Of a DNA stretch of 64,000 nucleotides, positions 1-64,000 are shown in pieces. A program made the translations under genes and the position numbers. Under the pieces are notes generated by a model. The model made no database searches and was not told where the DNA came from. It saw only the letters and a program-made list of their open reading frames with translations. The number at the start of each line of letters is the position of its first letter. Positions within the stretch are counted from its first letter, which is position 1. Source of the stretch: Rhizobium sp. GN54 (lineage in GTDB: Bacteria; Pseudomonadota; Alphaproteobacteria; Rhizobiales; Rhizobiaceae); assembly GCF_021026345.1 (NCBI RefSeq), contig NZ_JAJNCZ010000003.1, forward strand, positions 124,001 through 188,000. The letters are read 5' to 3'.

Positions 1-170
1 CCGGCGCCGCCATGATTGTCGACGATGTCGAAGAACTGCCGGCGCATGCGCGGTTCCCAGAACTTGTTGATGTGGGTCGCAACCCCCATCGGCCCCTCCT
101 CCCGTGGCTGCGAATGAAAGAAGGTGGCGATCTGGTTGGCCATCCGGACCAGCTTTGCATCGTGCGACAT
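1..170 (-). CDS. fdsD: Formate dehydrogenase delta subunit FdsD (3' end outside window)
   Basis: This is a partial small open frame on the minus strand, entering from the left edge; 56 codons are visible. It starts MSHDAKLVRMANQIATFFHS and contains a HINKFWEPRMR segment, the pattern of FdsD/FdhD-delta proteins of NAD-dependent formate dehydrogenases (usually about 70-80 residues). FdsD is a small accessory subunit that associates with the FdsABG complex in the cytoplasm. The start is supported by a GGAAAG ribosome-binding site a few bases upstream and by its position 11 bases after the fdhD stop, as the last gene of the fds operon. The C-terminus lies beyond base 1. Confidence 0.9.
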   Translation of the reverse strand, partial: MSHDAKLVRMANQIATFFHSQPREEGPMGVATHINKFWEPRMRRQFFDIVDNHGGA

Positions 171-181
171 CAATATCTTTC

Positions 182-1024
182 CTACCCGTTTCCGGCGCGG
201 CGCACGGCGTCGTCCGACACCGGCAGGACGTGCCCCGCGCCCGTGAAAATCTCGAACTCGTCGCCGCGCACCAGTGCGATCAGCGTCATGCCGGCCTCCT
301 CCGCCGTGCGGATGGCAAGCGCGGTCGGTGCCGAAATGGCGATGATGAAGGGGCTGCCGGTAACCGCCGTCTTCTGCACCATCTCGACGGAGACACGGCT
401 CGTGACCACTACCACACCCGCCTCGCCGCGATACCCTGCCCTTGCGGCAGCGCCCACGAGCTTGTCCAGCGCATTGTGTCGGCCCACGTCCTCGCGCACG
501 GCGATCATCCCCTTGCCGGGGACGAAGAAGCCCGCGCCGTGCACGGCCCGCGTCTCGATGTGCAGCGGCTGCAGGCCGTTCAGCAGCCGCACCGCCTCGA
601 CAACCTGGTCCTCGGTCAGCACCAGACCCGATCCGCCGACCGATGGCGTGATGCGCACGGCCTGCTCGATCGATTCGATCCCGCACAGCCCGCATCCGAC
701 CGGCCCCGCCATGTGGCGGCGGCGCGACGTCAGCGCCTCGCTCTGCGCGTCCGCGAGACGGATCTGCAGGTCGATGCCCTTGTCTTCCTCCACGACCTCG
801 ATCGCCTCGATCTCGCTGGCATCGCGGACGATTCCCTCGGTCAGGCTGAACCCGACGGCGAAATCCTGAAGGTCCGCAGGCGTGGCCATCATCACGGCAT
901 GCGTCGAGCCGTGATAGGTAAAGGCGACCGGCACCTCCTCGGGCACGATCCGCTCGCCCGCCGCCAGCCGGCCGGAACGGCGCGCAAGTTCGGGGACCGT
1001 CTTCGTCGCACGGAAGCTGCTCAT
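182..1024 (-). CDS. fdhD: Formate dehydrogenase sulfurtransferase FdhD
   Basis: A 280-residue FdhD-family protein (FdsC in fds operons). In this family the protein carries sulfur from a cysteine desulfurase to the molybdenum cofactor and helps insert it into the FdsA apoprotein. The family signature GCGLCG is present with cysteines at about 111 and 114, preceded by the basic RRRH segment at 101-104. Further conserved blocks are GFSLTEGI near 58 and REDVGRHNALDKL in the C-terminal half. It sits between fdsA (59 bases upstream) and fdsD, the usual place for this maturation factor, and is probably co-transcribed with them. Confidence 0.93.
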   Translation of the reverse strand: MSSFRATKTVPELARRSGRLAAGERIVPEEVPVAFTYHGSTHAVMMATPADLQDFAVGFSLTEGIVRDASEIEAIEVVEEDKGIDLQIRLADAQSEALTSRRRHMAGPVGCGLCGIESIEQAVRITPSVGGSGLVLTEDQVVEAVRLLNGLQPLHIETRAVHGAGFFVPGKGMIAVREDVGRHNALDKLVGAAARAGYRGEAGVVVVTSRVSVEMVQKTAVTGSPFIIAISAPTALAIRTAEEAGMTLIALVRGDEFEIFTGAGHVLPVSDDAVRRAGNG

Positions 1025-1083
1025 CGGACTTCGGCGTCCGACGAAACGCTCCCTACCGCCACACCGGCCATCGTCGCCAACTC

Positions 1084-3963
1084 CTACTCCGCCGCCTCCA
1101 GCTTGCCGGTGATCCGGCGAGAGCGGCGGGCCTGTTCGTCATACTCGATCTGCCAATCCGAAGGTCCGTTCGAGGGCGAGACCTGAACGGCCGTGACCTT
1201 GTATTCCGGGCAGTTGGTCGCCCAGTCGGAGAAGTCGGTCGTGATCACGTTCGCCTGCGTATCCGGGTGATGGAAGGTCGTATAGACCACGCCCGGCGAC
1301 ACGCGGTCGGTGATCAGCGCGCGCAGCGTCGTCTCGCCCGCCCGGCTGGCAAGCCGCACCCAGTCGCCCTCGCGGATACCACGGTTCTCGGCATCGTGCG
1401 GATGGATCTCCAGCCGGTCCTCCCCGTGCCAGACGACATTGTCGGTCCGCCGCGTCTGCGCGCCGACATTGTACTGGCTGAGGATGCGGCCGGTCGTCAG
1501 AAGCAGCGGGAAGCGCGGGCCGGTCTTCTCGTCGGTCGCGACATATTCGGTACGGATGAACTTGCCCTTGCCGCGCACGAAGCCGTCGATATGCATGATC
1601 GGCGAGCCTTGCGGATGCTTCTCGTTGCAGGGCCACTGCACCGAACCGATCTTGTCCAAGTAGTCGTAGGAGACGAGCGCGAAGCTCGGCGTGGTCGCCG
1701 CGATCTCGTCCATGATCTCGGAGGGATGGCGATAGTTCCAGGCGAGCCCCATGGCCTGCGCCATCTTCTGCGTCACCTCCCAGTCGGCATAGCCGTTGCG
1801 CGGCGTCATCACCCGGCGAACGCGGTTGATGCGGCGCTCGGCATTGGTGAAGGTGCCGTCCTTTTCCAGGAAGGTGGAGCCCGGCAGGAAGACGTGGGCG
1901 TAGTTCGCCGTCTCGTTGAGGAACAGGTCCTGCACGACGACGCATTCCATGGCGGCAAGGCCTGCCGAAACGTGCTTGGTGTCCGGGTCGGACTGAAGGA
2001 TATCCTCGCCCTGGATGTAGAGGCCCTTGAACGAGCCCTCCACGGCCGCGTCCAGCATGTTGGGGATGCGCAGGCCCGGCTCGTCGTTCAGTTCCACGCC
2101 CCAGAGCTTCTCGAAGATCGCGCGGGTCGCATCGTCGGAGATGTGGCGGTAGCCCGGCAGTTCGTGCGGGAAGGAGCCCATGTCGCAGGAGCCCTGCACA
2201 TTGTTCTGCCCGCGCAGCGGGTTCACGCCGACGCCCGGGCGGCCGATATTGCCGGTCGCCATGGCGAGGTTGGCGATGGCCATGACGGTGGTCGAGCCCT
2301 GGCTGTGCTCGGTGACGCCGAGCCCGTAGTAGATCGAGCCGTTGCCGCCGGTGGCGAACAGCCGTGCCGCGCCGCGGACGAGTTCGGCCGGAACGCCGGT
2401 GAGCGCCTCGACGGATTCCGGGCTGTTCCGGTCCTCGGAAACGAAGCCCGCCCAGTCCTCGAACTCCGACCAGTCGCAGCGCTCGCGGATGAATTTCTCG
2501 TCGAAGAGCCCTTCGGTGACGATCACATGGGCCAGCGCCGTGACCACGGCCACGTTCGTGCCGGGCCTGAGCGGCAGGTGGAAGCTCGCCTCGACATGCG
2601 CCCCCTTGACGAGGTCGATGCGGCGCGGGTCGATCACGATCAGCTTGGCGCCCTGCCGCAGCCGCTTCTTCAGCCGCGAGGCGAAGACGGGATGGCCATC
2701 GGTCGGATTGGCGCCGATGACGATGACCACGTCGGTTTCCTCGACCGAATCGAAGTTCTGCGTGCCCGCCGAGGTGCCGAAGGTCTGGCCGAGGCCGTAG
2801 CCGGTCGGCGAATGGCAGACGCGGGCGCAGGTGTCGACGTTGTTGTTGCCGAAGCCGGCGCGCACCAGCTTCTGGACGAGATAGGTCTCCTCGTTGGTGC
2901 AGCGCGACGAGGTGATGCCGCCGACGGAATCGCGGCCATACTGGTACTGGATGCGGCGGAACTCGCTCGCCACATGCGCGAACGCCTCCTCCCAGCTGAC
3001 CTCGCGCCACGGATCGGAGACCTTCTCGCGGATCATCGGATTGAGGATGCGGTCGCGGTGGGTGGAGTAGCCATAGGCGAAGCGGCCCTTGACGCAGGAG
3101 TGGCCGCGATTGGCCTGCCCGTCCTTCCACGGCACCATGCGCACGAGCTCCTCGCCGCGCATCTCCGCCTTGAACGAGCAGCCGACGCCGCAATAGGCGC
3201 AGGTTGTGACGACGGAATGCTCCGGCTGGCCGATGGCGATCACCGACTTCTCCGTCAGTGTCGCCGTCGGGCAGGCCTGTACGCAGGCGCCGCAGGAGAC
3301 GCATTCGGAGGAGACGAAGTCCTCGTGCATGCCGGCGGAGACGCGGCTGTCGAAGCCGCGGCCCTCGATCGTCAGCGCAAACGTGCCCTGCACTTCCTCG
3401 CAAGCGCGAACGCAGCGCGAGCAGACGATGCACTTGGAGCTGTCGAAGGTGAAATAGGGGTTGGATTCGTCCTTCGGCTGCCACTTGATGTTGACGGCGC
3501 CGTCGTTGCGGGCGCGCACGTGGTTCTCGCCTTCATAGCCGTAGCGCACGTCGCGCAGGCCCACCGCGCCCGCCATCTCCTGCAGTTCGCAGTCGCCGTT
3601 TGCGGCACAGGTGAGGCAATCGAGCGGATGGTCGGAGATATAGAGCTCCATCACGCCGCGGCGCACGTCCTTCAGCCGCGGCGTCTGGGTCGACACCACG
3701 AGCCCGGCCGCCACCGGCGTCGTGCAGGAGGCCGGCATGCCGGCCCGGCCCTGGATCTCCACGAGACAGAGCCGGCAGGAGCCGAAAGCATCTACCATGT
3801 CGGTGGCGCAGAGCTTGGGAATCTCGATGCCCGCTTCCATCGATGCGCGCATGATCGACGTGCCCTCCGGCACCGTGACCTCGTTGCCGTCGATCGTCAG
3901 CGTCACCATCTTTTCAGACCTGGAGGCCGGCGTGCCGTAGTCGATTTCACGAATGAGGGACAT
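1084..3963 (-). CDS. fdsA: NAD-dependent formate dehydrogenase alpha subunit FdsA
   Basis: The 959-residue catalytic subunit oxidises formate to CO2 at a bis-MGD molybdenum centre and passes electrons to FdsB. The N-terminal third looks like NuoG. A 2Fe-2S ferredoxin domain has cysteines at about 52, 63, 66 and 80, and a His-Cys3 4Fe-4S site has H112, C116, C119 and C125. Two ferredoxin-type 4Fe-4S motifs follow at 178-188 and 221-231, then the cofactor-proximal cluster at C255, C258, C262 and C290. The molybdenum ligand is an ordinary cysteine, about C383, followed by histidine (ARVCHSPTG); there is no selenocysteine codon. A strong GGAGG lies 6 bases before the chosen ATG, which rules out the internal Met19. 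It lies 62 bases downstream of fdsB. Confidence 0.96.
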   Translation of the reverse strand: MSLIREIDYGTPASRSEKMVTLTIDGNEVTVPEGTSIMRASMEAGIEIPKLCATDMVDAFGSCRLCLVEIQGRAGMPASCTTPVAAGLVVSTQTPRLKDVRRGVMELYISDHPLDCLTCAANGDCELQEMAGAVGLRDVRYGYEGENHVRARNDGAVNIKWQPKDESNPYFTFDSSKCIVCSRCVRACEEVQGTFALTIEGRGFDSRVSAGMHEDFVSSECVSCGACVQACPTATLTEKSVIAIGQPEHSVVTTCAYCGVGCSFKAEMRGEELVRMVPWKDGQANRGHSCVKGRFAYGYSTHRDRILNPMIREKVSDPWREVSWEEAFAHVASEFRRIQYQYGRDSVGGITSSRCTNEETYLVQKLVRAGFGNNNVDTCARVCHSPTGYGLGQTFGTSAGTQNFDSVEETDVVIVIGANPTDGHPVFASRLKKRLRQGAKLIVIDPRRIDLVKGAHVEASFHLPLRPGTNVAVVTALAHVIVTEGLFDEKFIRERCDWSEFEDWAGFVSEDRNSPESVEALTGVPAELVRGAARLFATGGNGSIYYGLGVTEHSQGSTTVMAIANLAMATGNIGRPGVGVNPLRGQNNVQGSCDMGSFPHELPGYRHISDDATRAIFEKLWGVELNDEPGLRIPNMLDAAVEGSFKGLYIQGEDILQSDPDTKHVSAGLAAMECVVVQDLFLNETANYAHVFLPGSTFLEKDGTFTNAERRINRVRRVMTPRNGYADWEVTQKMAQAMGLAWNYRHPSEIMDEIAATTPSFALVSYDYLDKIGSVQWPCNEKHPQGSPIMHIDGFVRGKGKFIRTEYVATDEKTGPRFPLLLTTGRILSQYNVGAQTRRTDNVVWHGEDRLEIHPHDAENRGIREGDWVRLASRAGETTLRALITDRVSPGVVYTTFHHPDTQANVITTDFSDWATNCPEYKVTAVQVSPSNGPSDWQIEYDEQARRSRRITGKLEAAE

Positions 3964-4025
3964 GGAAACCTCCGGATCAAGTCAGATGCGCCACGGGGTC
4001 AGGCCCGGACGACTTGGTTCAAATT

Positions 4026-4238
4026 CTACGCGTTCTCGGCCAGCGTGGCCGCCACAAGCGCATTGGCATGGCCATGGCCGAGACCGTGCGTCTCCTTCAG
4101 GAACGCTACGATCTGCATGTGCGCCTTACCTTCCTGCGCGCGGACGATTGCCTTCCAATGCTCGATCGGCTGGCCGTACTTCTTCTCGATCGAGGGGAAG
4201 TAGGAGGCAGGGCCTTTCAGTTTTTCCGTCTCGCTCAT
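4026..4238 (-). CDS. DUF4287-like domain, in frame with fdsB or an overlapping small gene
   Basis: This 70-codon stretch begins with its own ATG (MSETEKLKGP) and has the features of DUF4287 proteins: a PxxYFPSIEKK start, a central HWKAIVRA helix and the closing GLGHGHANALVA motif. It reads in frame with fdsB. However, the ATG is embedded in ATGA, where the TGA in the alternative frame would end fdsB with the residues WKAAE after Arg513, giving a 518-residue FdsB. A good ribosome-binding site (GGAAGG) lies 7 bases before this ATG. The likely ancestral state is a separate, translationally coupled small gene. The function of DUF4287 is not known to me. Confidence 0.6.
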   Translation of the reverse strand: MSETEKLKGPASYFPSIEKKYGQPIEHWKAIVRAQEGKAHMQIVAFLKETHGLGHGHANALVAATLAENA

Positions 4239-5792
4239 TCCGCCGCCTTCCACCCTCGGTGCCGGCGTAAAATCTTCCGGGAAATGCGTCATCGCGCTCA
4301 TCACCGGATAGGGCGTGAAGCCGCCGAGCGCGCAGAGCGAGCCGAACTTCATCGTGTTGCAGAGGTCCGCCAGAAGTTCGCGGTTCTTCTCGGGTTCGAC
4401 GCCATGGGCGATGTTGTCCGCCACCTCGACCCCGCGGGTCGAGCCGATCCGGCAGGGCGTGCATTTGCCACAGCTTTCGATGGCGCAGAACTCCATGGCG
4501 AAACGCGCCTGGTGCAGCATGTCGACCGTATCGTCGAAGACGACGATGCCGGCATGGCCGATCAGCCCGTCCTTGGCGGCGAAGCTCTCATAGTCGAACG
4601 GCGTGTCGAACAGGGCGCGCGGGAAATAGGCGCCGAGCGGGCCGCCGACCTGCACGGCCTTCACCGGCCGCTCCGAGGCCGTGCCGCCCGCAATGTGGTC
4701 GACGATCTCGCCGAGCGACAGCCCGAAGGCTGTTTCGTAGAGCCCGCCATGCTTGACATTACCGGCGATCTGGATCGGGATCGTGCCGCGCGAGCGGCCC
4801 ATGCCGAAGTCGCGGTAGAAGGTCGCGCCCCGGTCGAGGATGATCGGCACGGAGGCGAGCGAGATGACGTTGTTGATTACCGTGGGACAGTCGAACAGGC
4901 CCTTGTGCGCCGGCAGCGGCGGCTTGGCGCGGACGATGCCGCGCTTGCCCTCGAGGCTGTTGAGCAGCGCCGTCTCCTCGCCGCAGACATAGGCGCCGGC
5001 GCCGACGCGCACCTCCATGTCGAACGCGCGCCCCGAGCCCATGACCGATGGACCGAGCACGCCTTCGCGCCGCGCGATCTCGATCGCTGCGCTCATGGCG
5101 GCGATCGCGTGCGGATATTCGGAGCGGGTGTAGATGAAGCCCTTCGTGGCGCCGGTTGCAAGCCCGGCGATCGCCATGCCCTCGATCAGCACGAAGGGAT
5201 CGCCCTCCATGATCATCCGGTCGGCAAAGGTGCCACTATCGCCCTCGTCAGCATTGCAGACGATGTATTTCTGCGGCCCGGCGGCGTCGAGCACGGTCTT
5301 CCACTTGATGCCGGTCGGAAATCCGGCGCCGCCGCGGCCGCGCAGGCCGCTGTCGGTGACCTCGGTAACGATGTCGACAGGCGCCATCGCGATCGCCTTC
5401 TCCAGGCCGGTCAGCCCGCGGAAGCGCCGATAGTCGTCGAGCGAAAGCGGATCGACGATGCCGCAACGGGCAAAGGTCAGCCGCGTCTGCTGTTTCAGGA
5501 ACGGAATGTCCTTCGTCGCCCCCTGACGGAGCGGATGGTCGCCGCCCTCCAGGAAGCCGGCCGCAAACAGCGAGGCCACGTCGCCCGCCCTGACCGGGCC
5601 ATAGGCGATGCGCTCGTGATCCACGACCACCTCGACCAGCGGTTCGAGCCAGTGCATGCCGCGCGAGCCGTTGCGCACGATCGCGACGGCCACGCCCCGC
5701 TCGCCCGCCTCCCGCTCGATCGCGGCCACGACCCGGTCGGCGCCGAGCGCCAGGGCGGCTGCGTCCTTAGGAACGTAAACCTTCACCGTCAT
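4026..5792 (-). CDS. fdsB: NAD-dependent formate dehydrogenase beta subunit FdsB with C-terminal DUF4287-like extension
   Basis: A 588-residue flavoprotein subunit that takes electrons from FdsA and FdsG and reduces NAD+. The N-terminal part is the thioredoxin-like fold found in FdsB/HoxF. The NuoF-like core follows, with GLRGRGGAGFPTG at about 149-161 for nucleotide binding and a Gly-rich GAGAYVCGEETAL segment for FMN. The 4Fe-4S motif ESCGKCTPC starts at 439 (C441, C444, C447) with a fourth cysteine near 487. The start at MTVKVYVPKD overlaps the fdsG stop as ATGA. The usual protein ends near residue 518; here the frame continues through a Gly-rich junction into about 70 residues resembling DUF4287 (YFPSIEKK near the start, GLGHGHANALVA near the end). 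See the separate entry and finding. Confidence 0.93.
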   Translation of the reverse strand: MTVKVYVPKDAAALALGADRVVAAIEREAGERGVAVAIVRNGSRGMHWLEPLVEVVVDHERIAYGPVRAGDVASLFAAGFLEGGDHPLRQGATKDIPFLKQQTRLTFARCGIVDPLSLDDYRRFRGLTGLEKAIAMAPVDIVTEVTDSGLRGRGGAGFPTGIKWKTVLDAAGPQKYIVCNADEGDSGTFADRMIMEGDPFVLIEGMAIAGLATGATKGFIYTRSEYPHAIAAMSAAIEIARREGVLGPSVMGSGRAFDMEVRVGAGAYVCGEETALLNSLEGKRGIVRAKPPLPAHKGLFDCPTVINNVISLASVPIILDRGATFYRDFGMGRSRGTIPIQIAGNVKHGGLYETAFGLSLGEIVDHIAGGTASERPVKAVQVGGPLGAYFPRALFDTPFDYESFAAKDGLIGHAGIVVFDDTVDMLHQARFAMEFCAIESCGKCTPCRIGSTRGVEVADNIAHGVEPEKNRELLADLCNTMKFGSLCALGGFTPYPVMSAMTHFPEDFTPAPRVEGGGMSETEKLKGPASYFPSIEKKYGQPIEHWKAIVRAQEGKAHMQIVAFLKETHGLGHGHANALVAATLAENA

Positions 5793-6265
5793 CGGCGTGC
5801 CTCCCGGACAAGCTCGGTGGCCGCGGCGGCATCGAGGCCGGCATGGACCTCGCCGTCCAGCATCGCGCTCGGCGCGCACGAACAGAGCCCCAGACAGTAG
5901 ACCGGCTCGAGCGTGACCGCCCCGTCGAGCGTCGTCTGGTGGAAATCGATGCCGAGCAGAGCCTTGACGCGCGCGGCGACGGCATCGGCCCCCATCGACT
6001 GGCAGGCCTCGGCGCGACAGAGCTTCAGCACATGCCGCCCGGTCGGGTGATCGCGGAAATCATGGTAGAAGGTGACAACGCCATGCACCTCGGCGCGCGA
6101 CAGGTTCAGTTCCCGCGCGATCACCGGCAGGCTGTCCTGCGGCACATAGCCGAACTCGGCCTGGATTTCGTGCAGGATCGGCAGCAGCGGCCCTTCGGCC
6201 CCCTTCATCGCCGTGACGATGGCAAGGGTCCTCGCCGCCACGTCACCGGAAACATGCAGGTTCAT
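5789..6265 (-). CDS. fdsG: NAD-dependent formate dehydrogenase gamma subunit FdsG
   Basis: A 158-residue NuoE-like protein that holds one 2Fe-2S cluster and forms the NAD-reducing module with FdsB. The ligand cysteines are visible as C83 and C88 (CRAEAC) and C124 and C128 (CLGLC). The helical N-terminal half with LPILHEIQAEFGYVP is typical of the family. The start at MNLHVSGDVA is fixed by a GGGAGGA ribosome-binding site 6 bases upstream. It is the first gene of the fdsGBA-fdhD-fdsD unit, and its stop overlaps the fdsB start. Confidence 0.95.
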   Translation of the reverse strand: MNLHVSGDVAARTLAIVTAMKGAEGPLLPILHEIQAEFGYVPQDSLPVIARELNLSRAEVHGVVTFYHDFRDHPTGRHVLKLCRAEACQSMGADAVAARVKALLGIDFHQTTLDGAVTLEPVYCLGLCSCAPSAMLDGEVHAGLDAAAATELVREARR

Positions 6266-6423
6266 GCGCAATCCTCCCGAACGATGCCGGCACATCCAGC
6301 TTGCGACTGGCTGCCTGCCCGTTGCCTTCCAGCCCGACAAGCCCGGTCTTCCGCCTTTAAGTGCCCGGCATTGCAAGCTTCTCAGGGAAGCCGTGAGGGG
6401 TCAATAACGTCATACCGTCGATT

Positions 6424-6440
6424 GATAGAAAAATCCTATC
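6424..6440 (-). promoter_or_regulatory. OxyR-like LysR operator: GATAG-N7-CTATC inverted repeat
   Basis: The minus strand carries GATAGGATTTTTCTATC, a perfect 5-bp inverted repeat around 7 bases. It fits the ATAG-N7-CTAT pattern known for OxyR-type LysR regulators. It touches the stop codon of the upstream LysR gene and lies about 160 bases before the fdsG start. The inference is that the LysR protein binds here to control the fds operon. Confidence 0.55.
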
Positions 6441-7332
6441 ATCTCAGTTCCTGCTCTGCCAGCAGGCGCGCCTCGTGCAGCAGGGCCGACACCAGCGGCG
6501 TGAACGGCTCGCGATGCGTCGCCACCAGCCCGACGATGTGATGCGGCGCAGGATCGACAATCGGGATGATATTGATCTCGTCGTGAAATCCGAAGGAAAG
6601 CGCCACGTTTCGCGGCATGATGCTGCACCAGCGCCCCGTCCGGACATGGGAGAACAGCACGATCATCGAGTTCGATTCCAGCTTCGGATTCACGCCGACG
6701 CCCGCCTCGGCGAAGTGGCTGTTGATGATCCGCCGGTTCTGCATATCGGCCGTCAATAGACAAAGGCTAAGATCGGCCACTTCCCGCCAGGTCACATTTT
6801 CACGATCGGCAAGGGGACCGTGCTTCGCCGTGATCAGGTGATAGTGCTCGAGATGGAGGGGAACGCTGGTGACGCGGCCGAGCGGCTCGTTCTCCAGATA
6901 GGTCAGCCCGGCATCGATCTCCAGGTTTTCCAGGAGGCTGAGGATCTGCAGCGAATTGGCCGAAATCACCGAGAAGGTCACGTCCGGGTGCTTCTGCTGG
7001 AAGGGGGCGGTGATCCGCGGCACCATGGCGAGCGTCGTCGGAATGGCGGCAAGGCGGATATGGCCGGAAAGCCCCTTTCGCGCCGCCCGCATCTCCTCGC
7101 GCATGGTGCGCGCATCGCCGACGATGCGCCTTGCCCATTCCAGCACGCGCTGCCCTTCCGGCGTGAGCCCCTGGAAGCGCGAGCCGCGATTGACCAGCAC
7201 GACGCCGAGCTGATCCTCGAGTTGGCGGATCGCCGCCGACAGCGTCGGCTGCGAGATGCCGAGTTCGTCGGCGGCCCTGGCGAAATGCCGCTCGCGCGCA
7301 AGCGCGATGAAATATTCCAGCTTGTCGATCAT
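6439..7332 (-). CDS. LysR-family regulator, probable regulator of the fds operon
   Basis: A 297-residue LysR-type transcriptional regulator with an N-terminal winged helix-turn-helix (residues about 3-60; HFARAADELGISQPTLSAAI) and a C-terminal co-inducer domain. The start at MIDKLEYF has a GGGGAG motif upstream; an in-frame TTG three codons earlier is less likely. It lies directly upstream of fdsG on the same strand, separated by about 170 bases that hold an OxyR-like inverted repeat. Related LysR genes sit beside fds operons in other proteobacteria, so a role in formate-responsive control is likely but not shown here. It also faces acuI across a 100-base divergent promoter region. Confidence 0.88.
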   Translation of the reverse strand: MIDKLEYFIALARERHFARAADELGISQPTLSAAIRQLEDQLGVVLVNRGSRFQGLTPEGQRVLEWARRIVGDARTMREEMRAARKGLSGHIRLAAIPTTLAMVPRITAPFQQKHPDVTFSVISANSLQILSLLENLEIDAGLTYLENEPLGRVTSVPLHLEHYHLITAKHGPLADRENVTWREVADLSLCLLTADMQNRRIINSHFAEAGVGVNPKLESNSMIVLFSHVRTGRWCSIMPRNVALSFGFHDEINIIPIVDPAPHHIVGLVATHREPFTPLVSALLHEARLLAEQELR

Positions 7333-7432
7333 CTGCAGCAACTCCCCGCCCCTTCATACAAAAGAACGGTGGCGCGACAAACGGGGCAGGCTCTATAGAT
7401 GGGGCGAGGAAAGCGGGAAGAGGATCGACGCG

Positions 7433-8428
7433 ATGACATTCAGGGCGCTCCTGGTGGAAAAGGGCGAAGACGGCACGGTATCGGCCTCGGTGCAGGAACT
7501 CGCCGACGACAGGCTGCCGGACGGCGAGGTGACGGTCGCCGTCGAATATTCCACCCTGAACTACAAGGACGGGCTCTGCATCACCGGCAAGGGCGGCCTG
7601 GTGCGCAGCTTTCCACATGTCCCCGGCATCGATTTCGCCGGCACGGTCGAAGCCTCGTCCGATCCGCGCTTCCGGCCCGGCGACAAGGTGGTGCTGACCG
7701 GCTGGCGCGTCGGCGAGACCTGGTGGGGCGGCTATGCCACCCGGGCGCGCGTCAAGGGCGACTGGCTCGTGCCCCTGCCCAAGGCGCTGACGACGCACGA
7801 GGCCATGGCCATCGGCACCGCCGGCCTGACGGCGATGCTCGCGGTCATCGCGCTGGAAAAGGCGGGGCTCTCGCCGCCCCGCGGCGAGGTGCTGGTGACG
7901 GGAGCGGCCGGCGGTGTCGGGTCCGTCGCCGTCGCCATCCTCTCCCGTCTCGGCTATCGCGTCGCAGCGGTGACCGGCCGGCCGGAAGCGGAAACCTATC
8001 TGCGCGGGCTCGGCGCCGACACGATCATCGACCGCGCCGAGCTTGCCGAAGCCTCGGACAAGCCGCTGGAATCCGAGCGCTGGGCGGGCGCCATCGATTC
8101 GGTCGGCGGCGACATGCTGATGCGCGTCCTCAAGCAGGTGAAATATGACGGCGCCGTCGCCGCGATCGGGCTTGCCGGCAGCGCCGCCATTCCCTCCTTC
8201 ACCGTGATCCCCTTCATCCTGCGCGGGGTGAGCCTGCTCGGCATCGATTCGGTCATGCGCCCGCGCGACGAGCGCCTCGACGCCTGGAGCCGCATCGCCA
8301 CCGACCTGCCGCTGGACAAGCTGGACGACATGGTCAGCGAACACGGGCTGGCCGATCTGCCGGCGCTGGCGTCGGCCGTCCTTCAGGGCAAGGTCAGGGG
8401 ACGGGCCGTCATCGACGTCCGGCGATAG
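7433..8428 (+). CDS. acuI: Acrylyl-CoA reductase (NADPH)-like AcuI, MDR superfamily
   Basis: A 331-residue zinc-free medium-chain dehydrogenase/reductase of the AcuI/YhdH type. Characterised members reduce acrylyl-CoA to propionyl-CoA with NADPH, for example in 3-hydroxypropionate or DMSP metabolism and acrylate detoxification. Visible features are the YSTLNYKDGL block near 39-48, PGIDFAGTV near 64-72 and the dinucleotide-binding GAAGGVGSVAV at 157-167. The start MTFRALLVEK is chosen by family length (about 325-330) and conserved beginning. It is divergent from the LysR gene and convergent with the ArsR gene, so it is probably monocistronic. Confidence 0.9.
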   Translation: MTFRALLVEKGEDGTVSASVQELADDRLPDGEVTVAVEYSTLNYKDGLCITGKGGLVRSFPHVPGIDFAGTVEASSDPRFRPGDKVVLTGWRVGETWWGGYATRARVKGDWLVPLPKALTTHEAMAIGTAGLTAMLAVIALEKAGLSPPRGEVLVTGAAGGVGSVAVAILSRLGYRVAAVTGRPEAETYLRGLGADTIIDRAELAEASDKPLESERWAGAIDSVGGDMLMRVLKQVKYDGAVAAIGLAGSAAIPSFTVIPFILRGVSLLGIDSVMRPRDERLDAWSRIATDLPLDKLDDMVSEHGLADLPALASAVLQGKVRGRAVIDVRR

Positions 8429-8483
8429 GCGCGGTTGCAGGCGGCATGCCTGCCGTGCCGCCGAAAAGACGCGAAGGCAGGCC

Positions 8484-8840
8484 TCAGACGCCCTGCTCGC
8501 GCGCCATCAGCGGCCGGCAGAAGACGTCGTAGAGCGTGCCCATGACAGCGGTGACCTGCTCGTTGGCAAGCCGGTAGTGGACCTGCCGTCCCTCGCGACG
8601 GGTGACGACGAGCTGGTCCTGGCGCAGGCGTGCCAGTTGCTGCGAGACGACCGCCTGCGGCAGGTCGAGGATGGTCTCGATCTCGCCCACCGTCTTCTCG
8701 CCCTCCGTGAGGAGGCACAGGATCAGAAGCCGCGTCTCGTGCGACAGCGCCTTGAGAAAGCGGCTCGCCTTCCGCGCCTGATTGACGAACAGGTCGAAAC
8801 TTGCGCCCGGATCAGCACCCGGCTCACTGAACTGCCTCAT
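8484..8840 (-). CDS. ArsR-family repressor with BigR/SqrR-like cysteine pair
   Basis: A 118-residue winged-helix repressor with the typical FLKALSHETRLLILCLL helix and recognition region QAVVSQQLARLRQ. The start is the ATG of MRQFSEP, with GGGAG 6 bases upstream; an in-frame GTG five codons earlier is less well supported. With this start the only two cysteines are C42 (LILCLLTEGE) and C108 (LYDVFC). These positions correspond to the redox/persulfide-sensing pair of BigR and SqrR, and there is no ArsR or SmtB metal box. It may therefore sense reactive sulfur or oxidants. Its target is unclear, because no sulfur-oxidation gene is adjacent. Confidence 0.85.
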   Translation of the reverse strand: MRQFSEPGADPGASFDLFVNQARKASRFLKALSHETRLLILCLLTEGEKTVGEIETILDLPQAVVSQQLARLRQDQLVVTRREGRQVHYRLANEQVTAVMGTLYDVFCRPLMAREQGV

Positions 8841-8986
8841 TTGAACTCCCGACACCAGATGCAGCCCCGATCGGCACGAACCGAATCGCTGGACTGATCT
8901 CGTGCGTCAAAAACAAGGCACAACGGTGGAGGCGCAAACGCATCGCCGCATTTCCGCCGCAGCGTTGCCGATCCGCATCAGCGCGC

Positions 8987-9757
8987 TCAGCATATGAGCT
9001 GGCCGCCGTTCACTTCCAGGACCTGGCCCGTCACGTATCCCGACAGGGCGTTCGACGCGAGGAAGAGATAGGCCGGCGCGCAATCCTGCGCGGTGCCGAG
9101 CCGCTGCAGGGGAATCGACTTGCGCGTCGCCTCCAGCTTCTCCGGCGTGGAATAGCGCTCGTGGAAATCGGTGGTGATCGTTCCGGGCGAGACGCAGTTG
9201 ACGCGGATGCCGTCGGGGGCAAGCTCGCGCGCCAGGGCCTTGGAATAGGTCGATACGAACGCCTTCGTCGCCGAATAGATCGCCGAGCCCGGGCTGCCGC
9301 CCGTCAGCGCCGAGATGGAGACCGTGTTGACGATGGCGGCCGTGTCCGCCCGGCGCAGCGCCGGCAGCAGGCCGCGCGTCACTTCCATCACCGAGGTCTG
9401 GTTGAGGCGCACGACGGTCTCGTATTGTTCGTCCGTCAGCGTTCCGGCCGGGAACCGGCCGACCATGGTGCCGGCATTGTTGACCAGCACATGCACCGCT
9501 TCGAACAGGTCGTCGGCGCGGCGGACGACCTCTGCAACGCCCTGCGGGCCGAGGAAATCGGCATAGACGACGTGCGCCCGCGCCTCCTCGATCGCCTCGG
9601 TCAGGAAATCCGGCATCGAATCCGGCGGCGCACGGCCGCCGTGCAGGAGCACGTGCGCGCCGCAATCCAGAAACTGCCGCGCGACCTCCAGGCCGATCCC
9701 TCGGCCGGCGCCGGTGACGACGACATTGGCGCCCTTGAACAAGGCCGGATGGAACAT
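8987..9757 (-). CDS. SDR-family oxidoreductase
   Basis: A 256-residue classical short-chain dehydrogenase. It has the cofactor motif TGAGRGIG near residue 16, NNAG in the middle, a catalytic serine in VSISALTGG and the YSATK pair (Tyr and Lys). It ends with the GYVTGQVLEVNGG block seen in FabG-like enzymes. The ATG of MFHPALF follows a GGGGAG site; an in-frame TTG upstream is unlikely. It is divergent from glpR and shares its promoter region, including the GlpR-type inverted repeat, so it may belong to the glycerol regulon. The substrate cannot be read from sequence. Confidence 0.85.
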   Translation of the reverse strand: MFHPALFKGANVVVTGAGRGIGLEVARQFLDCGAHVLLHGGRAPPDSMPDFLTEAIEEARAHVVYADFLGPQGVAEVVRRADDLFEAVHVLVNNAGTMVGRFPAGTLTDEQYETVVRLNQTSVMEVTRGLLPALRRADTAAIVNTVSISALTGGSPGSAIYSATKAFVSTYSKALARELAPDGIRVNCVSPGTITTDFHERYSTPEKLEATRKSIPLQRLGTAQDCAPAYLFLASNALSGYVTGQVLEVNGGQLIC

Positions 9758-9847
9758 GGCGATCTCCCCCAATCGGTGCGCACCCAGGACGAAGTATCAC
9801 AAAAAAGCCCGTGCCCACCAACTGTCTGCGCGAGGCGAATTGCGATG

Positions 9848-9882
9848 CTTTCGTTTTTGCATATGATGAACCAAAACGAAAG
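9848..9882. promoter_or_regulatory. GlpR-type operator: perfect 10-bp inverted repeat
   Basis: CTTTCGTTTT at 9848-9857 is repeated as AAAACGAAAG at 9873-9882, with a 15-base spacer. The TTCGTTT half-site is typical of DeoR-family GlpR operators in Alphaproteobacteria. It lies immediately before the glpR ribosome-binding site and about 90 bases before the divergent SDR gene. This suggests autoregulation of glpR and possible control of the SDR. Confidence 0.7.
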
Positions 9883-9897
9883 CGCGGGGAGGAATCG

Positions 9898-10665
9898 ATG
9901 TTTCTGACAGGCCGGCAAGCGGAAATCCTGGAGCTTGCCAAGGCGGAGGGCCGCGTGCTCGTGGAGGATCTGGCGACGCGATTCTCGGTCACCCCGCAGA
10001 CGATCCGCAAGGACCTCAACGATCTCTGCGACAACAAGGTGCTGACCCGCATCCATGGCGGGGCGCTTTTTCCGAGCGGCAACGAGAATGTCAAATATGA
10101 GGCCCGCCGGTCGATCGCAGCGGCGGAGAAGCAGGCGATCGGGCACGCCGCCGCCGCCATGATCCCGGACAACTCCTCGCTCTTCATCAATATCGGCACG
10201 ACGACCGAAGCGGTGGGAGAGGCATTGCTCGACCACAAGGAACTGATGGTCATCACCAACAACATCAACGTTGCCAACAGGTTGCGCGGCTTCCCCTCGA
10301 TCGAGGTGGTGATCACCGGCGGCGTGGTGCGCGGCGCCGACGGCGGCATCGTCGGCGAGGCGGCCGTCGATTTCATCCGCCAGTTCAAGGTCGACTATGC
10401 CGTGATCGGCGTCTCGGCGATCGACCACGACGGAGCGCTGCTCGACTTCGACTACCGCGAAGTGAAGGTCGCCCAGGCGATCATCGCCAACGCCCGCCAC
10501 GTGATCCTCGTCTCCGATTCGACCAAGTTCGAGCGGACAGCGCCCGTCCGCATCGGCCACCTTTCCCAGGTCCACACCTTCATCACCGACCATTGTCCCC
10601 TGGACAATATTCGCGCCATCTGCCTCGACCAGGACGTGCGTCTGCTGGAGACCTCCAGCAGCTGA
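9898..10665 (+). CDS. glpR: DeoR-family repressor GlpR
   Basis: A 255-residue DeoR-family regulator. The N-terminal helix-turn-helix (about 6-57; VTPQTIRKDLNDLC) is followed by the sugar-phosphate sensor domain with NIGTTTEAV near residue 98 and the VITGGVVRG block. In this family GlpR represses glycerol genes until glycerol-3-phosphate binds. The start MFLTGRQAEI has a GGGGAGGA site 5 bases upstream. Its position directly before glpD and the glycerol importer, together with GlpR-like repeats on both sides, supports the assignment. Confidence 0.93.
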   Translation: MFLTGRQAEILELAKAEGRVLVEDLATRFSVTPQTIRKDLNDLCDNKVLTRIHGGALFPSGNENVKYEARRSIAAAEKQAIGHAAAAMIPDNSSLFINIGTTTEAVGEALLDHKELMVITNNINVANRLRGFPSIEVVITGGVVRGADGGIVGEAAVDFIRQFKVDYAVIGVSAIDHDGALLDFDYREVKVAQAIIANARHVILVSDSTKFERTAPVRIGHLSQVHTFITDHCPLDNIRAICLDQDVRLLETSSS

Positions 10666-10681
10666 TCGCCCTTCGCCCACA

Positions 10682-10711
10682 TTCGTTTGACATTCGGAAA
10701 ATTTTCGTTTT
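10682..10711 (+). promoter_or_regulatory. Candidate GlpR half-sites upstream of glpD
   Basis: Two direct TTCGTTT copies begin at 10682 and 10704, two helical turns (22 bases) apart. Between them lies GAAAATTTTC (10697-10706), a 10-base palindrome. They resemble the arms of the inverted repeat before glpR and sit 60-90 bases before the glpD start. They are probable GlpR contact sites at the glpD-glpSTPQUV promoter. Confidence 0.5.
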
Positions 10712-10770
10712 AACTTCCCTGGATTTCGCAATTGCGCAAAATTGTGCGCTGCGAAATCGAAGGGGAAAAC

Positions 10771-12288
10771 GTGGCGGACGACGCAGTCAGGGACATTTTC
10801 GTCATCGGAGGCGGCATCAACGGATGCGGGATCGCCCGTGATGCGGCCGGCCGCGGCTATTCCGTCGTCCTGGCCGAGATGAAGGATTTCGCCTCGGGCA
10901 CCTCGTCTGCCTCCACCAAGCTCATACATGGCGGCCTGCGCTACCTGGAGCACTACGAATTCCGGCTGGTGCGCGAGGCGCTGATGGAGCGCGAGATCCT
11001 GTGGGCAATGGCCCCGCACGTGATCTGGCCGATGCGCTTCGTGCTGCCGTTCCACAGGGGCGGCATCCGCCCGGCCTGGCTGATCCGGCTCGGCCTCTTC
11101 CTCTACGACCACATCGGCGGCCGCAAGCTCCTGCCGGCGACGCGCACCCTCGACATGCGCAGCGATCCGTCCGGCAAGCCGCTGAAGAAACTGTTCCAGA
11201 AGGCCTTCGAGTATTCCGACGGCTGGGTGGACGATGCCCGCCTCGTCGTGCTGAACGCCCGCGACGCGGCCGACCGCGGCGCCGACATCCGCGTCGGCAC
11301 CCGCGTCGTCTCGGCCCGCCGGGAAAACGCCCACTGGGACGTGGAGACCGAAAACGTGGCCTCCGGCGAGCGCGACGTCATCAGGGCGCGCATGCTCGTC
11401 AATGCCACCGGCCCCTGGGTCGACAAGGTGCTCGCCGGTGCCTTCGGCCAGAACGACGTGCACAATGTCCGCCTCGTGCAGGGCAGCCACATCGTCGTGC
11501 GCAGGAAGTTCGCCGACCCGCGCGCCTATTTCTTCCAGAATCCCGACGGCCGGATCATCTTCGCCATTCCCTATCAGGACGATTTCACCCTGATCGGCAC
11601 CACGGACCGCGACTATGAGGGCGATCCGCGCGATGCTAGGATCAGCGACGAGGAGATCGACTACCTGTGCCGTTCGGCGAGCGAGTATTTCGTCGAGCCC
11701 GTGAGCCGCGAGGACATCGTGTGGACCTATTCCGGCGTCCGCCCGCTGTTCGACGACGGCGCCAGCAAGGCGCAGGAGGCAACCCGCGACTACGTCCTGA
11801 AGACGGACGGCAACAGCCATCAGGCGCCGCTGCTCAACGTCTTCGGCGGCAAGCTCACCACCTATCGCCGGCTGGCGGAATCGGCGCTGGAGAAGATCGG
11901 CGATGCGATCGGCGAGAAGGGGCGCAAATGGACTGCGGGATCACGCCTGCCGGGCGGCGATTTCGGCGTCGGCGCGTTCGAGACGGAGGTCGCCCGGCTG
12001 GCGCAGCGCTATCCCTTTCTTGCACCCGCCCATGCGCGCCGCCTCGTCCGCCTCTACGGCACGCGCGCATCGAAGCTTCTGGGCGAGGCAGGAACGGTCG
12101 AAGACCTGGGTCGCCATTTCGGCAGCGATCTCTACGAGATCGAGATACGCTGGCTGATGACGGAGGAATGGGCGCATCACGCCGAGGACGTGCTGTGGCG
12201 CCGCACCAAGCGCGGCCTGCACCTGACGGCCGCCGAGGCGGACGCTCTCGAGGACTACATGACGAAGGCGTTGCATCCCCCGAGCTGA
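10771..12288 (+). CDS. glpD: Aerobic glycerol-3-phosphate dehydrogenase GlpD
   Basis: A 505-residue membrane-associated flavoprotein that oxidises sn-glycerol-3-phosphate to dihydroxyacetone phosphate and feeds electrons to quinone. The N-terminal FAD-binding GGGINGCG lies at about 13-20. Further family blocks are STKLIHGGLRYLE and, near the middle, IPYQDDFTLIGTTD. I chose the GTG at 10771 because it follows an AAGGGGA site and gives the usual length (E. coli GlpD is 501). A TTG 13 codons upstream is the alternative. It heads the glycerol import operon, so uptake and oxidation are coupled. Confidence 0.93.
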   Translation: MADDAVRDIFVIGGGINGCGIARDAAGRGYSVVLAEMKDFASGTSSASTKLIHGGLRYLEHYEFRLVREALMEREILWAMAPHVIWPMRFVLPFHRGGIRPAWLIRLGLFLYDHIGGRKLLPATRTLDMRSDPSGKPLKKLFQKAFEYSDGWVDDARLVVLNARDAADRGADIRVGTRVVSARRENAHWDVETENVASGERDVIRARMLVNATGPWVDKVLAGAFGQNDVHNVRLVQGSHIVVRRKFADPRAYFFQNPDGRIIFAIPYQDDFTLIGTTDRDYEGDPRDARISDEEIDYLCRSASEYFVEPVSREDIVWTYSGVRPLFDDGASKAQEATRDYVLKTDGNSHQAPLLNVFGGKLTTYRRLAESALEKIGDAIGEKGRKWTAGSRLPGGDFGVGAFETEVARLAQRYPFLAPAHARRLVRLYGTRASKLLGEAGTVEDLGRHFGSDLYEIEIRWLMTEEWAHHAEDVLWRRTKRGLHLTAAEADALEDYMTKALHPPS

Positions 12289-12327
12289 CGGGGCTTCCGA
12301 TGGCTGGGAGGAACATTGGAGACATGA

Positions 12328-13404
12328 ATGCTTGAACTGAAAGACACTGCGAAGGTCGTGGGCGGGGAGACGCATATCCACCCGACCAACCTCGTGCTCG
12401 AGCGCGGGTCGCTGAACGTGCTGCTGGGCCCGACGCTGTCCGGCAAGACCTCGCTGATGCGGCTGATGGCCGGCCTCGACAAACCGACCTTCGGCTCGGT
12501 CTGGTTCGACGGCAAGGACGTTACCGGCGTGCGCGTGCAGGACCGCAGCGTCGCCATGGTCTACCAGCAGTTCATCAACTACCCGGCGATGACGGTCTAC
12601 GAGAACATCGCCTCGCCGATGCGCATCAAGGGTGCCGACCGGGCGACGATCGACCGCGAGGTGCGCAAGGCCGCCGACCTGCTCAAGCTCACGCCCTACC
12701 TCGACCGCACGCCGCTGAACCTTTCCGGCGGCCAACAGCAGCGCACCGCCCTTGCCCGCGCCATCGTCAAGAATGCGAGCCTCGTCCTCCTCGACGAGCC
12801 GCTGGCCAACCTCGACTACAAGCTGCGCGAGGAACTGCGCGAGGAACTGCCGAAGATCTTCGCCGCCTCCGGCGCGATCTTCGTCTATGCGACGACCGAG
12901 CCGTCCGAGGCGCTCCTGCTCGGCGGCCACACCGCCACCATGGCTGAGGGCCGCATCACCCAGTTCGCGCCCACCATCGACGTCTACCGCCGGCCGGTCG
13001 ACCTGATCACCGCCGAGACCTTCGCCGATCCCCCGCTCAATACCTTCGCACTCACCAAGACGAACGGCCATTTCGTGCTGGAAGGCGAGCGCGTCCTGTC
13101 CGTCCCCGCCCATCTCGCCGGCATCCCCGACGGCCCCTGCACCGTCGCGTTCCAGCCGCATCACCTGGCGCTCAGCCCCCAGTCGGCGTCGGCTGCCCCG
13201 GTGACGGTCCGCACGGCGATCTCGGAGATCGCCGGCTCGGAAAGCTTCGTCCACGTCGAATTCGCCGACACGCGCTGGGTCATGCTCGCACCCGGCATCC
13301 ACGACATCGAGCCGGACGCCGCGATCACCGTCTATGTCGACACGCGCCACCTGATGGCGTTCGCACCGGACGGCAGGGCGATCGCCCGCCCAGCGGCGGC
13401 CTGA
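12328..13404 (+). CDS. glpS: Glycerol ABC transporter ATP-binding protein GlpS
   Basis: A 358-residue MalK-type ATPase with a C-terminal TOBE/regulatory region. The Walker A is unusual, GPTLSGKT at 34-41, lacking the second glycine of GxxGxGK. The signature LSGGQ at 132-136 and Walker B LLDEP at 154-158 are canonical. The H-loop histidine is missing: the place reads ATTEPSEA, with Thr190 where THDQ is expected. GlpT has the opposite pattern, so the pair probably forms a heterodimer with one active ATP site. Its place between glpD and glpT matches the rhizobial glpDSTPQUV operon. Confidence 0.92.
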   Translation: MLELKDTAKVVGGETHIHPTNLVLERGSLNVLLGPTLSGKTSLMRLMAGLDKPTFGSVWFDGKDVTGVRVQDRSVAMVYQQFINYPAMTVYENIASPMRIKGADRATIDREVRKAADLLKLTPYLDRTPLNLSGGQQQRTALARAIVKNASLVLLDEPLANLDYKLREELREELPKIFAASGAIFVYATTEPSEALLLGGHTATMAEGRITQFAPTIDVYRRPVDLITAETFADPPLNTFALTKTNGHFVLEGERVLSVPAHLAGIPDGPCTVAFQPHHLALSPQSASAAPVTVRTAISEIAGSESFVHVEFADTRWVMLAPGIHDIEPDAAITVYVDTRHLMAFAPDGRAIARPAAA

Positions 13405-13414
13405 GGAGGACCCC

Positions 13415-14485
<1,071 letters not shown>

Positions 14486-14488
14486 TCC

Positions 14489-15355
14489 ATGGAAAAGACC
14501 TGGAACAACAAGGCCTGGTTCATGGTGCTGCCGGTGCTGCTGCTGGTGGCCTTCTCGGCCGTCATCCCGCTGATGACGGTGGTGAACTATTCCGTCCAGG
14601 ATACCTTCGGCAACAACCAGTTCTTCTGGGCCGGCACCGACTGGTTCACCGAAATCCTGCATTCCGACCGCTTCTGGCAGGCGCTCGGCCGCAACCTGCT
14701 GTTCTCGGCCATCATCCTGTCGATCGAGATCCCGCTCGGCATCCTGATCGCGCTGAACATGCCGAAGAAGGGCATCGGCGTGCCGGTCTGCCTCGTGCTG
14801 ATGGCGCTGCCGCTCCTGATCCCGTGGAACGTGGTCGGCACGATCTGGCAGGTCTTCGGCCGCGTCGACATCGGCCTGCTCGGCTTCACGCTGAAGGCGC
14901 TCGGCTTCGACTACAACTACGTCAACGACGTCTTCGACGCCTGGGTGACGCTGATCGTCATGGACGTCTGGCACTGGACGAGCCTCGTCGTGCTGCTCTG
15001 CTATGCCGGCCTCGTCTCGATTCCCGAGGCCTACTACCAGGCCGCCAAGATCGACGGCGCCTCGCGCTGGGCCGTCTTCCGCTACATCCAGCTGCCGAAG
15101 ATGAAGCGCGTGCTGCTGATCGCCTTCCTCCTGCGCTTCATGGACAGTTTCATGATCTATACCGAACCCTTCGTCGTCACCGGCGGCGGTCCCGGCAACT
15201 CGACCACCTTCCTGTCGATCGACCTCGTCAAGATGGCGATCGGCCAGTTCGACCTCGGGCCGGCGGCCGCCATGTCGCTCATCTACTTCCTCATCATCCT
15301 GCTGCTGTCGTGGATCTTCTACACGGTCATGACCAGCAGCGACGAACAGGCCTGA
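14489..15355 (+). CDS. glpP: Glycerol ABC transporter permease GlpP
   Basis: A 288-residue inner-membrane permease of the MalF type (binding-protein-dependent transport family). About six hydrophobic segments are visible, the first at residues 10-33. The EAA cytoplasmic loop appears as YYQAAKIDGASRWAVFRYI in the second half and contacts the ATPases. It starts only 3 bases after the glpT stop. With GlpQ it forms the membrane channel of the glycerol importer. Confidence 0.92.
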   Translation: MEKTWNNKAWFMVLPVLLLVAFSAVIPLMTVVNYSVQDTFGNNQFFWAGTDWFTEILHSDRFWQALGRNLLFSAIILSIEIPLGILIALNMPKKGIGVPVCLVLMALPLLIPWNVVGTIWQVFGRVDIGLLGFTLKALGFDYNYVNDVFDAWVTLIVMDVWHWTSLVVLLCYAGLVSIPEAYYQAAKIDGASRWAVFRYIQLPKMKRVLLIAFLLRFMDSFMIYTEPFVVTGGGPGNSTTFLSIDLVKMAIGQFDLGPAAAMSLIYFLIILLLSWIFYTVMTSSDEQA

Positions 15356-15365
15356 GGAGGACGAG

Positions 15366-16262
15366 ATGACCGCCCGCGTTCAAACAGAAACGTCAGCCGC
15401 CGCGACGGCAACAGCGCCTTCACCGGCACGGACGCAAACGATCGCCATGGAAGGGGCGCCGCGCCGCAACTTCGGCTGGATCGTGCCGACCCTCTACATC
15501 GTCTTCCTGATGCTGCCGATCTACTGGCTCGTCAACATGAGCTTCAAGACGAACACCGAGATCACCGGCACCTTCTCGCTGTGGCCGCAGAACCCGACGC
15601 TCAGGAACTATGCGGTGATCTTCACCGATCCCGCCTGGTATTCCGGCTACATCAACTCGATCATCTACGTGGTGATGAACACGGCGATCTCGGTCGCCGT
15701 CGCCCTGCCGGCGGCCTACGCCTTCTCGCGCTACCGCTTCCTCGGCGACAAGCACCTGTTCTTCTGGCTTTTGACCAACCGCATGGCGCCGCCGGCGGTC
15801 TTCGCCCTGCCCTTCTTCCAGCTCTATTCCGCCTTCGGCCTGATCGACACGCATATCGCCGTCGCCCTTGCGCACTGCCTGTTCAACGTGCCGCTGGCCG
15901 TCTGGATCCTCGAGGGCTTCATGTCGGGTGTGCCCAAGGAGATCGACGAGACCGCCTATATCGACGGCTATTCGTTTCCGAGGTTCTTCGGCAAGATCTT
16001 CGTGCCGCTGATCGCGTCCGGCATCGGCGTCGCCGCCTTCTTCTGCTTCATGTTTTCCTGGGTCGAGCTCCTGATCGCCCGTACGCTCACGACGACGGAC
16101 GCCAAGCCGATCGCCGCGACGATGACGCGCACGGTCTCGGCCTCCGGCATGGACTGGGGTGTGCTGGCCGCAGCCGGCGTCCTGACCATCATCCCCGGCG
16201 CGCTCGTCATCTATTTCGTCCGCAACTACATCGCCAAGGGCTTCGCGCTCGGGAGGGTATGA
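15366..16262 (+). CDS. glpQ: Glycerol ABC transporter permease GlpQ
   Basis: A 298-residue permease of the MalG type, with six membrane segments after an Ala/Thr-rich cytoplasmic N-terminus of about 35 residues. The EAA loop is DETAYIDGYSFPRFFGKIF. This GlpQ is a permease and should not be confused with the phosphodiesterase of the same name. I keep the ATG at 15366 because of the GAGGACGAG upstream; an internal ATG at Met28 has no clear ribosome-binding site. Its stop overlaps the start of the next gene as ATGA. Confidence 0.92.
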   Translation: MTARVQTETSAAATATAPSPARTQTIAMEGAPRRNFGWIVPTLYIVFLMLPIYWLVNMSFKTNTEITGTFSLWPQNPTLRNYAVIFTDPAWYSGYINSIIYVVMNTAISVAVALPAAYAFSRYRFLGDKHLFFWLLTNRMAPPAVFALPFFQLYSAFGLIDTHIAVALAHCLFNVPLAVWILEGFMSGVPKEIDETAYIDGYSFPRFFGKIFVPLIASGIGVAAFFCFMFSWVELLIARTLTTTDAKPIAATMTRTVSASGMDWGVLAAAGVLTIIPGALVIYFVRNYIAKGFALGRV

Positions 16263-16681
16263 TGGCCGCAACCACGAACAACAACAGCCGCTGGCCGCTG
16301 GCGCTGCTCGCCGTACTGCTCATCTATGCGCTCGCAGCCGGGGTTCTGGTCATGTCGCTGCCGGTCAAGGACGGCGGACGCGACTGGTTCGCGCCGCTCA
16401 TACCCGGCGGCTGGATGGCCTGGTCGTTCCCGACCGCCATGTTCTTCCTCACCATCTTCGCGCTGCTGGCACTGATGGCGGTGTGGGAATACGCGCGGCC
16501 GGGAGGGCATCCGCGCATCGGCATCCTGCGCTTCGAGACGACCCGCGGCGACCGCCTGTTCATCTCGCTGCTCGGCTCGGCATTTATCAATCTCGCATGG
16601 CTGGGGCTCGTCGGCCCTAACCTGTGGTGGGCACTCGCCTTGTGCGTGGTCTACGCCATCGGCGTGTTCCGCTACGTCTGA
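16259..16681 (+). CDS. glpU: DUF2160-family membrane protein of the glycerol transporter (GlpU)
   Basis: A 140-residue membrane protein. Residues about 50-140 match the DUF2160 pattern, with WMAWSFPTA, a TTRGDRLFISLLGSA block and LAWLGLVGPNLWW. Before this core lies an extra hydrophobic segment (about 12-35), so some 45 residues are added relative to the usual short family member. Three to four membrane spans are expected. It overlaps glpQ by 4 bases (ATGA) and precedes glpV, the glpU slot of rhizobial glycerol operons, where its role is unknown. An ATG one codon later is an equal start choice. Confidence 0.85.
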   Translation: MMAATTNNNSRWPLALLAVLLIYALAAGVLVMSLPVKDGGRDWFAPLIPGGWMAWSFPTAMFFLTIFALLALMAVWEYARPGGHPRIGILRFETTRGDRLFISLLGSAFINLAWLGLVGPNLWWALALCVVYAIGVFRYV

Positions 16682-16751
16682 CGTATCCAAGCTCGAAGGA
16701 CCGGAACCCCGGTTCTTCAACCCGCATTCGCAAACCCTGAGGGAGGAAACT

Positions 16752-18476
16752 ATGCGAAAGCAACTGATGACAACGACTGCAGTCATGCTGCTGGCCTTTA
16801 CCGGCACGGCCTTCGCGGATATGGAGGCCGCGAAGAAATTCCTCGACGCCGAGATCGGCGACATGTCGAGCCTCGACCGCGCCGCACAGGAAGCGGAGAT
16901 GCAATGGTTCATCGACGCCGCCAAGCCCTTCGCCGGCATGGACATCAAGGTCGTGTCGGAGACGATCACCACGCATGAATACGAATCCAAGGTGCTCGCC
17001 AAGGCCTTCTCGGAGATCACCGGCATCAAGCTGACGCACGACCTCATCGGCGAAGGCGACGTGATCGAGAAATTGCAGACGCAGATGCAGTCGGGCGAGA
17101 ACATCTACGACGCCTACGTCAACGATAGTGACTTGATCGGCACGCACTGGCGCTACCAGCAGGCGCGTTCGCTGACCGATTTCATGGCCAACGAGGGCAA
17201 GGACGTCACCAACCCGGGCCTCGACCTCGCCGACTTCATCGGCACCTCGTTCACGACAGCTCCGGACGGCAAGCTCTACCAGCTCCCCGACCAGCAGTTC
17301 GCGAACCTCTACTGGTTCCGCTACGACTGGTTCAACGACGAGAAGAACAAGGCCGACTTCAAGGCGAAGTACGGCTACGACCTCGGCGTGCCGGTCAACT
17401 GGTCGGCCTATGAGGACATCGCCGAATTCTTCACCGGTCGCGAAATCGACGGCAAGAAGGTCTATGGGCACATGGACTACGGCAAGAAGGACCCGTCGCT
17501 CGGCTGGCGCTTCACCGACGCCTGGCTGTCGATGGCCGGCAACGGCGACCGCGGCATCCCGAACGGCAAGCCGGTCGACGAATGGGGCATCAAGGTCGAC
17601 GAGAACTCGCGTCCGGTCGGCTCCTGCGTTGCCCGCGGCGGCGACACCAACGGCCCGGCATCGGTCTATTCGATCGAGAAGTACCTGGAGTGGCTGAAGG
17701 CCTACGCGCCGGCCGCAGCCCAGGGCATGACCTTCTCCGAATCCGGCCCGGTCCCGAGCCAGGGCGAGGTCGCCCAGCAGATGTTCACCTACACGGCGTT
17801 CACTGCGGACTTCGTGAAGCCGGGTCTTCCGGTCGTGAACGAAGACGGCACGCCGAAGTGGCGTTTCGCCCCCAGCCCGCACGGCGTCTACTGGAAGGAC
17901 GGGATGAAGCTCGGCTACCAGGACGTGGGCTCCTGGACCCTGCTCAAGTCCACGCCGGACGATCGCGCCAAGGCCGCCTGGCTCTATGCGCAGTTCGTCA
18001 CCTCCAAGACCGTCGACGTCAAGAAGAGCCATGTCGGCCTGACGCTGATCCGCGAATCGACGATCCAGCACAAGAGCTTCACGGACCGTGCGCCGAAGCT
18101 CGGCGGCCTGATCGAGTTCTACCGTTCGCCGGCCCGCGTCCAGTGGTCGCCGACCGGCACGAACATCCCGGACTACCCGAAGCTCGCGCAGCTCTGGTGG
18201 CAGGCGATCGGCGACGCGTCCTCGGGCGCCAAGTCGGCCCAGGAAGCCATGGACTCGCTCTGCGCCGAGCAGGAGAAGGTGCTGGAGCGTCTCGAGCGCG
18301 CCGGCGTCATGGGCGACATGGGTCCGAAGCTCGCCGAGGAGCATGATCTCGAATACTGGAACAAGGACGCCGTCTCCAAGGGCAACCTCGCTCCGCAACT
18401 CAAGATCGAAAACGAGAAGGAAAAGCCGATCACCGTCAACTACGACGAACTCGTCAAGAGCTGGCAGACGAATTGA
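16752..18476 (+). CDS. glpV: Glycerol ABC transporter substrate-binding protein GlpV
   Basis: A 574-residue periplasmic solute-binding protein with a clear signal peptide (residues 1-21, MRKQLM then a hydrophobic run, cleavage after AFA). Its length fits the large extracellular solute-binding proteins of glycerol importers rather than the usual 400 residues. It captures glycerol and delivers it to GlpP/GlpQ. A GGGAGGAAACT motif lies before the ATG. It is the last gene of the operon, followed by two hairpins. Confidence 0.92.
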   Translation: MRKQLMTTTAVMLLAFTGTAFADMEAAKKFLDAEIGDMSSLDRAAQEAEMQWFIDAAKPFAGMDIKVVSETITTHEYESKVLAKAFSEITGIKLTHDLIGEGDVIEKLQTQMQSGENIYDAYVNDSDLIGTHWRYQQARSLTDFMANEGKDVTNPGLDLADFIGTSFTTAPDGKLYQLPDQQFANLYWFRYDWFNDEKNKADFKAKYGYDLGVPVNWSAYEDIAEFFTGREIDGKKVYGHMDYGKKDPSLGWRFTDAWLSMAGNGDRGIPNGKPVDEWGIKVDENSRPVGSCVARGGDTNGPASVYSIEKYLEWLKAYAPAAAQGMTFSESGPVPSQGEVAQQMFTYTAFTADFVKPGLPVVNEDGTPKWRFAPSPHGVYWKDGMKLGYQDVGSWTLLKSTPDDRAKAAWLYAQFVTSKTVDVKKSHVGLTLIRESTIQHKSFTDRAPKLGGLIEFYRSPARVQWSPTGTNIPDYPKLAQLWWQAIGDASSGAKSAQEAMDSLCAEQEKVLERLERAGVMGDMGPKLAEEHDLEYWNKDAVSKGNLAPQLKIENEKEKPITVNYDELVKSWQTN

Positions 18477-18487
18477 TCGGTAGGCAT

Positions 18488-18514
18488 CAGGGCTCAAGGC
18501 GGACCTGAGCCCTG
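18488..18514 (+). other. Stem-loop after glpV
   Basis: CAGGGCTCA at 18488-18496 pairs perfectly with TGAGCCCTG at 18506-18514 around a 9-base loop. No T-run follows, so it is not an intrinsic terminator by itself. It lies between the glpV stop and the terminator and may protect the 3' end of the glp mRNA. Confidence 0.6.
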
Positions 18515-18523
18515 ACCAACACG

Positions 18524-18557
18524 CCGCCCGGAGGGAAGCTTCCGGGCGGTTTTTCTT
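18524..18557 (+). terminator. Intrinsic terminator of the glycerol operon
   Basis: CCGCCCGGA at 18524-18532 pairs with TCCGGGCGG at 18541-18549 around 8 bases and is followed by TTTTTCTTTT. This is a textbook Rho-independent terminator 50 bases after glpV. Confidence 0.9.
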
Positions 18558-18700
18558 TTGCGCGAGCACCATTGCCCGCGACACCCGGCCCAGAGAGCCG
18601 GAAACGCGCCGGCCCTTCACCCGAGACGCCTCTTCCGCCGGCGGGAACTGTCGAATGCAGGACCGGCGACGCCTCTGGCGTCCGTGGAAGCACGGCGTGC

Positions 18701-19822
18701 TCAGATCCGCGTGGCCCTGAGCCGATCCTCGTCGAGGCTGGCGCCGAGGCCCGGTGTGTCGCCGAGCTCCAGCCAGCCGTCCTTATGTTGCAGCGGCTGG
18801 GCCATCGGATAGTCGCGCCGCGCCTCGCTCCATTCGGGATTGTCGTAGGGATATTCCAGGAACGGCGCGTCACCGCAGCCGGCGGTCAGGTGCGCGTTGG
18901 CAAGCACGCCGATGCCGTTCGTCCAGCTGTGCGGCGTAAACGTCACGCCCGCCTCGCGGGCTTGGTAGGCCAGCCTGCGGCAGCCGGTGATGCCGCCAAC
19001 GAGCGCCACGTCCGGCTGGATCACGTCGAAGGCCCGCTCCTCGATGATGTCGCGGAATTCGTAGAGCTCGCGGGTCATCTCGCCGCCGGCGATCCGCACC
19101 GACGTCGCCTCCTTCAGCGCCTTCATCCCGTTGAGGTCGGACCGGTGCAGCGGCTCCTCCATCCAGTAGACGCCGAGCCGCTCGAGCTCCCTCGCCACCG
19201 CCAGCGCGTCCTTGAACGTCCAGGGAAGCGTCGTGTCCCAGGGCATTCGCCAGCCTTGATTGCAGTCGACCATCAGCTCCAGCCGGTCGCCGACGCGGGC
19301 GCGGATCGCCTCCAGCGCCTTCACATCGTCGCGCCACCCGTTGCGGCCGCCGGCAGACGACGAGAAGCGCACCTTCATCGCCAGAAAGCCCTCCGCGATG
19401 TAGCGCTCGGCCTGGTCGGCCATGGCGGACGGCTCCCGCAGAACGCCGGAGGAGGCGTAGAGCCGCACCCGATCGGCGCGACCGCCCAGCATGCGCCAGA
19501 CCGGCTCGCCGGTGATCTTGCCCGAGAGGTCCCAGAGCGCGAGATCCAGCGGCCAGCAGCGGCCATAGTGGAAATTGATGTGCGACAGCACCTCATGGTG
19601 CCGTTCGAGATGGCGCGGGTCCTGGCCGACGAACAGGTCTTCGTGGCCCTCGAAGCCCTTCATCAGATCGCCGGATCCGATCCCTTCCCGGCCCTCGTCG
19701 TCGCGCACCCGGACGATCGTCGCATCGAAATGATGCCGCGGCCTGCCATCCCAGCTTGCCTTGAACGGCGGATCGAGCGACAGCCGGTGGTGGGAGATCT
19801 CGATGGATGTGATGCGGCTCAT
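18701..19822 (-). CDS. Mandelate racemase/enolase-superfamily enzyme
   Basis: A 373-residue enolase-superfamily protein, most likely a sugar-acid dehydratase or related enzyme. The N-terminal capping domain (about 1-115) is followed by a barrel. Visible catalytic positions are K150-x-R152, metal ligands D186, E222 and E248 (GGE), D271 (QPDV) and H298 (TPHSW), with E323 near the end. The second base of the KxK motif is arginine, so the exact subgroup is uncertain. It follows the ADH-ALDH pair on the same strand after a 187-base gap that holds a RIME-like repeat. The substrate is not predictable from sequence alone. Confidence 0.85.
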   Translation of the reverse strand: MSRITSIEISHHRLSLDPPFKASWDGRPRHHFDATIVRVRDDEGREGIGSGDLMKGFEGHEDLFVGQDPRHLERHHEVLSHINFHYGRCWPLDLALWDLSGKITGEPVWRMLGGRADRVRLYASSGVLREPSAMADQAERYIAEGFLAMKVRFSSSAGGRNGWRDDVKALEAIRARVGDRLELMVDCNQGWRMPWDTTLPWTFKDALAVARELERLGVYWMEEPLHRSDLNGMKALKEATSVRIAGGEMTRELYEFRDIIEERAFDVIQPDVALVGGITGCRRLAYQAREAGVTFTPHSWTNGIGVLANAHLTAGCGDAPFLEYPYDNPEWSEARRDYPMAQPLQHKDGWLELGDTPGLGASLDEDRLRATRI

Positions 19823-19857
19823 CTTGTCTATTCCCTCGTTCTTCAGCGGGCGTGCTC

Positions 19858-19995
19858 GCCCCTCATCCGCCTGCCGGCACCTTCTCCCCGTGAACGGGGA
19901 GAAGGAAGCGTGCCGCTTCGCTCCTGTCCCTCGCTAACCTCAGGCGGGGCATGTCCCCTCTCCCTGCTTGCGGGGAGAGGGTTAGGGTGAGGGGC
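19858..19995. repeat. RIME-like intergenic palindromic element
   Basis: A 138-base element with two hairpins. The first pairs CCTTCTCCCC (19880-19889) with GGGGAGAAGG (19896-19905). The second pairs CCCTCTCCC (19956-19964) with GGGAGAGGG (19973-19981). Its outer ends are near-inverted copies, GCCCCTCATCC and GGGTGAGGGGC. This structure resembles the rhizobial intergenic mosaic elements (RIME) found between genes in this family. Confidence 0.8.
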
Positions 19996-20009
19996 AAACC
20001 GCCATAAGT

Positions 20010-21509
20010 TCACCCGAACTGCTGCCATATCGTCTTGTAGTCGCAATATTTGTCGATCGCATGCACCGACCGGTCGCGCCCGAAGCCGGATTGCTTGAAG
20101 CCGCCGAAGGGCGTGGCGAAGCTCGACATGTCATAGGTGTTGATCCACACCGTACCGGCATGCAGCGCCTCGGAGAAGCGGTGCGCGCGGTCCATGTCCT
20201 TCGTGAAGACGGCACCAGCCAGGCCGTAGATCGTGTCGTTGGCGATGGCGAGGGCCTCCTCTTCCTTATCGAACGGAATGGCCGCCAGCACCGGGCCGAA
20301 GATTTCCTGCCGCGCGATCCGCATGTCGTTGGAGACATCGACGAAGACCCCCGGCGAGACATAGTAGCCGCCGGTTTCCGAAAGTACCCGTTCGGCTCCG
20401 AAGGCCCGGCGTGCGCCCTGCTGCTCCCCGTCCGCGATCAACGACAGCACCTTGTGCATATGCGCCTCCTCGATCAGCGCGCCGATCTGTGCCGTGGGGT
20501 CGAGCGGATGCCTCAGCGTGATCTCCCTGTCGGCGACCTCCCTGATCTTGTCGATCAGCCTGTCCTGCACCGAACGCTGGACGACAAGCCGTGTCGAGGC
20601 GTGACAGGTCTCGCCGGAATTGTAGAAGCAACCCCAGGCCGCGGCCGAGGCGGCGGCGTCGAGGTCGGCATCGTCGAACACCACCAGCGGCGACTTGCCG
20701 CCGAGTTCCAGCGCCACCCGCTTGACGTTCGATTGCGCCGCATAGCCCATGATCAGCCTGCCGACTTCGGTGGAACCGGTGAACGCGATCATGTCGACAT
20801 CCATGTGCAGCGCCAGCGGCCTGCCCGTTTCCTCGCCATAGCCGGTGACGACGTTGAGAACGCCGGCCGGCAGCCCGGCCTCGGCCGCCAGTGCCGCCAG
20901 CCGCAGCGCCGAGAGCGACGACTGCTCCGCCGGCTTCAGCACCACCGAATTGCCGGCCGCGATCGCTGGCCCCAGCTTCCAGGCGTCGATGATCATCGGA
21001 TAGTTCCATGGCGTGATCGCGCCGATGACGCCGAGCGGCACCTTGCGGACCAGCGCCCGCGCCTTCGGTCCGGTCGGCGCGATCTCGTCGTACATCTTGT
21101 CGATCATCTCGCCATAATACTGGATGCCGTCGGCGCAGAGGCGCACGTCGACATTGAGCGAGGCCATCACCGGCTTGCCGACGTCGATCGTCTCAAGCAT
21201 GGCGAGTTCCTCGCCATGTGCGCGGATGAGATCCGCCCACCGCAGCATGATCCGCTTCTTCTCGCCCGGCTCCCTGTGGCGCCAGGTTCCGGCCTCGAAG
21301 GCTGCGCGCGCGGCCGAGACGGCGGCGTCGATATCCGCCGCATTGCCGCGGGCGAGCGTGCCGCCCGGCTGGCCGTCCATCGGACGGATACGCGTAAAGG
21401 TCTCGCCGGAAAGCGACGGCCGGAAGGCGCCGTCGATGAAATGGCGGCCCTCAAGCCGCACTTCGGCCAGCACCTTCTCCCAGTGGTCACGGCTCAATTG
21501 CGTGGTCAT
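20010..21509 (-). CDS. Aldehyde dehydrogenase, PuuC-like
   Basis: A 499-residue NAD(P)+-dependent aldehyde dehydrogenase. Catalytic residues are at the classic positions: N169 (PWNYP), K192 (LKPAEQ), E268 (LELGGKS) and C302 (GETCHAST). Overall pattern and ending (FGGFKQSGFGRDRS, then YKTIW) resemble gamma-glutamyl-gamma-aminobutyraldehyde dehydrogenase PuuC and related broad-range enzymes. It starts 15 bases after the iron-dependent alcohol dehydrogenase stop, so the pair may turn an alcohol into an acid through an aldehyde. The true substrate is unknown. Confidence 0.9.
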   Translation of the reverse strand: MTTQLSRDHWEKVLAEVRLEGRHFIDGAFRPSLSGETFTRIRPMDGQPGGTLARGNAADIDAAVSAARAAFEAGTWRHREPGEKKRIMLRWADLIRAHGEELAMLETIDVGKPVMASLNVDVRLCADGIQYYGEMIDKMYDEIAPTGPKARALVRKVPLGVIGAITPWNYPMIIDAWKLGPAIAAGNSVVLKPAEQSSLSALRLAALAAEAGLPAGVLNVVTGYGEETGRPLALHMDVDMIAFTGSTEVGRLIMGYAAQSNVKRVALELGGKSPLVVFDDADLDAAASAAAWGCFYNSGETCHASTRLVVQRSVQDRLIDKIREVADREITLRHPLDPTAQIGALIEEAHMHKVLSLIADGEQQGARRAFGAERVLSETGGYYVSPGVFVDVSNDMRIARQEIFGPVLAAIPFDKEEEALAIANDTIYGLAGAVFTKDMDRAHRFSEALHAGTVWINTYDMSSFATPFGGFKQSGFGRDRSVHAIDKYCDYKTIWQQFG

Positions 21510-21524
21510 GTCTCACCTCGAAAG

Positions 21525-22667
21525 TCAGAGCGTCTTCGGCAGCGCCATGATGCGCCGGGCGAAAACATCGATATCGGCATCGGAAATCTCCCGGATCGTC
21601 GAGCGCCGCATCGGCTGGTTCTCCGGCGCGCGCATCTCGCCTGCCAGCGCTGCCGCATCGTAGCCGGCAAAGGCCGCAGGCAGCGCGCGTTCGAGCCCCA
21701 CGCGGTCCATCAGGCCAGATACGAAGGCGGGCAGTTCGGTTGCCGATCCGATCCCGCAGGCCTGGGCTGCCGCGTGCAGGTCCGGCGTGTCCGCCTCGAC
21801 CAGCCAGCCGATGGTGGCCTCGAAGCCGAGCGCGGTCGCAAGCCCGTGATGGACCGGCGCAAGCCCCGCCAGCGCATGGCTGATATTGTGCGCGACCGCC
21901 GTGCCGCAATTGTCGATGGCGATGCCGGCATGGCACGAGCCGAGCAGCACCTTGCCGCGCGCGTCGAGGTTGCCCGGCTCCCTGACAGCGATCTCCAGCG
22001 CCCCGGACAGGAGCCGCAGTGCCTCGTGCGCATAAAACTGGCCGCCCGCATGCGTGTTCCGGTTCGTGGCCGCCTCGAAGGCATGAATGAAGGCGTCGAG
22101 GCCGCACCAGGCAGTCAGCGTTGCCGGCAGCGTCGCCGTCAGCACCGGGTCGAGCAGCACCAGGTCCGCCTTCGTCTCGCGGCCCCAGATCCAGAGCTTC
22201 CTGCCCTCCGCATTTGCGAAGATGTTCGTGGCCGAGGTCTCCGAACCGGTCCCCGCGGTGGTCGCCACCAGGATTTTCTTCAGCGGGTTTGCCGGCAGCG
22301 GGTTGGCGGCGAGCGCATAGTGCATGGCGTCTTCGCCGGACGCGGCACAGCAGGCCGCGATCTTGGCGATATCCAGCGCCGATCCGCCGCCGATGCCGAT
22401 CACGAGGTCGCATCCGGTGACGACCGCCGCAGCCTCGCGGACATGCTTCAGCTTCGGCTCGCCCGAGAAAGCCGAAAACGTCCGGCTTTCGATGCCCTCT
22501 CCGGAAAGCTGCGCGGCAATGGCATCGGCAAGCCCCGCCTGGGCCAGGAAACCGTCGATCACGATCGCCACGCGCCCGGCGCCGAGCTCCTTGGCGGCTT
22601 TGCCGATCGTCGCATGGAGATGGTTCCCGAAGCGGATTTCCGGAACGAATGAGGTGGTGAACTGCAC
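21525..22667 (-). CDS. Iron-containing alcohol dehydrogenase family protein
   Basis: A 380-residue group III alcohol dehydrogenase. The NAD-binding motif GGGSALD is at 93-99, the TTAGTGSE block at 136-143, and the metal ligands D191, H195, H260 and H274 have the family's spacing. The start is GTG, supported by TCAGGAG upstream and by the conserved beginning. It is the first gene of the ADH-ALDH unit and is divergent from a LysR gene that probably controls it. Related families include maleylacetate reductases and propanediol or butanol dehydrogenases, so the name is kept general. Confidence 0.88.
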   Translation of the reverse strand: MQFTTSFVPEIRFGNHLHATIGKAAKELGAGRVAIVIDGFLAQAGLADAIAAQLSGEGIESRTFSAFSGEPKLKHVREAAAVVTGCDLVIGIGGGSALDIAKIAACCAASGEDAMHYALAANPLPANPLKKILVATTAGTGSETSATNIFANAEGRKLWIWGRETKADLVLLDPVLTATLPATLTAWCGLDAFIHAFEAATNRNTHAGGQFYAHEALRLLSGALEIAVREPGNLDARGKVLLGSCHAGIAIDNCGTAVAHNISHALAGLAPVHHGLATALGFEATIGWLVEADTPDLHAAAQACGIGSATELPAFVSGLMDRVGLERALPAAFAGYDAAALAGEMRAPENQPMRRSTIREISDADIDVFARRIMALPKTL

Positions 22668-22739
22668 GCGCGGCTCCTGATGCCCGGAATTGGGAGCCTT
22701 TACCCTGCATCACGATCTGATATTTTCAAATCCATCGAA

Positions 22740-22766
22740 ATTTCAGGAATTTTGATGACTTGAAAT
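22740..22766. promoter_or_regulatory. Candidate LysR-binding inverted repeat between ADH and LysR genes
   Basis: ATTTCA at 22740-22745 is mirrored by TGAAAT at 22761-22766 across 15 bases, within the 110-base divergent intergenic region. The AT-rich dyad with this spacing suits a LysR-type operator. It is close to the LysR start, as expected for autoregulation. Confidence 0.45.
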
Positions 22767-22778
22767 CATGATGGGCCC

Positions 22779-23693
22779 ATGCTCGACAAGATCCCCCTCG
22801 AAGCCTTCCGCGTTTTCGACGCCGCCTGCCGCCACATGAACTTCTCGCGCGCCGGCCGCGAGCTCAACATCACCCAGGCCGCCGTCAGCCGCCGTATCAA
22901 GGGGCTGGAGGGACATCTAGGCACCGACCTTTTCACCCGCCGCGGCAAGAACCTGGAATTGACGCCGCCCGGCGAGCGCCTGTTCCAGCGCATCCGCGCC
23001 ACGCTCGACTATCTGGAGGAAAGCCTCGAGCCGTTCCGCGCCGGTGCCGGGCAGACGATCTCGATCGCCGCCAGCGGCTCGGTCTCCCATCTCTGGCTCG
23101 GCCGGCGGCTGCGCGACTTCGGCAAGGCGAATGCCGGCTTGTCGATCCGCCTGCTCACCTCCGACAGCCCCTCCGATCTCGCTTCGGAAAACAACGACCT
23201 CGTCATCCTCTATTGCCTGGGCGAACATCCCCGCTGGTCACTGACGCCCCTTATCGCCGAGGAACTGGCGCCGGTCGCCGCCCCCGACTACCTGCGCAGC
23301 CGCCAGATCGACGATCCCGCGGCGCTGACGCCCGCAGACCTCGCCCGGCTCGACCTGATCGACTATGACCGCTTCAACGCCAACTGGGTCTCCTTTCGCC
23401 AATGGTTCGACAGGATCGGCGTGCACGGCGCGGCAAGGGGGGCGCAGCCGCGCTTTACCTTTTCGACCTACCTGATGGCGGTCGACGCCGCGATCCGCGG
23501 CGACGGCGTTGCGCTCGGCAGCCTGGGGCTCCTGCGGGAAGCGCTGGACGACGGCCGGCTGGTCACGCTCGGCACCCGGAGCCTGAAGACCGGCTACGGC
23601 TACTATCTCGGCCTGCCGCGCTTCAGGAACTCGCCGCAGGATGTGCTCGACCTGCATGCCGCACTGGCGACCCCGGACGGGACGGGCGACTGA
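22779..23693 (+). CDS. LysR-family regulator, GcvA-like
   Basis: A 304-residue LysR-type regulator. The N-terminal helix-turn-helix begins PLEAFRVFDAACRHMNFSRA and reads AAVSRRIKGLE in the recognition helix, a pattern shared with GcvA/AmpR-like members. The C-terminal half is a periplasmic-binding-protein-like effector domain. It is transcribed away from the ADH-ALDH operon and is the likely regulator of that operon. The effector is unknown. Confidence 0.9.
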   Translation: MLDKIPLEAFRVFDAACRHMNFSRAGRELNITQAAVSRRIKGLEGHLGTDLFTRRGKNLELTPPGERLFQRIRATLDYLEESLEPFRAGAGQTISIAASGSVSHLWLGRRLRDFGKANAGLSIRLLTSDSPSDLASENNDLVILYCLGEHPRWSLTPLIAEELAPVAAPDYLRSRQIDDPAALTPADLARLDLIDYDRFNANWVSFRQWFDRIGVHGAARGAQPRFTFSTYLMAVDAAIRGDGVALGSLGLLREALDDGRLVTLGTRSLKTGYGYYLGLPRFRNSPQDVLDLHAALATPDGTGD

Positions 23694-23868
23694 TCACGCA
23701 GACTTGCACATCGTTTGAACCGCTGCCCGGAGGCTGCACAGACGGCTCGGCTTGCCGGACGTTGCAATGTGCCCTATCACCGGACGTCCGGCAGTCCCGG
23801 CGCCACCGGCCGACCGGCCCGAACCGGTCCGGTGCATATTGCAGCGATCGGGCAACGTCGTTGACCGC

Positions 23869-24669
23869 ATGGCGGACCAGAAGAAGGGCAGATCCGGCAA
23901 GATCCTGTTTGCGCTGCTGACGCTGGGCATCCTCTCCGCCATTGTAGCCACCGTGCTGCTCGCCAACGACTATCGCAACCTGAACAGGGTTCTTCACCGC
24001 TTCGGCTATCCCCCTGTCCAGTCGCTGCAGGCGGCGCGGGAACCGCGCTCCCACGAGATCCGCGGCAACAGAATCCCGCGGCCGCACGTCGAGATCCCCG
24101 AAAGGCTGGTCTCGCGCATCGTCCCCATGGAGACAAAATTCACCCGTCCCGTCCGGCGCGAGCCCCAACAACTGTGCGAGGCGATGGAGACCGTCGGCTT
24201 CGCCAGCGCCGGCTGGCAGGAAGGACTGGCCGGCGGCGGATGGGAGTGCACCTCTTTTCGCGAATTTCCGACCGAGGGCGACGGCGACGGCCCGAAGACC
24301 TCCGCCTACCTCTCCATCCGCGGCAACGACGAGGAACGCTTCAGTTCATTCCGCATCAAGCTGAACCTTGAAAACGACCAGAGCCGCACCGCCATGACCG
24401 ATGCCGCGATCGCCGCGATCGACATCTTCCTCGAAAAGCTGCGCTGGAGCGACGTCCCCGAGGTTTTCGAGGGCATCCGGGCACTGAAGGAATTCAACAT
24501 CGTCGTGTTCGGCAACCGCTTCCAGCTCAAGAAGGAATTCAGCGAGACGCCGCGCTACAACTTCACCGTCACGCCGGACCGGACCCGCCCGAAGAATACC
24601 TACCTGCCGGACTACTTCAACCGCGACCAATGGCTGCCGATGCCGGAGCGCCCGATGGCCGCGCGATAG
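23869..24669 (+). CDS. Membrane-anchored protein of unknown function (DUF6030-like)
   Basis: A protein of about 266 residues with a single N-terminal membrane segment (about 13-34 after a Lys/Arg-rich start) and a soluble domain outside. The domain has a conserved-looking block, LCEAMETVGF followed by two tryptophans and WECTSF. It resembles a family I recall as DUF6030 in rhizobia, but I cannot confirm this. The start MADQKKGRSG is chosen because it places the positively charged tip just before the membrane segment. A TTG 39 codons upstream is possible but adds a Pro-rich, low-quality stretch. It is probably a single-gene unit. Confidence 0.7.
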   Translation: MADQKKGRSGKILFALLTLGILSAIVATVLLANDYRNLNRVLHRFGYPPVQSLQAAREPRSHEIRGNRIPRPHVEIPERLVSRIVPMETKFTRPVRREPQQLCEAMETVGFASAGWQEGLAGGGWECTSFREFPTEGDGDGPKTSAYLSIRGNDEERFSSFRIKLNLENDQSRTAMTDAAIAAIDIFLEKLRWSDVPEVFEGIRALKEFNIVVFGNRFQLKKEFSETPRYNFTVTPDRTRPKNTYLPDYFNRDQWLPMPERPMAAR

Positions 24670-24719
24670 GCATGCCGGATCGAAAACGCGTTCTCCGCAG
24701 CCATGTCATGTTCTAAGCT

Positions 24720-25484
24720 ATGAAGATGCATCCTTCGTCATACCGCCTCGTCGATATCCCGGTCCGCCATCGCGCCAGGCGCCGTCTACGCCTGGAGGGG
24801 CCGCCACCGCCCCTCTATGCCGTGGGCGACATCCACGGCTGCTATGACCAGATGATCGAGGCGGAGGAGCGCATCCGCAAGGATGCGGCCCGGCGCTCGG
24901 GCGGGACGGCGCTGGTCGTCTATCTCGGCGACTATGTCGATCGCGGTCCGCATTCGGCTGCCGTGCTCGATCACCTGACCGGCCGGCACGACGACGGCCT
25001 CGCCCGGATCGCCCTTTGCGGCAACCATGACGACACGTTCCTGAATTTCCTGCGCGATCCGTCCGGCTGGATGTACTGGCTCGGGCCCAACTTCGGCGGC
25101 GCGGTGACGCTTGAATCCTATGGCATCGATCCGGACGAGGCCCTGTGGCGCGACGGCGCCGGGCTGATGCGCGCAGTTCCGCAGGCGCACCTGTCGTTCC
25201 TGGCCGGCCTACCGGTCTTCTTGCATGTCGGGAATTATCTCTTCGTCCATGCCGGCATAAGGCCCGCCGTAGCCCTCGAGAGCCAGAAGGACGAGGACCT
25301 CATCTGGATCCGGGAGCCGTTTCTGACCGAGGGCCCGGGGCTGCCGCTGATCGTGGTGCACGGCCACACGCCGAGCGCGGAGCCTGACCTCGCGCCCGGC
25401 CGCATCGGCATCGACACCGGCTGCTTCGCCACCGGCCGCCTGACCGTGCTCAGGGTCGACGCGACGGGGGCGCGGTTCGTCTGA
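24720..25484 (+). CDS. PPP-family metallophosphoesterase (serine/threonine phosphatase-like)
   Basis: A 254-residue calcineurin-like phosphoesterase. All metal-binding motifs are present: GDIHG at 36-40, GDYVDRG at 70-76, GNHD at 101-104, a His in LFVHAGIRP and VVHGHTP near the C-terminus. This arrangement matches bacterial PrpA/ApaH-like phosphatases that act on phosphoproteins or dinucleoside polyphosphates. The start has no strong ribosome-binding site, and an ATG two codons later is possible. It stands alone, convergent with manC. Confidence 0.88.
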   Translation: MKMHPSSYRLVDIPVRHRARRRLRLEGPPPPLYAVGDIHGCYDQMIEAEERIRKDAARRSGGTALVVYLGDYVDRGPHSAAVLDHLTGRHDDGLARIALCGNHDDTFLNFLRDPSGWMYWLGPNFGGAVTLESYGIDPDEALWRDGAGLMRAVPQAHLSFLAGLPVFLHVGNYLFVHAGIRPAVALESQKDEDLIWIREPFLTEGPGLPLIVVHGHTPSAEPDLAPGRIGIDTGCFATGRLTVLRVDATGARFV

Positions 25485-25504
25485 GGCACCCCCGCCGGAT
25501 CGGG

Positions 25505-26932
25505 CTATTCCCGCCCGAATTCGTCCTCGATGCGGATGATGTCATCCTCGCCGAGATAGGATCCGGTCTGGACCTCGATCAGTTCCAGCAGGATCTTGCC
25601 GGGATTGGCCAGCCGGTGCACCTCGCCCTGCGGGATATAGACCGACTCGTTCTCGCGCAGCGGAATGGTCCTGTCGCCGATCGTCACGTCGGCCGTGCCG
25701 CGCACGACGATCCAGTGCTCCGAGCGATGGTGGTGCTTCTGCAGCGACAGCCGGCGCCCCGGCTTGACGAACAGCCGCTTCACCTGGAAGCGATCGCCGT
25801 TCAGCACCGACGTATAGCCACCCCACGGGCGATAGGAGGTGCGATGGGTTTCTGTCAGCGGCGCGGTTGCCTTCTTCGAGGCGAGGAACTTGACCAGCTT
25901 GCCGACGTTCTGGCTGTCCTCCATCCGCCCGACATAGACCGCGTCCTCGCTGGCGATGACGGCGATGTCGGAAAGCCCCTGCACGGCCACATGGATGTCC
26001 TTCGACAGCACCAGCGAATTGCGGGTGTCGAGCAGCGTCGTGCGGCCGTCGGCGACGTTGCCGTCATCGTCCTGCGCGCCGAGCTTCCAGACCGAATCCC
26101 AGCTGCCGAGATCCGACCATTCGATCGGCGAGGGAACGACAGCCGCCATCGGCGTCTTCTCGAAGATGGCGTAGTCGATCGAGATATCCGGCGCCTTCGA
26201 AAAAGCCTCCTCGTCCAGCCGCACGAAATCCAGGTCGTCCTTCGAGGCCGACACCGCCTGCGTCGCCGCGTCCATGACCTCAGGCGCCAATTGCCGCAGT
26301 TCCTGCAGGAACAGCCCGACCGGCAGCATGAACATCCCGGAATTCCAAAGATAGCCGCCCTCGGCGATCAGCCGTTCGGCCTTCTCCTGGTCCGGCTTCT
26401 CGATGAAGCGCTTGACCGTGAAGGCGCCGCCGCCGAGTTCCTCGCCCTTCTCGATGTAGCCGTAACCCGTCGCAGCCTCGGTCGGCGTGATCCCGAAGGT
26501 CACGAGCCGCCCCTTCTCTGCCGCGTCGCGCGCCCGCGCCACGCTGTCGAAATAGACCTTGTTCTCGACGATCTCGTGGTCGGAGGCCAGGACCTGCATG
26601 ATCGCGTCCTCGCCGAAGTCCCGCGCGACGATCAGGGCCGCGACCGCGAGCGCCGGCGCGGTGTTGCGCGCCACGGGCTCGAGCAGGATCCTGGCGAGCG
26701 GCCGGTCGATCAGCCGGGCCTGCTCGGCGACGAGGAAGCGGAACTCCGCATTGGTCAGGATGATCGGAGCCTCATACAGCTCTTCGTCGCCGACCCGCTC
26801 AAGCGTGCGCTGGAACAGCGTCTTCTTGCCCATCAGGTCCATGAACTGCTTGGGAGCCGTCGAACGCGAGAGGGGCCACAACCGCGTGCCCTTTCCGCCC
26901 GCCATGACGACGGGGATGATTTTCTGAGACAT
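25505..26932 (-). CDS. manC: Mannose-1-phosphate guanylyltransferase/mannose-6-phosphate isomerase
   Basis: A 475-residue bifunctional enzyme of GDP-mannose synthesis for surface polysaccharides. The N-terminal nucleotidyltransferase begins IIPVVMAGGKGTRLWPLSR and has the FIEKPD sugar-binding block at mid-protein. The C-terminal cupin (about 350-475) is a type II phosphomannose isomerase with QKHHHRSEHWIVVRG and PQGEVHRL. Length equals the ManC/CpsB/ExoN-like family. It is not next to other polysaccharide genes here. Confidence 0.92.
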   Translation of the reverse strand: MSQKIIPVVMAGGKGTRLWPLSRSTAPKQFMDLMGKKTLFQRTLERVGDEELYEAPIILTNAEFRFLVAEQARLIDRPLARILLEPVARNTAPALAVAALIVARDFGEDAIMQVLASDHEIVENKVYFDSVARARDAAEKGRLVTFGITPTEAATGYGYIEKGEELGGGAFTVKRFIEKPDQEKAERLIAEGGYLWNSGMFMLPVGLFLQELRQLAPEVMDAATQAVSASKDDLDFVRLDEEAFSKAPDISIDYAIFEKTPMAAVVPSPIEWSDLGSWDSVWKLGAQDDDGNVADGRTTLLDTRNSLVLSKDIHVAVQGLSDIAVIASEDAVYVGRMEDSQNVGKLVKFLASKKATAPLTETHRTSYRPWGGYTSVLNGDRFQVKRLFVKPGRRLSLQKHHHRSEHWIVVRGTADVTIGDRTIPLRENESVYIPQGEVHRLANPGKILLELIEVQTGSYLGEDDIIRIEDEFGRE

Positions 26933-27088
26933 CGATCCTCATTCCATAACGTATAATGGGCCGGCGTAACGGCACCGGCCGCCATTGAAGCAGTAAACTG
27001 CCTCGCTTCATAGCAAATAGTCCCGCCGCACGGGGCAACTTCGCCATGTAGTTAAAGCAGGCGCGGCCGGCACGGTTCCACAATTCCA

Positions 27089-27114
27089 ATAAAAAACCCC
27101 GCCGGAGCGGGGTC
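27089..27114 (-). terminator. Intrinsic terminator of the atp operon
   Basis: On the minus strand, CCCCGC (27112-27107) pairs with GCGGGG (27102-27097) around 4 bases and is followed by TTTTTTATT. It lies 22 bases after the atpC stop. Confidence 0.88.
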
Positions 27115-27135
27115 TTGTTCGGTCTATTCACCCTT

Positions 27136-27543
27136 TCAGGCGGGCAGGATCGTGCCCTGCACGGTGCCGAGCTGGGCGATATAGCGCTCGATACCGGCGC
27201 GATGCTCGTCGTTCGGCGCCGCGTCGAGCTCACCGCGGGCAGCCTCTATGCGCTTGGCGATATCGTCGCGGCTGATCTCGTCGATATGGACGGCCGATTC
27301 CGCAAGCAGCGTGCAGCCGGTCGGCAGGATGTCGGCAAAACCGCCGAACACCACATAACGATCCGTCTTTCCATCGGCAAACGTCACCGTCACGACACCC
27401 GGCTGGATCGTCGTCATCGTCGGCGCGTGGTTGGCCATGACGGTCATCTCGCCTTCCGAGGCCGGAATGACGACCGCGGTCACGCTGCCGGAGAGCAGCA
27501 GGCGCTCGGGGGAAACGAGTTCAAAGTTGAAACTGTCGGCCAT
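27136..27543 (-). CDS. atpC: F1F0 ATP synthase subunit epsilon
   Basis: A 135-residue epsilon subunit of the F1 sector, which links the gamma shaft to the c ring and can inhibit ATP hydrolysis. The N-terminal beta domain (FNFELVSPERLLLSG, then PASEGEMTVMANHAP) and the short C-terminal helices are present. The start MADSFNFEL is preferred to an in-frame ATG two codons upstream by family convention. It is the last gene of atpHAGDC, 74 bases after atpD, and is followed by a terminator. Confidence 0.93.
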   Translation of the reverse strand: MADSFNFELVSPERLLLSGSVTAVVIPASEGEMTVMANHAPTMTTIQPGVVTVTFADGKTDRYVVFGGFADILPTGCTLLAESAVHIDEISRDDIAKRIEAARGELDAAPNDEHRAGIERYIAQLGTVQGTILPA

Positions 27544-27617
27544 GACCATTCACTTCTGCTGATTTCATCAGGTCAGGAACGGACGCCCGCATTGCAGGCG
27601 TCCGGAACTTTCCGGGA

Positions 27618-30043
<2,426 letters not shown>

Positions 30044-30071
30044 CCGTTTTCCGTCCTAGACTGGGAGTCGC

Positions 30072-31601
30072 TCAGGCGAAGGATTTGGCGAAGGCGTCGA
30101 GAGCAGCCTTGAGCTTGCCCTTGGTGTCGTCGCTGATGGCCTTCTCCGTGCGGATCGCGTCGAGGATGCCCTTGCCTTCCGTACGCATGTAGGAAAGCAG
30201 ACCCTGCTCGAACTTGCCGACCTGATTGACCGGCAGCTTGTCGAGATAGCCATTGACGCCGGCGAAGATCACGGCGACCTGCTCTTCCGTCTTCAGCGGC
30301 GAGAACTGCGGCTGCTTCAGGAGTTCGGTCAGGCGTGCACCACGGTTCAGCAGGCGCTGCGTTGCAGCGTCGAGGTCCGAACCGAACTGGGCGAAGGCGG
30401 CCATTTCGCGATACTGGGCGAGTTCGCCCTTGATCGAGCCGGCAACCTGCTTCATCGCCTTGATCTGCGCGGACGAGCCGACGCGGGAAACCGACAGACC
30501 GACGTTAACGGCCGGGCGGATGCCCTGATAGAACAGGTCGGTTTCAAGGAAGATCTGGCCGTCGGTGATCGAGATCACGTTGGTCGGGATGAAGGCCGAA
30601 ACGTCGTTGCCCTGGGTCTCGATGACCGGCAGAGCCGTCAGCGAGCCTGCGCCCATCTCGTCATTGAGCTTTGCAGCGCGCTCGAGCAGGCGGGAGTGCA
30701 GGTAGAAGACGTCGCCCGGATAGGCTTCGCGGCCCGGCGGGCGGCGCAGCAGCAGCGACATCTGGCGGTAGGCGACGGCCTGCTTGGAAAGGTCGTCATA
30801 GCCGATCAGGGCATGCTGGCCGTTGTCGCGGAAGTATTCGCCCATTGCGCAGCCGGCGAACGGTGCGAGGTACTGCATCGGAGCCGGGTCGGAGGCCGTG
30901 GCAGCAACGATGATCGAGTACTGCAGCGCGCCGCGCTCTTCGAGCACCTTCACGAACTGGGCAACCGTCGAACGCTTCTGGCCGATGGCGACGTAGACGC
31001 AGTACAGCTTGTCCTGGTCCGGGCCGTTGTCGTGGATCGGCTTCTGGTTGAGGAACGTGTCGAGGATGATCGCGGTCTTGCCGGTCTGGCGGTCGCCGAT
31101 GACCAGCTCGCGCTGGCCGCGGCCGACCGGGATCAGCGCGTCGATGGCCTTGAGGCCGGTCGACATCGGCTCATGCACCGACTTGCGCGGAATGATGCCC
31201 GGAGCCTTGATGTCGACGCGGGCGCGCTTCTTGGCGTTGATCGGGCCCTTGCCGTCGATCGGGTTGCCGAGCGCGTCGACGACGCGGCCGAGCAGTTCCG
31301 GACCGACCGGGACGTCCACGATGGCGCCAGTCCGCTTGACGGTGTCGCCTTCCTTGATGTCACGGTCCGAACCGAAGATAACGACACCGACGTTGTCGCT
31401 TTCCAGGTTCAGCGCCATGCCGCGAATTCCGCCCGGGAATTCGACCATTTCGCCGGCCTGGACGTTGTCGAGTCCGTAGACGCGGGCGATACCGTCACCG
31501 ACGGAGAGCACCTGGCCGACTTCCGAGACTTCCGCCTCTTTGCCGAAGTTTTTGATCTGATCTTTGAGAATTGCGGAGATTTCCGCGGCGCGGATATCCA
31601 T
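30072..31601 (-). CDS. atpA: F1F0 ATP synthase subunit alpha
   Basis: A 509-residue non-catalytic nucleotide-binding subunit. The Walker A is [10 protein letters not shown]. The arginine-finger region reads [10 protein letters not shown], and the N-terminal beta barrel begins near [12 protein letters not shown]. Its start overlaps the atpH stop (TGATG), which implies coupled translation. Confidence 0.97.
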
Positions 31602-32167
31602 CAGCCGACCTCTTTCAGTGCAAGCTTAAGGGTAGAGAGTTTGGTGCGAAGGGAGGTGTCGATCTGGCGGGACCCGACCTTGACGATCAGACCACCGAGA
31701 ATGGACGGGTCGACGGTGACGGCGATCGCCACGTCTTTGCCGGTGACGCCCTTGAGCGCCGCCTTCAATTCGGTCTCCTGCGCTGCGGTCAACGCATGCG
31801 CGGAGGTTATTTCGGCCGTGATCTCGCCACGCTGGCGGGCGGCGATCACGCGATAGGCCTTGATCATCCCCGGCACGGCGAAGAGCCGGCGGTTGGATGC
31901 CACGACCTTGAGGAAGTTTGCAACGAGGCCCGAGAGGCCCGCCTTGGCGACGATCGCGGCGATGGCCTTCGCCTGCTCTTCGGCGGAGAAGACCGGGCTC
32001 TGGATCAGGCGCTTGAGGTCGGCGCTGTCGTCGATCATCGCCTGGAAGCGGGCGAGGTCGGAACCCACTGCATCGACGCTGTTGGCTTCGAGCGCTAGCT
32101 CGAAAAGCGACGATGCGTATCTTTCTGCAACACCGGAAATAAGCTGGGATGTGTCTGCCACGGGCAC
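31601..32167 (-). CDS. atpH: F1F0 ATP synthase subunit delta
   Basis: A 188-residue subunit that ties F1 to the peripheral stalk. It begins with the helical [21 protein letters not shown] segment of the OSCP/delta family and ends with the [14 protein letters not shown] and [11 protein letters not shown] block. It is the first gene of the F1 operon; the F0 genes are not in the window, as usual for Rhizobiales. The 260-base region upstream should hold the operon promoter, but I saw no distinctive site there. Confidence 0.95.
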
Positions 32168-32429
32168 AAGCTTCTCTTATTTTCATCCAGAGCGGCAGCT
32201 TGCGGATTACCCGTAAACTTAACACCCTGAATTCGTTGCGATTATCTTCAGTCCCCGCAAGCTTGAACGCCCGCATTTTCTGAAATTCGCGGTTCGTCTA
32301 GCATAGGAACTTCGGACTCGCAACACGCGCAGGCACAGGAATCCTTGATAAATGGGGCACCCTTGGCCCTAATTCTGGCAAAAATGAATCCGCCCCGGCG
32401 AAAGCTGCGTCCGGAAGCGGAAAATGGCC

Positions 32430-32813
32430 TCAGACGAAACCGAAAACATAGGCGAGCGGCAAGAGCGACAGGACGAGCTGCACCACAAGCAGCCCCAGGC
32501 TCTTGAGCGTGAACGAGGCATCCGACATCATCGACAGGATGCGGCCGAAGGAAGCGAGCGCAAAGGCGGATCCGACCGCGAGATAGGCCCAGTCCTGCGC
32601 GACCATCACGGCACAGAGTGCCAGCCCCGCATGGAAGCCGCCAAGCGACCGGGCGGCCGCGTAGCCTTCGTTGCTGCCGTCGCGCGACTGCAGGCCGTTC
32701 ACCTTCAGCGACAACCGCGGCGCGAACAGCCCGACGAGCCCGAGCAGGCAGGCCGCGAGCGCCGCGCAGAAGGCCAGGAGTTCGCCCGTATCGGTCGGAA
32801 TGTAGAACTCCAT
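32430..32813 (-). CDS. Small four-span membrane protein of unknown function
   Basis: A 127-residue hydrophobic protein with about four membrane segments (residues roughly 10-29, 55-72, 74-92 and 103-124). The start MEFYIPTDTG is set by a GGGGGAG motif just upstream. The pattern of an ARSLGGFHAGLAL segment plus a later FGRILSMMSD motif is reminiscent of DUF4345-type proteins, but I am not certain. It lies between priA and the atp operon on the same strand, 198 bases from priA. Confidence 0.7.
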   Translation of the reverse strand: MEFYIPTDTGELLAFCAALAACLLGLVGLFAPRLSLKVNGLQSRDGSNEGYAAARSLGGFHAGLALCAVMVAQDWAYLAVGSAFALASFGRILSMMSDASFTLKSLGLLVVQLVLSLLPLAYVFGFV

Positions 32814-33011
32814 GATGGCTCCCCCGGCACTGCCTGATCCAACTGCCTTATGGCACACTCGCTCGCCGCACGGAATCCGTCGGCTGCGGTTTTTGCGCGA
32901 TCCCGGACACGGCTCTGCGCGGCGAAGTGGGGAAGGCGTCAGGCTCCGGCAGCTGCGACAAAGTGACACCGGCGCACCTGGAAGTTCCCTGCGGAGGGCC
33001 CGGTAACCGGC

Positions 33012-35216
33012 CTACAGAAAGCTCTGCGGATCGATGTCCACCTGCACGAGGATCGAGCCCCGTTCCTTCGGTCCGTTCGCCAGCATGGTCCTGAGATAGG
33101 CCTGCATGTCGCTGGAACGCTGGCCGTGGACGAGAAGGCGGAACCGGTGGCGGCCGCGAATCAGCGCCAGCGGCGCCTCGGCCGGGCCGAGGATCGCAAT
33201 GCCGGAGACCCCCGGCGCGGACTGTCGCAACCCGCGGGCATGGCCTTCCGCCTCCGCCCGGCTGTCGGCGGAAACGATCACCGAGGCCAGCCGGCCGAAC
33301 GGCGGCAGCAGCGCCTTCTCCCGTTCTCCGATCTCGCGCTCGTAGAAATCGCGGGCGTCGCCCGAAACGATCGCCTGCATGACGGGATGAAGCGGCTGAT
33401 AGGTCTGGATCAGACCGTGGCTCTTCAGCCCCGTGCGCCCCGCCCGCCCGGTCACCTGCGACAGGAGCTGGAAGGTGCGCTCGGCCGCCCGCGGGTCGCC
33501 GTTGGAAAGGCCGAGATCGGCATCGACGATCCCGACCAGCGTCATCAGCGGGAAATTGTGCCCCTTGGCCACCAACTGGGTGCCGATGACGATGTCGGCC
33601 TCCCCCTTGGCGATGGCTTCCAATTCCAGCCGCAGCCGCTTGACCCCCATCAGGTCGGAGGAGAGCACGATGGTGCGCGCCTCGGGGAAATGCTTCTCCA
33701 CCTCCTCGGCGATGCGCTCGACGCCGGGACCGCAGGCGGCCAGATGGTCGAAGGTGCCGCATTCGGGGCAGGCTTCCGGCGTGCGCTCGGCGTAGCCGCA
33801 GTGATGGCACTGGATCTGGCCGCGGAACCGGTGCTCGACCAGCCAGCTTGCGCATTGCGGGCACTGGAACCGGTGGCCGCAGACGCGGCAGAGTGTCAGC
33901 GGTGCATAGCCTCGGCGATTGAGGAAGAGCAGCGCCTGTTCCCCGCGCTCGACCGTCTTGCCGATCGCCCGGATCATCACCGGCGACAGGAAGCCGCCGC
34001 GCTGCGGCGGGTGCCGGCGCAGGTCGACGAGATGCAGGTCGGGCAGTGCCGCCGCGCCGAAACGGGTCGGCAGGTGCAGCGCCTGATAGCGGCCGTTGTC
34101 GGCGTTGACGCGGCTTTCGACGGACGGCGTCGCCGAAACCAGAACGGCCGGAAAATTGCCGATCCGGGCCCGCACCACCGCCATGTCGCGGGCGTTGTAG
34201 AAAACCCGATCCTCCTGCTTGTAGGCCGGATCGTGCTCCTCGTCGACGATCACAAGCCCGAGATCCTCGAAGGGCAAAAACAGGGCCGAGCGCGCGCCGG
34301 CGACGACGCGCACCTCCCCGGTCGTCACCTGCCGCCACACCTTCTCGCGCGTCCGCGGGGCGAGATCCGAATGCCACTCGGCCGGCTTTGCCCCGAACCG
34401 GTCCTGGAATCGCTCGAGAAAGCTCGCCGTCAGTGCGATCTCGGGCAGAAGGATCAGCACCTGCCGACCCTGCCGCAGCACCTCGGCGATCGCCTCGAAA
34501 TAGACTTCCGTCTTGCCGGAACCGGTAATGCCGTCGATCAGCGCGACGGCGAAGTGTCCGTCCCGGACCTGTTCGACGAGATCGGCGGCGGCATCGGTCT
34601 GCGGCCCTTCCAGCCGCGGGACGGCATAGTCGGGATCGGGCCTCGCCACCACCGGCGGCGGCGGCAGGAAGACGGTCTCGAAACTGCCCTGCGCGGTCAG
34701 CCCGTCGATGACGCTGGAGGAGGTTCCGGCAGCATGCGCAAGGCCGGAACGGGTCCAGGGGATGCCCTCGTCGACCAGCGCCAGCACGCGTTCGCGCGCC
34801 GCCGTCATGCGCTCCGGGCGCACACCGGTGAAGCGCAGCCCCTCGATCATCGGCTCGGGATCGAAGGCAGCCGGCGCGCGCAGCGCCATGCGCGCCACGA
34901 GCCCGGGCGGCGTCAGCGTATAGGCGGAAACCCAGTCGACGAAGGCGCGCATCTCCTGCGTCAGCGGCGGGCAGTCGAACACTTTCTCGATCGGCCTGAG
35001 CTTCTTCGGGTCGACGTCGTCCTCACCGGTCCGGTCCCAGACGACACCGGCGACGAGGCGCGAGCCGAGCGGCACCTGCACGATCGAGCCGGGCTCGGCC
35101 GCCATCTCGGCGGGCACTGTATAGGAATAGGCCCGCGGCGCCGGCATCGGCACCAGCACGGGCACAGTCCTGGGCTTCGGCGCGCCGCCGAAGAGATCGT
35201 CGGTCAGCCGGTTCAT
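33012..35216 (-). CDS. priA: Primosomal protein N' (replication restart helicase PriA)
   Basis: A 734-residue superfamily 2 helicase that recognises stalled forks and reloads the replisome. The Walker A GITGSGKT is at 229-236 and the DEEHD box at 325-329. A zinc-binding region with CxxC pairs (CRVCGHRFQCPQC, then CHHCGY and CPECG) lies in the second half. Helicase motif V/VI regions include GTQLVAKGHNFP and QVTGRAGRTG. It is downstream of the AAA ATPase gene with a 70-base gap. Confidence 0.96.
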   Translation of the reverse strand: MNRLTDDLFGGAPKPRTVPVLVPMPAPRAYSYTVPAEMAAEPGSIVQVPLGSRLVAGVVWDRTGEDDVDPKKLRPIEKVFDCPPLTQEMRAFVDWVSAYTLTPPGLVARMALRAPAAFDPEPMIEGLRFTGVRPERMTAARERVLALVDEGIPWTRSGLAHAAGTSSSVIDGLTAQGSFETVFLPPPPVVARPDPDYAVPRLEGPQTDAAADLVEQVRDGHFAVALIDGITGSGKTEVYFEAIAEVLRQGRQVLILLPEIALTASFLERFQDRFGAKPAEWHSDLAPRTREKVWRQVTTGEVRVVAGARSALFLPFEDLGLVIVDEEHDPAYKQEDRVFYNARDMAVVRARIGNFPAVLVSATPSVESRVNADNGRYQALHLPTRFGAAALPDLHLVDLRRHPPQRGGFLSPVMIRAIGKTVERGEQALLFLNRRGYAPLTLCRVCGHRFQCPQCASWLVEHRFRGQIQCHHCGYAERTPEACPECGTFDHLAACGPGVERIAEEVEKHFPEARTIVLSSDLMGVKRLRLELEAIAKGEADIVIGTQLVAKGHNFPLMTLVGIVDADLGLSNGDPRAAERTFQLLSQVTGRAGRTGLKSHGLIQTYQPLHPVMQAIVSGDARDFYEREIGEREKALLPPFGRLASVIVSADSRAEAEGHARGLRQSAPGVSGIAILGPAEAPLALIRGRHRFRLLVHGQRSSDMQAYLRTMLANGPKERGSILVQVDIDPQSFL

Positions 35217-35286
35217 CGCGCACCGCTACCCGCATGGGCACTGCGAGACCGACGACGACGGGACATACAGAAGGAAGGCCGCCCGC

Positions 35287-36420
35287 TCATGCGTCGTCCT
35301 CCGCGATCTCGCCGCTCATCCGCATCCCCTCGATCCAGGTGGCGCCGTCGTTGCGGATCACCCGTCTCGCCCGCACCCCGCAGCGGCTCTCCACCTCGCG
35401 CGCCAGAAGCTCCGAATGGGTGACGAGCCACACCTGGCTGGTGCGCGCCGCACTTGCGATCATCGCTGCCAGCGGCGGCAGCATGGAGGGGTGCAGGCTC
35501 GCCTCCGGCTCGTTCAGCGCCACCAGCGGCGGGCGGCGATAGGAAAGGAGCGCGGCGGCGAGCGCGAGGAAGCGGATCTGCCCGTCGGAGAGTTCGCGCG
35601 GCTGGAACAGCCGCTTCGGAAACTGCGGAAACACCAGCCCGAAGGATGCGAACTCGCCGGGCTCCGGTATCGACAGCCACGCGCCCTCGAAGGCAGCGGC
35701 GATCGCCCTTTCGAGGTCGACCGTGTCCTGCCGGATATGGGCGAGCGTGGCGAACACGGCGGCAAGGTTGCCGCCGTCCTCGTCCAGCATCGGTGCGGTA
35801 ACCGAAAGGCACGGCTGACGGAGCGGCGAATCGCGGTCCGTCCGGAAGCCGTGGAAGAAGCGCCATTGCAGCACGGCCCGGCGGAAGGCGCCGATCTCGG
35901 GATAGTGCCCCGCATCGCCGATCAGGGAGAGCGCCGTCTCCGAGGTCAGCGCCTGTTCCGGATGCTCTTCCATCCGTCCCGTCTCGCCACGTACCATGAT
36001 CCCCGGGCCGGCGCGCTTCAGTACGGTGACCGGTCGCCGCCCGGTCTCGATCGAAAGCTCCTCGGTCTTGATCTGCGGCTCGAAGGCGAACCCGGCGGCC
36101 GCCGGCGGCCGGAGCCCCGCCTCGATCCCGTATCGGAAGGTGATGGCCCGTTCCTCGTCGAGAAGCTCAGCCTCGAGCCGGACGCGAACGGGCTCGTTCG
36201 GCTTGCGGCGCCCCGTCCACAGCACCGAGGCCATGCCGCCTTCGGCCGCGATCTCGTTTGCAAGCGTCCCGCGCGCAGCCGCCTGGACGAGCTGGAGCGA
36301 TCGGTAGAGATTGGACTTTCCGGTGCCGTTCTCGCCGACGAACAGGTTCACCTGGCCGAGATCCATGCGGATCGACCGTAGCGAACGGTAGTTTTCGGCA
36401 AGCATGGAGCGCAGCATCAT
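35287..36420 (-). CDS. AAA family ATPase (RecF/OLD-like, AAA_21 type)
   Basis: A 377-residue stand-alone ATPase. The Walker A GENGTGKS is at 29-36 after a YRSLRSIRMDLGQVNLFVG beginning. An ABC-like signature LSDGQIRFLALAAALL and Walker B VALNEPEASLHPSM follow, then a switch region VTHSELLAREV. This is the AAA_21 pattern shared by RecF-like and OLD-type proteins. There is no nuclease (TOPRIM) domain and no partner toxin gene, so no defence role can be claimed. It may be co-transcribed with priA. Confidence 0.85.
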   Translation of the reverse strand: MMLRSMLAENYRSLRSIRMDLGQVNLFVGENGTGKSNLYRSLQLVQAAARGTLANEIAAEGGMASVLWTGRRKPNEPVRVRLEAELLDEERAITFRYGIEAGLRPPAAAGFAFEPQIKTEELSIETGRRPVTVLKRAGPGIMVRGETGRMEEHPEQALTSETALSLIGDAGHYPEIGAFRRAVLQWRFFHGFRTDRDSPLRQPCLSVTAPMLDEDGGNLAAVFATLAHIRQDTVDLERAIAAAFEGAWLSIPEPGEFASFGLVFPQFPKRLFQPRELSDGQIRFLALAAALLSYRRPPLVALNEPEASLHPSMLPPLAAMIASAARTSQVWLVTHSELLAREVESRCGVRARRVIRNDGATWIEGMRMSGEIAEDDA

Positions 36421-36475
36421 CGCCTCAACTAAGCGATTCCCGCCGGCGGAGAAAAGGGAAAAAGCGGAACCGCGG

Positions 36476-37378
36476 TCAGAGCGGCTGGAACCGCGCGTCC
36501 GGATCCGCGGCCAGCGAGGACACGCAATGGCGCTCCAGCGTTCTGGTGACGTCGACCGGATCGCCGGCCAGTTGCTCCGGCCGGATCATGTTGCCGACGG
36601 TGAATTCGAAGCGGTTGCTCTTCTTGTTCAGAAGCTCGTGGAACACGGTCATGTCCCGCAGTTCCGTCGACCATTTGGCGAGCCAGTAGAACAGCCCGGA
36701 ATTGCGCGCCGACATATGGACGGGCAGGATCGGCAGGTCGTACTTGCGGGCCAGCGAGACGGCCGAGATCTTCCACGGCCGTTCGTTCAGCCGCCCGTTC
36801 GCCCAATAGGCGATGCGGCCGGAAGGAAAGAGGACGGCGGCCTTGCCCTCGGCGATCGCCCGGTTGGTGATCTGCAGCGTCTCGCGCGTCTTCAGCTTGC
36901 TCTTGTGCTCCTCGCGCCATTCCACCGGGATGATCATCTCGACGAACCGCGGATTGACCCGGACGGCATCGCGGTTGGCGAAGAACATCATGTCGGGCCG
37001 CCGGCGCTTCATCAGGTCGAACACGGCGACGCCGTCGGCGATCCCCGTCGGATGGTTGCTGACGAGCAGGAAGCCGTCCTTTTCCGGAATGCGTTCCTCG
37101 TTGCGCACCGCCACGTCCAGTTCCAGCGCCGAACTCAGGAACTCGAAGGCCTGGAAGCCGGGCATGTTGGCGACGGCATCGGCGAACTCGATCGCCCGGC
37201 GATAGTTGAGCAACGTATAGAGGAACGGCCGCATCACAGGCCACAGCGGATGCTCGACGATGCGGGTGCCGCGCTCTGCGATCAGCGTATCGACGATGTG
37301 GCCGGGCTGCCCGTGCGAGACGAGCGCCACCGTCTCGGCGAGATGCCCGAACGCTGTTCCCGAATCACGTCTTGCCAT
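36476..37378 (-). CDS. PlsC-type lysophospholipid acyltransferase family protein
   Basis: A 300-residue acyltransferase of the 1-acyl-glycerol-3-phosphate acyltransferase superfamily. The catalytic block is NHPTGIADG with H109 and D115, that is HX5D rather than the common HX4D. The second block is FPSG at 184-187 in place of FPEG. These variants also occur in acyltransferases fused to, or paired with, ornithine-lipid synthesis proteins. A short hydrophobic segment lies near 46-60. The acyl acceptor is unknown. It is divergent from xerC. Confidence 0.82.
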   Translation of the reverse strand: MARRDSGTAFGHLAETVALVSHGQPGHIVDTLIAERGTRIVEHPLWPVMRPFLYTLLNYRRAIEFADAVANMPGFQAFEFLSSALELDVAVRNEERIPEKDGFLLVSNHPTGIADGVAVFDLMKRRRPDMMFFANRDAVRVNPRFVEMIIPVEWREEHKSKLKTRETLQITNRAIAEGKAAVLFPSGRIAYWANGRLNERPWKISAVSLARKYDLPILPVHMSARNSGLFYWLAKWSTELRDMTVFHELLNKKSNRFEFTVGNMIRPEQLAGDPVDVTRTLERHCVSSLAADPDARFQPL

Positions 37379-37512
37379 GGGTCCGCCTGCTCGAGTCCAG
37401 CTTCCTATCGCAGTTCCATATGATCTAAGCGTGACAGGAACGATGTCAATGTTAACAAATCCCTAACCGCACAGACCGCAAGATGGGCCGCCCGCAGCAA
37501 CAGGTGGCGAAC

Positions 37513-38448
37513 ATGGATCAACTGCTCATCATCGCCGACCCGGCCCTGCTTTCCGAGCGCGCCGCATGGCTTTCGGCGCTGGCCGAAGAACGGCGGCTTT
37601 CGGACAATACGCTGGAGGCCTATGAACGCGACACGCGCCAGTTCCTGGCCTTCCTCACCGGCCACCTCGCCTCGCCCGCACGCCTGAAGGACATCGGCAA
37701 CCTGCGGCCGGCGGACCTGCGCGGCTTTCTCGCCGCACGCCGCAGGGATGGGGCCGGCGCGCGCACGCTCGGCCGTGGGCTTGCGGGCCTGCGCTCCTTC
37801 CTGCGTCACCTGGAGCGCAAGGGCCTTGTCAACGCAGCCGGCGCGGCCGCGATCCGCTCGCCGAAGCAGCCGAAATCCCTGCCCAAGCCCCTGACCGACG
37901 TGCAGGCGCTCGCCGTTGTCGATGCCGGCGCGCAATTGTCGGAGGAGCCCTGGATCAGCGTGCGCAACGCAGCGGTGCTGACGCTTCTCTACGGCTGCGG
38001 CTTGCGCATCTCCGAAGCCTTGGCATTGACGCCGGAGGACTTCGCCGATGCGCCTACGGCGCTGCGCATCACCGGCAAGGGCGGCAAGACCCGTATCGTC
38101 CCGCTCCTGCAGGCGGCGCGGGACGGCGTCGGGGACTACCGGCGCCTTTGCCCCTTCCCGCTCGCCCGCGACAAGCCGCTCTTTCGCGGCGCCCGCGGCG
38201 GCCCGCTGCAACCGGCGATCATCCAACGCGAGATGCAGAAGCTGCGCGGCGCCCTCGGCCTGCCCGACAGCGCCACCCCGCATGCGCTTCGCCACTCCTT
38301 CGCCACCCATCTTCTCGCCGGCGGCGGCGACCTGCGCACGATCCAGGAGCTGCTGGGGCACGCGAGCCTGTCGACGACCCAGGTCTATACCAGCGTCGAT
38401 TCGGCCAGGCTGCTGGAGATCTACGACCGCGCCCATCCCCGCGCCTGA
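37513..38448 (+). CDS. xerC: Tyrosine recombinase XerC
   Basis: A 311-residue site-specific recombinase of the XerC type that, with XerD, resolves chromosome dimers at dif. The N-terminal SAM-like core-binding domain (about 10-105) precedes the catalytic domain with R165 (GLRISEAL), K189, H257 and R260 (HALRHS), H283 (LGHAS) and nucleophile Y292 (TQVYTS). I chose the ATG at 37513 (MDQLLII) because it has GGTGG 5 bases upstream; an in-frame ATG 10 codons earlier at 37483 is possible. There are no integrase partners or att repeats, so this is the housekeeping enzyme. Confidence 0.92.
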   Translation: MDQLLIIADPALLSERAAWLSALAEERRLSDNTLEAYERDTRQFLAFLTGHLASPARLKDIGNLRPADLRGFLAARRRDGAGARTLGRGLAGLRSFLRHLERKGLVNAAGAAAIRSPKQPKSLPKPLTDVQALAVVDAGAQLSEEPWISVRNAAVLTLLYGCGLRISEALALTPEDFADAPTALRITGKGGKTRIVPLLQAARDGVGDYRRLCPFPLARDKPLFRGARGGPLQPAIIQREMQKLRGALGLPDSATPHALRHSFATHLLAGGGDLRTIQELLGHASLSTTQVYTSVDSARLLEIYDRAHPRA

Positions 38449-38592
38449 GCCTGCCGCAGGGTCGCCACGGCACGTCGTCACAATGGGCCGGGCTTTGCGT
38501 CCGCGCGCCACAGCGCCCGTTAAGGGATTGTGAGGGCCGGACGGCTAGGGTTGCAGGAAAATCACAAGGACGTCGCAGGGACACCGAACACC

Positions 38593-39675
38593 ATGAACCG
38601 ATCGCCTCTCCCGCCGCGGGCAGCCTTCCCGGACCGCCTGGCCGACACGATGCTATGGCTCGCAGCCTCGCTGCATGTCCTCGTCGCTGCATCCCTCCTC
38701 TTCGTCCTGCTGTCGCTGTCGCCCGCAAATGCCGCCGAGCCAGTCGCCTGCGCCGGCAAGAACCTGCTTCCCGAGCTGCAAGCGAGCGATCCGGCCGCCT
38801 ATGCGAAGCTGGTCGGGGAAGCGAAGGCGTCGCCGAACGGCGAAGGCATCTTCTGGAAGATCGAGAAAGCGGGGACGCCGCCCTCCTACCTGCTCGGCAC
38901 CATGCACGTGACCGATCCGCGGGTGATCGCGATGCCGGAGGCGGCGCAGGCAGCCTATGCCGAAGCACGGACGGTCGTCGTCGAATCCGACGAAATCGCC
39001 GATGCGAAGAAGGCGAGTGCGACGATCCTCGCCCGCCCGGACCTCACCATGTTCACCGACGGCCGGACGATTACCGGATTGCTGGACGAGAAGGACGCCG
39101 CAGTCCTCGCCGATGGCCTGAAGGCACGCGGCCTCTCGCTTGCGGCGATGGCGCGCATGAAGCCGTGGATGATTATGAGCTTCGTGGCCATTCCCTCCTG
39201 CGAAATGGCCCGCAAGCAGGCAGGCATCGCCTTCCTCGACCAGAAACTCGCGCAGGACGCGATCGAAGATGGCAAGACGCTGAAGGGGCTGGAGACGATG
39301 GTCGAACAGATCACGGCACTCGACAGCCTGCCGCTCGAGCCGCAACTGGCCGGCCTGCTCCAGGTGGTCCAGCTCGGCGACGGCATAGAAGACGTCATCG
39401 AGACGATGAGCCAGCTCTATCTCTCCGGGCAGACCGGCATGATCATGCCGTTGATGCGCATGCCGCCGCCGGGCATCGAAGGCGACGACAGCGGCTACGC
39501 CGATTTCGAGCAGCGCATCATCATCGACCGCAACCACCGCATGGCCGAGCGCGCCGCTCCCATTATCGCCGACGGCAACGTCTTCATCGCCGTCGGCGCC
39601 CTGCACCTGCCGGGCAGGGAAGGCGTGGTGGAACTGCTGCGCGCGGAAGGTTTCACGCTGACGCCGGTGCGATAG
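38593..39675 (+). CDS. TraB/GumN-family protein, secreted or membrane-anchored
   Basis: A 360-residue protein with a hydrophobic N-terminal segment (about 20-48, ending SPANAAEP) consistent with a signal peptide or anchor. The domain has the TraB/GumN hallmarks: YLLGTMHVTDP near the N-terminus with the GxxH motif, a central catalytic-like region and VGALHLPGREG near the C-terminus. Members are thought to be metal-dependent hydrolases or peptidases, but the substrate is unknown. The start MNRSPLPPR is chosen over an upstream GTG. It follows xerC by 144 bases and ends before a two-way terminator. Confidence 0.85.
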   Translation: MNRSPLPPRAAFPDRLADTMLWLAASLHVLVAASLLFVLLSLSPANAAEPVACAGKNLLPELQASDPAAYAKLVGEAKASPNGEGIFWKIEKAGTPPSYLLGTMHVTDPRVIAMPEAAQAAYAEARTVVVESDEIADAKKASATILARPDLTMFTDGRTITGLLDEKDAAVLADGLKARGLSLAAMARMKPWMIMSFVAIPSCEMARKQAGIAFLDQKLAQDAIEDGKTLKGLETMVEQITALDSLPLEPQLAGLLQVVQLGDGIEDVIETMSQLYLSGQTGMIMPLMRMPPPGIEGDDSGYADFEQRIIIDRNHRMAERAAPIIADGNVFIAVGALHLPGREGVVELLRAEGFTLTPVR

Positions 39676-39716
39676 CGCCGGTCGAACCCGGCAGCCATTG
39701 AACGCACACACGACAA

Positions 39717-39761
39717 AAGGAAGGCCCCGGTCCGCACTCGCAGACCGGGGCCTGATCTTTT
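39717..39761. terminator. Bidirectional intrinsic terminator between the TraB/GumN gene and lpd
   Basis: GGCCCCGGTC at 39723-39732 pairs perfectly with GACCGGGGCC at 39743-39752. T-rich tracts follow on both strands (TGATCTTTT on plus, TTCCTTTTG on minus). It separates convergent transcription units. Confidence 0.85.
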
Positions 39762-39776
39762 CCGGGCCGGGCCGGA

Positions 39777-41183
39777 TTACATGTGGATCGGCTTGAAGAA
39801 GGCGCCGAGCGCTGCTTCCTTGACCGCTTCCGACATGGTCGGGTGCGCATGGCAGGTACGGCCGAGGTCCTCGGCCGAGCCGCCGAACTCCATCAGTACG
39901 GTGATCTCGTGGATCATCTCGCCGGCACCGAAGCCGACGATATGTCCGCCGAGCACGCGATCGGTCTCCTTGTCGGCGAGGATCTTCACGAAGCCGTCGG
40001 TGGCGAGCATGGCGCGCGCGCGGCCATTGGCCGAGAACGGGAACTTGCCGACCTTGTAGGCGACACCCGCGGCCTTCAGTTCTTCTTCGGTCTTGCCGAC
40101 CGAGGCGACTTCCGGCTGGGTGTAGACCACGCTCGGGATCACGTCGTAGTTCACGTGACCGGCCTGTCCGGCAAGGATCTCGGCCAGCGCCACACCCTCG
40201 TCCTCGGCCTTGTGGGCCAGCATCGGGCCGCGCACGACGTCGCCGATGGCATAGATGCCGGCAACATTGGTCTGGAAGTGGCCGTCAATTTCGACGCGGC
40301 CGCGGCTGTCGAGCGCGACGCCGGCTTCCGCCAGGCCCAGCCCATCCGTATAGGGCCGGCGTCCGGTGGCGATCAGCACGACATCGGCTTCGATCGTGGT
40401 CGCCTCGCCGCCCTTGACGGGTTCGAAGGTCACCTTCGCGCCGGACTTGGTCTTCTCGACGCCGGTCACCTTCGCGCCGACGCGGATATCCATGCCCTGC
40501 TTGGCCAGCATGCGCTGGAACTGCTTGGAAACCTCGCCGTCCATGCCGCCGAGGATCGTGTCGAGGTATTCGACGACCGTGACCTTCGAACCGAGGCGCA
40601 TCCACACCGAGCCAAGCTCGAGCCCGATCACGCCGCCGCCGACGACGATCAGGTTCTCCGGCACCTTCTCCAGGGCGATCGCGCCGGTGGAGGAGACGAT
40701 CACCGTCTCGTCGATGTCGACCTTGACGCCCGGGATGCCGGCGACGTCGGAGCCCGTGGCGATCACGATCGCCTTCGTCTCCAGCACCTGCTCCTCGCCC
40801 TTGTCGTTGGTGACGGAAACCTTGCCGGCGCCCAGCACCTTGCCGGTGCCCTGGATGCCGTCGATCTTGTTCTTCTTGAACAGGAAGGCGACGCCGTCGA
40901 CGTTGGACTTCACCGTCGCGTCCTTGTGGCCCAGCATCTTTTCAAGGTTCAGCTTCGGCGCCAGCCCCTCGATGCCGAGGCTGTCCATGCCATGGGCGGC
41001 GTGGCTGTACATTTCGGAAGCGTGCAGCAAGGCCTTGGAGGGGATGCAGCCGATGTTGAGGCAGGTGCCGCCATAGGTCGCGCGCTTCTCGACGACGGCG
41101 ACCTTCAGGCCGAGCTGGGCCGCCTTGACGGCGCAGACGTAGCCGCCCGGACCGGAACCGATAACAACGAGATCATATGCCAT
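39777..41183 (-). CDS. lpdA: Dihydrolipoyl dehydrogenase (E3)
   Basis: A 468-residue FAD-dependent enzyme that reoxidises dihydrolipoamide, here as the E3 of the 2-oxoglutarate dehydrogenase complex. FAD-binding GSGPGGY lies at 9-15, the redox disulfide is C41/C46 (GGTCLNIGC), and a second dinucleotide motif is GGGVIGLELG. The C-terminal interface has HAHPTMSEAVKEAAL with the catalytic His. It is the last gene of the long mdh-suc operon, 27 bases after an SDR gene, and is followed by a terminator. Confidence 0.96.
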   Translation of the reverse strand: MAYDLVVIGSGPGGYVCAVKAAQLGLKVAVVEKRATYGGTCLNIGCIPSKALLHASEMYSHAAHGMDSLGIEGLAPKLNLEKMLGHKDATVKSNVDGVAFLFKKNKIDGIQGTGKVLGAGKVSVTNDKGEEQVLETKAIVIATGSDVAGIPGVKVDIDETVIVSSTGAIALEKVPENLIVVGGGVIGLELGSVWMRLGSKVTVVEYLDTILGGMDGEVSKQFQRMLAKQGMDIRVGAKVTGVEKTKSGAKVTFEPVKGGEATTIEADVVLIATGRRPYTDGLGLAEAGVALDSRGRVEIDGHFQTNVAGIYAIGDVVRGPMLAHKAEDEGVALAEILAGQAGHVNYDVIPSVVYTQPEVASVGKTEEELKAAGVAYKVGKFPFSANGRARAMLATDGFVKILADKETDRVLGGHIVGFGAGEMIHEITVLMEFGGSAEDLGRTCHAHPTMSEAVKEAALGAFFKPIHM

Positions 41184-41210
41184 TGAATGTCCTTCCTGAG
41201 CGCGGACGGC

Positions 41211-41963
41211 CTACCGGCCGCCGCTGACGTTGAGGGCGGCACCCGTGACATAGGATGCCGCGTCGGAGAGTAGATAGAGAACGGACTGCGCCACTTCGTC
41301 GGCCGTACCCGGCCGCTGCATCGGAATGGCCGAAGCCATCTCGCGCGCCCGGTCCGGCAGGCCGCCGGAAGCGTGGATGTCGGTGTCGATGATGCCGGGG
41401 CGCACCAGGTTGACGCGGATGCCTTCGGCGGCGACCTCGCGTGCAAGGCCGATGGTGAAGCTCTCGATGGCGCCCTTGGTCGCGGCGTAGTCGACATACT
41501 GACCGGCCGCGCCGATCAGGGCCGCCATGGAGGAAATGTTGACGATCGACCCGCCGCGGCCGCCATGGCGGGTGGACATGCGCCGGATCGCTTCCTGCGC
41601 GCAGCGGATCGAGCCGATCACGTTGACGGCGAACATGCGGTCGAGCCGCTCGACGCCGATCTCGTCCAGCCGGGCGGGATGGCCGATGATGCCCGCATTG
41701 TTGACTAGCCCGTCGAGCCGCGAGAACGTCGCATCCACCGCGGAGAAGATCGAGGCGAGCCCCGCCTCGGTGCCGACGTCGCCCTCCACCGCCACGGCCG
41801 ACCCGCCGCCCTTGCGGATGTCGTCGACCACTGCATTGGCAGCGTCGGCGTTCGAGGCATAGTTGACCGCTACCTGCCAGCCGGCTGCAGCCGCCAGCCG
41901 GCAGACGCTGGCGCCGATACCGCGGCTTCCGCCGGTCACGAGCAGGACGGGACTGTCGATCAT
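41211..41963 (-). CDS. SDR-family oxidoreductase
   Basis: A 250-residue classical short-chain dehydrogenase with TGGSRGIG near residue 10, NNAG, a Ser in VNISSMAALIG and YAATK (Tyr/Lys). It ends with the SYVTGAALNVSGG block of FabG-like enzymes. Its ATG overlaps the stop of the upstream gene as ATGA, which rules out the GTG three codons earlier. It lies between an unknown secreted protein and lpd within the TCA operon. The substrate is unknown. Confidence 0.88.
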   Translation of the reverse strand: MIDSPVLLVTGGSRGIGASVCRLAAAAGWQVAVNYASNADAANAVVDDIRKGGGSAVAVEGDVGTEAGLASIFSAVDATFSRLDGLVNNAGIIGHPARLDEIGVERLDRMFAVNVIGSIRCAQEAIRRMSTRHGGRGGSIVNISSMAALIGAAGQYVDYAATKGAIESFTIGLAREVAAEGIRVNLVRPGIIDTDIHASGGLPDRAREMASAIPMQRPGTADEVAQSVLYLLSDAASYVTGAALNVSGGR

Positions 41964-42469
41964 TGCGCGCACCCCTTGTAGACCAGGACGTCCCAGGGGA
42001 CGCTGGTGAGCTTGTTCTCTTCCCAGGCATTGGAATAGCGAAGCGCCGGACCGAAACCGGAAAACAGCAGCCGCTCGGCGGCTTCCGCCCCCTCCTCGGG
42101 CACGGTCTCGCCGATATCCCCGCCTGCGCCGACCGGATAGATCACCCCTTCCCAGACTGTGCAGGCGGCGATCTCCTCGCCGGTCACGTCACCCGTCGGG
42201 CAATTGTGCATGACCATGCCGTTCGACCGCGCCACCTCGTCGCCGGACATGATATGGCCGTTCAGGAGCAGTGCGCCCTTCACCTGCCGGATCTTGAACA
42301 GGTGGCTGACCACTGCCGCCTCCGACCCGACCGGCTCGAAGGCGAGTTCGTAGACCCCGTCCCTGTCGGCATAGATCGCCTGCGCCTGCGGGCACGGCGC
42401 CGCCAGCGACGCGCTCGTAAGCGAGATCGAAAGGACTGATGCCATCAGGAGAGGGCGGCAGACGCGCAT
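41960..42469 (-). CDS. Secreted protein of unknown function with four cysteines
   Basis: A 169-residue protein with a clear signal peptide (residues 1-24, cleavage after SLAA). The mature part has four cysteines (C26, C90, C103, C167), spaced so that one could tie the two ends together, suggesting a disulfide-stabilised periplasmic fold. I recognise no family. It starts 3 bases after the lysE stop and overlaps the SDR gene by 4 bases, so all three are surely co-translated. Confidence 0.75.
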   Translation of the reverse strand: MRVCRPLLMASVLSISLTSASLAAPCPQAQAIYADRDGVYELAFEPVGSEAAVVSHLFKIRQVKGALLLNGHIMSGDEVARSNGMVMHNCPTGDVTGEEIAACTVWEGVIYPVGAGGDIGETVPEEGAEAAERLLFSGFGPALRYSNAWEENKLTSVPWDVLVYKGCAQ

Positions 42470-42472
42470 GGA

Positions 42473-43114
42473 TCAACCGGCCCGTTCCGTCGCAAGCTTG
42501 ATGCCGAGCGCGATGAAGACGACCCCGCTGGTGCGATCGATCCACTGGCTGGCGCGCGAGAAGGCCGCGCGCATCCTGGGCGTCGTCATGAACAGGGACA
42601 CGCCGACGAACCAGGCGATCAGGCAGCCCGCCATGACGAGTCCGTAGCCGAACTTCACCATGATCGGCGTATGCGCGCTGACGACGGTGGAAAAGATCGA
42701 CAGGAAGAAGAACACCGCCTTGGGGTTCAGCGCGTTCGCCATAAAGCCGAGGCCGAAGGCCCGCAGCGCCGGCTGTCGCTTGCCGTCTGCAGCGCCTCCA
42801 GCCACCGGCGCTTCGATCTCCGTCCGGCCGGCCCTGAGCGCCTTGATGCCGATATAGACGAGATAGGCGACGCCGCACCATTTGACGATATTGAACAGGT
42901 AGATCGACTGGGAGATGATCAGGCCAAGACCCAGGATCGTGTAGCTGACATGGAACATCAGCGAGGCGCCGATGCCGAACGAGGTGATGATCGCCGACCG
43001 CCTGCCGTGCACGATCGACTGGCGCATGACCATGGCGAGGTCGGCGCCGGGGGAGACGATGGCAAAGGCGAAGATCGCCATCAGCGAAGCAAGTTCGATC
43101 AGGTAGCTATGCAT
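42473..43114 (-). CDS. LysE/RhtB-family exporter
   Basis: A 213-residue inner-membrane exporter. The beginning includes FAFAIVSPGADLAMVMRQSI, the family's conserved N-terminal region, and six hydrophobic segments follow with a polar loop near residues 93-112. The NPKAVFFFLSIF motif is typical of LysE/RhtB proteins, which export amino acids or derivatives. It sits inside the TCA operon, 42 bases after the MAPEG gene. The cargo is unknown. Confidence 0.88.
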   Translation of the reverse strand: MHSYLIELASLMAIFAFAIVSPGADLAMVMRQSIVHGRRSAIITSFGIGASLMFHVSYTILGLGLIISQSIYLFNIVKWCGVAYLVYIGIKALRAGRTEIEAPVAGGAADGKRQPALRAFGLGFMANALNPKAVFFFLSIFSTVVSAHTPIMVKFGYGLVMAGCLIAWFVGVSLFMTTPRMRAAFSRASQWIDRTSGVVFIALGIKLATERAG

Positions 43115-43156
43115 TCCAGTCTCCGGTGCGCCCGAACGGCGGACGCGGCGCGTCGA

Positions 43157-43570
43157 TCACAAGACGAGGGCAGCGAACATCACGAAAAGCCCGGCCAGCG
43201 AGCCGAGCCAGACCAGCGAGCGGACATAGGCGATGCCCGCCAGATAGAGCGGTATGTAAAGAATGCGGCAGGCGAACCACAGCAGCGCGCCGCTATGACC
43301 CCAGCCGGACGGATCGCCCGAAAGGGCCAACGCCAGCGCGAGGCCGACGAAGGCCGGATAGGTTTCGCGCAGATTGGCGGAAGCCCGCTCCACCCGCCCA
43401 GCGAGCTTGCCGAGCGGTTTGGCCTCCCCGTCGCGCGGGCCGGCGTTCCAGTCCGCCCCGCGGTCGTGGGTCGCCAGCGCGCCCTGCAGCATCACCTGGA
43501 AGACGAGCAGCGCCGCGCTCCACGCCACGAGCGTGACAAACGGTGAAGCGGCGAGCGCTGCGGCGTCCAT
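43157..43570 (-). CDS. MAPEG-family membrane protein
   Basis: A 137-residue four-span membrane protein of the MAPEG family. The NLRETYPAFV motif near residue 66 and the segment CRILYIPLYLAGIAYVRS near the C-terminus are the usual marks. Bacterial members are related to membrane glutathione transferases, but most have no known activity. It follows sucB by 12 bases, so it is transcribed with it. Confidence 0.85.
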   Translation of the reverse strand: MDAAALAASPFVTLVAWSAALLVFQVMLQGALATHDRGADWNAGPRDGEAKPLGKLAGRVERASANLRETYPAFVGLALALALSGDPSGWGHSGALLWFACRILYIPLYLAGIAYVRSLVWLGSLAGLFVMFAALVL

Positions 43571-43582
43571 CCCGGCTGGTCC

Positions 43583-44836
43583 TTACAGGTCCAGGACGAG
43601 GCGTTCCGGATCTTCCAGGCTTTCCTTGACCCGGACCAGGAACGTCACGGCTTCCTTGCCGTCGACGATGCGGTGGTCGTAGGAGAGCGCCAGGTACATC
43701 ATCGGACGGATGACGACCTGACCGCCGATCGCGACCGGGCGCTCCTGGATCTTGTGCATGCCGAGAATGCCCGACTGCGGCGCATTCAGGATGGGCGAGG
43801 ACATCAGTGAGCCGTAGACGCCGCCATTGGTGATGGTGAAGGTGCCGCCCTGCATGTCGGCCATCGACAGCGAGCCGTCACGGGCAGCCTTGGCGAGACG
43901 CGCCAGTTCCTTCTCGATCTCGGCGATCGACATCTGGTCGGCGTCGCGGATGACCGGAACGACGAGGCCCTTGTCGGTGCCGACGGCCATGCCGATGTGG
44001 CAGAAGTTCTTGTAGATGATGTCGGTGCCGTCGATCTCGGCGTTGACCGCCGGAAGCTCTTTCAGCGCGTGCGTGATCGCCTTGGTGAAGAAGCCCATGA
44101 AGCCGAGCTTCACGCCGTGCTTCTTCTCGAAGATCTCCTTGTACCTGGTGCGCAGGTCCATGACCGCCTTCATGTCCACCTCGTTGTAGGTGGTCAGCAT
44201 GGCGGCGGTGTTCTGGGCGTCCTTCAGGCGCTTGGCGATCGTCTGGCGCAGGCGCGTCATCTTCACGCGTTCCTCGCGCGGGGCATCGGCCTCGGAGGAC
44301 GGCGCGCGGGCTTGAATCTGGATCGGCGCGGCAGAAGCTGCCGGAGCGGAAATGCCCTTGGCGACGGCAGCGAGCACGTCGCCCTTCAGCACCTGGCCGC
44401 GCTTGCCGGAGCCGTCGACCTGGTCTGCCGAAAGGTTGTTCTCAGCGAGCATCTTCGCCGCAGCCGGAGCCGGCGGCATCGAGGAGGAAGCTGCTGCCGG
44501 CGCTGCTGCGGCGGGTGCTGCTGCAGGCGCAGGTGCGGCTGCTGCGGCCGGTGCCGGCTCGGCAGCCTTGGCGGCGGGAGCTGCGGCACCGGCGGAAGCG
44601 CCCTCGGCGATCTGGCCGAGCAAGGCCCCGAGACCGACCGTCTCGCCGTTCGCCGCCACGATCTCGGACAGCACGCCGGAGGCCGGCGCCGGCACTTCGA
44701 CGGTCACCTTGTCGGTTTCCAGTTCGACGAGCGGCTCGTCCGCCTTGACGGCATCGCCGACCTTCTTGAACCAGGTGCCGACGGTCGCTTCGCTGACGGA
44801 TTCGCCGAGGGTCGGAACGCGGATTTCAGTAGCCAT
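43583..44836 (-). CDS. sucB: 2-oxoglutarate dehydrogenase E2 (dihydrolipoyl succinyltransferase)
   Basis: A 417-residue E2 component. The lipoyl domain has the attachment lysine K43 (ETDKVTVEV). A long Ala/Pro-rich linker (about 80-125) leads to the E3/E1-binding domain ([10 protein letters not shown], then [12 protein letters not shown]). The catalytic domain ends with the active-site motif [10 protein letters not shown]388 and D392. It assembles into the 24-meric core of the complex. A YciI-like gene separates it from sucA. Confidence 0.97.
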
Positions 44837-44889
44837 TGTTCAAGTCCTGAAATGTTGATTGGTTGAATTTCGTTGCGGAAACCGGCGTG

Positions 44890-45189
44890 TTACGACCGGA
44901 GGATCAGGGTCGGCACGGGCGCGATGTCGTACCGGAAGCCGATATCGGCAAGGATCACCGGATCGGCATCGGCGAGCAATAGCGCCGCATCGGCATTCTC
45001 CACTTCGACGAGAGCCATGCCCCACGCCCCCTCACCTTCGAAGACCGGGCCGGCGGCGATCGCCGTCCCGGCCGTGGCCCTCTCGCGCCAATAGTCTGCA
45101 TGCCGGTCCATGGCCTTCATCTCAGGCTCCGTCGCGTCATGCGGGAAGGTGGGGCGCGGCGGCACGAGTCTCAAGTGGAAATATGCCAT
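44890..45189 (-). CDS. YciI-family protein
   Basis: A 99-residue small protein with the YciI pattern: an N-terminal beta strand, an HADYWRERATAGTAIAAGP segment in the middle and an ADADPVILADIG block near the end. It keeps the conserved His and Asp regions of this ferredoxin-like fold. Known members have weak or unknown enzymatic activity. It lies between sucA (15 bases) and sucB (53 bases) and is transcribed with both. Confidence 0.85.
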   Translation of the reverse strand: MAYFHLRLVPPRPTFPHDATEPEMKAMDRHADYWRERATAGTAIAAGPVFEGEGAWGMALVEVENADAALLLADADPVILADIGFRYDIAPVPTLILRS

Positions 45190-45204
45190 CGCGCCGCCCT
45201 CCCC

Positions 45205-48201
45205 TTAGCCGCCGAGCGCGTCCTCGAGGAACGCCGCCAGTTGCGCGAGATGCTTGGACATCAGGCCCGTCGCCGGCGACGCCGCTGCCGGGCGGCCGGT
45301 GTAGCGGACGCGCTGGTGCTTGGCATCGATGTGGGCGAGCACCCACTCCAGGTACGGGTCGATGAACGACCAGGCACCCATGTTCTTCGGCTCTTCCTGG
45401 CACCAGACCATCTCCGCATGACGGAAGCGCGACAGCTCGTTGATGAGCGCCTTGGCCGGGAACGGATAGAGCTGCTCCAGGCGCAGCAGGTAGACGTCGT
45501 CGATACCCCGCTTCTCGCGCTCCTCGAGCAGGTCGTAGTAGACCTTGCCCGAGCACATGACGACGCGACGGATCTTGGCGTCCTTCTGCAGCTTGATCGG
45601 GCCGTCCTTGATCACCTCTGCGTCGTCCCACAGCAGGCGGTGGAACGAGCTCTCGCCGGCAAGCTCCGACAGGCTCGAAACGGCCCGCTTGTGGCGCAGC
45701 AGCGACTTCGGCGTCATCAGGATCAGCGGCTTGCGGAAGTCGCGCTTGATCTGCCGGCGCAGGATATGGAAGTAGTTCGCCGGCGTCGTGACGTTGGCGA
45801 CCTGCATGTTGTCTTCCGCGCAGAGCTGCAGGAAGCGTTCGAGGCGGGCGGACGAATGCTCCGGCCCCTGGCCCTCGTAGCCGTGCGGCAGCAGGCAGAC
45901 GAGGCCCGACATGCGCAGCCACTTGCGCTCGCCCGACGAGATGAACTGGTCGAACACCACCTGTGCGCCGTTGGCGAAGTCGCCGAACTGGGCTTCCCAC
46001 AGCGTCAGCGCATTCGGCCGCGCCAGCGAGTAGCCGTATTCGTAGCCAAGCACCGCCTCTTCCGAGAGCATCGAGTTGATGACCTCGTAGCGCGCCTGGG
46101 TGGGCGACAGGTTCGCCAGCGGAATGAAGCGCTCCTCGGTTTCCTGGTCGTAGAGCACCGAATGGCGCTGCGAGAAGGTGCCGCGCTCGCAATCCTGGCC
46201 GGACAGGCGGATCTTGGTGCCCTCGACGGCGAGCGAACCGAAGGCCATCGCCTCGCCCATCGCCCAGTCGAGACCTTCGCCGGTCTCGATCATCTGGGCG
46301 CGGTTGTCCATGAAGCGCTGGATCGTGCGGTGCGCCTTGAAACCATCAGGAATGGTGGAGAGCTTGCGGCCGATCTCCTTCAACTGCTTCATCGGCACCG
46401 AGGTCTTGCCGCGACGCTGCTCGTCGGCATTGTCGGCCGTGCGCAGGCCCGACCAGACGCCATCCAGCCAGTCGGCCTTGTTCGGCTTGTAGGACTGGCC
46501 GGCGTCGAACTCCTGCTCCAGGTTCGCGCGCCAGTCGGCCTTCATCTTCTCCAGTTCGCCTTCGGTGATCAGACCTTCGTCGATCAGGCGCTGGCCGTAG
46601 ATCTGCACGACCGTCTTGTGGGCACGGATCGCCTTGTACATCTTCGGCTGCGTGAACGCCGGCTCGTCGCCTTCGTTGTGACCGAAGCGACGGTAGCAGA
46701 ACATGTCGAGCACGACCGGCTTGTGGAACTTCATCCGGTATTCGGTGGCGATCTTGGCAGCGTAGACGACGGCTTCCGGATCGTCGCCGTTGACGTGGAA
46801 GATCGGCGCCTCGATCATCTTGGCGACGTCGGACGGATAGGGCGACGAGCGCGAGAAGGCCGGATTGGTGGTGAAGCCGATCTGGTTGTTGATGATGACG
46901 TGCATCGTTCCGGCGACGCGATAGCCGCGCAGGCCAGACAGGCCGAGGATTTCGGAAATGACGCCCTGGCCGGCAAAGGCCGCGTCGCCGTGGATCAGGA
47001 GCGGCATCACCTTGACGCGCTCGCGCAAGGGGATGATGTCGCCTTCGAAGACGGTCGCCATCTGGTCCTGCTTGGCGCGCGCCTTGCCCATGACGACCGG
47101 GTTGACGATCTCCAGGTGCGAGGGGTTCGCCGTCAGCGACAGGTGGACCTTGTTGTTGTCGAACTCGCGGTCCGACGAGGCGCCGAGGTGGTACTTCACG
47201 TCGCCCGAGCCTTCCACGTCGTCGGGCGCATAGGAGCCGCCCTTGAATTCGTGGAAGATCGCCCGATGCGGCTTGGCCATCACCTGGGAGAGCACGTTCA
47301 GGCGGCCGCGATGGGCCATGCCGAGGACGATCTCCTTCAGGCCTTCCTGGCCGCCGCGCTTGATGATCTGTTCCAGTGCCGGGATCAGCGCTTCGCCGCC
47401 ATCAAGGCCGAAACGCTTGGTGCCCTTGTACTTGACGTCGATGAACTGCTCGAAGCCTTCCGACTCGATCAGCTTCTGCAGGATCGCCTTCTTGCCTTCC
47501 GGCGTGAAGTCGACGCCCTTGTCGGGGCCCTCGATGCGTGCCTGGATCCACGCCTTGATCTCCGGATCGGAGATGTGCATGAACTCGACGCCGAGCGTCG
47601 AACAATAGGTCCGCTCGAGGATCTCCAGCATCTGCGGGATCGTCCCGTATTCGAGGCCGAGCACGTTGTCGAGGAAGATCGGGCGGCTGTAGTCGGCTTC
47701 CGAGAAGCCGTAGGACTTCGGCGACAGCTCGTCATAGTCCTCCACCGGGTCGGCGAGACCGAGCGGGTCGAGCTTGGCGTGCAGGTGGCCGCGCATGCGG
47801 TAGGCGCGGATCATCATGATGGCGCGCACGCTGTCGCGGCTCGCCTGCTGGACGTCACTGGCATTGACCGGGACGCCGGTCGAGGCCGCCGTCTCCTCGG
47901 CCTTGGCCTTGATCTTTTTCTCCACGGCCTTTTCGACCGTGCCCCAGTCGCCGTCGAGCGCCGATACGAGCTCGCCATTGGCGGCGATCGGCCAGTTCTT
48001 CTTCTTCCAGGACGCGCCCTGTGCCGCCTTCAGGATATCGGCCGGCCGGTCGTCGAGAGCCTTGAAGAAGCCCTGCCATTCGGGCGCCACGGAGGACGGA
48101 TCCTGCTCGTAGCGGGCATAGAGCTGTTCGATATAGGCTGCGTTGGCGCCGTCGAGGAACGACGTCACCTGAAACTGTTCGTTGGCGTCTTGTCTTGCCA
48201 T
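45205..48201 (-). CDS. sucA: 2-oxoglutarate dehydrogenase E1 component
   Basis: A 998-residue thiamine-diphosphate-dependent decarboxylase that starts the 2-oxoglutarate dehydrogenase reaction. The N-terminal region has the SFLDGANAAYIEQLYARYEQ start that binds E2/E3. Cofactor-binding motifs include GMAHRGRLNVL, GDAAFAGQGVISE and NNQIGFTT. The start MARQDANEQF is the family start. An in-frame extension of 47 codons upstream is Arg-rich and ignored. An AGGAGG motif lies 24 bases before the ATG, with a compact hairpin in between (see findings). Confidence 0.97.
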   Translation of the reverse strand: MARQDANEQFQVTSFLDGANAAYIEQLYARYEQDPSSVAPEWQGFFKALDDRPADILKAAQGASWKKKNWPIAANGELVSALDGDWGTVEKAVEKKIKAKAEETAASTGVPVNASDVQQASRDSVRAIMMIRAYRMRGHLHAKLDPLGLADPVEDYDELSPKSYGFSEADYSRPIFLDNVLGLEYGTIPQMLEILERTYCSTLGVEFMHISDPEIKAWIQARIEGPDKGVDFTPEGKKAILQKLIESEGFEQFIDVKYKGTKRFGLDGGEALIPALEQIIKRGGQEGLKEIVLGMAHRGRLNVLSQVMAKPHRAIFHEFKGGSYAPDDVEGSGDVKYHLGASSDREFDNNKVHLSLTANPSHLEIVNPVVMGKARAKQDQMATVFEGDIIPLRERVKVMPLLIHGDAAFAGQGVISEILGLSGLRGYRVAGTMHVIINNQIGFTTNPAFSRSSPYPSDVAKMIEAPIFHVNGDDPEAVVYAAKIATEYRMKFHKPVVLDMFCYRRFGHNEGDEPAFTQPKMYKAIRAHKTVVQIYGQRLIDEGLITEGELEKMKADWRANLEQEFDAGQSYKPNKADWLDGVWSGLRTADNADEQRRGKTSVPMKQLKEIGRKLSTIPDGFKAHRTIQRFMDNRAQMIETGEGLDWAMGEAMAFGSLAVEGTKIRLSGQDCERGTFSQRHSVLYDQETEERFIPLANLSPTQARYEVINSMLSEEAVLGYEYGYSLARPNALTLWEAQFGDFANGAQVVFDQFISSGERKWLRMSGLVCLLPHGYEGQGPEHSSARLERFLQLCAEDNMQVANVTTPANYFHILRRQIKRDFRKPLILMTPKSLLRHKRAVSSLSELAGESSFHRLLWDDAEVIKDGPIKLQKDAKIRRVVMCSGKVYYDLLEEREKRGIDDVYLLRLEQLYPFPAKALINELSRFRHAEMVWCQEEPKNMGAWSFIDPYLEWVLAHIDAKHQRVRYTGRPAAASPATGLMSKHLAQLAAFLEDALGG

Positions 48202-48209
48202 GGTCGCTC

Positions 48210-48226
48210 GCGGGCGCCGCGCCCGC
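48210..48226 (-). promoter_or_regulatory. Hairpin between the sucA ribosome-binding site and its ATG
   Basis: The minus strand reads AGGAGG (48231-48226), then GCGGGCG-CGG-CGCCCGC (48226-48210), then 8 bases and the sucA ATG. If the 17-base hairpin folds, the distance from AGGAGG to ATG drops to about 8 bases, a normal spacing. If it stays open, the spacing is too long. Confidence 0.5.
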
Positions 48227-48318
48227 CTCCTGACTTCAATCCACCCCGGAAGGTGCGCCGGGGGAAACGCCCGCCCGCAAAGCGCGTCCACGTCGACGCG
48301 CCGGGCGATGGGAACTGA

Positions 48319-48339
48319 CGGCCGGCGCTTCGCCGGCCG
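48319..48339 (-). other. Strong GC stem-loop between sucD and sucA
   Basis: CGGCCGGCG and CGCCGGCCG form a perfect 9-bp stem with a 3-base loop in the 153-base gap between sucD and sucA. No T-run follows. It may stabilise or process the mRNA and set different levels for sucCD and sucAB. Confidence 0.6.
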
Positions 48340-48354
48340 CACCTGTCGTCAGTC

Positions 48355-49257
48355 TCAGCCCTTCAGGACTTCGACGAGGGTCTTGCCGAGGCGCGCCGGG
48401 GACGGCGACACCTTGATGCCGGCCGCTTCCATGGCCGCGATCTTCGATTCCGCGTCGCCCTTGCCGCCGGAGACGACGGCGCCGGCATGGCCCATGGTGC
48501 GGCCCTTCGGCGCCGTACGACCGGCGATGAAGCCGGCCATCGGCTTCTTGCGGCCCTTCTTGGCTTCGTCGATGAGGAACTGCGCCGCATCTTCCTCGGC
48601 CGAGCCGCCGATCTCGCCGATCATGATGATCGAGGTCGTGGCCTCGTCGGCGAGGAACATCTCCAGCACGTCGATGAACTCGGTGCCCTTGACCGGGTCG
48701 CCGCCGATGCCGACAGCGGTGGTCTGGCCGAGGCCTTCGTTGGAGGTCTGGAACACGGCTTCATAGGTCAGCGTACCGGAGCGCGAGACGATGCCGACCG
48801 AACCCTTGCGGAAGATCGAACCCGGCATGATGCCGATCTTGCATTCTTCCGGCGTCAGGATGCCCGGGCAGTTCGGACCGAGCAGGCGCGACTTCGACTT
48901 GTCGAGACGGGCCTTCACCCGCACCATGTCCATGACCGGGATGCCCTCGGTGATGCAGGTGATGAACGGGATCTCGGCGTCGATCGCCTCGATGATCGCA
49001 TCCGCAGCACCAGCCGGCGGAACGTAGATCACCGACGCGTCGGCACCGGTCTTTTCCTTGGCCTCGGCGACGGTTGCGAAGATCGGCAGGCTTTCGCCCT
49101 TCGAGCCGGTCCAGGTTTCGCCGCCCTTCTTCGGGTGGATGCCGCCGACCATCTGCGTGCCGTAGTAGGCGAGCGCCTGCTCGGTATGGAAGGTGCCGGT
49201 CTTGCCGGTCAGGCCCTGAACGAGAACCTTGGTATTCTTGTTGACGAGAATAGACAT
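48355..49257 (-). CDS. sucD: Succinyl-CoA synthetase alpha subunit
   Basis: A 300-residue subunit that binds CoA and carries the phosphohistidine intermediate. N-terminal [12 protein letters not shown] binds Co[11 protein letters not shown] and the C-terminal [17 protein letters not shown], with catalytic H257, are canonical. It follows sucC by 16 bases, and the two form the alpha-beta enzyme. Confidence 0.97.
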
Positions 49258-49273
49258 CTAGCAGGTCCTCAAA

Positions 49274-50467
<1,194 letters not shown>

Positions 50468-50497
50468 GGAAGGTTTCCTCTCTCTTGGCCGAAGCGG

Positions 50498-51559
<1,062 letters not shown>

Positions 51560-51587
51560 CTAATACTTTTTGGCATAGATATTTCAA
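51560..51587 (-). promoter_or_regulatory. Candidate sigma-70-type promoter of the mdh-suc operon
   Basis: The minus strand reads TTGAAA (51587-51582), 16 bases, then TATTAG (51565-51560). These fit -35 and -10 elements and place the transcript start near 51553, about 90 bases before mdh. Confidence 0.45.
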
Positions 51588-51601
51588 TCGGTTAGATCAT
51601 G

Positions 51602-51627
51602 AATTTCTTACGTAAACGTAAGAAATT
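51602..51627. promoter_or_regulatory. 26-bp perfect palindrome upstream of mdh
   Basis: AATTTCTTACGT (51602-51613) and ACGTAAGAAATT (51616-51627) are perfect inverted copies with 2 bases between. No T-run follows on either strand, so it is not a terminator. Relative to the candidate promoter its centre is near -61, a common activator position. Confidence 0.65.
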
Positions 51628-51641
51628 ACGTCGCGAGATCG

Positions 51642-52823
51642 TCACAATTCGGCAACGTTCCGCCGATGGCTCTCCGCATACTCGACGCTGCGGATCTCGA
51701 TCAGCCGCGAAACCGTCCGGTCGAATTCAAAACCTTCTGTACCCTTCTTCGCAACCAGCAGGCTCTCCGGCGCCGCCGCAGCCGAGGCGAACAGGCGGGC
51801 GCCATGGTCGTAGATCGTATCGACGAGGTTGATGAAACGCTTGGTTTCGTTGCGCCGGTCGGGACCCAGAAAGGGAATATGGTCGAGGAAGATGGTGTCG
51901 TAGCGCTTCAGGACCGCTAGGTAGTCGGCAGCCCCCATCGGCTTTTCGCAGAGATCGGCGAAGGAGAAACGGGCCGCCCGCCCGGCCGCCGCAGGAACGG
52001 CAATCTCGCGACCCCGGAAGGCGATCGTCGCTGGCTTCACCTCATTGCCCGCGGTCTCCCGCGCCCAGGCCTTGTCCATGGCCTGGTCCGCTTCGGCCCC
52101 AAGCGGATAACGAAACACCGGCAGGCCCTCGTCCTTTTCAAGCCGGTAGTCCGTCCCCGAATCCAGCGCGACGATGTCGACGTGCTTCTTGAGCAGGTCG
52201 ACGAAGGGCAGGAACAAGCCACGGTTGAGGCCGTCCTTGTAGAGATTGTCCGGCTCGACGTTCGAGGTGGCGACGAGAATGCAGCCACGCGCGAACAGTT
52301 CCGAAAACAGCCGCGACAGGATCATCGCATCGGCAATATCCGTCACCGAGAATTCGTCGAAGCACAGAAGCCGCGCCTCGGCGATCAGGGCCTCGGCCAC
52401 GGGCGGCACCGGGTCTGCCTGCTTGGTCTCGCCGTTCTTCAGTTTCTGGCGGTGCCGGTGGATGCGGTCGTGCACATCGGCCATGAATTCATGGAAATGG
52501 GCCCTGCGCTTGCGCTTGATCGGCACGAGCGAGAAGAACAGGTCCATGAGCATGGTCTTGCCGCGACCGACCCCGCCATGGATGTAGAGCCCGCGCGGAA
52601 CAGCGGATCTCTCCGGCTTGCGCGAGGCGAACAGCCAGCCGAGCGCGCTCGACTTGCGCGCCGGCCGTTGCGTCTGGATGGCCTGAAGGAGCGTGTCGAA
52701 CCGCTGCGCCATCGCGGCCTGCAGCGGGTCGGGCTGTATCTCGCCTGCCGCCACCTTTGCCTTCAGCTTGTCGGTGACGCCGTGTTCCGGATAGGCGGAG
52801 ACCTTGTCCCAATCCTGCTTCAT
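51642..52823 (-). CDS. zapE: Cell division protein ZapE (AFG1-like ATPase)
   Basis: A 393-residue AFG1-like P-loop ATPase. The Walker A is in YIHGGVGRGKTMLMD, and the Walker B region is ARLLCFDEFSVTDIADAMIL. The RRAHFHEFMADVHDRIHR segment is typical. E. coli ZapE associates with the Z-ring under stress, while mitochondrial AFG1 acts in respiratory protein quality control; the role here is inferred from family. The ATG of MKQDWDKV is preferred to a GTG two codons earlier. Confidence 0.92.
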   Translation of the reverse strand: MKQDWDKVSAYPEHGVTDKLKAKVAAGEIQPDPLQAAMAQRFDTLLQAIQTQRPARKSSALGWLFASRKPERSAVPRGLYIHGGVGRGKTMLMDLFFSLVPIKRKRRAHFHEFMADVHDRIHRHRQKLKNGETKQADPVPPVAEALIAEARLLCFDEFSVTDIADAMILSRLFSELFARGCILVATSNVEPDNLYKDGLNRGLFLPFVDLLKKHVDIVALDSGTDYRLEKDEGLPVFRYPLGAEADQAMDKAWARETAGNEVKPATIAFRGREIAVPAAAGRAARFSFADLCEKPMGAADYLAVLKRYDTIFLDHIPFLGPDRRNETKRFINLVDTIYDHGARLFASAAAAPESLLVAKKGTEGFEFDRTVSRLIEIRSVEYAESHRRNVAEL

Positions 52824-52865
52824 GGGCACTGCCGAAGATCTCCGTGAGGACTGGAATGTCCGCGA

Positions 52866-53411
52866 TCAGCGCGACAGGCTGATCGGCTGGCCGCCGCTGG
52901 TGGAGCCGTCGAAGCGCGAGTCCGCCGTCCGGTAGAGGCGCGCGATCTCGTTGCCGTCGCGGTTCTTCAGAACGACCTGCTTGCCGGCCACTTCCCAGGA
53001 GCCCATCTGCGTCAGTTCGCCCGCGCAGCCACGGGTGCCGCCGCGCGAACCGGCGCCGAGATTGGTCAAGGTCAGGAACATGTCGCACGAAGTCGGCCCG
53101 TTGCTGACGCGCCAATTGCCAACCATGGCTTCCTTCTTGACGTCCATCGCCGAGGCCGACGCACCGGCATCTGCGCCGGGAACGCCGCCCGGCGTCGCCA
53201 TCGCAGTGTCCGTGGTCGGGGCGGCCGGGAACTGGGACGAACCGCTGGTGCTGGTGGAGGGATCGGGAAGCTGGCTGGAGGAAACCGTTCCGACCGGCGC
53301 AGGCTGCAGCGGCGCGGTCGGCTGCGTATCGATGCCGCCCATGGAAGTCCGCTGGCAGCCGGCCAGCGCAAGCGCCATCATCAGTCCGCCTGCCACCTGT
53401 ACAATCCGCAT
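52866..53411 (-). CDS. Omp19-like outer-membrane lipoprotein, AprI/Inh protease-inhibitor domain
   Basis: A 181-residue lipoprotein with lipobox LAGC at 16-19. A disordered Pro/Ser/Thr-rich linker (about 20-85) leads to a C-terminal beta domain. The domain has [17 protein letters not shown], a second cysteine in RGCAGEL and ends [15 protein letters not shown]. This closely follows the pattern of Brucella Omp19, an Inh-type protease inhibitor. It probably sits in the outer membrane. It lies 42 bases upstream of zapE on the same strand. Confidence 0.88.
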
Positions 53412-53559
53412 GTCGAAACTCCTGCCCTTCGTCGATGCTGTGGATACGCGACAATCATGGCGGCTTAACGTAAACCGACGGTTTAAATCAAGTCTTAGCC
53501 ATCATGTTTCGCTGCGGCCCATGGCTATGGCACCCGATCGGCGGCGGCGACCCCTTACG

Positions 53560-53586
53560 AAAATGCCGGGCACGAGGCCCGGCATT
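53560..53586 (-). terminator. Probable terminator of the sdh operon
   Basis: AATGCCGGGC and GCCCGGCATT form a perfect 10-bp stem with a 5-base loop, 23 bases after the sdhB stop. On the minus strand it is followed by a short TTT run, so it is a modest intrinsic terminator. Confidence 0.7.
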
Positions 53587-53609
53587 CGCAGTGTTTCGTC
53601 CGCGTCGCG

Positions 53610-54389
53610 TCAGAGCCGCCGCTCGACCAGCATCTTCTTGATCTCGCCGATCGCCTTGGCCGGGTTCAGGCCCTTCGGGCAGGCCTGGGCGCAGTTCATG
53701 ATCGTGTGGCAGCGATAGAGCCGGAACGGATCCTCGAGATTATCGAGCCGCTCGCCGGTAGCCTCGTCTCTGCTATCGATCAGCCAGCGATAGGCCTGCA
53801 GCAGCACGGCCGGGCCGAGATAGCGGTCGCCATTCCACCAGTAGCTCGGACAGGAGGTCGAGCAGCAGGCGCACAGGATGCACTCGTAGAGGCCGTCGAG
53901 CTTCTGGCGGTCCTCGTGGCTCTGCTTCCATTCCTTGGCCGGCGTCGGCGACTCCGTCTTCAGCCAGGGCTCGATCGAGCGGTGCTGGGCGTAGAAGTGC
54001 GTCAGGTCGGGCACCAGGTCCTTCACCACCGGCATGTGCGGCAGCGGGTAGATCTTCACCGCGCCCTTCACTTCGTCCATGCCCTTGGTGCAGGCGAGCG
54101 TGTTGGTGCCGTCGATGTTCATCGCGCAGGAGCCGCAGATGCCCTCGCGGCAGGAGCGGCGCAGCGTCAGCGTCGGATCGATCTTGTTCTTGATGTAGAG
54201 CAGCGCGTCCAGCACCATCGGGCCGCAGTCGTCGACATCGACATAGAACGTGTCGATCGACGGGTTCTTGCCGTCGTCAGGGCTCCAGCGATAGACGCGG
54301 AACTCGCGGGTGTTGGCGGCGCCGGCCGGCTTCGGCCAGACCTTGCCTTCGGTGATCTGCGAGTTCTTCGGGAGGGCGAGTTCGACCAT
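53610..54389 (-). CDS. sdhB: Succinate dehydrogenase iron-sulfur subunit
   Basis: A 259-residue subunit carrying three clusters. The 2Fe-2S ligands are C80, C85, C88 and C100; the 4Fe-4S ligands are C170, C173, C176 and C237; the 3Fe-4S ligands are C180, C227 and C233. It passes electrons from SdhA to ubiquinone in complex II. It is the last gene of sdhCDAB, 18 bases after sdhA. Confidence 0.97.
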
Positions 54390-54407
54390 GTCCAGTTTTC
54401 CTCGGGA

Positions 54408-56249
54408 TCAGTAGACGCGGGCCTTGGGCTCGATCTTCTTCGGATCGATCCCGTCGGCGATGAGGTCGGTATGGACCGGCCGGTAGTCGAGCTTGACGTT
54501 GCCGTTCGCATCGACCCAGGCGAGCGTGTGCTTGCGCCAGTTGACGTCGTCGCGGCCGGCGAACGGGCCGGAGGTATAGTCCTCGCGGGCGTGGGAACCG
54601 CGGCTTTCCTTGCGCGCCTCGGCGCCGACCACCGTGGCGATCGCGTTCGCCATCAGGTTTTCCAGTTCCAGCGTCTCCACCAGGTCGGAGTTCCAGATCA
54701 GCGACCGGTCGGTGACCTTGATGTCGGCCATCTCGCCCCAGATCTCCTTCATGCGACGGCAGCCGCTCTCCAGCGATTCCTGCGTGCGGAACACGGCCGC
54801 GTCGTCCTGCATGGTGCGCTGCATCTTGTCGCGCAGCACCGCCGTCGGCGTGCCGCCATCGGCAAAGCGCAGCCGGTCGAAGCGTTCCATGATCCTGTCG
54901 CAGGCAGCCACGTCGAGCGCCGGAATGGGGGCGGCGCGGTCGATCACCTCGCCGGCGCGGATGGCGGCGGCGCGGCCGAAGACCACGAGGTCGATCAGCG
55001 AGTTGGAGCCGAGGCGGTTGGCGCCGTGCACCGAGGCACAGCCGGCCTCGCCGACCGCCATCAGGCCGGGCGCGATGCGCTCCGGATTGGCGCTGTCGGC
55101 ATTGAGAACCTCGCCCCAGAAGTTCGTCGGCACGCCGCCCATGTTGTAGTGAACGGTCGGCAGAACCGGGATCGGCTCGCGGGTGACGTCGACGCCGGCA
55201 AAGATCTTCGCGCTTTCCGAGATACCGGGAAGGCGCTCGTGCAGCACGGCCGGATCGAGATGGTCGAGGTGCAGGAAGATATGGTCCTTGTTCTTGCCGA
55301 CGCCGCGGCCCTCGCGGATCTCCATCGTCATGCAGCGCGAGACGACGTCGCGCGAGGCAAGGTCCTTGGCGGACGGCGCATAGCGCTCCATGAAGCGCTC
55401 GCCCTCGGAATTGACGAGATAGCCGCCCTCGCCGCGGGCACCTTCCGTGATCAGGCAGCCCGAGCCGTAGATGCCGGTCGGGTGGAACTGCACGAACTCC
55501 ATGTCCTGCAGAGGCAGGCCGGCGCGTGCGATCATCCCGCCGCCGTCGCCGGTGCAGGTATGCGCCGAGGTCGCCGAGAAGTAGGCGCGGCCGTAGCCGC
55601 CCGTCGCCAGCACCACCATCTTGGCCGAGAAGCGATGGATCGTGCCATCGTCGAGGTTCCAGGCGACGACGCCGGTGCAGCGGCCGTCGGCCGACATGAT
55701 CAGGTCGAGCGCGAAATACTCGATGAAGAATTCGGCATTGTTGCGCAGCGACTGGCCATAGAGCGTGTGCAGGATGGCGTGGCCGGTACGGTCGGCGACC
55801 GCGCAGGTGCGCTGCACCGGCGGGCCTTCGCCATAGTTCTGCATGTGGCCGCCGAACGGCCGCTGGTAGATCTTGCCTTCCTCGTTGCGCGAGAAGGGGA
55901 CACCGTAGTGCTCGAGCTCATAGACCGCCTTCGGCGCCTCCATGGCGAGATACTGCATGGCGTCGACGTCGCCGAGCCAGTCGGAGCCCTTCACCGTATC
56001 GTAGAGGTGCCACTGCCAGCTGTCGGGCGTCATGTTCTGCAGGGAGGCGGCGATGCCGCCTTGGGCCGCGACGGTGTGCGAACGCGTCGGGAAGACCTTG
56101 GTGATACAGGCCGTCTTCAGGCCCTGCTCGGCCATGCCGAGTGTGGCGCGCAGCCCTGCGCCGCCCGCGCCCACGACGACCACATCGAAGGCATGGTCCA
56201 CATACTGGTAGGCTTTGCCGTTTGTCGCCGGCGAGGAATTCGGTGCCAT
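54408..56249 (-). CDS. sdhA: Succinate dehydrogenase flavoprotein subunit
   Basis: A 613-residue flavoprotein that oxidises succinate to fumarate. FAD binding uses VVVGAGGAG (24-32) and the covalent FAD histidine is H58 ([10 protein letters not shown]). Active-site blocks EFVQFHPTG and [15 protein letters not shown] are present. It lies 6 bases after sdhD. Confidence 0.97.
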
Positions 56250-56255
56250 GGTGAA

Positions 56256-56636
56256 TTATCCTGCGAAGGCGATCTTCAGGACGGCGAAAAGACAGAGCCC
56301 GCCGACCAGGACCGCAAAGAAGGTATTGAGCATGAGGAGGACGATCTTGCTGCCTTCCGCGTGGACGTAGTCCTCGATGATGACCTGCATGCCGAGCTTC
56401 ATGTGGTAGAGCGCCGAAAGCACCACCAGCCCCATCAGCACCGCGACGATCGGGCGCGACAGCGCCGCCCGCACTTCGGCATAGGGTGCGCCGGCATAGC
56501 AGATGAGGAAACCGACAAAGAAGAGCATCAGCGGCACGTTGGCGACCGCCGTCATCCGCTGGCGCCAGAAGTGTTCCGTGCCTTCCTTGGCCGAGCCGAG
56601 CCCGCGAACGCGGCCGAGAGGTGTACGCATGTCCAT
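56256..56636 (-). CDS. sdhD: Succinate dehydrogenase membrane anchor subunit SdhD
   Basis: A 126-residue membrane anchor with three hydrophobic segments (about 29-47, 60-78 and 98-122). The haem-ligand histidine is probably in [17 protein letters not shown], the typical SdhD block between helices two and three. With SdhC it binds haem b and ubiquinone. It starts 12 bases after sdhC. Confidence 0.93.
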
Positions 56637-56648
56637 GATTGTTGTTCC

Positions 56649-57041
56649 TCAGCGCACCAGGAGACCGATCGCCCAGACCAGCACCGTCAACCCAAGCGAC
56701 ACGACCAGCGACGCCTTGGCGACCTTCGTGGCGAAATGCTTCTCGTAACCGTGTCCCGTATCCCAGGCGAAGTGGCGAATGCCGCCGACCATGTGATGGA
56801 ACAGCGCCCAGGTATAGCCGACCAGGATCAACGTGCCGATCCAGGTCCCGAAGAACCAGCTGACCCAGTTGAAGTACTCCTCGCCCATCGCCGCCGCGAT
56901 CAGCCACCAGGCCACGAGCACCGTGCCGAAATAGAGCGCGCCGCCGGTAATGCGGTGCACGATCGACATGACCATGGTGGGAATTGGCTTGTAGATCTGG
57001 AGATGCGGCGAGAGCGGCCGGCCTTTTGTGACATTCGTCAT
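56649..57041 (-). CDS. sdhC: Succinate dehydrogenase cytochrome b556 subunit SdhC
   Basis: A 130-residue anchor with three membrane segments. RPLSPHLQIYK and the SIVHRITGGALYFG block are the family signature, and the haem-ligand His lies in LFHHMVGGIRHFAWD. The start MTNVTKGRPL is the family start; the frame is open for 49 more codons upstream without similarity. It opens the sdhCDAB operon. Confidence 0.94.
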   Translation of the reverse strand: MTNVTKGRPLSPHLQIYKPIPTMVMSIVHRITGGALYFGTVLVAWWLIAAAMGEEYFNWVSWFFGTWIGTLILVGYTWALFHHMVGGIRHFAWDTGHGYEKHFATKVAKASLVVSLGLTVLVWAIGLLVR

Positions 57042-57350
57042 CAGAACCCTCACGGAAATCCCGGAGAATGGCCCCGATATCTGGACATTTTCACTCCGGA
57101 ATTGCACGTCGTTTGTGTGCAATGCAGTGCCTGCGACGTTTAATCGCCGGAATACGGAACCACAAGTGTCATCGACGGGCAAATTCAATTTAATCGATTA
57201 AGACAAAAGTATGGTAATGAGGGGCCTCCGGGATCGTTAACCATTGTTAACGTTTCTTACCGGTTCCTTAACCAAGCCAGTGACTTTCCAGCAAAATTGG
57301 ACCAGAGTGGCTGCAAGGATCCGTCAAGCGTAACCTGGAGGCGAAACAGA
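57042..57350. other. 309-base intergenic region with divergent promoters and several dyads
   Basis: This gap separates divergent sdhC and the Arg/Trp-rich protein gene. It holds TTAATCGATTAA at 57190-57201, a perfect 12-base palindrome, and CGTTAAC-CATT-GTTAACG at 57235-57252. A GGAGG lies 10 bases before the ATG at 57351. No RNA gene or small open frame with a good start was seen. Confidence 0.6.
57235..57252 (+). promoter_or_regulatory. Candidate CtrA box (TTAACCAT) within an inverted repeat
   Basis: The 8-mer TTAACCAT at 57237-57244 is the classic CtrA half-motif, and it is embedded in CGTTAAC-N4-GTTAACG. A second TTAACC occurs about 20 bases further on. It lies about 110 bases before the secreted Arg/Trp-rich protein gene. 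Confidence 0.45.
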
Positions 57351-58076
57351 ATGAGTCTGTTTTCCCGAGCCTGCATGACCGCAATCGCGCTCGCCACCCT
57401 TTCGTTTTCTCTCGTCGCAGCCCCCGTGGCGGAGGCGCGAGACCGCAACGAAGGCGGCAGCCACCGCAGTTTCTCCTCGCACAGTTCCACCCGCTCGCTC
57501 TCTACCCGCGCGGACCGGGGGCGCGACGACGCCTGGAAGCGCAGGCACCATGCCGACCGCGACCGCACGCGCGACGCCATCCGCGGCTCGACGAGCATGC
57601 GCACGCGGGCGTGGACGTTGCGCCGTGACCGCTGGGACCATCGCGACTGGAACCGCCGGGACTGGGGCAGAGACTGGGAGCGGGCAGGCTGGAACCGCGG
57701 AAACTGGAACCGTGGGAACTGGGACCGCAGCCGCCGGGCCGGCTGGGATGGGCGCTTCGATGGCGCGCGCCGCGATGGCGAGGTGTGGCGCGATCGCGTT
57801 CGCCCCTATTACCAGGGCGCGGTCCGGCCCTACTATGCCGATGGCGGGAACGAAGATCGCGGCGGCCTCGGCAACAATTTCTACGGCGGCTCGATGTCCG
57901 CCTACGAGGATCCGGGCAACGGCAACTACTTCTATTTCGATGGCGAATATGGCGATACATCCGGCGGCTTTCCGCCCGCCCGGCCGCAATACGGCGCCAA
58001 GGTCGTGGTGGTGTCACCCGAAACGGAAGCCGCAAGCTGCAGCTGGGAAGCCGGCGTCTGCGTCATCCGCCCGTAA
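57351..58076 (+). CDS. Secreted Arg/Trp/Asp-rich repeat protein of unknown function
   Basis: A 241-residue exported protein. The signal peptide spans about residues 1-30, ending VAEARD. The mature protein is very rich in Arg, His, Trp, Asp and Asn, with short repeats such as DHRDWNRRDWGRDW and WNRGNWNRGNWDR at about 100-130. The C-terminal third is more ordinary, with Tyr- and Gly-rich stretches and two cysteines (SCSWEAGVC). The start follows a GGAGG 10 bases upstream; an open frame 18 codons longer has no signal. I recognise no domain. It is divergent from sdhC. Confidence 0.8.
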   Translation: MSLFSRACMTAIALATLSFSLVAAPVAEARDRNEGGSHRSFSSHSSTRSLSTRADRGRDDAWKRRHHADRDRTRDAIRGSTSMRTRAWTLRRDRWDHRDWNRRDWGRDWERAGWNRGNWNRGNWDRSRRAGWDGRFDGARRDGEVWRDRVRPYYQGAVRPYYADGGNEDRGGLGNNFYGGSMSAYEDPGNGNYFYFDGEYGDTSGGFPPARPQYGAKVVVVSPETEAASCSWEAGVCVIRP

Positions 58077-58192
58077 GCAGCCGGCATCATCAACTGGCCA
58101 GGGCGATCGTTCCGCGAGGCTGAAGCCGCCCGGCGGTCTTTATCCGTGACCGACCGTGACGCGGTGTGCGAGGCCTCCGGCTAGCAAGGCCC

Positions 58193-60019
<1,827 letters not shown>

Positions 60020-60022
60020 GCG

Positions 60023-60694
60023 TCAGGCTCCTGAATGGTCATAGGGTCGGGCGAGCAGCACGGCGCGTCCGGCGGCAAGGGTGAAGGTGACGGGGCCGAG
60101 CGCGACGTTGGAAACCGTGCGCGACGAGCCGAACGGCAGGTCGAACCCGCTCAACGGATAGCGGACGTTCTCGATCGACAGGCCCGAGAGCGCCGACAGG
60201 CCAAGAACCGAAAACAGGCTCCTGTCCGGCAGCGCGACGGTGGTGCGGCCGGCAAGCAGCGGCCATGCCTCCTCGAGGCCGGAGGTCAGCGTGATGTCGA
60301 GCCCGTCCTCCCTGAGCGCTACGGCATGGAGAAGGTGCATCAGAGCATGGTCGCTGCGCTCGCCGCCGAGCGCGCCGGCGAGGATGAGCCGGCGCGCGCC
60401 ACGCTCCAGCGCCACCGAGACGGCAATCTCCCCGTCCGTCGCATTCTTGGCCGCCGGATAGGGCTCGCGCGGGATATGCGCCCACGTCGCAAGGTCTTCC
60501 GGCGTGGTGGAATCGAAATCGCCGACCCAGACCTCGGGCGTGATCCCGAGGGCTGCGGCATGGCGCATGCCGCCGTCGGCGGCGATGAAGCGGGCGCCGG
60601 CGACCGACGCCCTGAACCGCGCGGTCGGTTCGAGCGTTCCTCCGAGAAGGACGACAAAGAGCGGGTCGGGAACGTTCGTCAGGGGCACCGTCAT
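60023..60694 (-). CDS. thiN: Thiamine pyrophosphokinase (thiamine diphosphokinase)
   Basis: A 223-residue kinase that turns imported thiamine into TPP. The active-site motif GDFDS is at 58-62, preceded by AADGGMRHA near 39-47. NATDGEIAV follows at mid-protein and GALGGERSDHAL near 120. The start MTVPLTNVPD gives the usual family length. A 68-codon open stretch upstream crosses the riboswitch region and is not coding. It is divergent from thiBPQ, so uptake and phosphorylation genes are neighbours. Confidence 0.92.
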   Translation of the reverse strand: MTVPLTNVPDPLFVVLLGGTLEPTARFRASVAGARFIAADGGMRHAAALGITPEVWVGDFDSTTPEDLATWAHIPREPYPAAKNATDGEIAVSVALERGARRLILAGALGGERSDHALMHLLHAVALREDGLDITLTSGLEEAWPLLAGRTTVALPDRSLFSVLGLSALSGLSIENVRYPLSGFDLPFGSSRTVSNVALGPVTFTLAAGRAVLLARPYDHSGA

Positions 60695-60793
60695 GGGCAC
60701 ACCGTCTAGCGCATGTCGCCCGCGAATGGAAACGCCTTTCCGCCCTGCCGCCCGCTTGCAAGCGGGGCCGCGGCGGACTATTGCTTGCCTTGC

Positions 60794-60890
60794 TCTAACG
60801 GGGTGCCCGACCATCGCAGGATGGACCGGGCTGAGAGGCCAAGGCCAACCCGAAGAACCTGATCCGGTTTGTACCGGCGGAGGGATTAGA
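60794..60890 (+). ncRNA. TPP riboswitch (THI element)
   Basis: The conserved thi-box features are all visible: CGGGGTGCC near 60800, GGGCTGAGAGG near 60828, GAACCTGATCCGGTTTGTACC near 60855 and the closing GCGGAGGGATTAGA. The P1 stem is TCTAA at 60794-60798 with TTAGA at 60886-60890. It lies 40-50 bases before the thiB ribosome-binding site, so it should lower thiBPQ expression when TPP is plentiful. Confidence 0.95.
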
Positions 60891-60940
60891 CGGCACATCC
60901 GGCGCCCTATTCCCGTTTATTGGATTTGAAGGAGGCCCCG

Positions 60941-61963
60941 ATGCGCAAGACGCTACTATCCGCCCTGGCACTATTTTCCGCAGCGTCGCTGACAGTATCC
61001 ATGACCCTGCCCGCACGAGCGGCGGAAAAGACGCTGACCATCTATACCTATGAAAGCTTCGTCACCGAGTGGGGCCCGGGCGCCAAGGTGGCGGCGGCAT
61101 TTGAAGAGACCTGCGACTGCAAGGTCGAATGGGTCGGTGTCGCCGACGGCGTCGAGTTGCTGACGCGCCTGAAGCTGGAGGGCGAGGGAACGAAGGCGGA
61201 CATCGTGCTCGGCCTCGACACCAATCTCATCGCCGAGGCCAAGGCGACCGGCCTGTTCGTCCCCCACCATCTCGCCCCGCAGGGCCTGACCGTTCCGGGA
61301 GGCTTCTCGGACGACACTTTCCTTCCCTACGACTACGGCCACTTCGCCGTCGTCTACGACACCGAGGCGCTGAAAAGCCCGCCGAAGAGCCTGAGGGAAC
61401 TGGTGGAGGGCGATCCCGAGGAAAAGATCGTCATCGAGGATCCGCGCACCTCGACGCCGGGCCTTGGCCTGCTGCTCTGGGTCAAGTCCGTCTATGGCGA
61501 CAAGGCCAGCGAGGCCTGGGCGAAGCTGAAGGAGCGCGTTCTGACCGTCACGCCCGGTTGGTCGGAAGCCTACGGACTCTTCACCAAGGGCGAGGCGCCG
61601 ATGGTGCTGTCCTACACCACCTCCCCGGCCTATCACATGGTGGCCGAGAACAGCGAGCGCTACCAGGCGGCCGCCTTCTCCGAAGGTCACTACGTCCAGA
61701 TCGAGGTTGCCGGCATGATGAAGTCCGCCGACGATCCCGAACTGGCGAAGGCGTTCCTCACCTTCATGACCGGGCCGCGCTTTCAGTCGATCATTCCCGA
61801 GACGAACTGGATGATGCCGGTCGCGGCGACCGAGGCGCCGCTTCCGGCCGCCTTCGACAGGCTGGTAAAGCCGCAGCATACCTTCCTCTATCCGGCAGAC
61901 GAGGTCGCGGCCAACCGCAGGGCCTGGATCGACGAATGGCTTTCAGCCATGAGTGCAAAGTAG
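60941..61963 (+). CDS. thiB: Thiamine ABC transporter substrate-binding protein ThiB
   Basis: A 340-residue periplasmic binding protein for thiamine and its phosphates. The signal peptide spans residues 1-28 (cleavage after ARA). The mature domain starts [12 protein letters not shown] and contains a [13 protein letters not shown] block, both typical of TbpA. The start is fixed by AAGGAGG 6 bases upstream; a longer frame from 60920 is not favoured. It is the first gene behind the TPP riboswitch. Confidence 0.94.
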
Positions 61964-62016
61964 GACGGCGCGGCGACGGATGGCATGGGCGTAGCCTGCT
62001 GACGAGAGGCACCGGG

Positions 62017-63630
62017 ATGTATACCACGCGCGAAGCATCAGCGATTGTCCGGACCGGCGGTGTTGTCCTGGCCTCGATCCTGCTGTTTGCCGGGCTCTCG
62101 ACGGCGGCGCTGCTCTTTCATGCCGAAGGCGGCGCCGGCGGCGCGCTGTTCGATGCCTACCTGTTTCGCGTTGCCCGCTTCACGCTGCTGCAGGCGGGCC
62201 TTTCCACCATCCTTTCGGTGGCGCTCGCCATCCCCGTCGCCCGGGCGCTTGCGCGGCGCCGGAACTTTCCCGCACGCAACTGGATCGTCCGGTTGTCGGC
62301 GCTTCCGCTCGGCCTGCCGGCCCTGGTAGCGACGCTCGGCATCGTCGAGGTCTGGGGCCGCCGCGGGGTCGTCAACCAAGCCCTGGCCGCGCTCGGCCTC
62401 GACAATCCCGTCAGCGTCTACGGTCTGGCCGGCATTCTCATCGCCCATGTCTTTTTCAACCTGCCGCTCGCAGCCCGGCTGCTGATGGCGGGACTGGAGC
62501 GAATTCCGGCCGAATACTGGCTGACCTCCGCCAATCTCGGCATGGGATCGGGAGCGACGTTCCGGCTGATCGAGTGGCCGGTCATGCGCGGCCTCCTGCC
62601 GGGGATCGCCGGGCTCGTGTTCATGCTCTGCGCGACCAGCTTCACGATCGTGCTGACGCTCGGCGGCGGCCCGGCGGCCACCACGATCGAGGTCGCGATC
62701 TATCAGGCGCTGCGCTTCGATTTCGACCCGCCGCGCGCCGTGATCCTCTCCGTCCTCCAGATCCTCCTGACCGGCACCCTGCTCTATCTCCTGCGGCTGC
62801 TGGGCACGCCCGCCGAGGAGGCGCCGACCGCAGGCCGCGCCGTCCGCCGTTTCGACGGCAGGCGCGGGCGGCTTTCGGACGGCCTCGTGATCGCCGCCTT
62901 CACCCTGTTCACCGCCGCGCCGCTCCTGGCCGTCGTCATGGCCGGCCTTGCCTCCGACCTGCCGCGGCTTGCCTCCGATCCGCTGCTGCACAGGGCGCTT
63001 GTCACGAGCCTTGCGATCGCGCTCGCCTCGGCTACGCTCTGCCTCGCCGTCGCAATGCCGGCTGTCGCGATCGCCCCGCTCGCCGCCGCCGACAGCGCGC
63101 CGGCGGCCCTGAAGTATCTCGCAGGCAGCCTGCAGGCCACGAGCTCGCTGATCCTGCTGGTTCCCCCGGTCGTGGTTGCGACCGGATGGTTCCTGATGCT
63201 GCGCAGCTTCGGCGAGGTCGGCCGCTTCGCGCCCTATGTCGTCATCGTCATCAACGCGCAGATGGCCCTTCCCTTCGTCATGCGGGTGCTGCAACCGGCC
63301 TATCGCACCCATATCGCCCGCACCGGCCGGCTCGCCGTCAGCCTCGGCGTCACCGGCTTGCACCGGCTGCGATGGATCGACCTGCCGGCGCTGAAGCGGC
63401 CGCTGCTGACGGCCTTCGCCTTCGCCATGGCGCTCTCCCTCGGCGATCTCGGCGCGGTCGCCATCTTCGGCGCGGACGGCCTCGTCACCCTGCCGTGGCT
63501 CCTGTTCAGCCGCATGGGCAGCTACCGGACCGCGGATGCGGCCGGCATCGCCCTGCTTCTCGGCGTCATCTGCCTGTTGCTGACGCTTCCCTCCACCGCC
63601 TCCGGCAGGACTGCGAAGAACGATGCCTGA
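62017..63630 (+). CDS. thiP: Thiamine ABC transporter permease ThiP
   Basis: A 537-residue fused permease with two binding-protein-dependent transport domains, giving about 12 membrane segments, as in E. coli ThiP (536). The first EAA-type loop is in NLGMGSGATFRLIEWP and the second in SLGVTGLHRLRWIDLP. The start MYTTREASA is chosen by length and by the hydrophobic segment soon after. It lies 53 bases after thiB and overlaps thiQ by 8 bases. Confidence 0.93.
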   Translation: MYTTREASAIVRTGGVVLASILLFAGLSTAALLFHAEGGAGGALFDAYLFRVARFTLLQAGLSTILSVALAIPVARALARRRNFPARNWIVRLSALPLGLPALVATLGIVEVWGRRGVVNQALAALGLDNPVSVYGLAGILIAHVFFNLPLAARLLMAGLERIPAEYWLTSANLGMGSGATFRLIEWPVMRGLLPGIAGLVFMLCATSFTIVLTLGGGPAATTIEVAIYQALRFDFDPPRAVILSVLQILLTGTLLYLLRLLGTPAEEAPTAGRAVRRFDGRRGRLSDGLVIAAFTLFTAAPLLAVVMAGLASDLPRLASDPLLHRALVTSLAIALASATLCLAVAMPAVAIAPLAAADSAPAALKYLAGSLQATSSLILLVPPVVVATGWFLMLRSFGEVGRFAPYVVIVINAQMALPFVMRVLQPAYRTHIARTGRLAVSLGVTGLHRLRWIDLPALKRPLLTAFAFAMALSLGDLGAVAIFGADGLVTLPWLLFSRMGSYRTADAAGIALLLGVICLLLTLPSTASGRTAKNDA

Positions 63631-64000
63631 CCATTCCACCTCCAGAACGGGCGCTCCCGCCATTCGCCTCGAGGCGGCAACGGTGCAGTTCGAGCAGAAG
63701 CGCCTCGTCTTTTCGTGCGACATCCCCACCGGCGCCCGCGTCGCCGTCACGGGGCCGTCGGGCTCGGGCAAGTCGACCCTCTTCAACGTCATCGCGGGGT
63801 TCCAACCGATCCGTTCGGGAACCGTCGAGATCTTCGGCAAGGACATGGCGGGACGCGAACCTGCCGAACGGCCGGTATCGATCATCTTCCAGGAGAACAA
63901 TCTCTTCGCCCATCTGAGCGTGGAGCAGAATGTCGGCCTCGGCATCGATCCTTCGCTGCGCCTCGGTGCACCGGAGCGCCAGCGGGTGGAACATGCGCTG
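63623..64000 (+). CDS. thiQ: Thiamine ABC transporter ATP-binding protein ThiQ (3' end outside window)
   Basis: The first 126 codons of an ABC ATPase. Its Walker A is GPSGSGKST at about 44-52, and the Q-loop region is SIIFQENNLFAHLSVEQNVGLG. The NLFAHLSV block is characteristic of ThiQ. The ATG overlaps the end of thiP by 8 bases. The signature and Walker B lie beyond the window. Confidence 0.93.
   Translation, partial: MPDHSTSRTGAPAIRLEAATVQFEQKRLVFSCDIPTGARVAVTGPSGSGKSTLFNVIAGFQPIRSGTVEIFGKDMAGREPAERPVSIIFQENNLFAHLSVEQNVGLGIDPSLRLGAPERQRVEHAL

Follow-up and report, generated by a model that had tools for sequence, protein, structure and literature searches.

NAD-dependent formate dehydrogenases (FDH) encoded by fdsGBACD operons, and gene pairs whose stop and start codons overlap, are the described systems closest to the locus reported here, which lies in a 64,000-nucleotide stretch of the Rhizobium sp. 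GN54 genome (hereafter the window). Overlapping stop/start pairs can fuse through one base. In the coupled overlapping pairs treated in the available parts of a survey (PMC3711429), the stop and start are co-located and a ribosome-binding site lies upstream, an arrangement shared by relatives of the window, whereas the window itself has neither the stop nor the frame change. Residues 4-511 of the window FdsB span nearly the whole of two solved chains, 6vw7_B (E = 4.4e-234) and 6tg9_B (E = 1.1e-206), and this full-length homology, together with the 51K FMN and NADH 4Fe-4S domains and the fds operon neighbors, identifies the protein as FdsB. It departs from solved FDH beta chains (500-520 aa in the first three listed) by 70 extra C-terminal residues and, at 588 aa, runs past the usual chain end near residue 500-520. 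The literature searched, from which subscription journals were mostly absent, contained no report of a fusion between FdsB and DUF4287, the domain that follows it here.

The operon runs on the minus strand in the order fdsG, fdsB, (DUF4287), fdsA, fdsC, fdsD, the same as fdsGBACD apart from the DUF4287 insert, and the Pfam domains of fdsG, fdsA, fdsC and fdsD all lie in open frames. fdsG (2Fe-2S thioredoxin-like) occupies 5789-6265, with a putative start at 6265 and 5789-6205 scanned with Pfam. The molybdopterin subunit fdsA is an open frame of 959 aa at 1084-3963, fdsC (FdhD/NarQ family) encodes 280 aa at 182-1024, and fdsD (PF11390) occupies 1-170 and continues beyond the window edge, a 75-codon open frame for it being present at 3946-4170 of locus L177 (E = 1.2e-27). 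The TGA of fdsG overlaps the ATG of fdsB as ATGA at 5789-5792; if relatives share this overlap, three consecutive genes would be joined by four-base overlaps. Long open frames also run antisense to fdsB and fdsA (e.g., 4014-5900 on the plus strand), presumably owing to codon usage rich in G+C (0.659 over 188 kb), and confuse ORF-based frameshift scans.

Structure of the fused frame and position of the extra base

The fused frame extends over 4026-5792 on the minus strand, from the ATG at 5792 to the TAG at 4028-4026, and its 588-aa translation holds three Pfam domains in a single frame: Complex1_51K (E = 6.2e-45), NADH_4Fe-4S (3.7e-26) and DUF4287 (1.9e-23). A first-pass annotation of the window had read the fdsB frame as running 70 codons on into a "DUF4287-like" domain; the run-on is borne out by the frame and the Pfam matches, and DUF4287 is present, but the wording proved too weak since the tail is a full member of PF14117 (82.7 bits, the cut-off being 27; profile positions 1-58 of 60). 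The FdsB part covers 4248-5792 on the minus strand (residues 1-515, 487 of 515 identical to G002, a genome of the same genus). The DUF4287 part (70 aa) covers 4029-4238 on the same strand and has its own ATG at 4238-4236, the start of MSETEK in the junction quoted by that annotation, which agrees with the window. Being conserved as a domain and equipped with a start codon of its own, the tail is not a chance open frame.

Between the two parts, the junction AGGGTGGAAGGCGGCGGA (4239-4256, minus strand) is one base longer than in relatives according to both the DNA alignment and a listing of junctions. Of the 14 aligned rows (13 from loci, with L003 and L122 representing one place, plus the window), only that of the window carries the extra base, which is placed at the AA (4249-4248) of GTGGAAGGC where relatives read GTGGAGGC (GGAGGC). 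An insertion in the AGGG run (4256-4253) had been proposed earlier; the single additional base is confirmed, but its position is just after the run, at 4248-4249, and AGGG is found as well in L002, L004 and L005, in which fdsB stops normally. With the extra base, the conserved EAAE terminus of FdsB is altered.

fdsB ends and DUF4287 in related genomes

Relatives were taken as the best-scoring loci, 30 from a first search and the best 80 of 591 confirmed matches from a second, plus those from later searches. Scanning L001-L150 gave 126 distinct fdsB ends (distinct over 120 bases around the end, so near-identical strains may remain), of which 125 are stop-terminated, 124 in AAE* and one in NAE*, the sole fused one being the window. 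L107, L134 and L137, missed by the scan pattern, end in AAE* too, bringing the stop-terminated ends near residue 518 to 128 of 129, with 127 in AAE*. L134 and L137 had been candidates for second fusions and were rejected when reading in three frames gave an EAAE* stop and a four-base overlap. The other 11 loci have no fdsB end: L111-L120 are paralogous matches of 38-45% identity, and in L150 DUF4287 is not behind fdsB. A long ancestral FdsB is ruled out by these stop-terminated ends; a 588-residue form universal in relatives was looked for and not seen. They also place the end of a separate FdsB near residue 518 as first annotated, although the PRWKAAE terminus expected there is PRVEAAE in the closest relatives.

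Of the 125 distinct stop-terminated ends, 29 are followed by DUF4287 within 400 bases, as are those of L134 and L137. Among the 33 fdsB-DUF4287 pairs lying within about 450 bases, 29 overlap by four bases (ATGA or GTGA; that of L003 was taken from bases read directly), and the remaining four comprise a single-base overlap in L145 and the more distant pairs of L146, L143 and L147. The layout is looser in L143 and L147, where fdsB ends in EAAE* and DUF4287 follows 445 bases on with other sequence between. A four-base overlap of two genes, the prior state suggested at first (as ATGA), is thus what most nearby pairs show. The DUF4287 proteins behind fdsB in related genomes (22 relatives aligned) contain the full domain, at 61-93% identity to that of the window, and differ in starting inside the fdsB stop codon instead of being joined in frame to FdsB. 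No DUF4287 is found within 400 bases of the other 96 of the 125 ends, and the true share is likely higher since some loci in the sample were retrieved for their DUF4287. Within the genus, two of six other genomes (G002, G003) have the separate pair and four (G001, G004, G005, G006) have no DUF4287 behind fdsB. Short C/G-rich palindromes that look like dispersed intergenic repeats stand directly behind the fdsB stop in five loci without DUF4287 (L002, L004, L005, L014 and L026), e.g., CTCCCCGCAAGCGGGGAG in L004.

DUF4287 overlapping fdsB recurs in several genera, judging by the genus groups of the family-genome search. It also occurs away from fdsB, on another contig in G027 and in copies near AbrB, AI-2E transporter or FUSC genes. 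No common theme emerged among the neighbors of such copies in L191-L196, where 10 of 47 ORFs were scanned (none from L191). Because copies away from fdsB sit in differing neighborhoods, DUF4287 is not specific to fds operons. A plasmid search (15 of 186 records listed) contributed only to the distribution.

Insertion mutation versus sequence error

We consider it probable that a lineage-specific one-base insertion at the four-base overlap shifted the fdsB end into the frame of DUF4287, leaving the usual stop unread; the insertion would then be real and confined to this lineage. The main competing explanation, that the extra base arose by mistake in sequencing or assembly and the organism has an ordinary overlapping pair, is in our view rather unlikely, though it draws on the rarity of the fused state. 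When a 105-residue junction query was searched against 394 family genomes and 199 order genomes (E up to 1e-18 in the latter), the only end-to-end match among those listed, in both sets, was the assembly containing the window (G000). The sets hold one genome per species, are partly shared and both count G000, and since matches were listed by E-value an equally similar fusion would rank near the top while a strongly diverged one might escape notice. A fusion in more than one species was thus not seen among these genomes, as a fixed fusion-protein family would require. Judged from the genomes compared, the fused state reflects a single recent change or a miscalled base and is no new kind of enzyme. 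The accessible text of the PMC3711429 survey deems singleton frame transitions likely to be indel mutations or sequencing errors, a view in line with an error that fits a real indel alike. Ordinary constraint on both halves (below) is likewise what would be expected had nothing happened.

Against an error stands the quality of the surrounding sequence. A frameshift scan compared 188 kb of G000 (assembly 5.57 Mb) with G005 and G002 in both directions, candidates being listed in six directions. Genes of G005 (159; 173,784 nt) and G002 (153; 165,402 nt) gave 7 and 8 frame-change rows against G000, none of which share a place in the 188 kb. In the reverse comparison, G000 frames yielded 11 rows with G005 and 6 with G002, four frames being flagged by both. 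Inspection was confined to frames flagged by both relatives. Two of the four (17638-19368 and 90353-92482) were judged to be shadow frames, the first half of one and all of the other having no Pfam match. In 48666-49394 and in 184023-184898 (60023-60898 of the window) the indel falls in the leader, ahead of a VTT domain (below its Pfam curated cut-off) and of a thiamin pyrophosphokinase domain, respectively. No other in-gene frameshift supported by both relatives was therefore found in the 188 kb, which argues for a low in-gene indel rate in the assembly. Only the comparison with G002 flagged the fdsB-DUF4287 junction, as G005 lacks DUF4287 at this place; among the cases inspected, the junction alone joins two Pfam domains.

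The position of the extra base points the same way. There is no long homopolymer at the site, and random errors would be expected within genes more often than here; one is unlikely to land on the few bases that leave two whole domains in frame, where a true indel survives. Since no other supported in-gene frameshift occurs in the 188 kb and the position is harmless, a true indel is favored, and we judge a real mutation considerably more probable than an error. The core of the first-pass annotation, which allowed for a one-base insertion fusing two overlapping genes or an indel in the read, agrees with the 128 of 129 fdsB ends and the 29 of 33 overlaps.

Consequences for FdsB and DUF4287

Both halves look intact. 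For FdsB, the dN/dS pairs were 0.032/0.305 against G002 and 0.063/0.679 against G003; for DUF4287 they were 0.038/0.321 and 0.025/0.355, respectively, giving ratios of 0.07-0.12 in both halves, although these values, being comparisons between species, give no age for the fusion. In a 23-row alignment that includes the window, the DUF4287 part never departs from the shared residue at the 30 invariant or the 8 nearly invariant columns. Modeled alone, DUF4287 is a predicted four-helix domain (mean pLDDT 86.6). The model of the fused protein is poor (mean pLDDT 64.7, 17 rows), with a linker at 513-526 below pLDDT 50, and so says little. No match of DUF4287 to PDB sequences was found up to E 1, and a fold search gave 37 matches, the best at E 1.7, none indicating a function. 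FdsD likewise is a subunit of four helices, some 70 residues long. DUF4287 was not equated with it, fdsD being separately present and FdsD absent from the 37 fold matches.

If the insertion is real, the ribosome would make a 588-residue FdsB carrying DUF4287 at the end of a short, flexible linker, and the FDH complex would tolerate the tail, the C-terminus of FdsB presumably being loose. Of the 500 FdsB residues in the R. capsulatus FDH structure, 493 were modeled (PMC7171172), and the C-terminus seems a tolerant place. A tolerated C-terminal tail is the likeliest outcome for FdsB, and no gain of function would be needed. We infer from the four-base overlap that fdsB and DUF4287 are translationally coupled in relatives, and the GGAGG near the fdsB end is likely the ribosome-binding site of the DUF4287 gene. 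Initiation at the DUF4287 ATG would still give some free DUF4287, though probably with lower efficiency, the GGAGG site being altered and the stop for reinitiation removed. The best anti-Shine-Dalgarno duplex is -7.2 kcal/mol in the window, which also has a second register, and -9.3 or -10.3 in nine of 10 relatives tested, these energies being a rough guide. The loss at this site may be slight because the window value is still better than the -5.9 kcal/mol of L021, which has a separate pair.

Translation of the fused frame with a tail that impairs FDH, as an early stage of operon decay, would fit the altered EAAE end and ribosome-binding site, but the open frames of fdsG, fdsA, fdsC and fdsD with their Pfam domains and the dN/dS of 0.07-0.12 make it improbable. 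It is very doubtful that DUF4287 is an unrecognized optional accessory of the FDH diaphorase in rhizobia, coupled to FdsB and here a working covalent domain. An adaptive fusion, in which tethering would enhance an action of DUF4287 on or together with the FdsB-FdsG diaphorase, is hardly credible: the four-base overlap in 29 of 33 nearby cases across several genus groups and the conservation of both halves would suit it, but DUF4287 is missing within 400 bases of 96 of 125 fdsB ends and behind fdsB in four of six sister genomes, occurs away from fdsB too, has no fold match indicating a function, and was seen fused only once.

A tolerated lineage-specific insertion, our preferred reading, neatly illustrates two proteins being made one by a single base where stop and start overlap, with the separate state preserved in two genomes of the same genus. 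If true, the fusion would tether DUF4287 to the NAD-reducing flavoprotein of formate dehydrogenase. Taken alone, it is a minor event in a single genome, and the wider lead is DUF4287 overlapping fdsB in several genera. A small uncharacterized protein that recurs directly behind fdsB may merit testing as an FDH partner.
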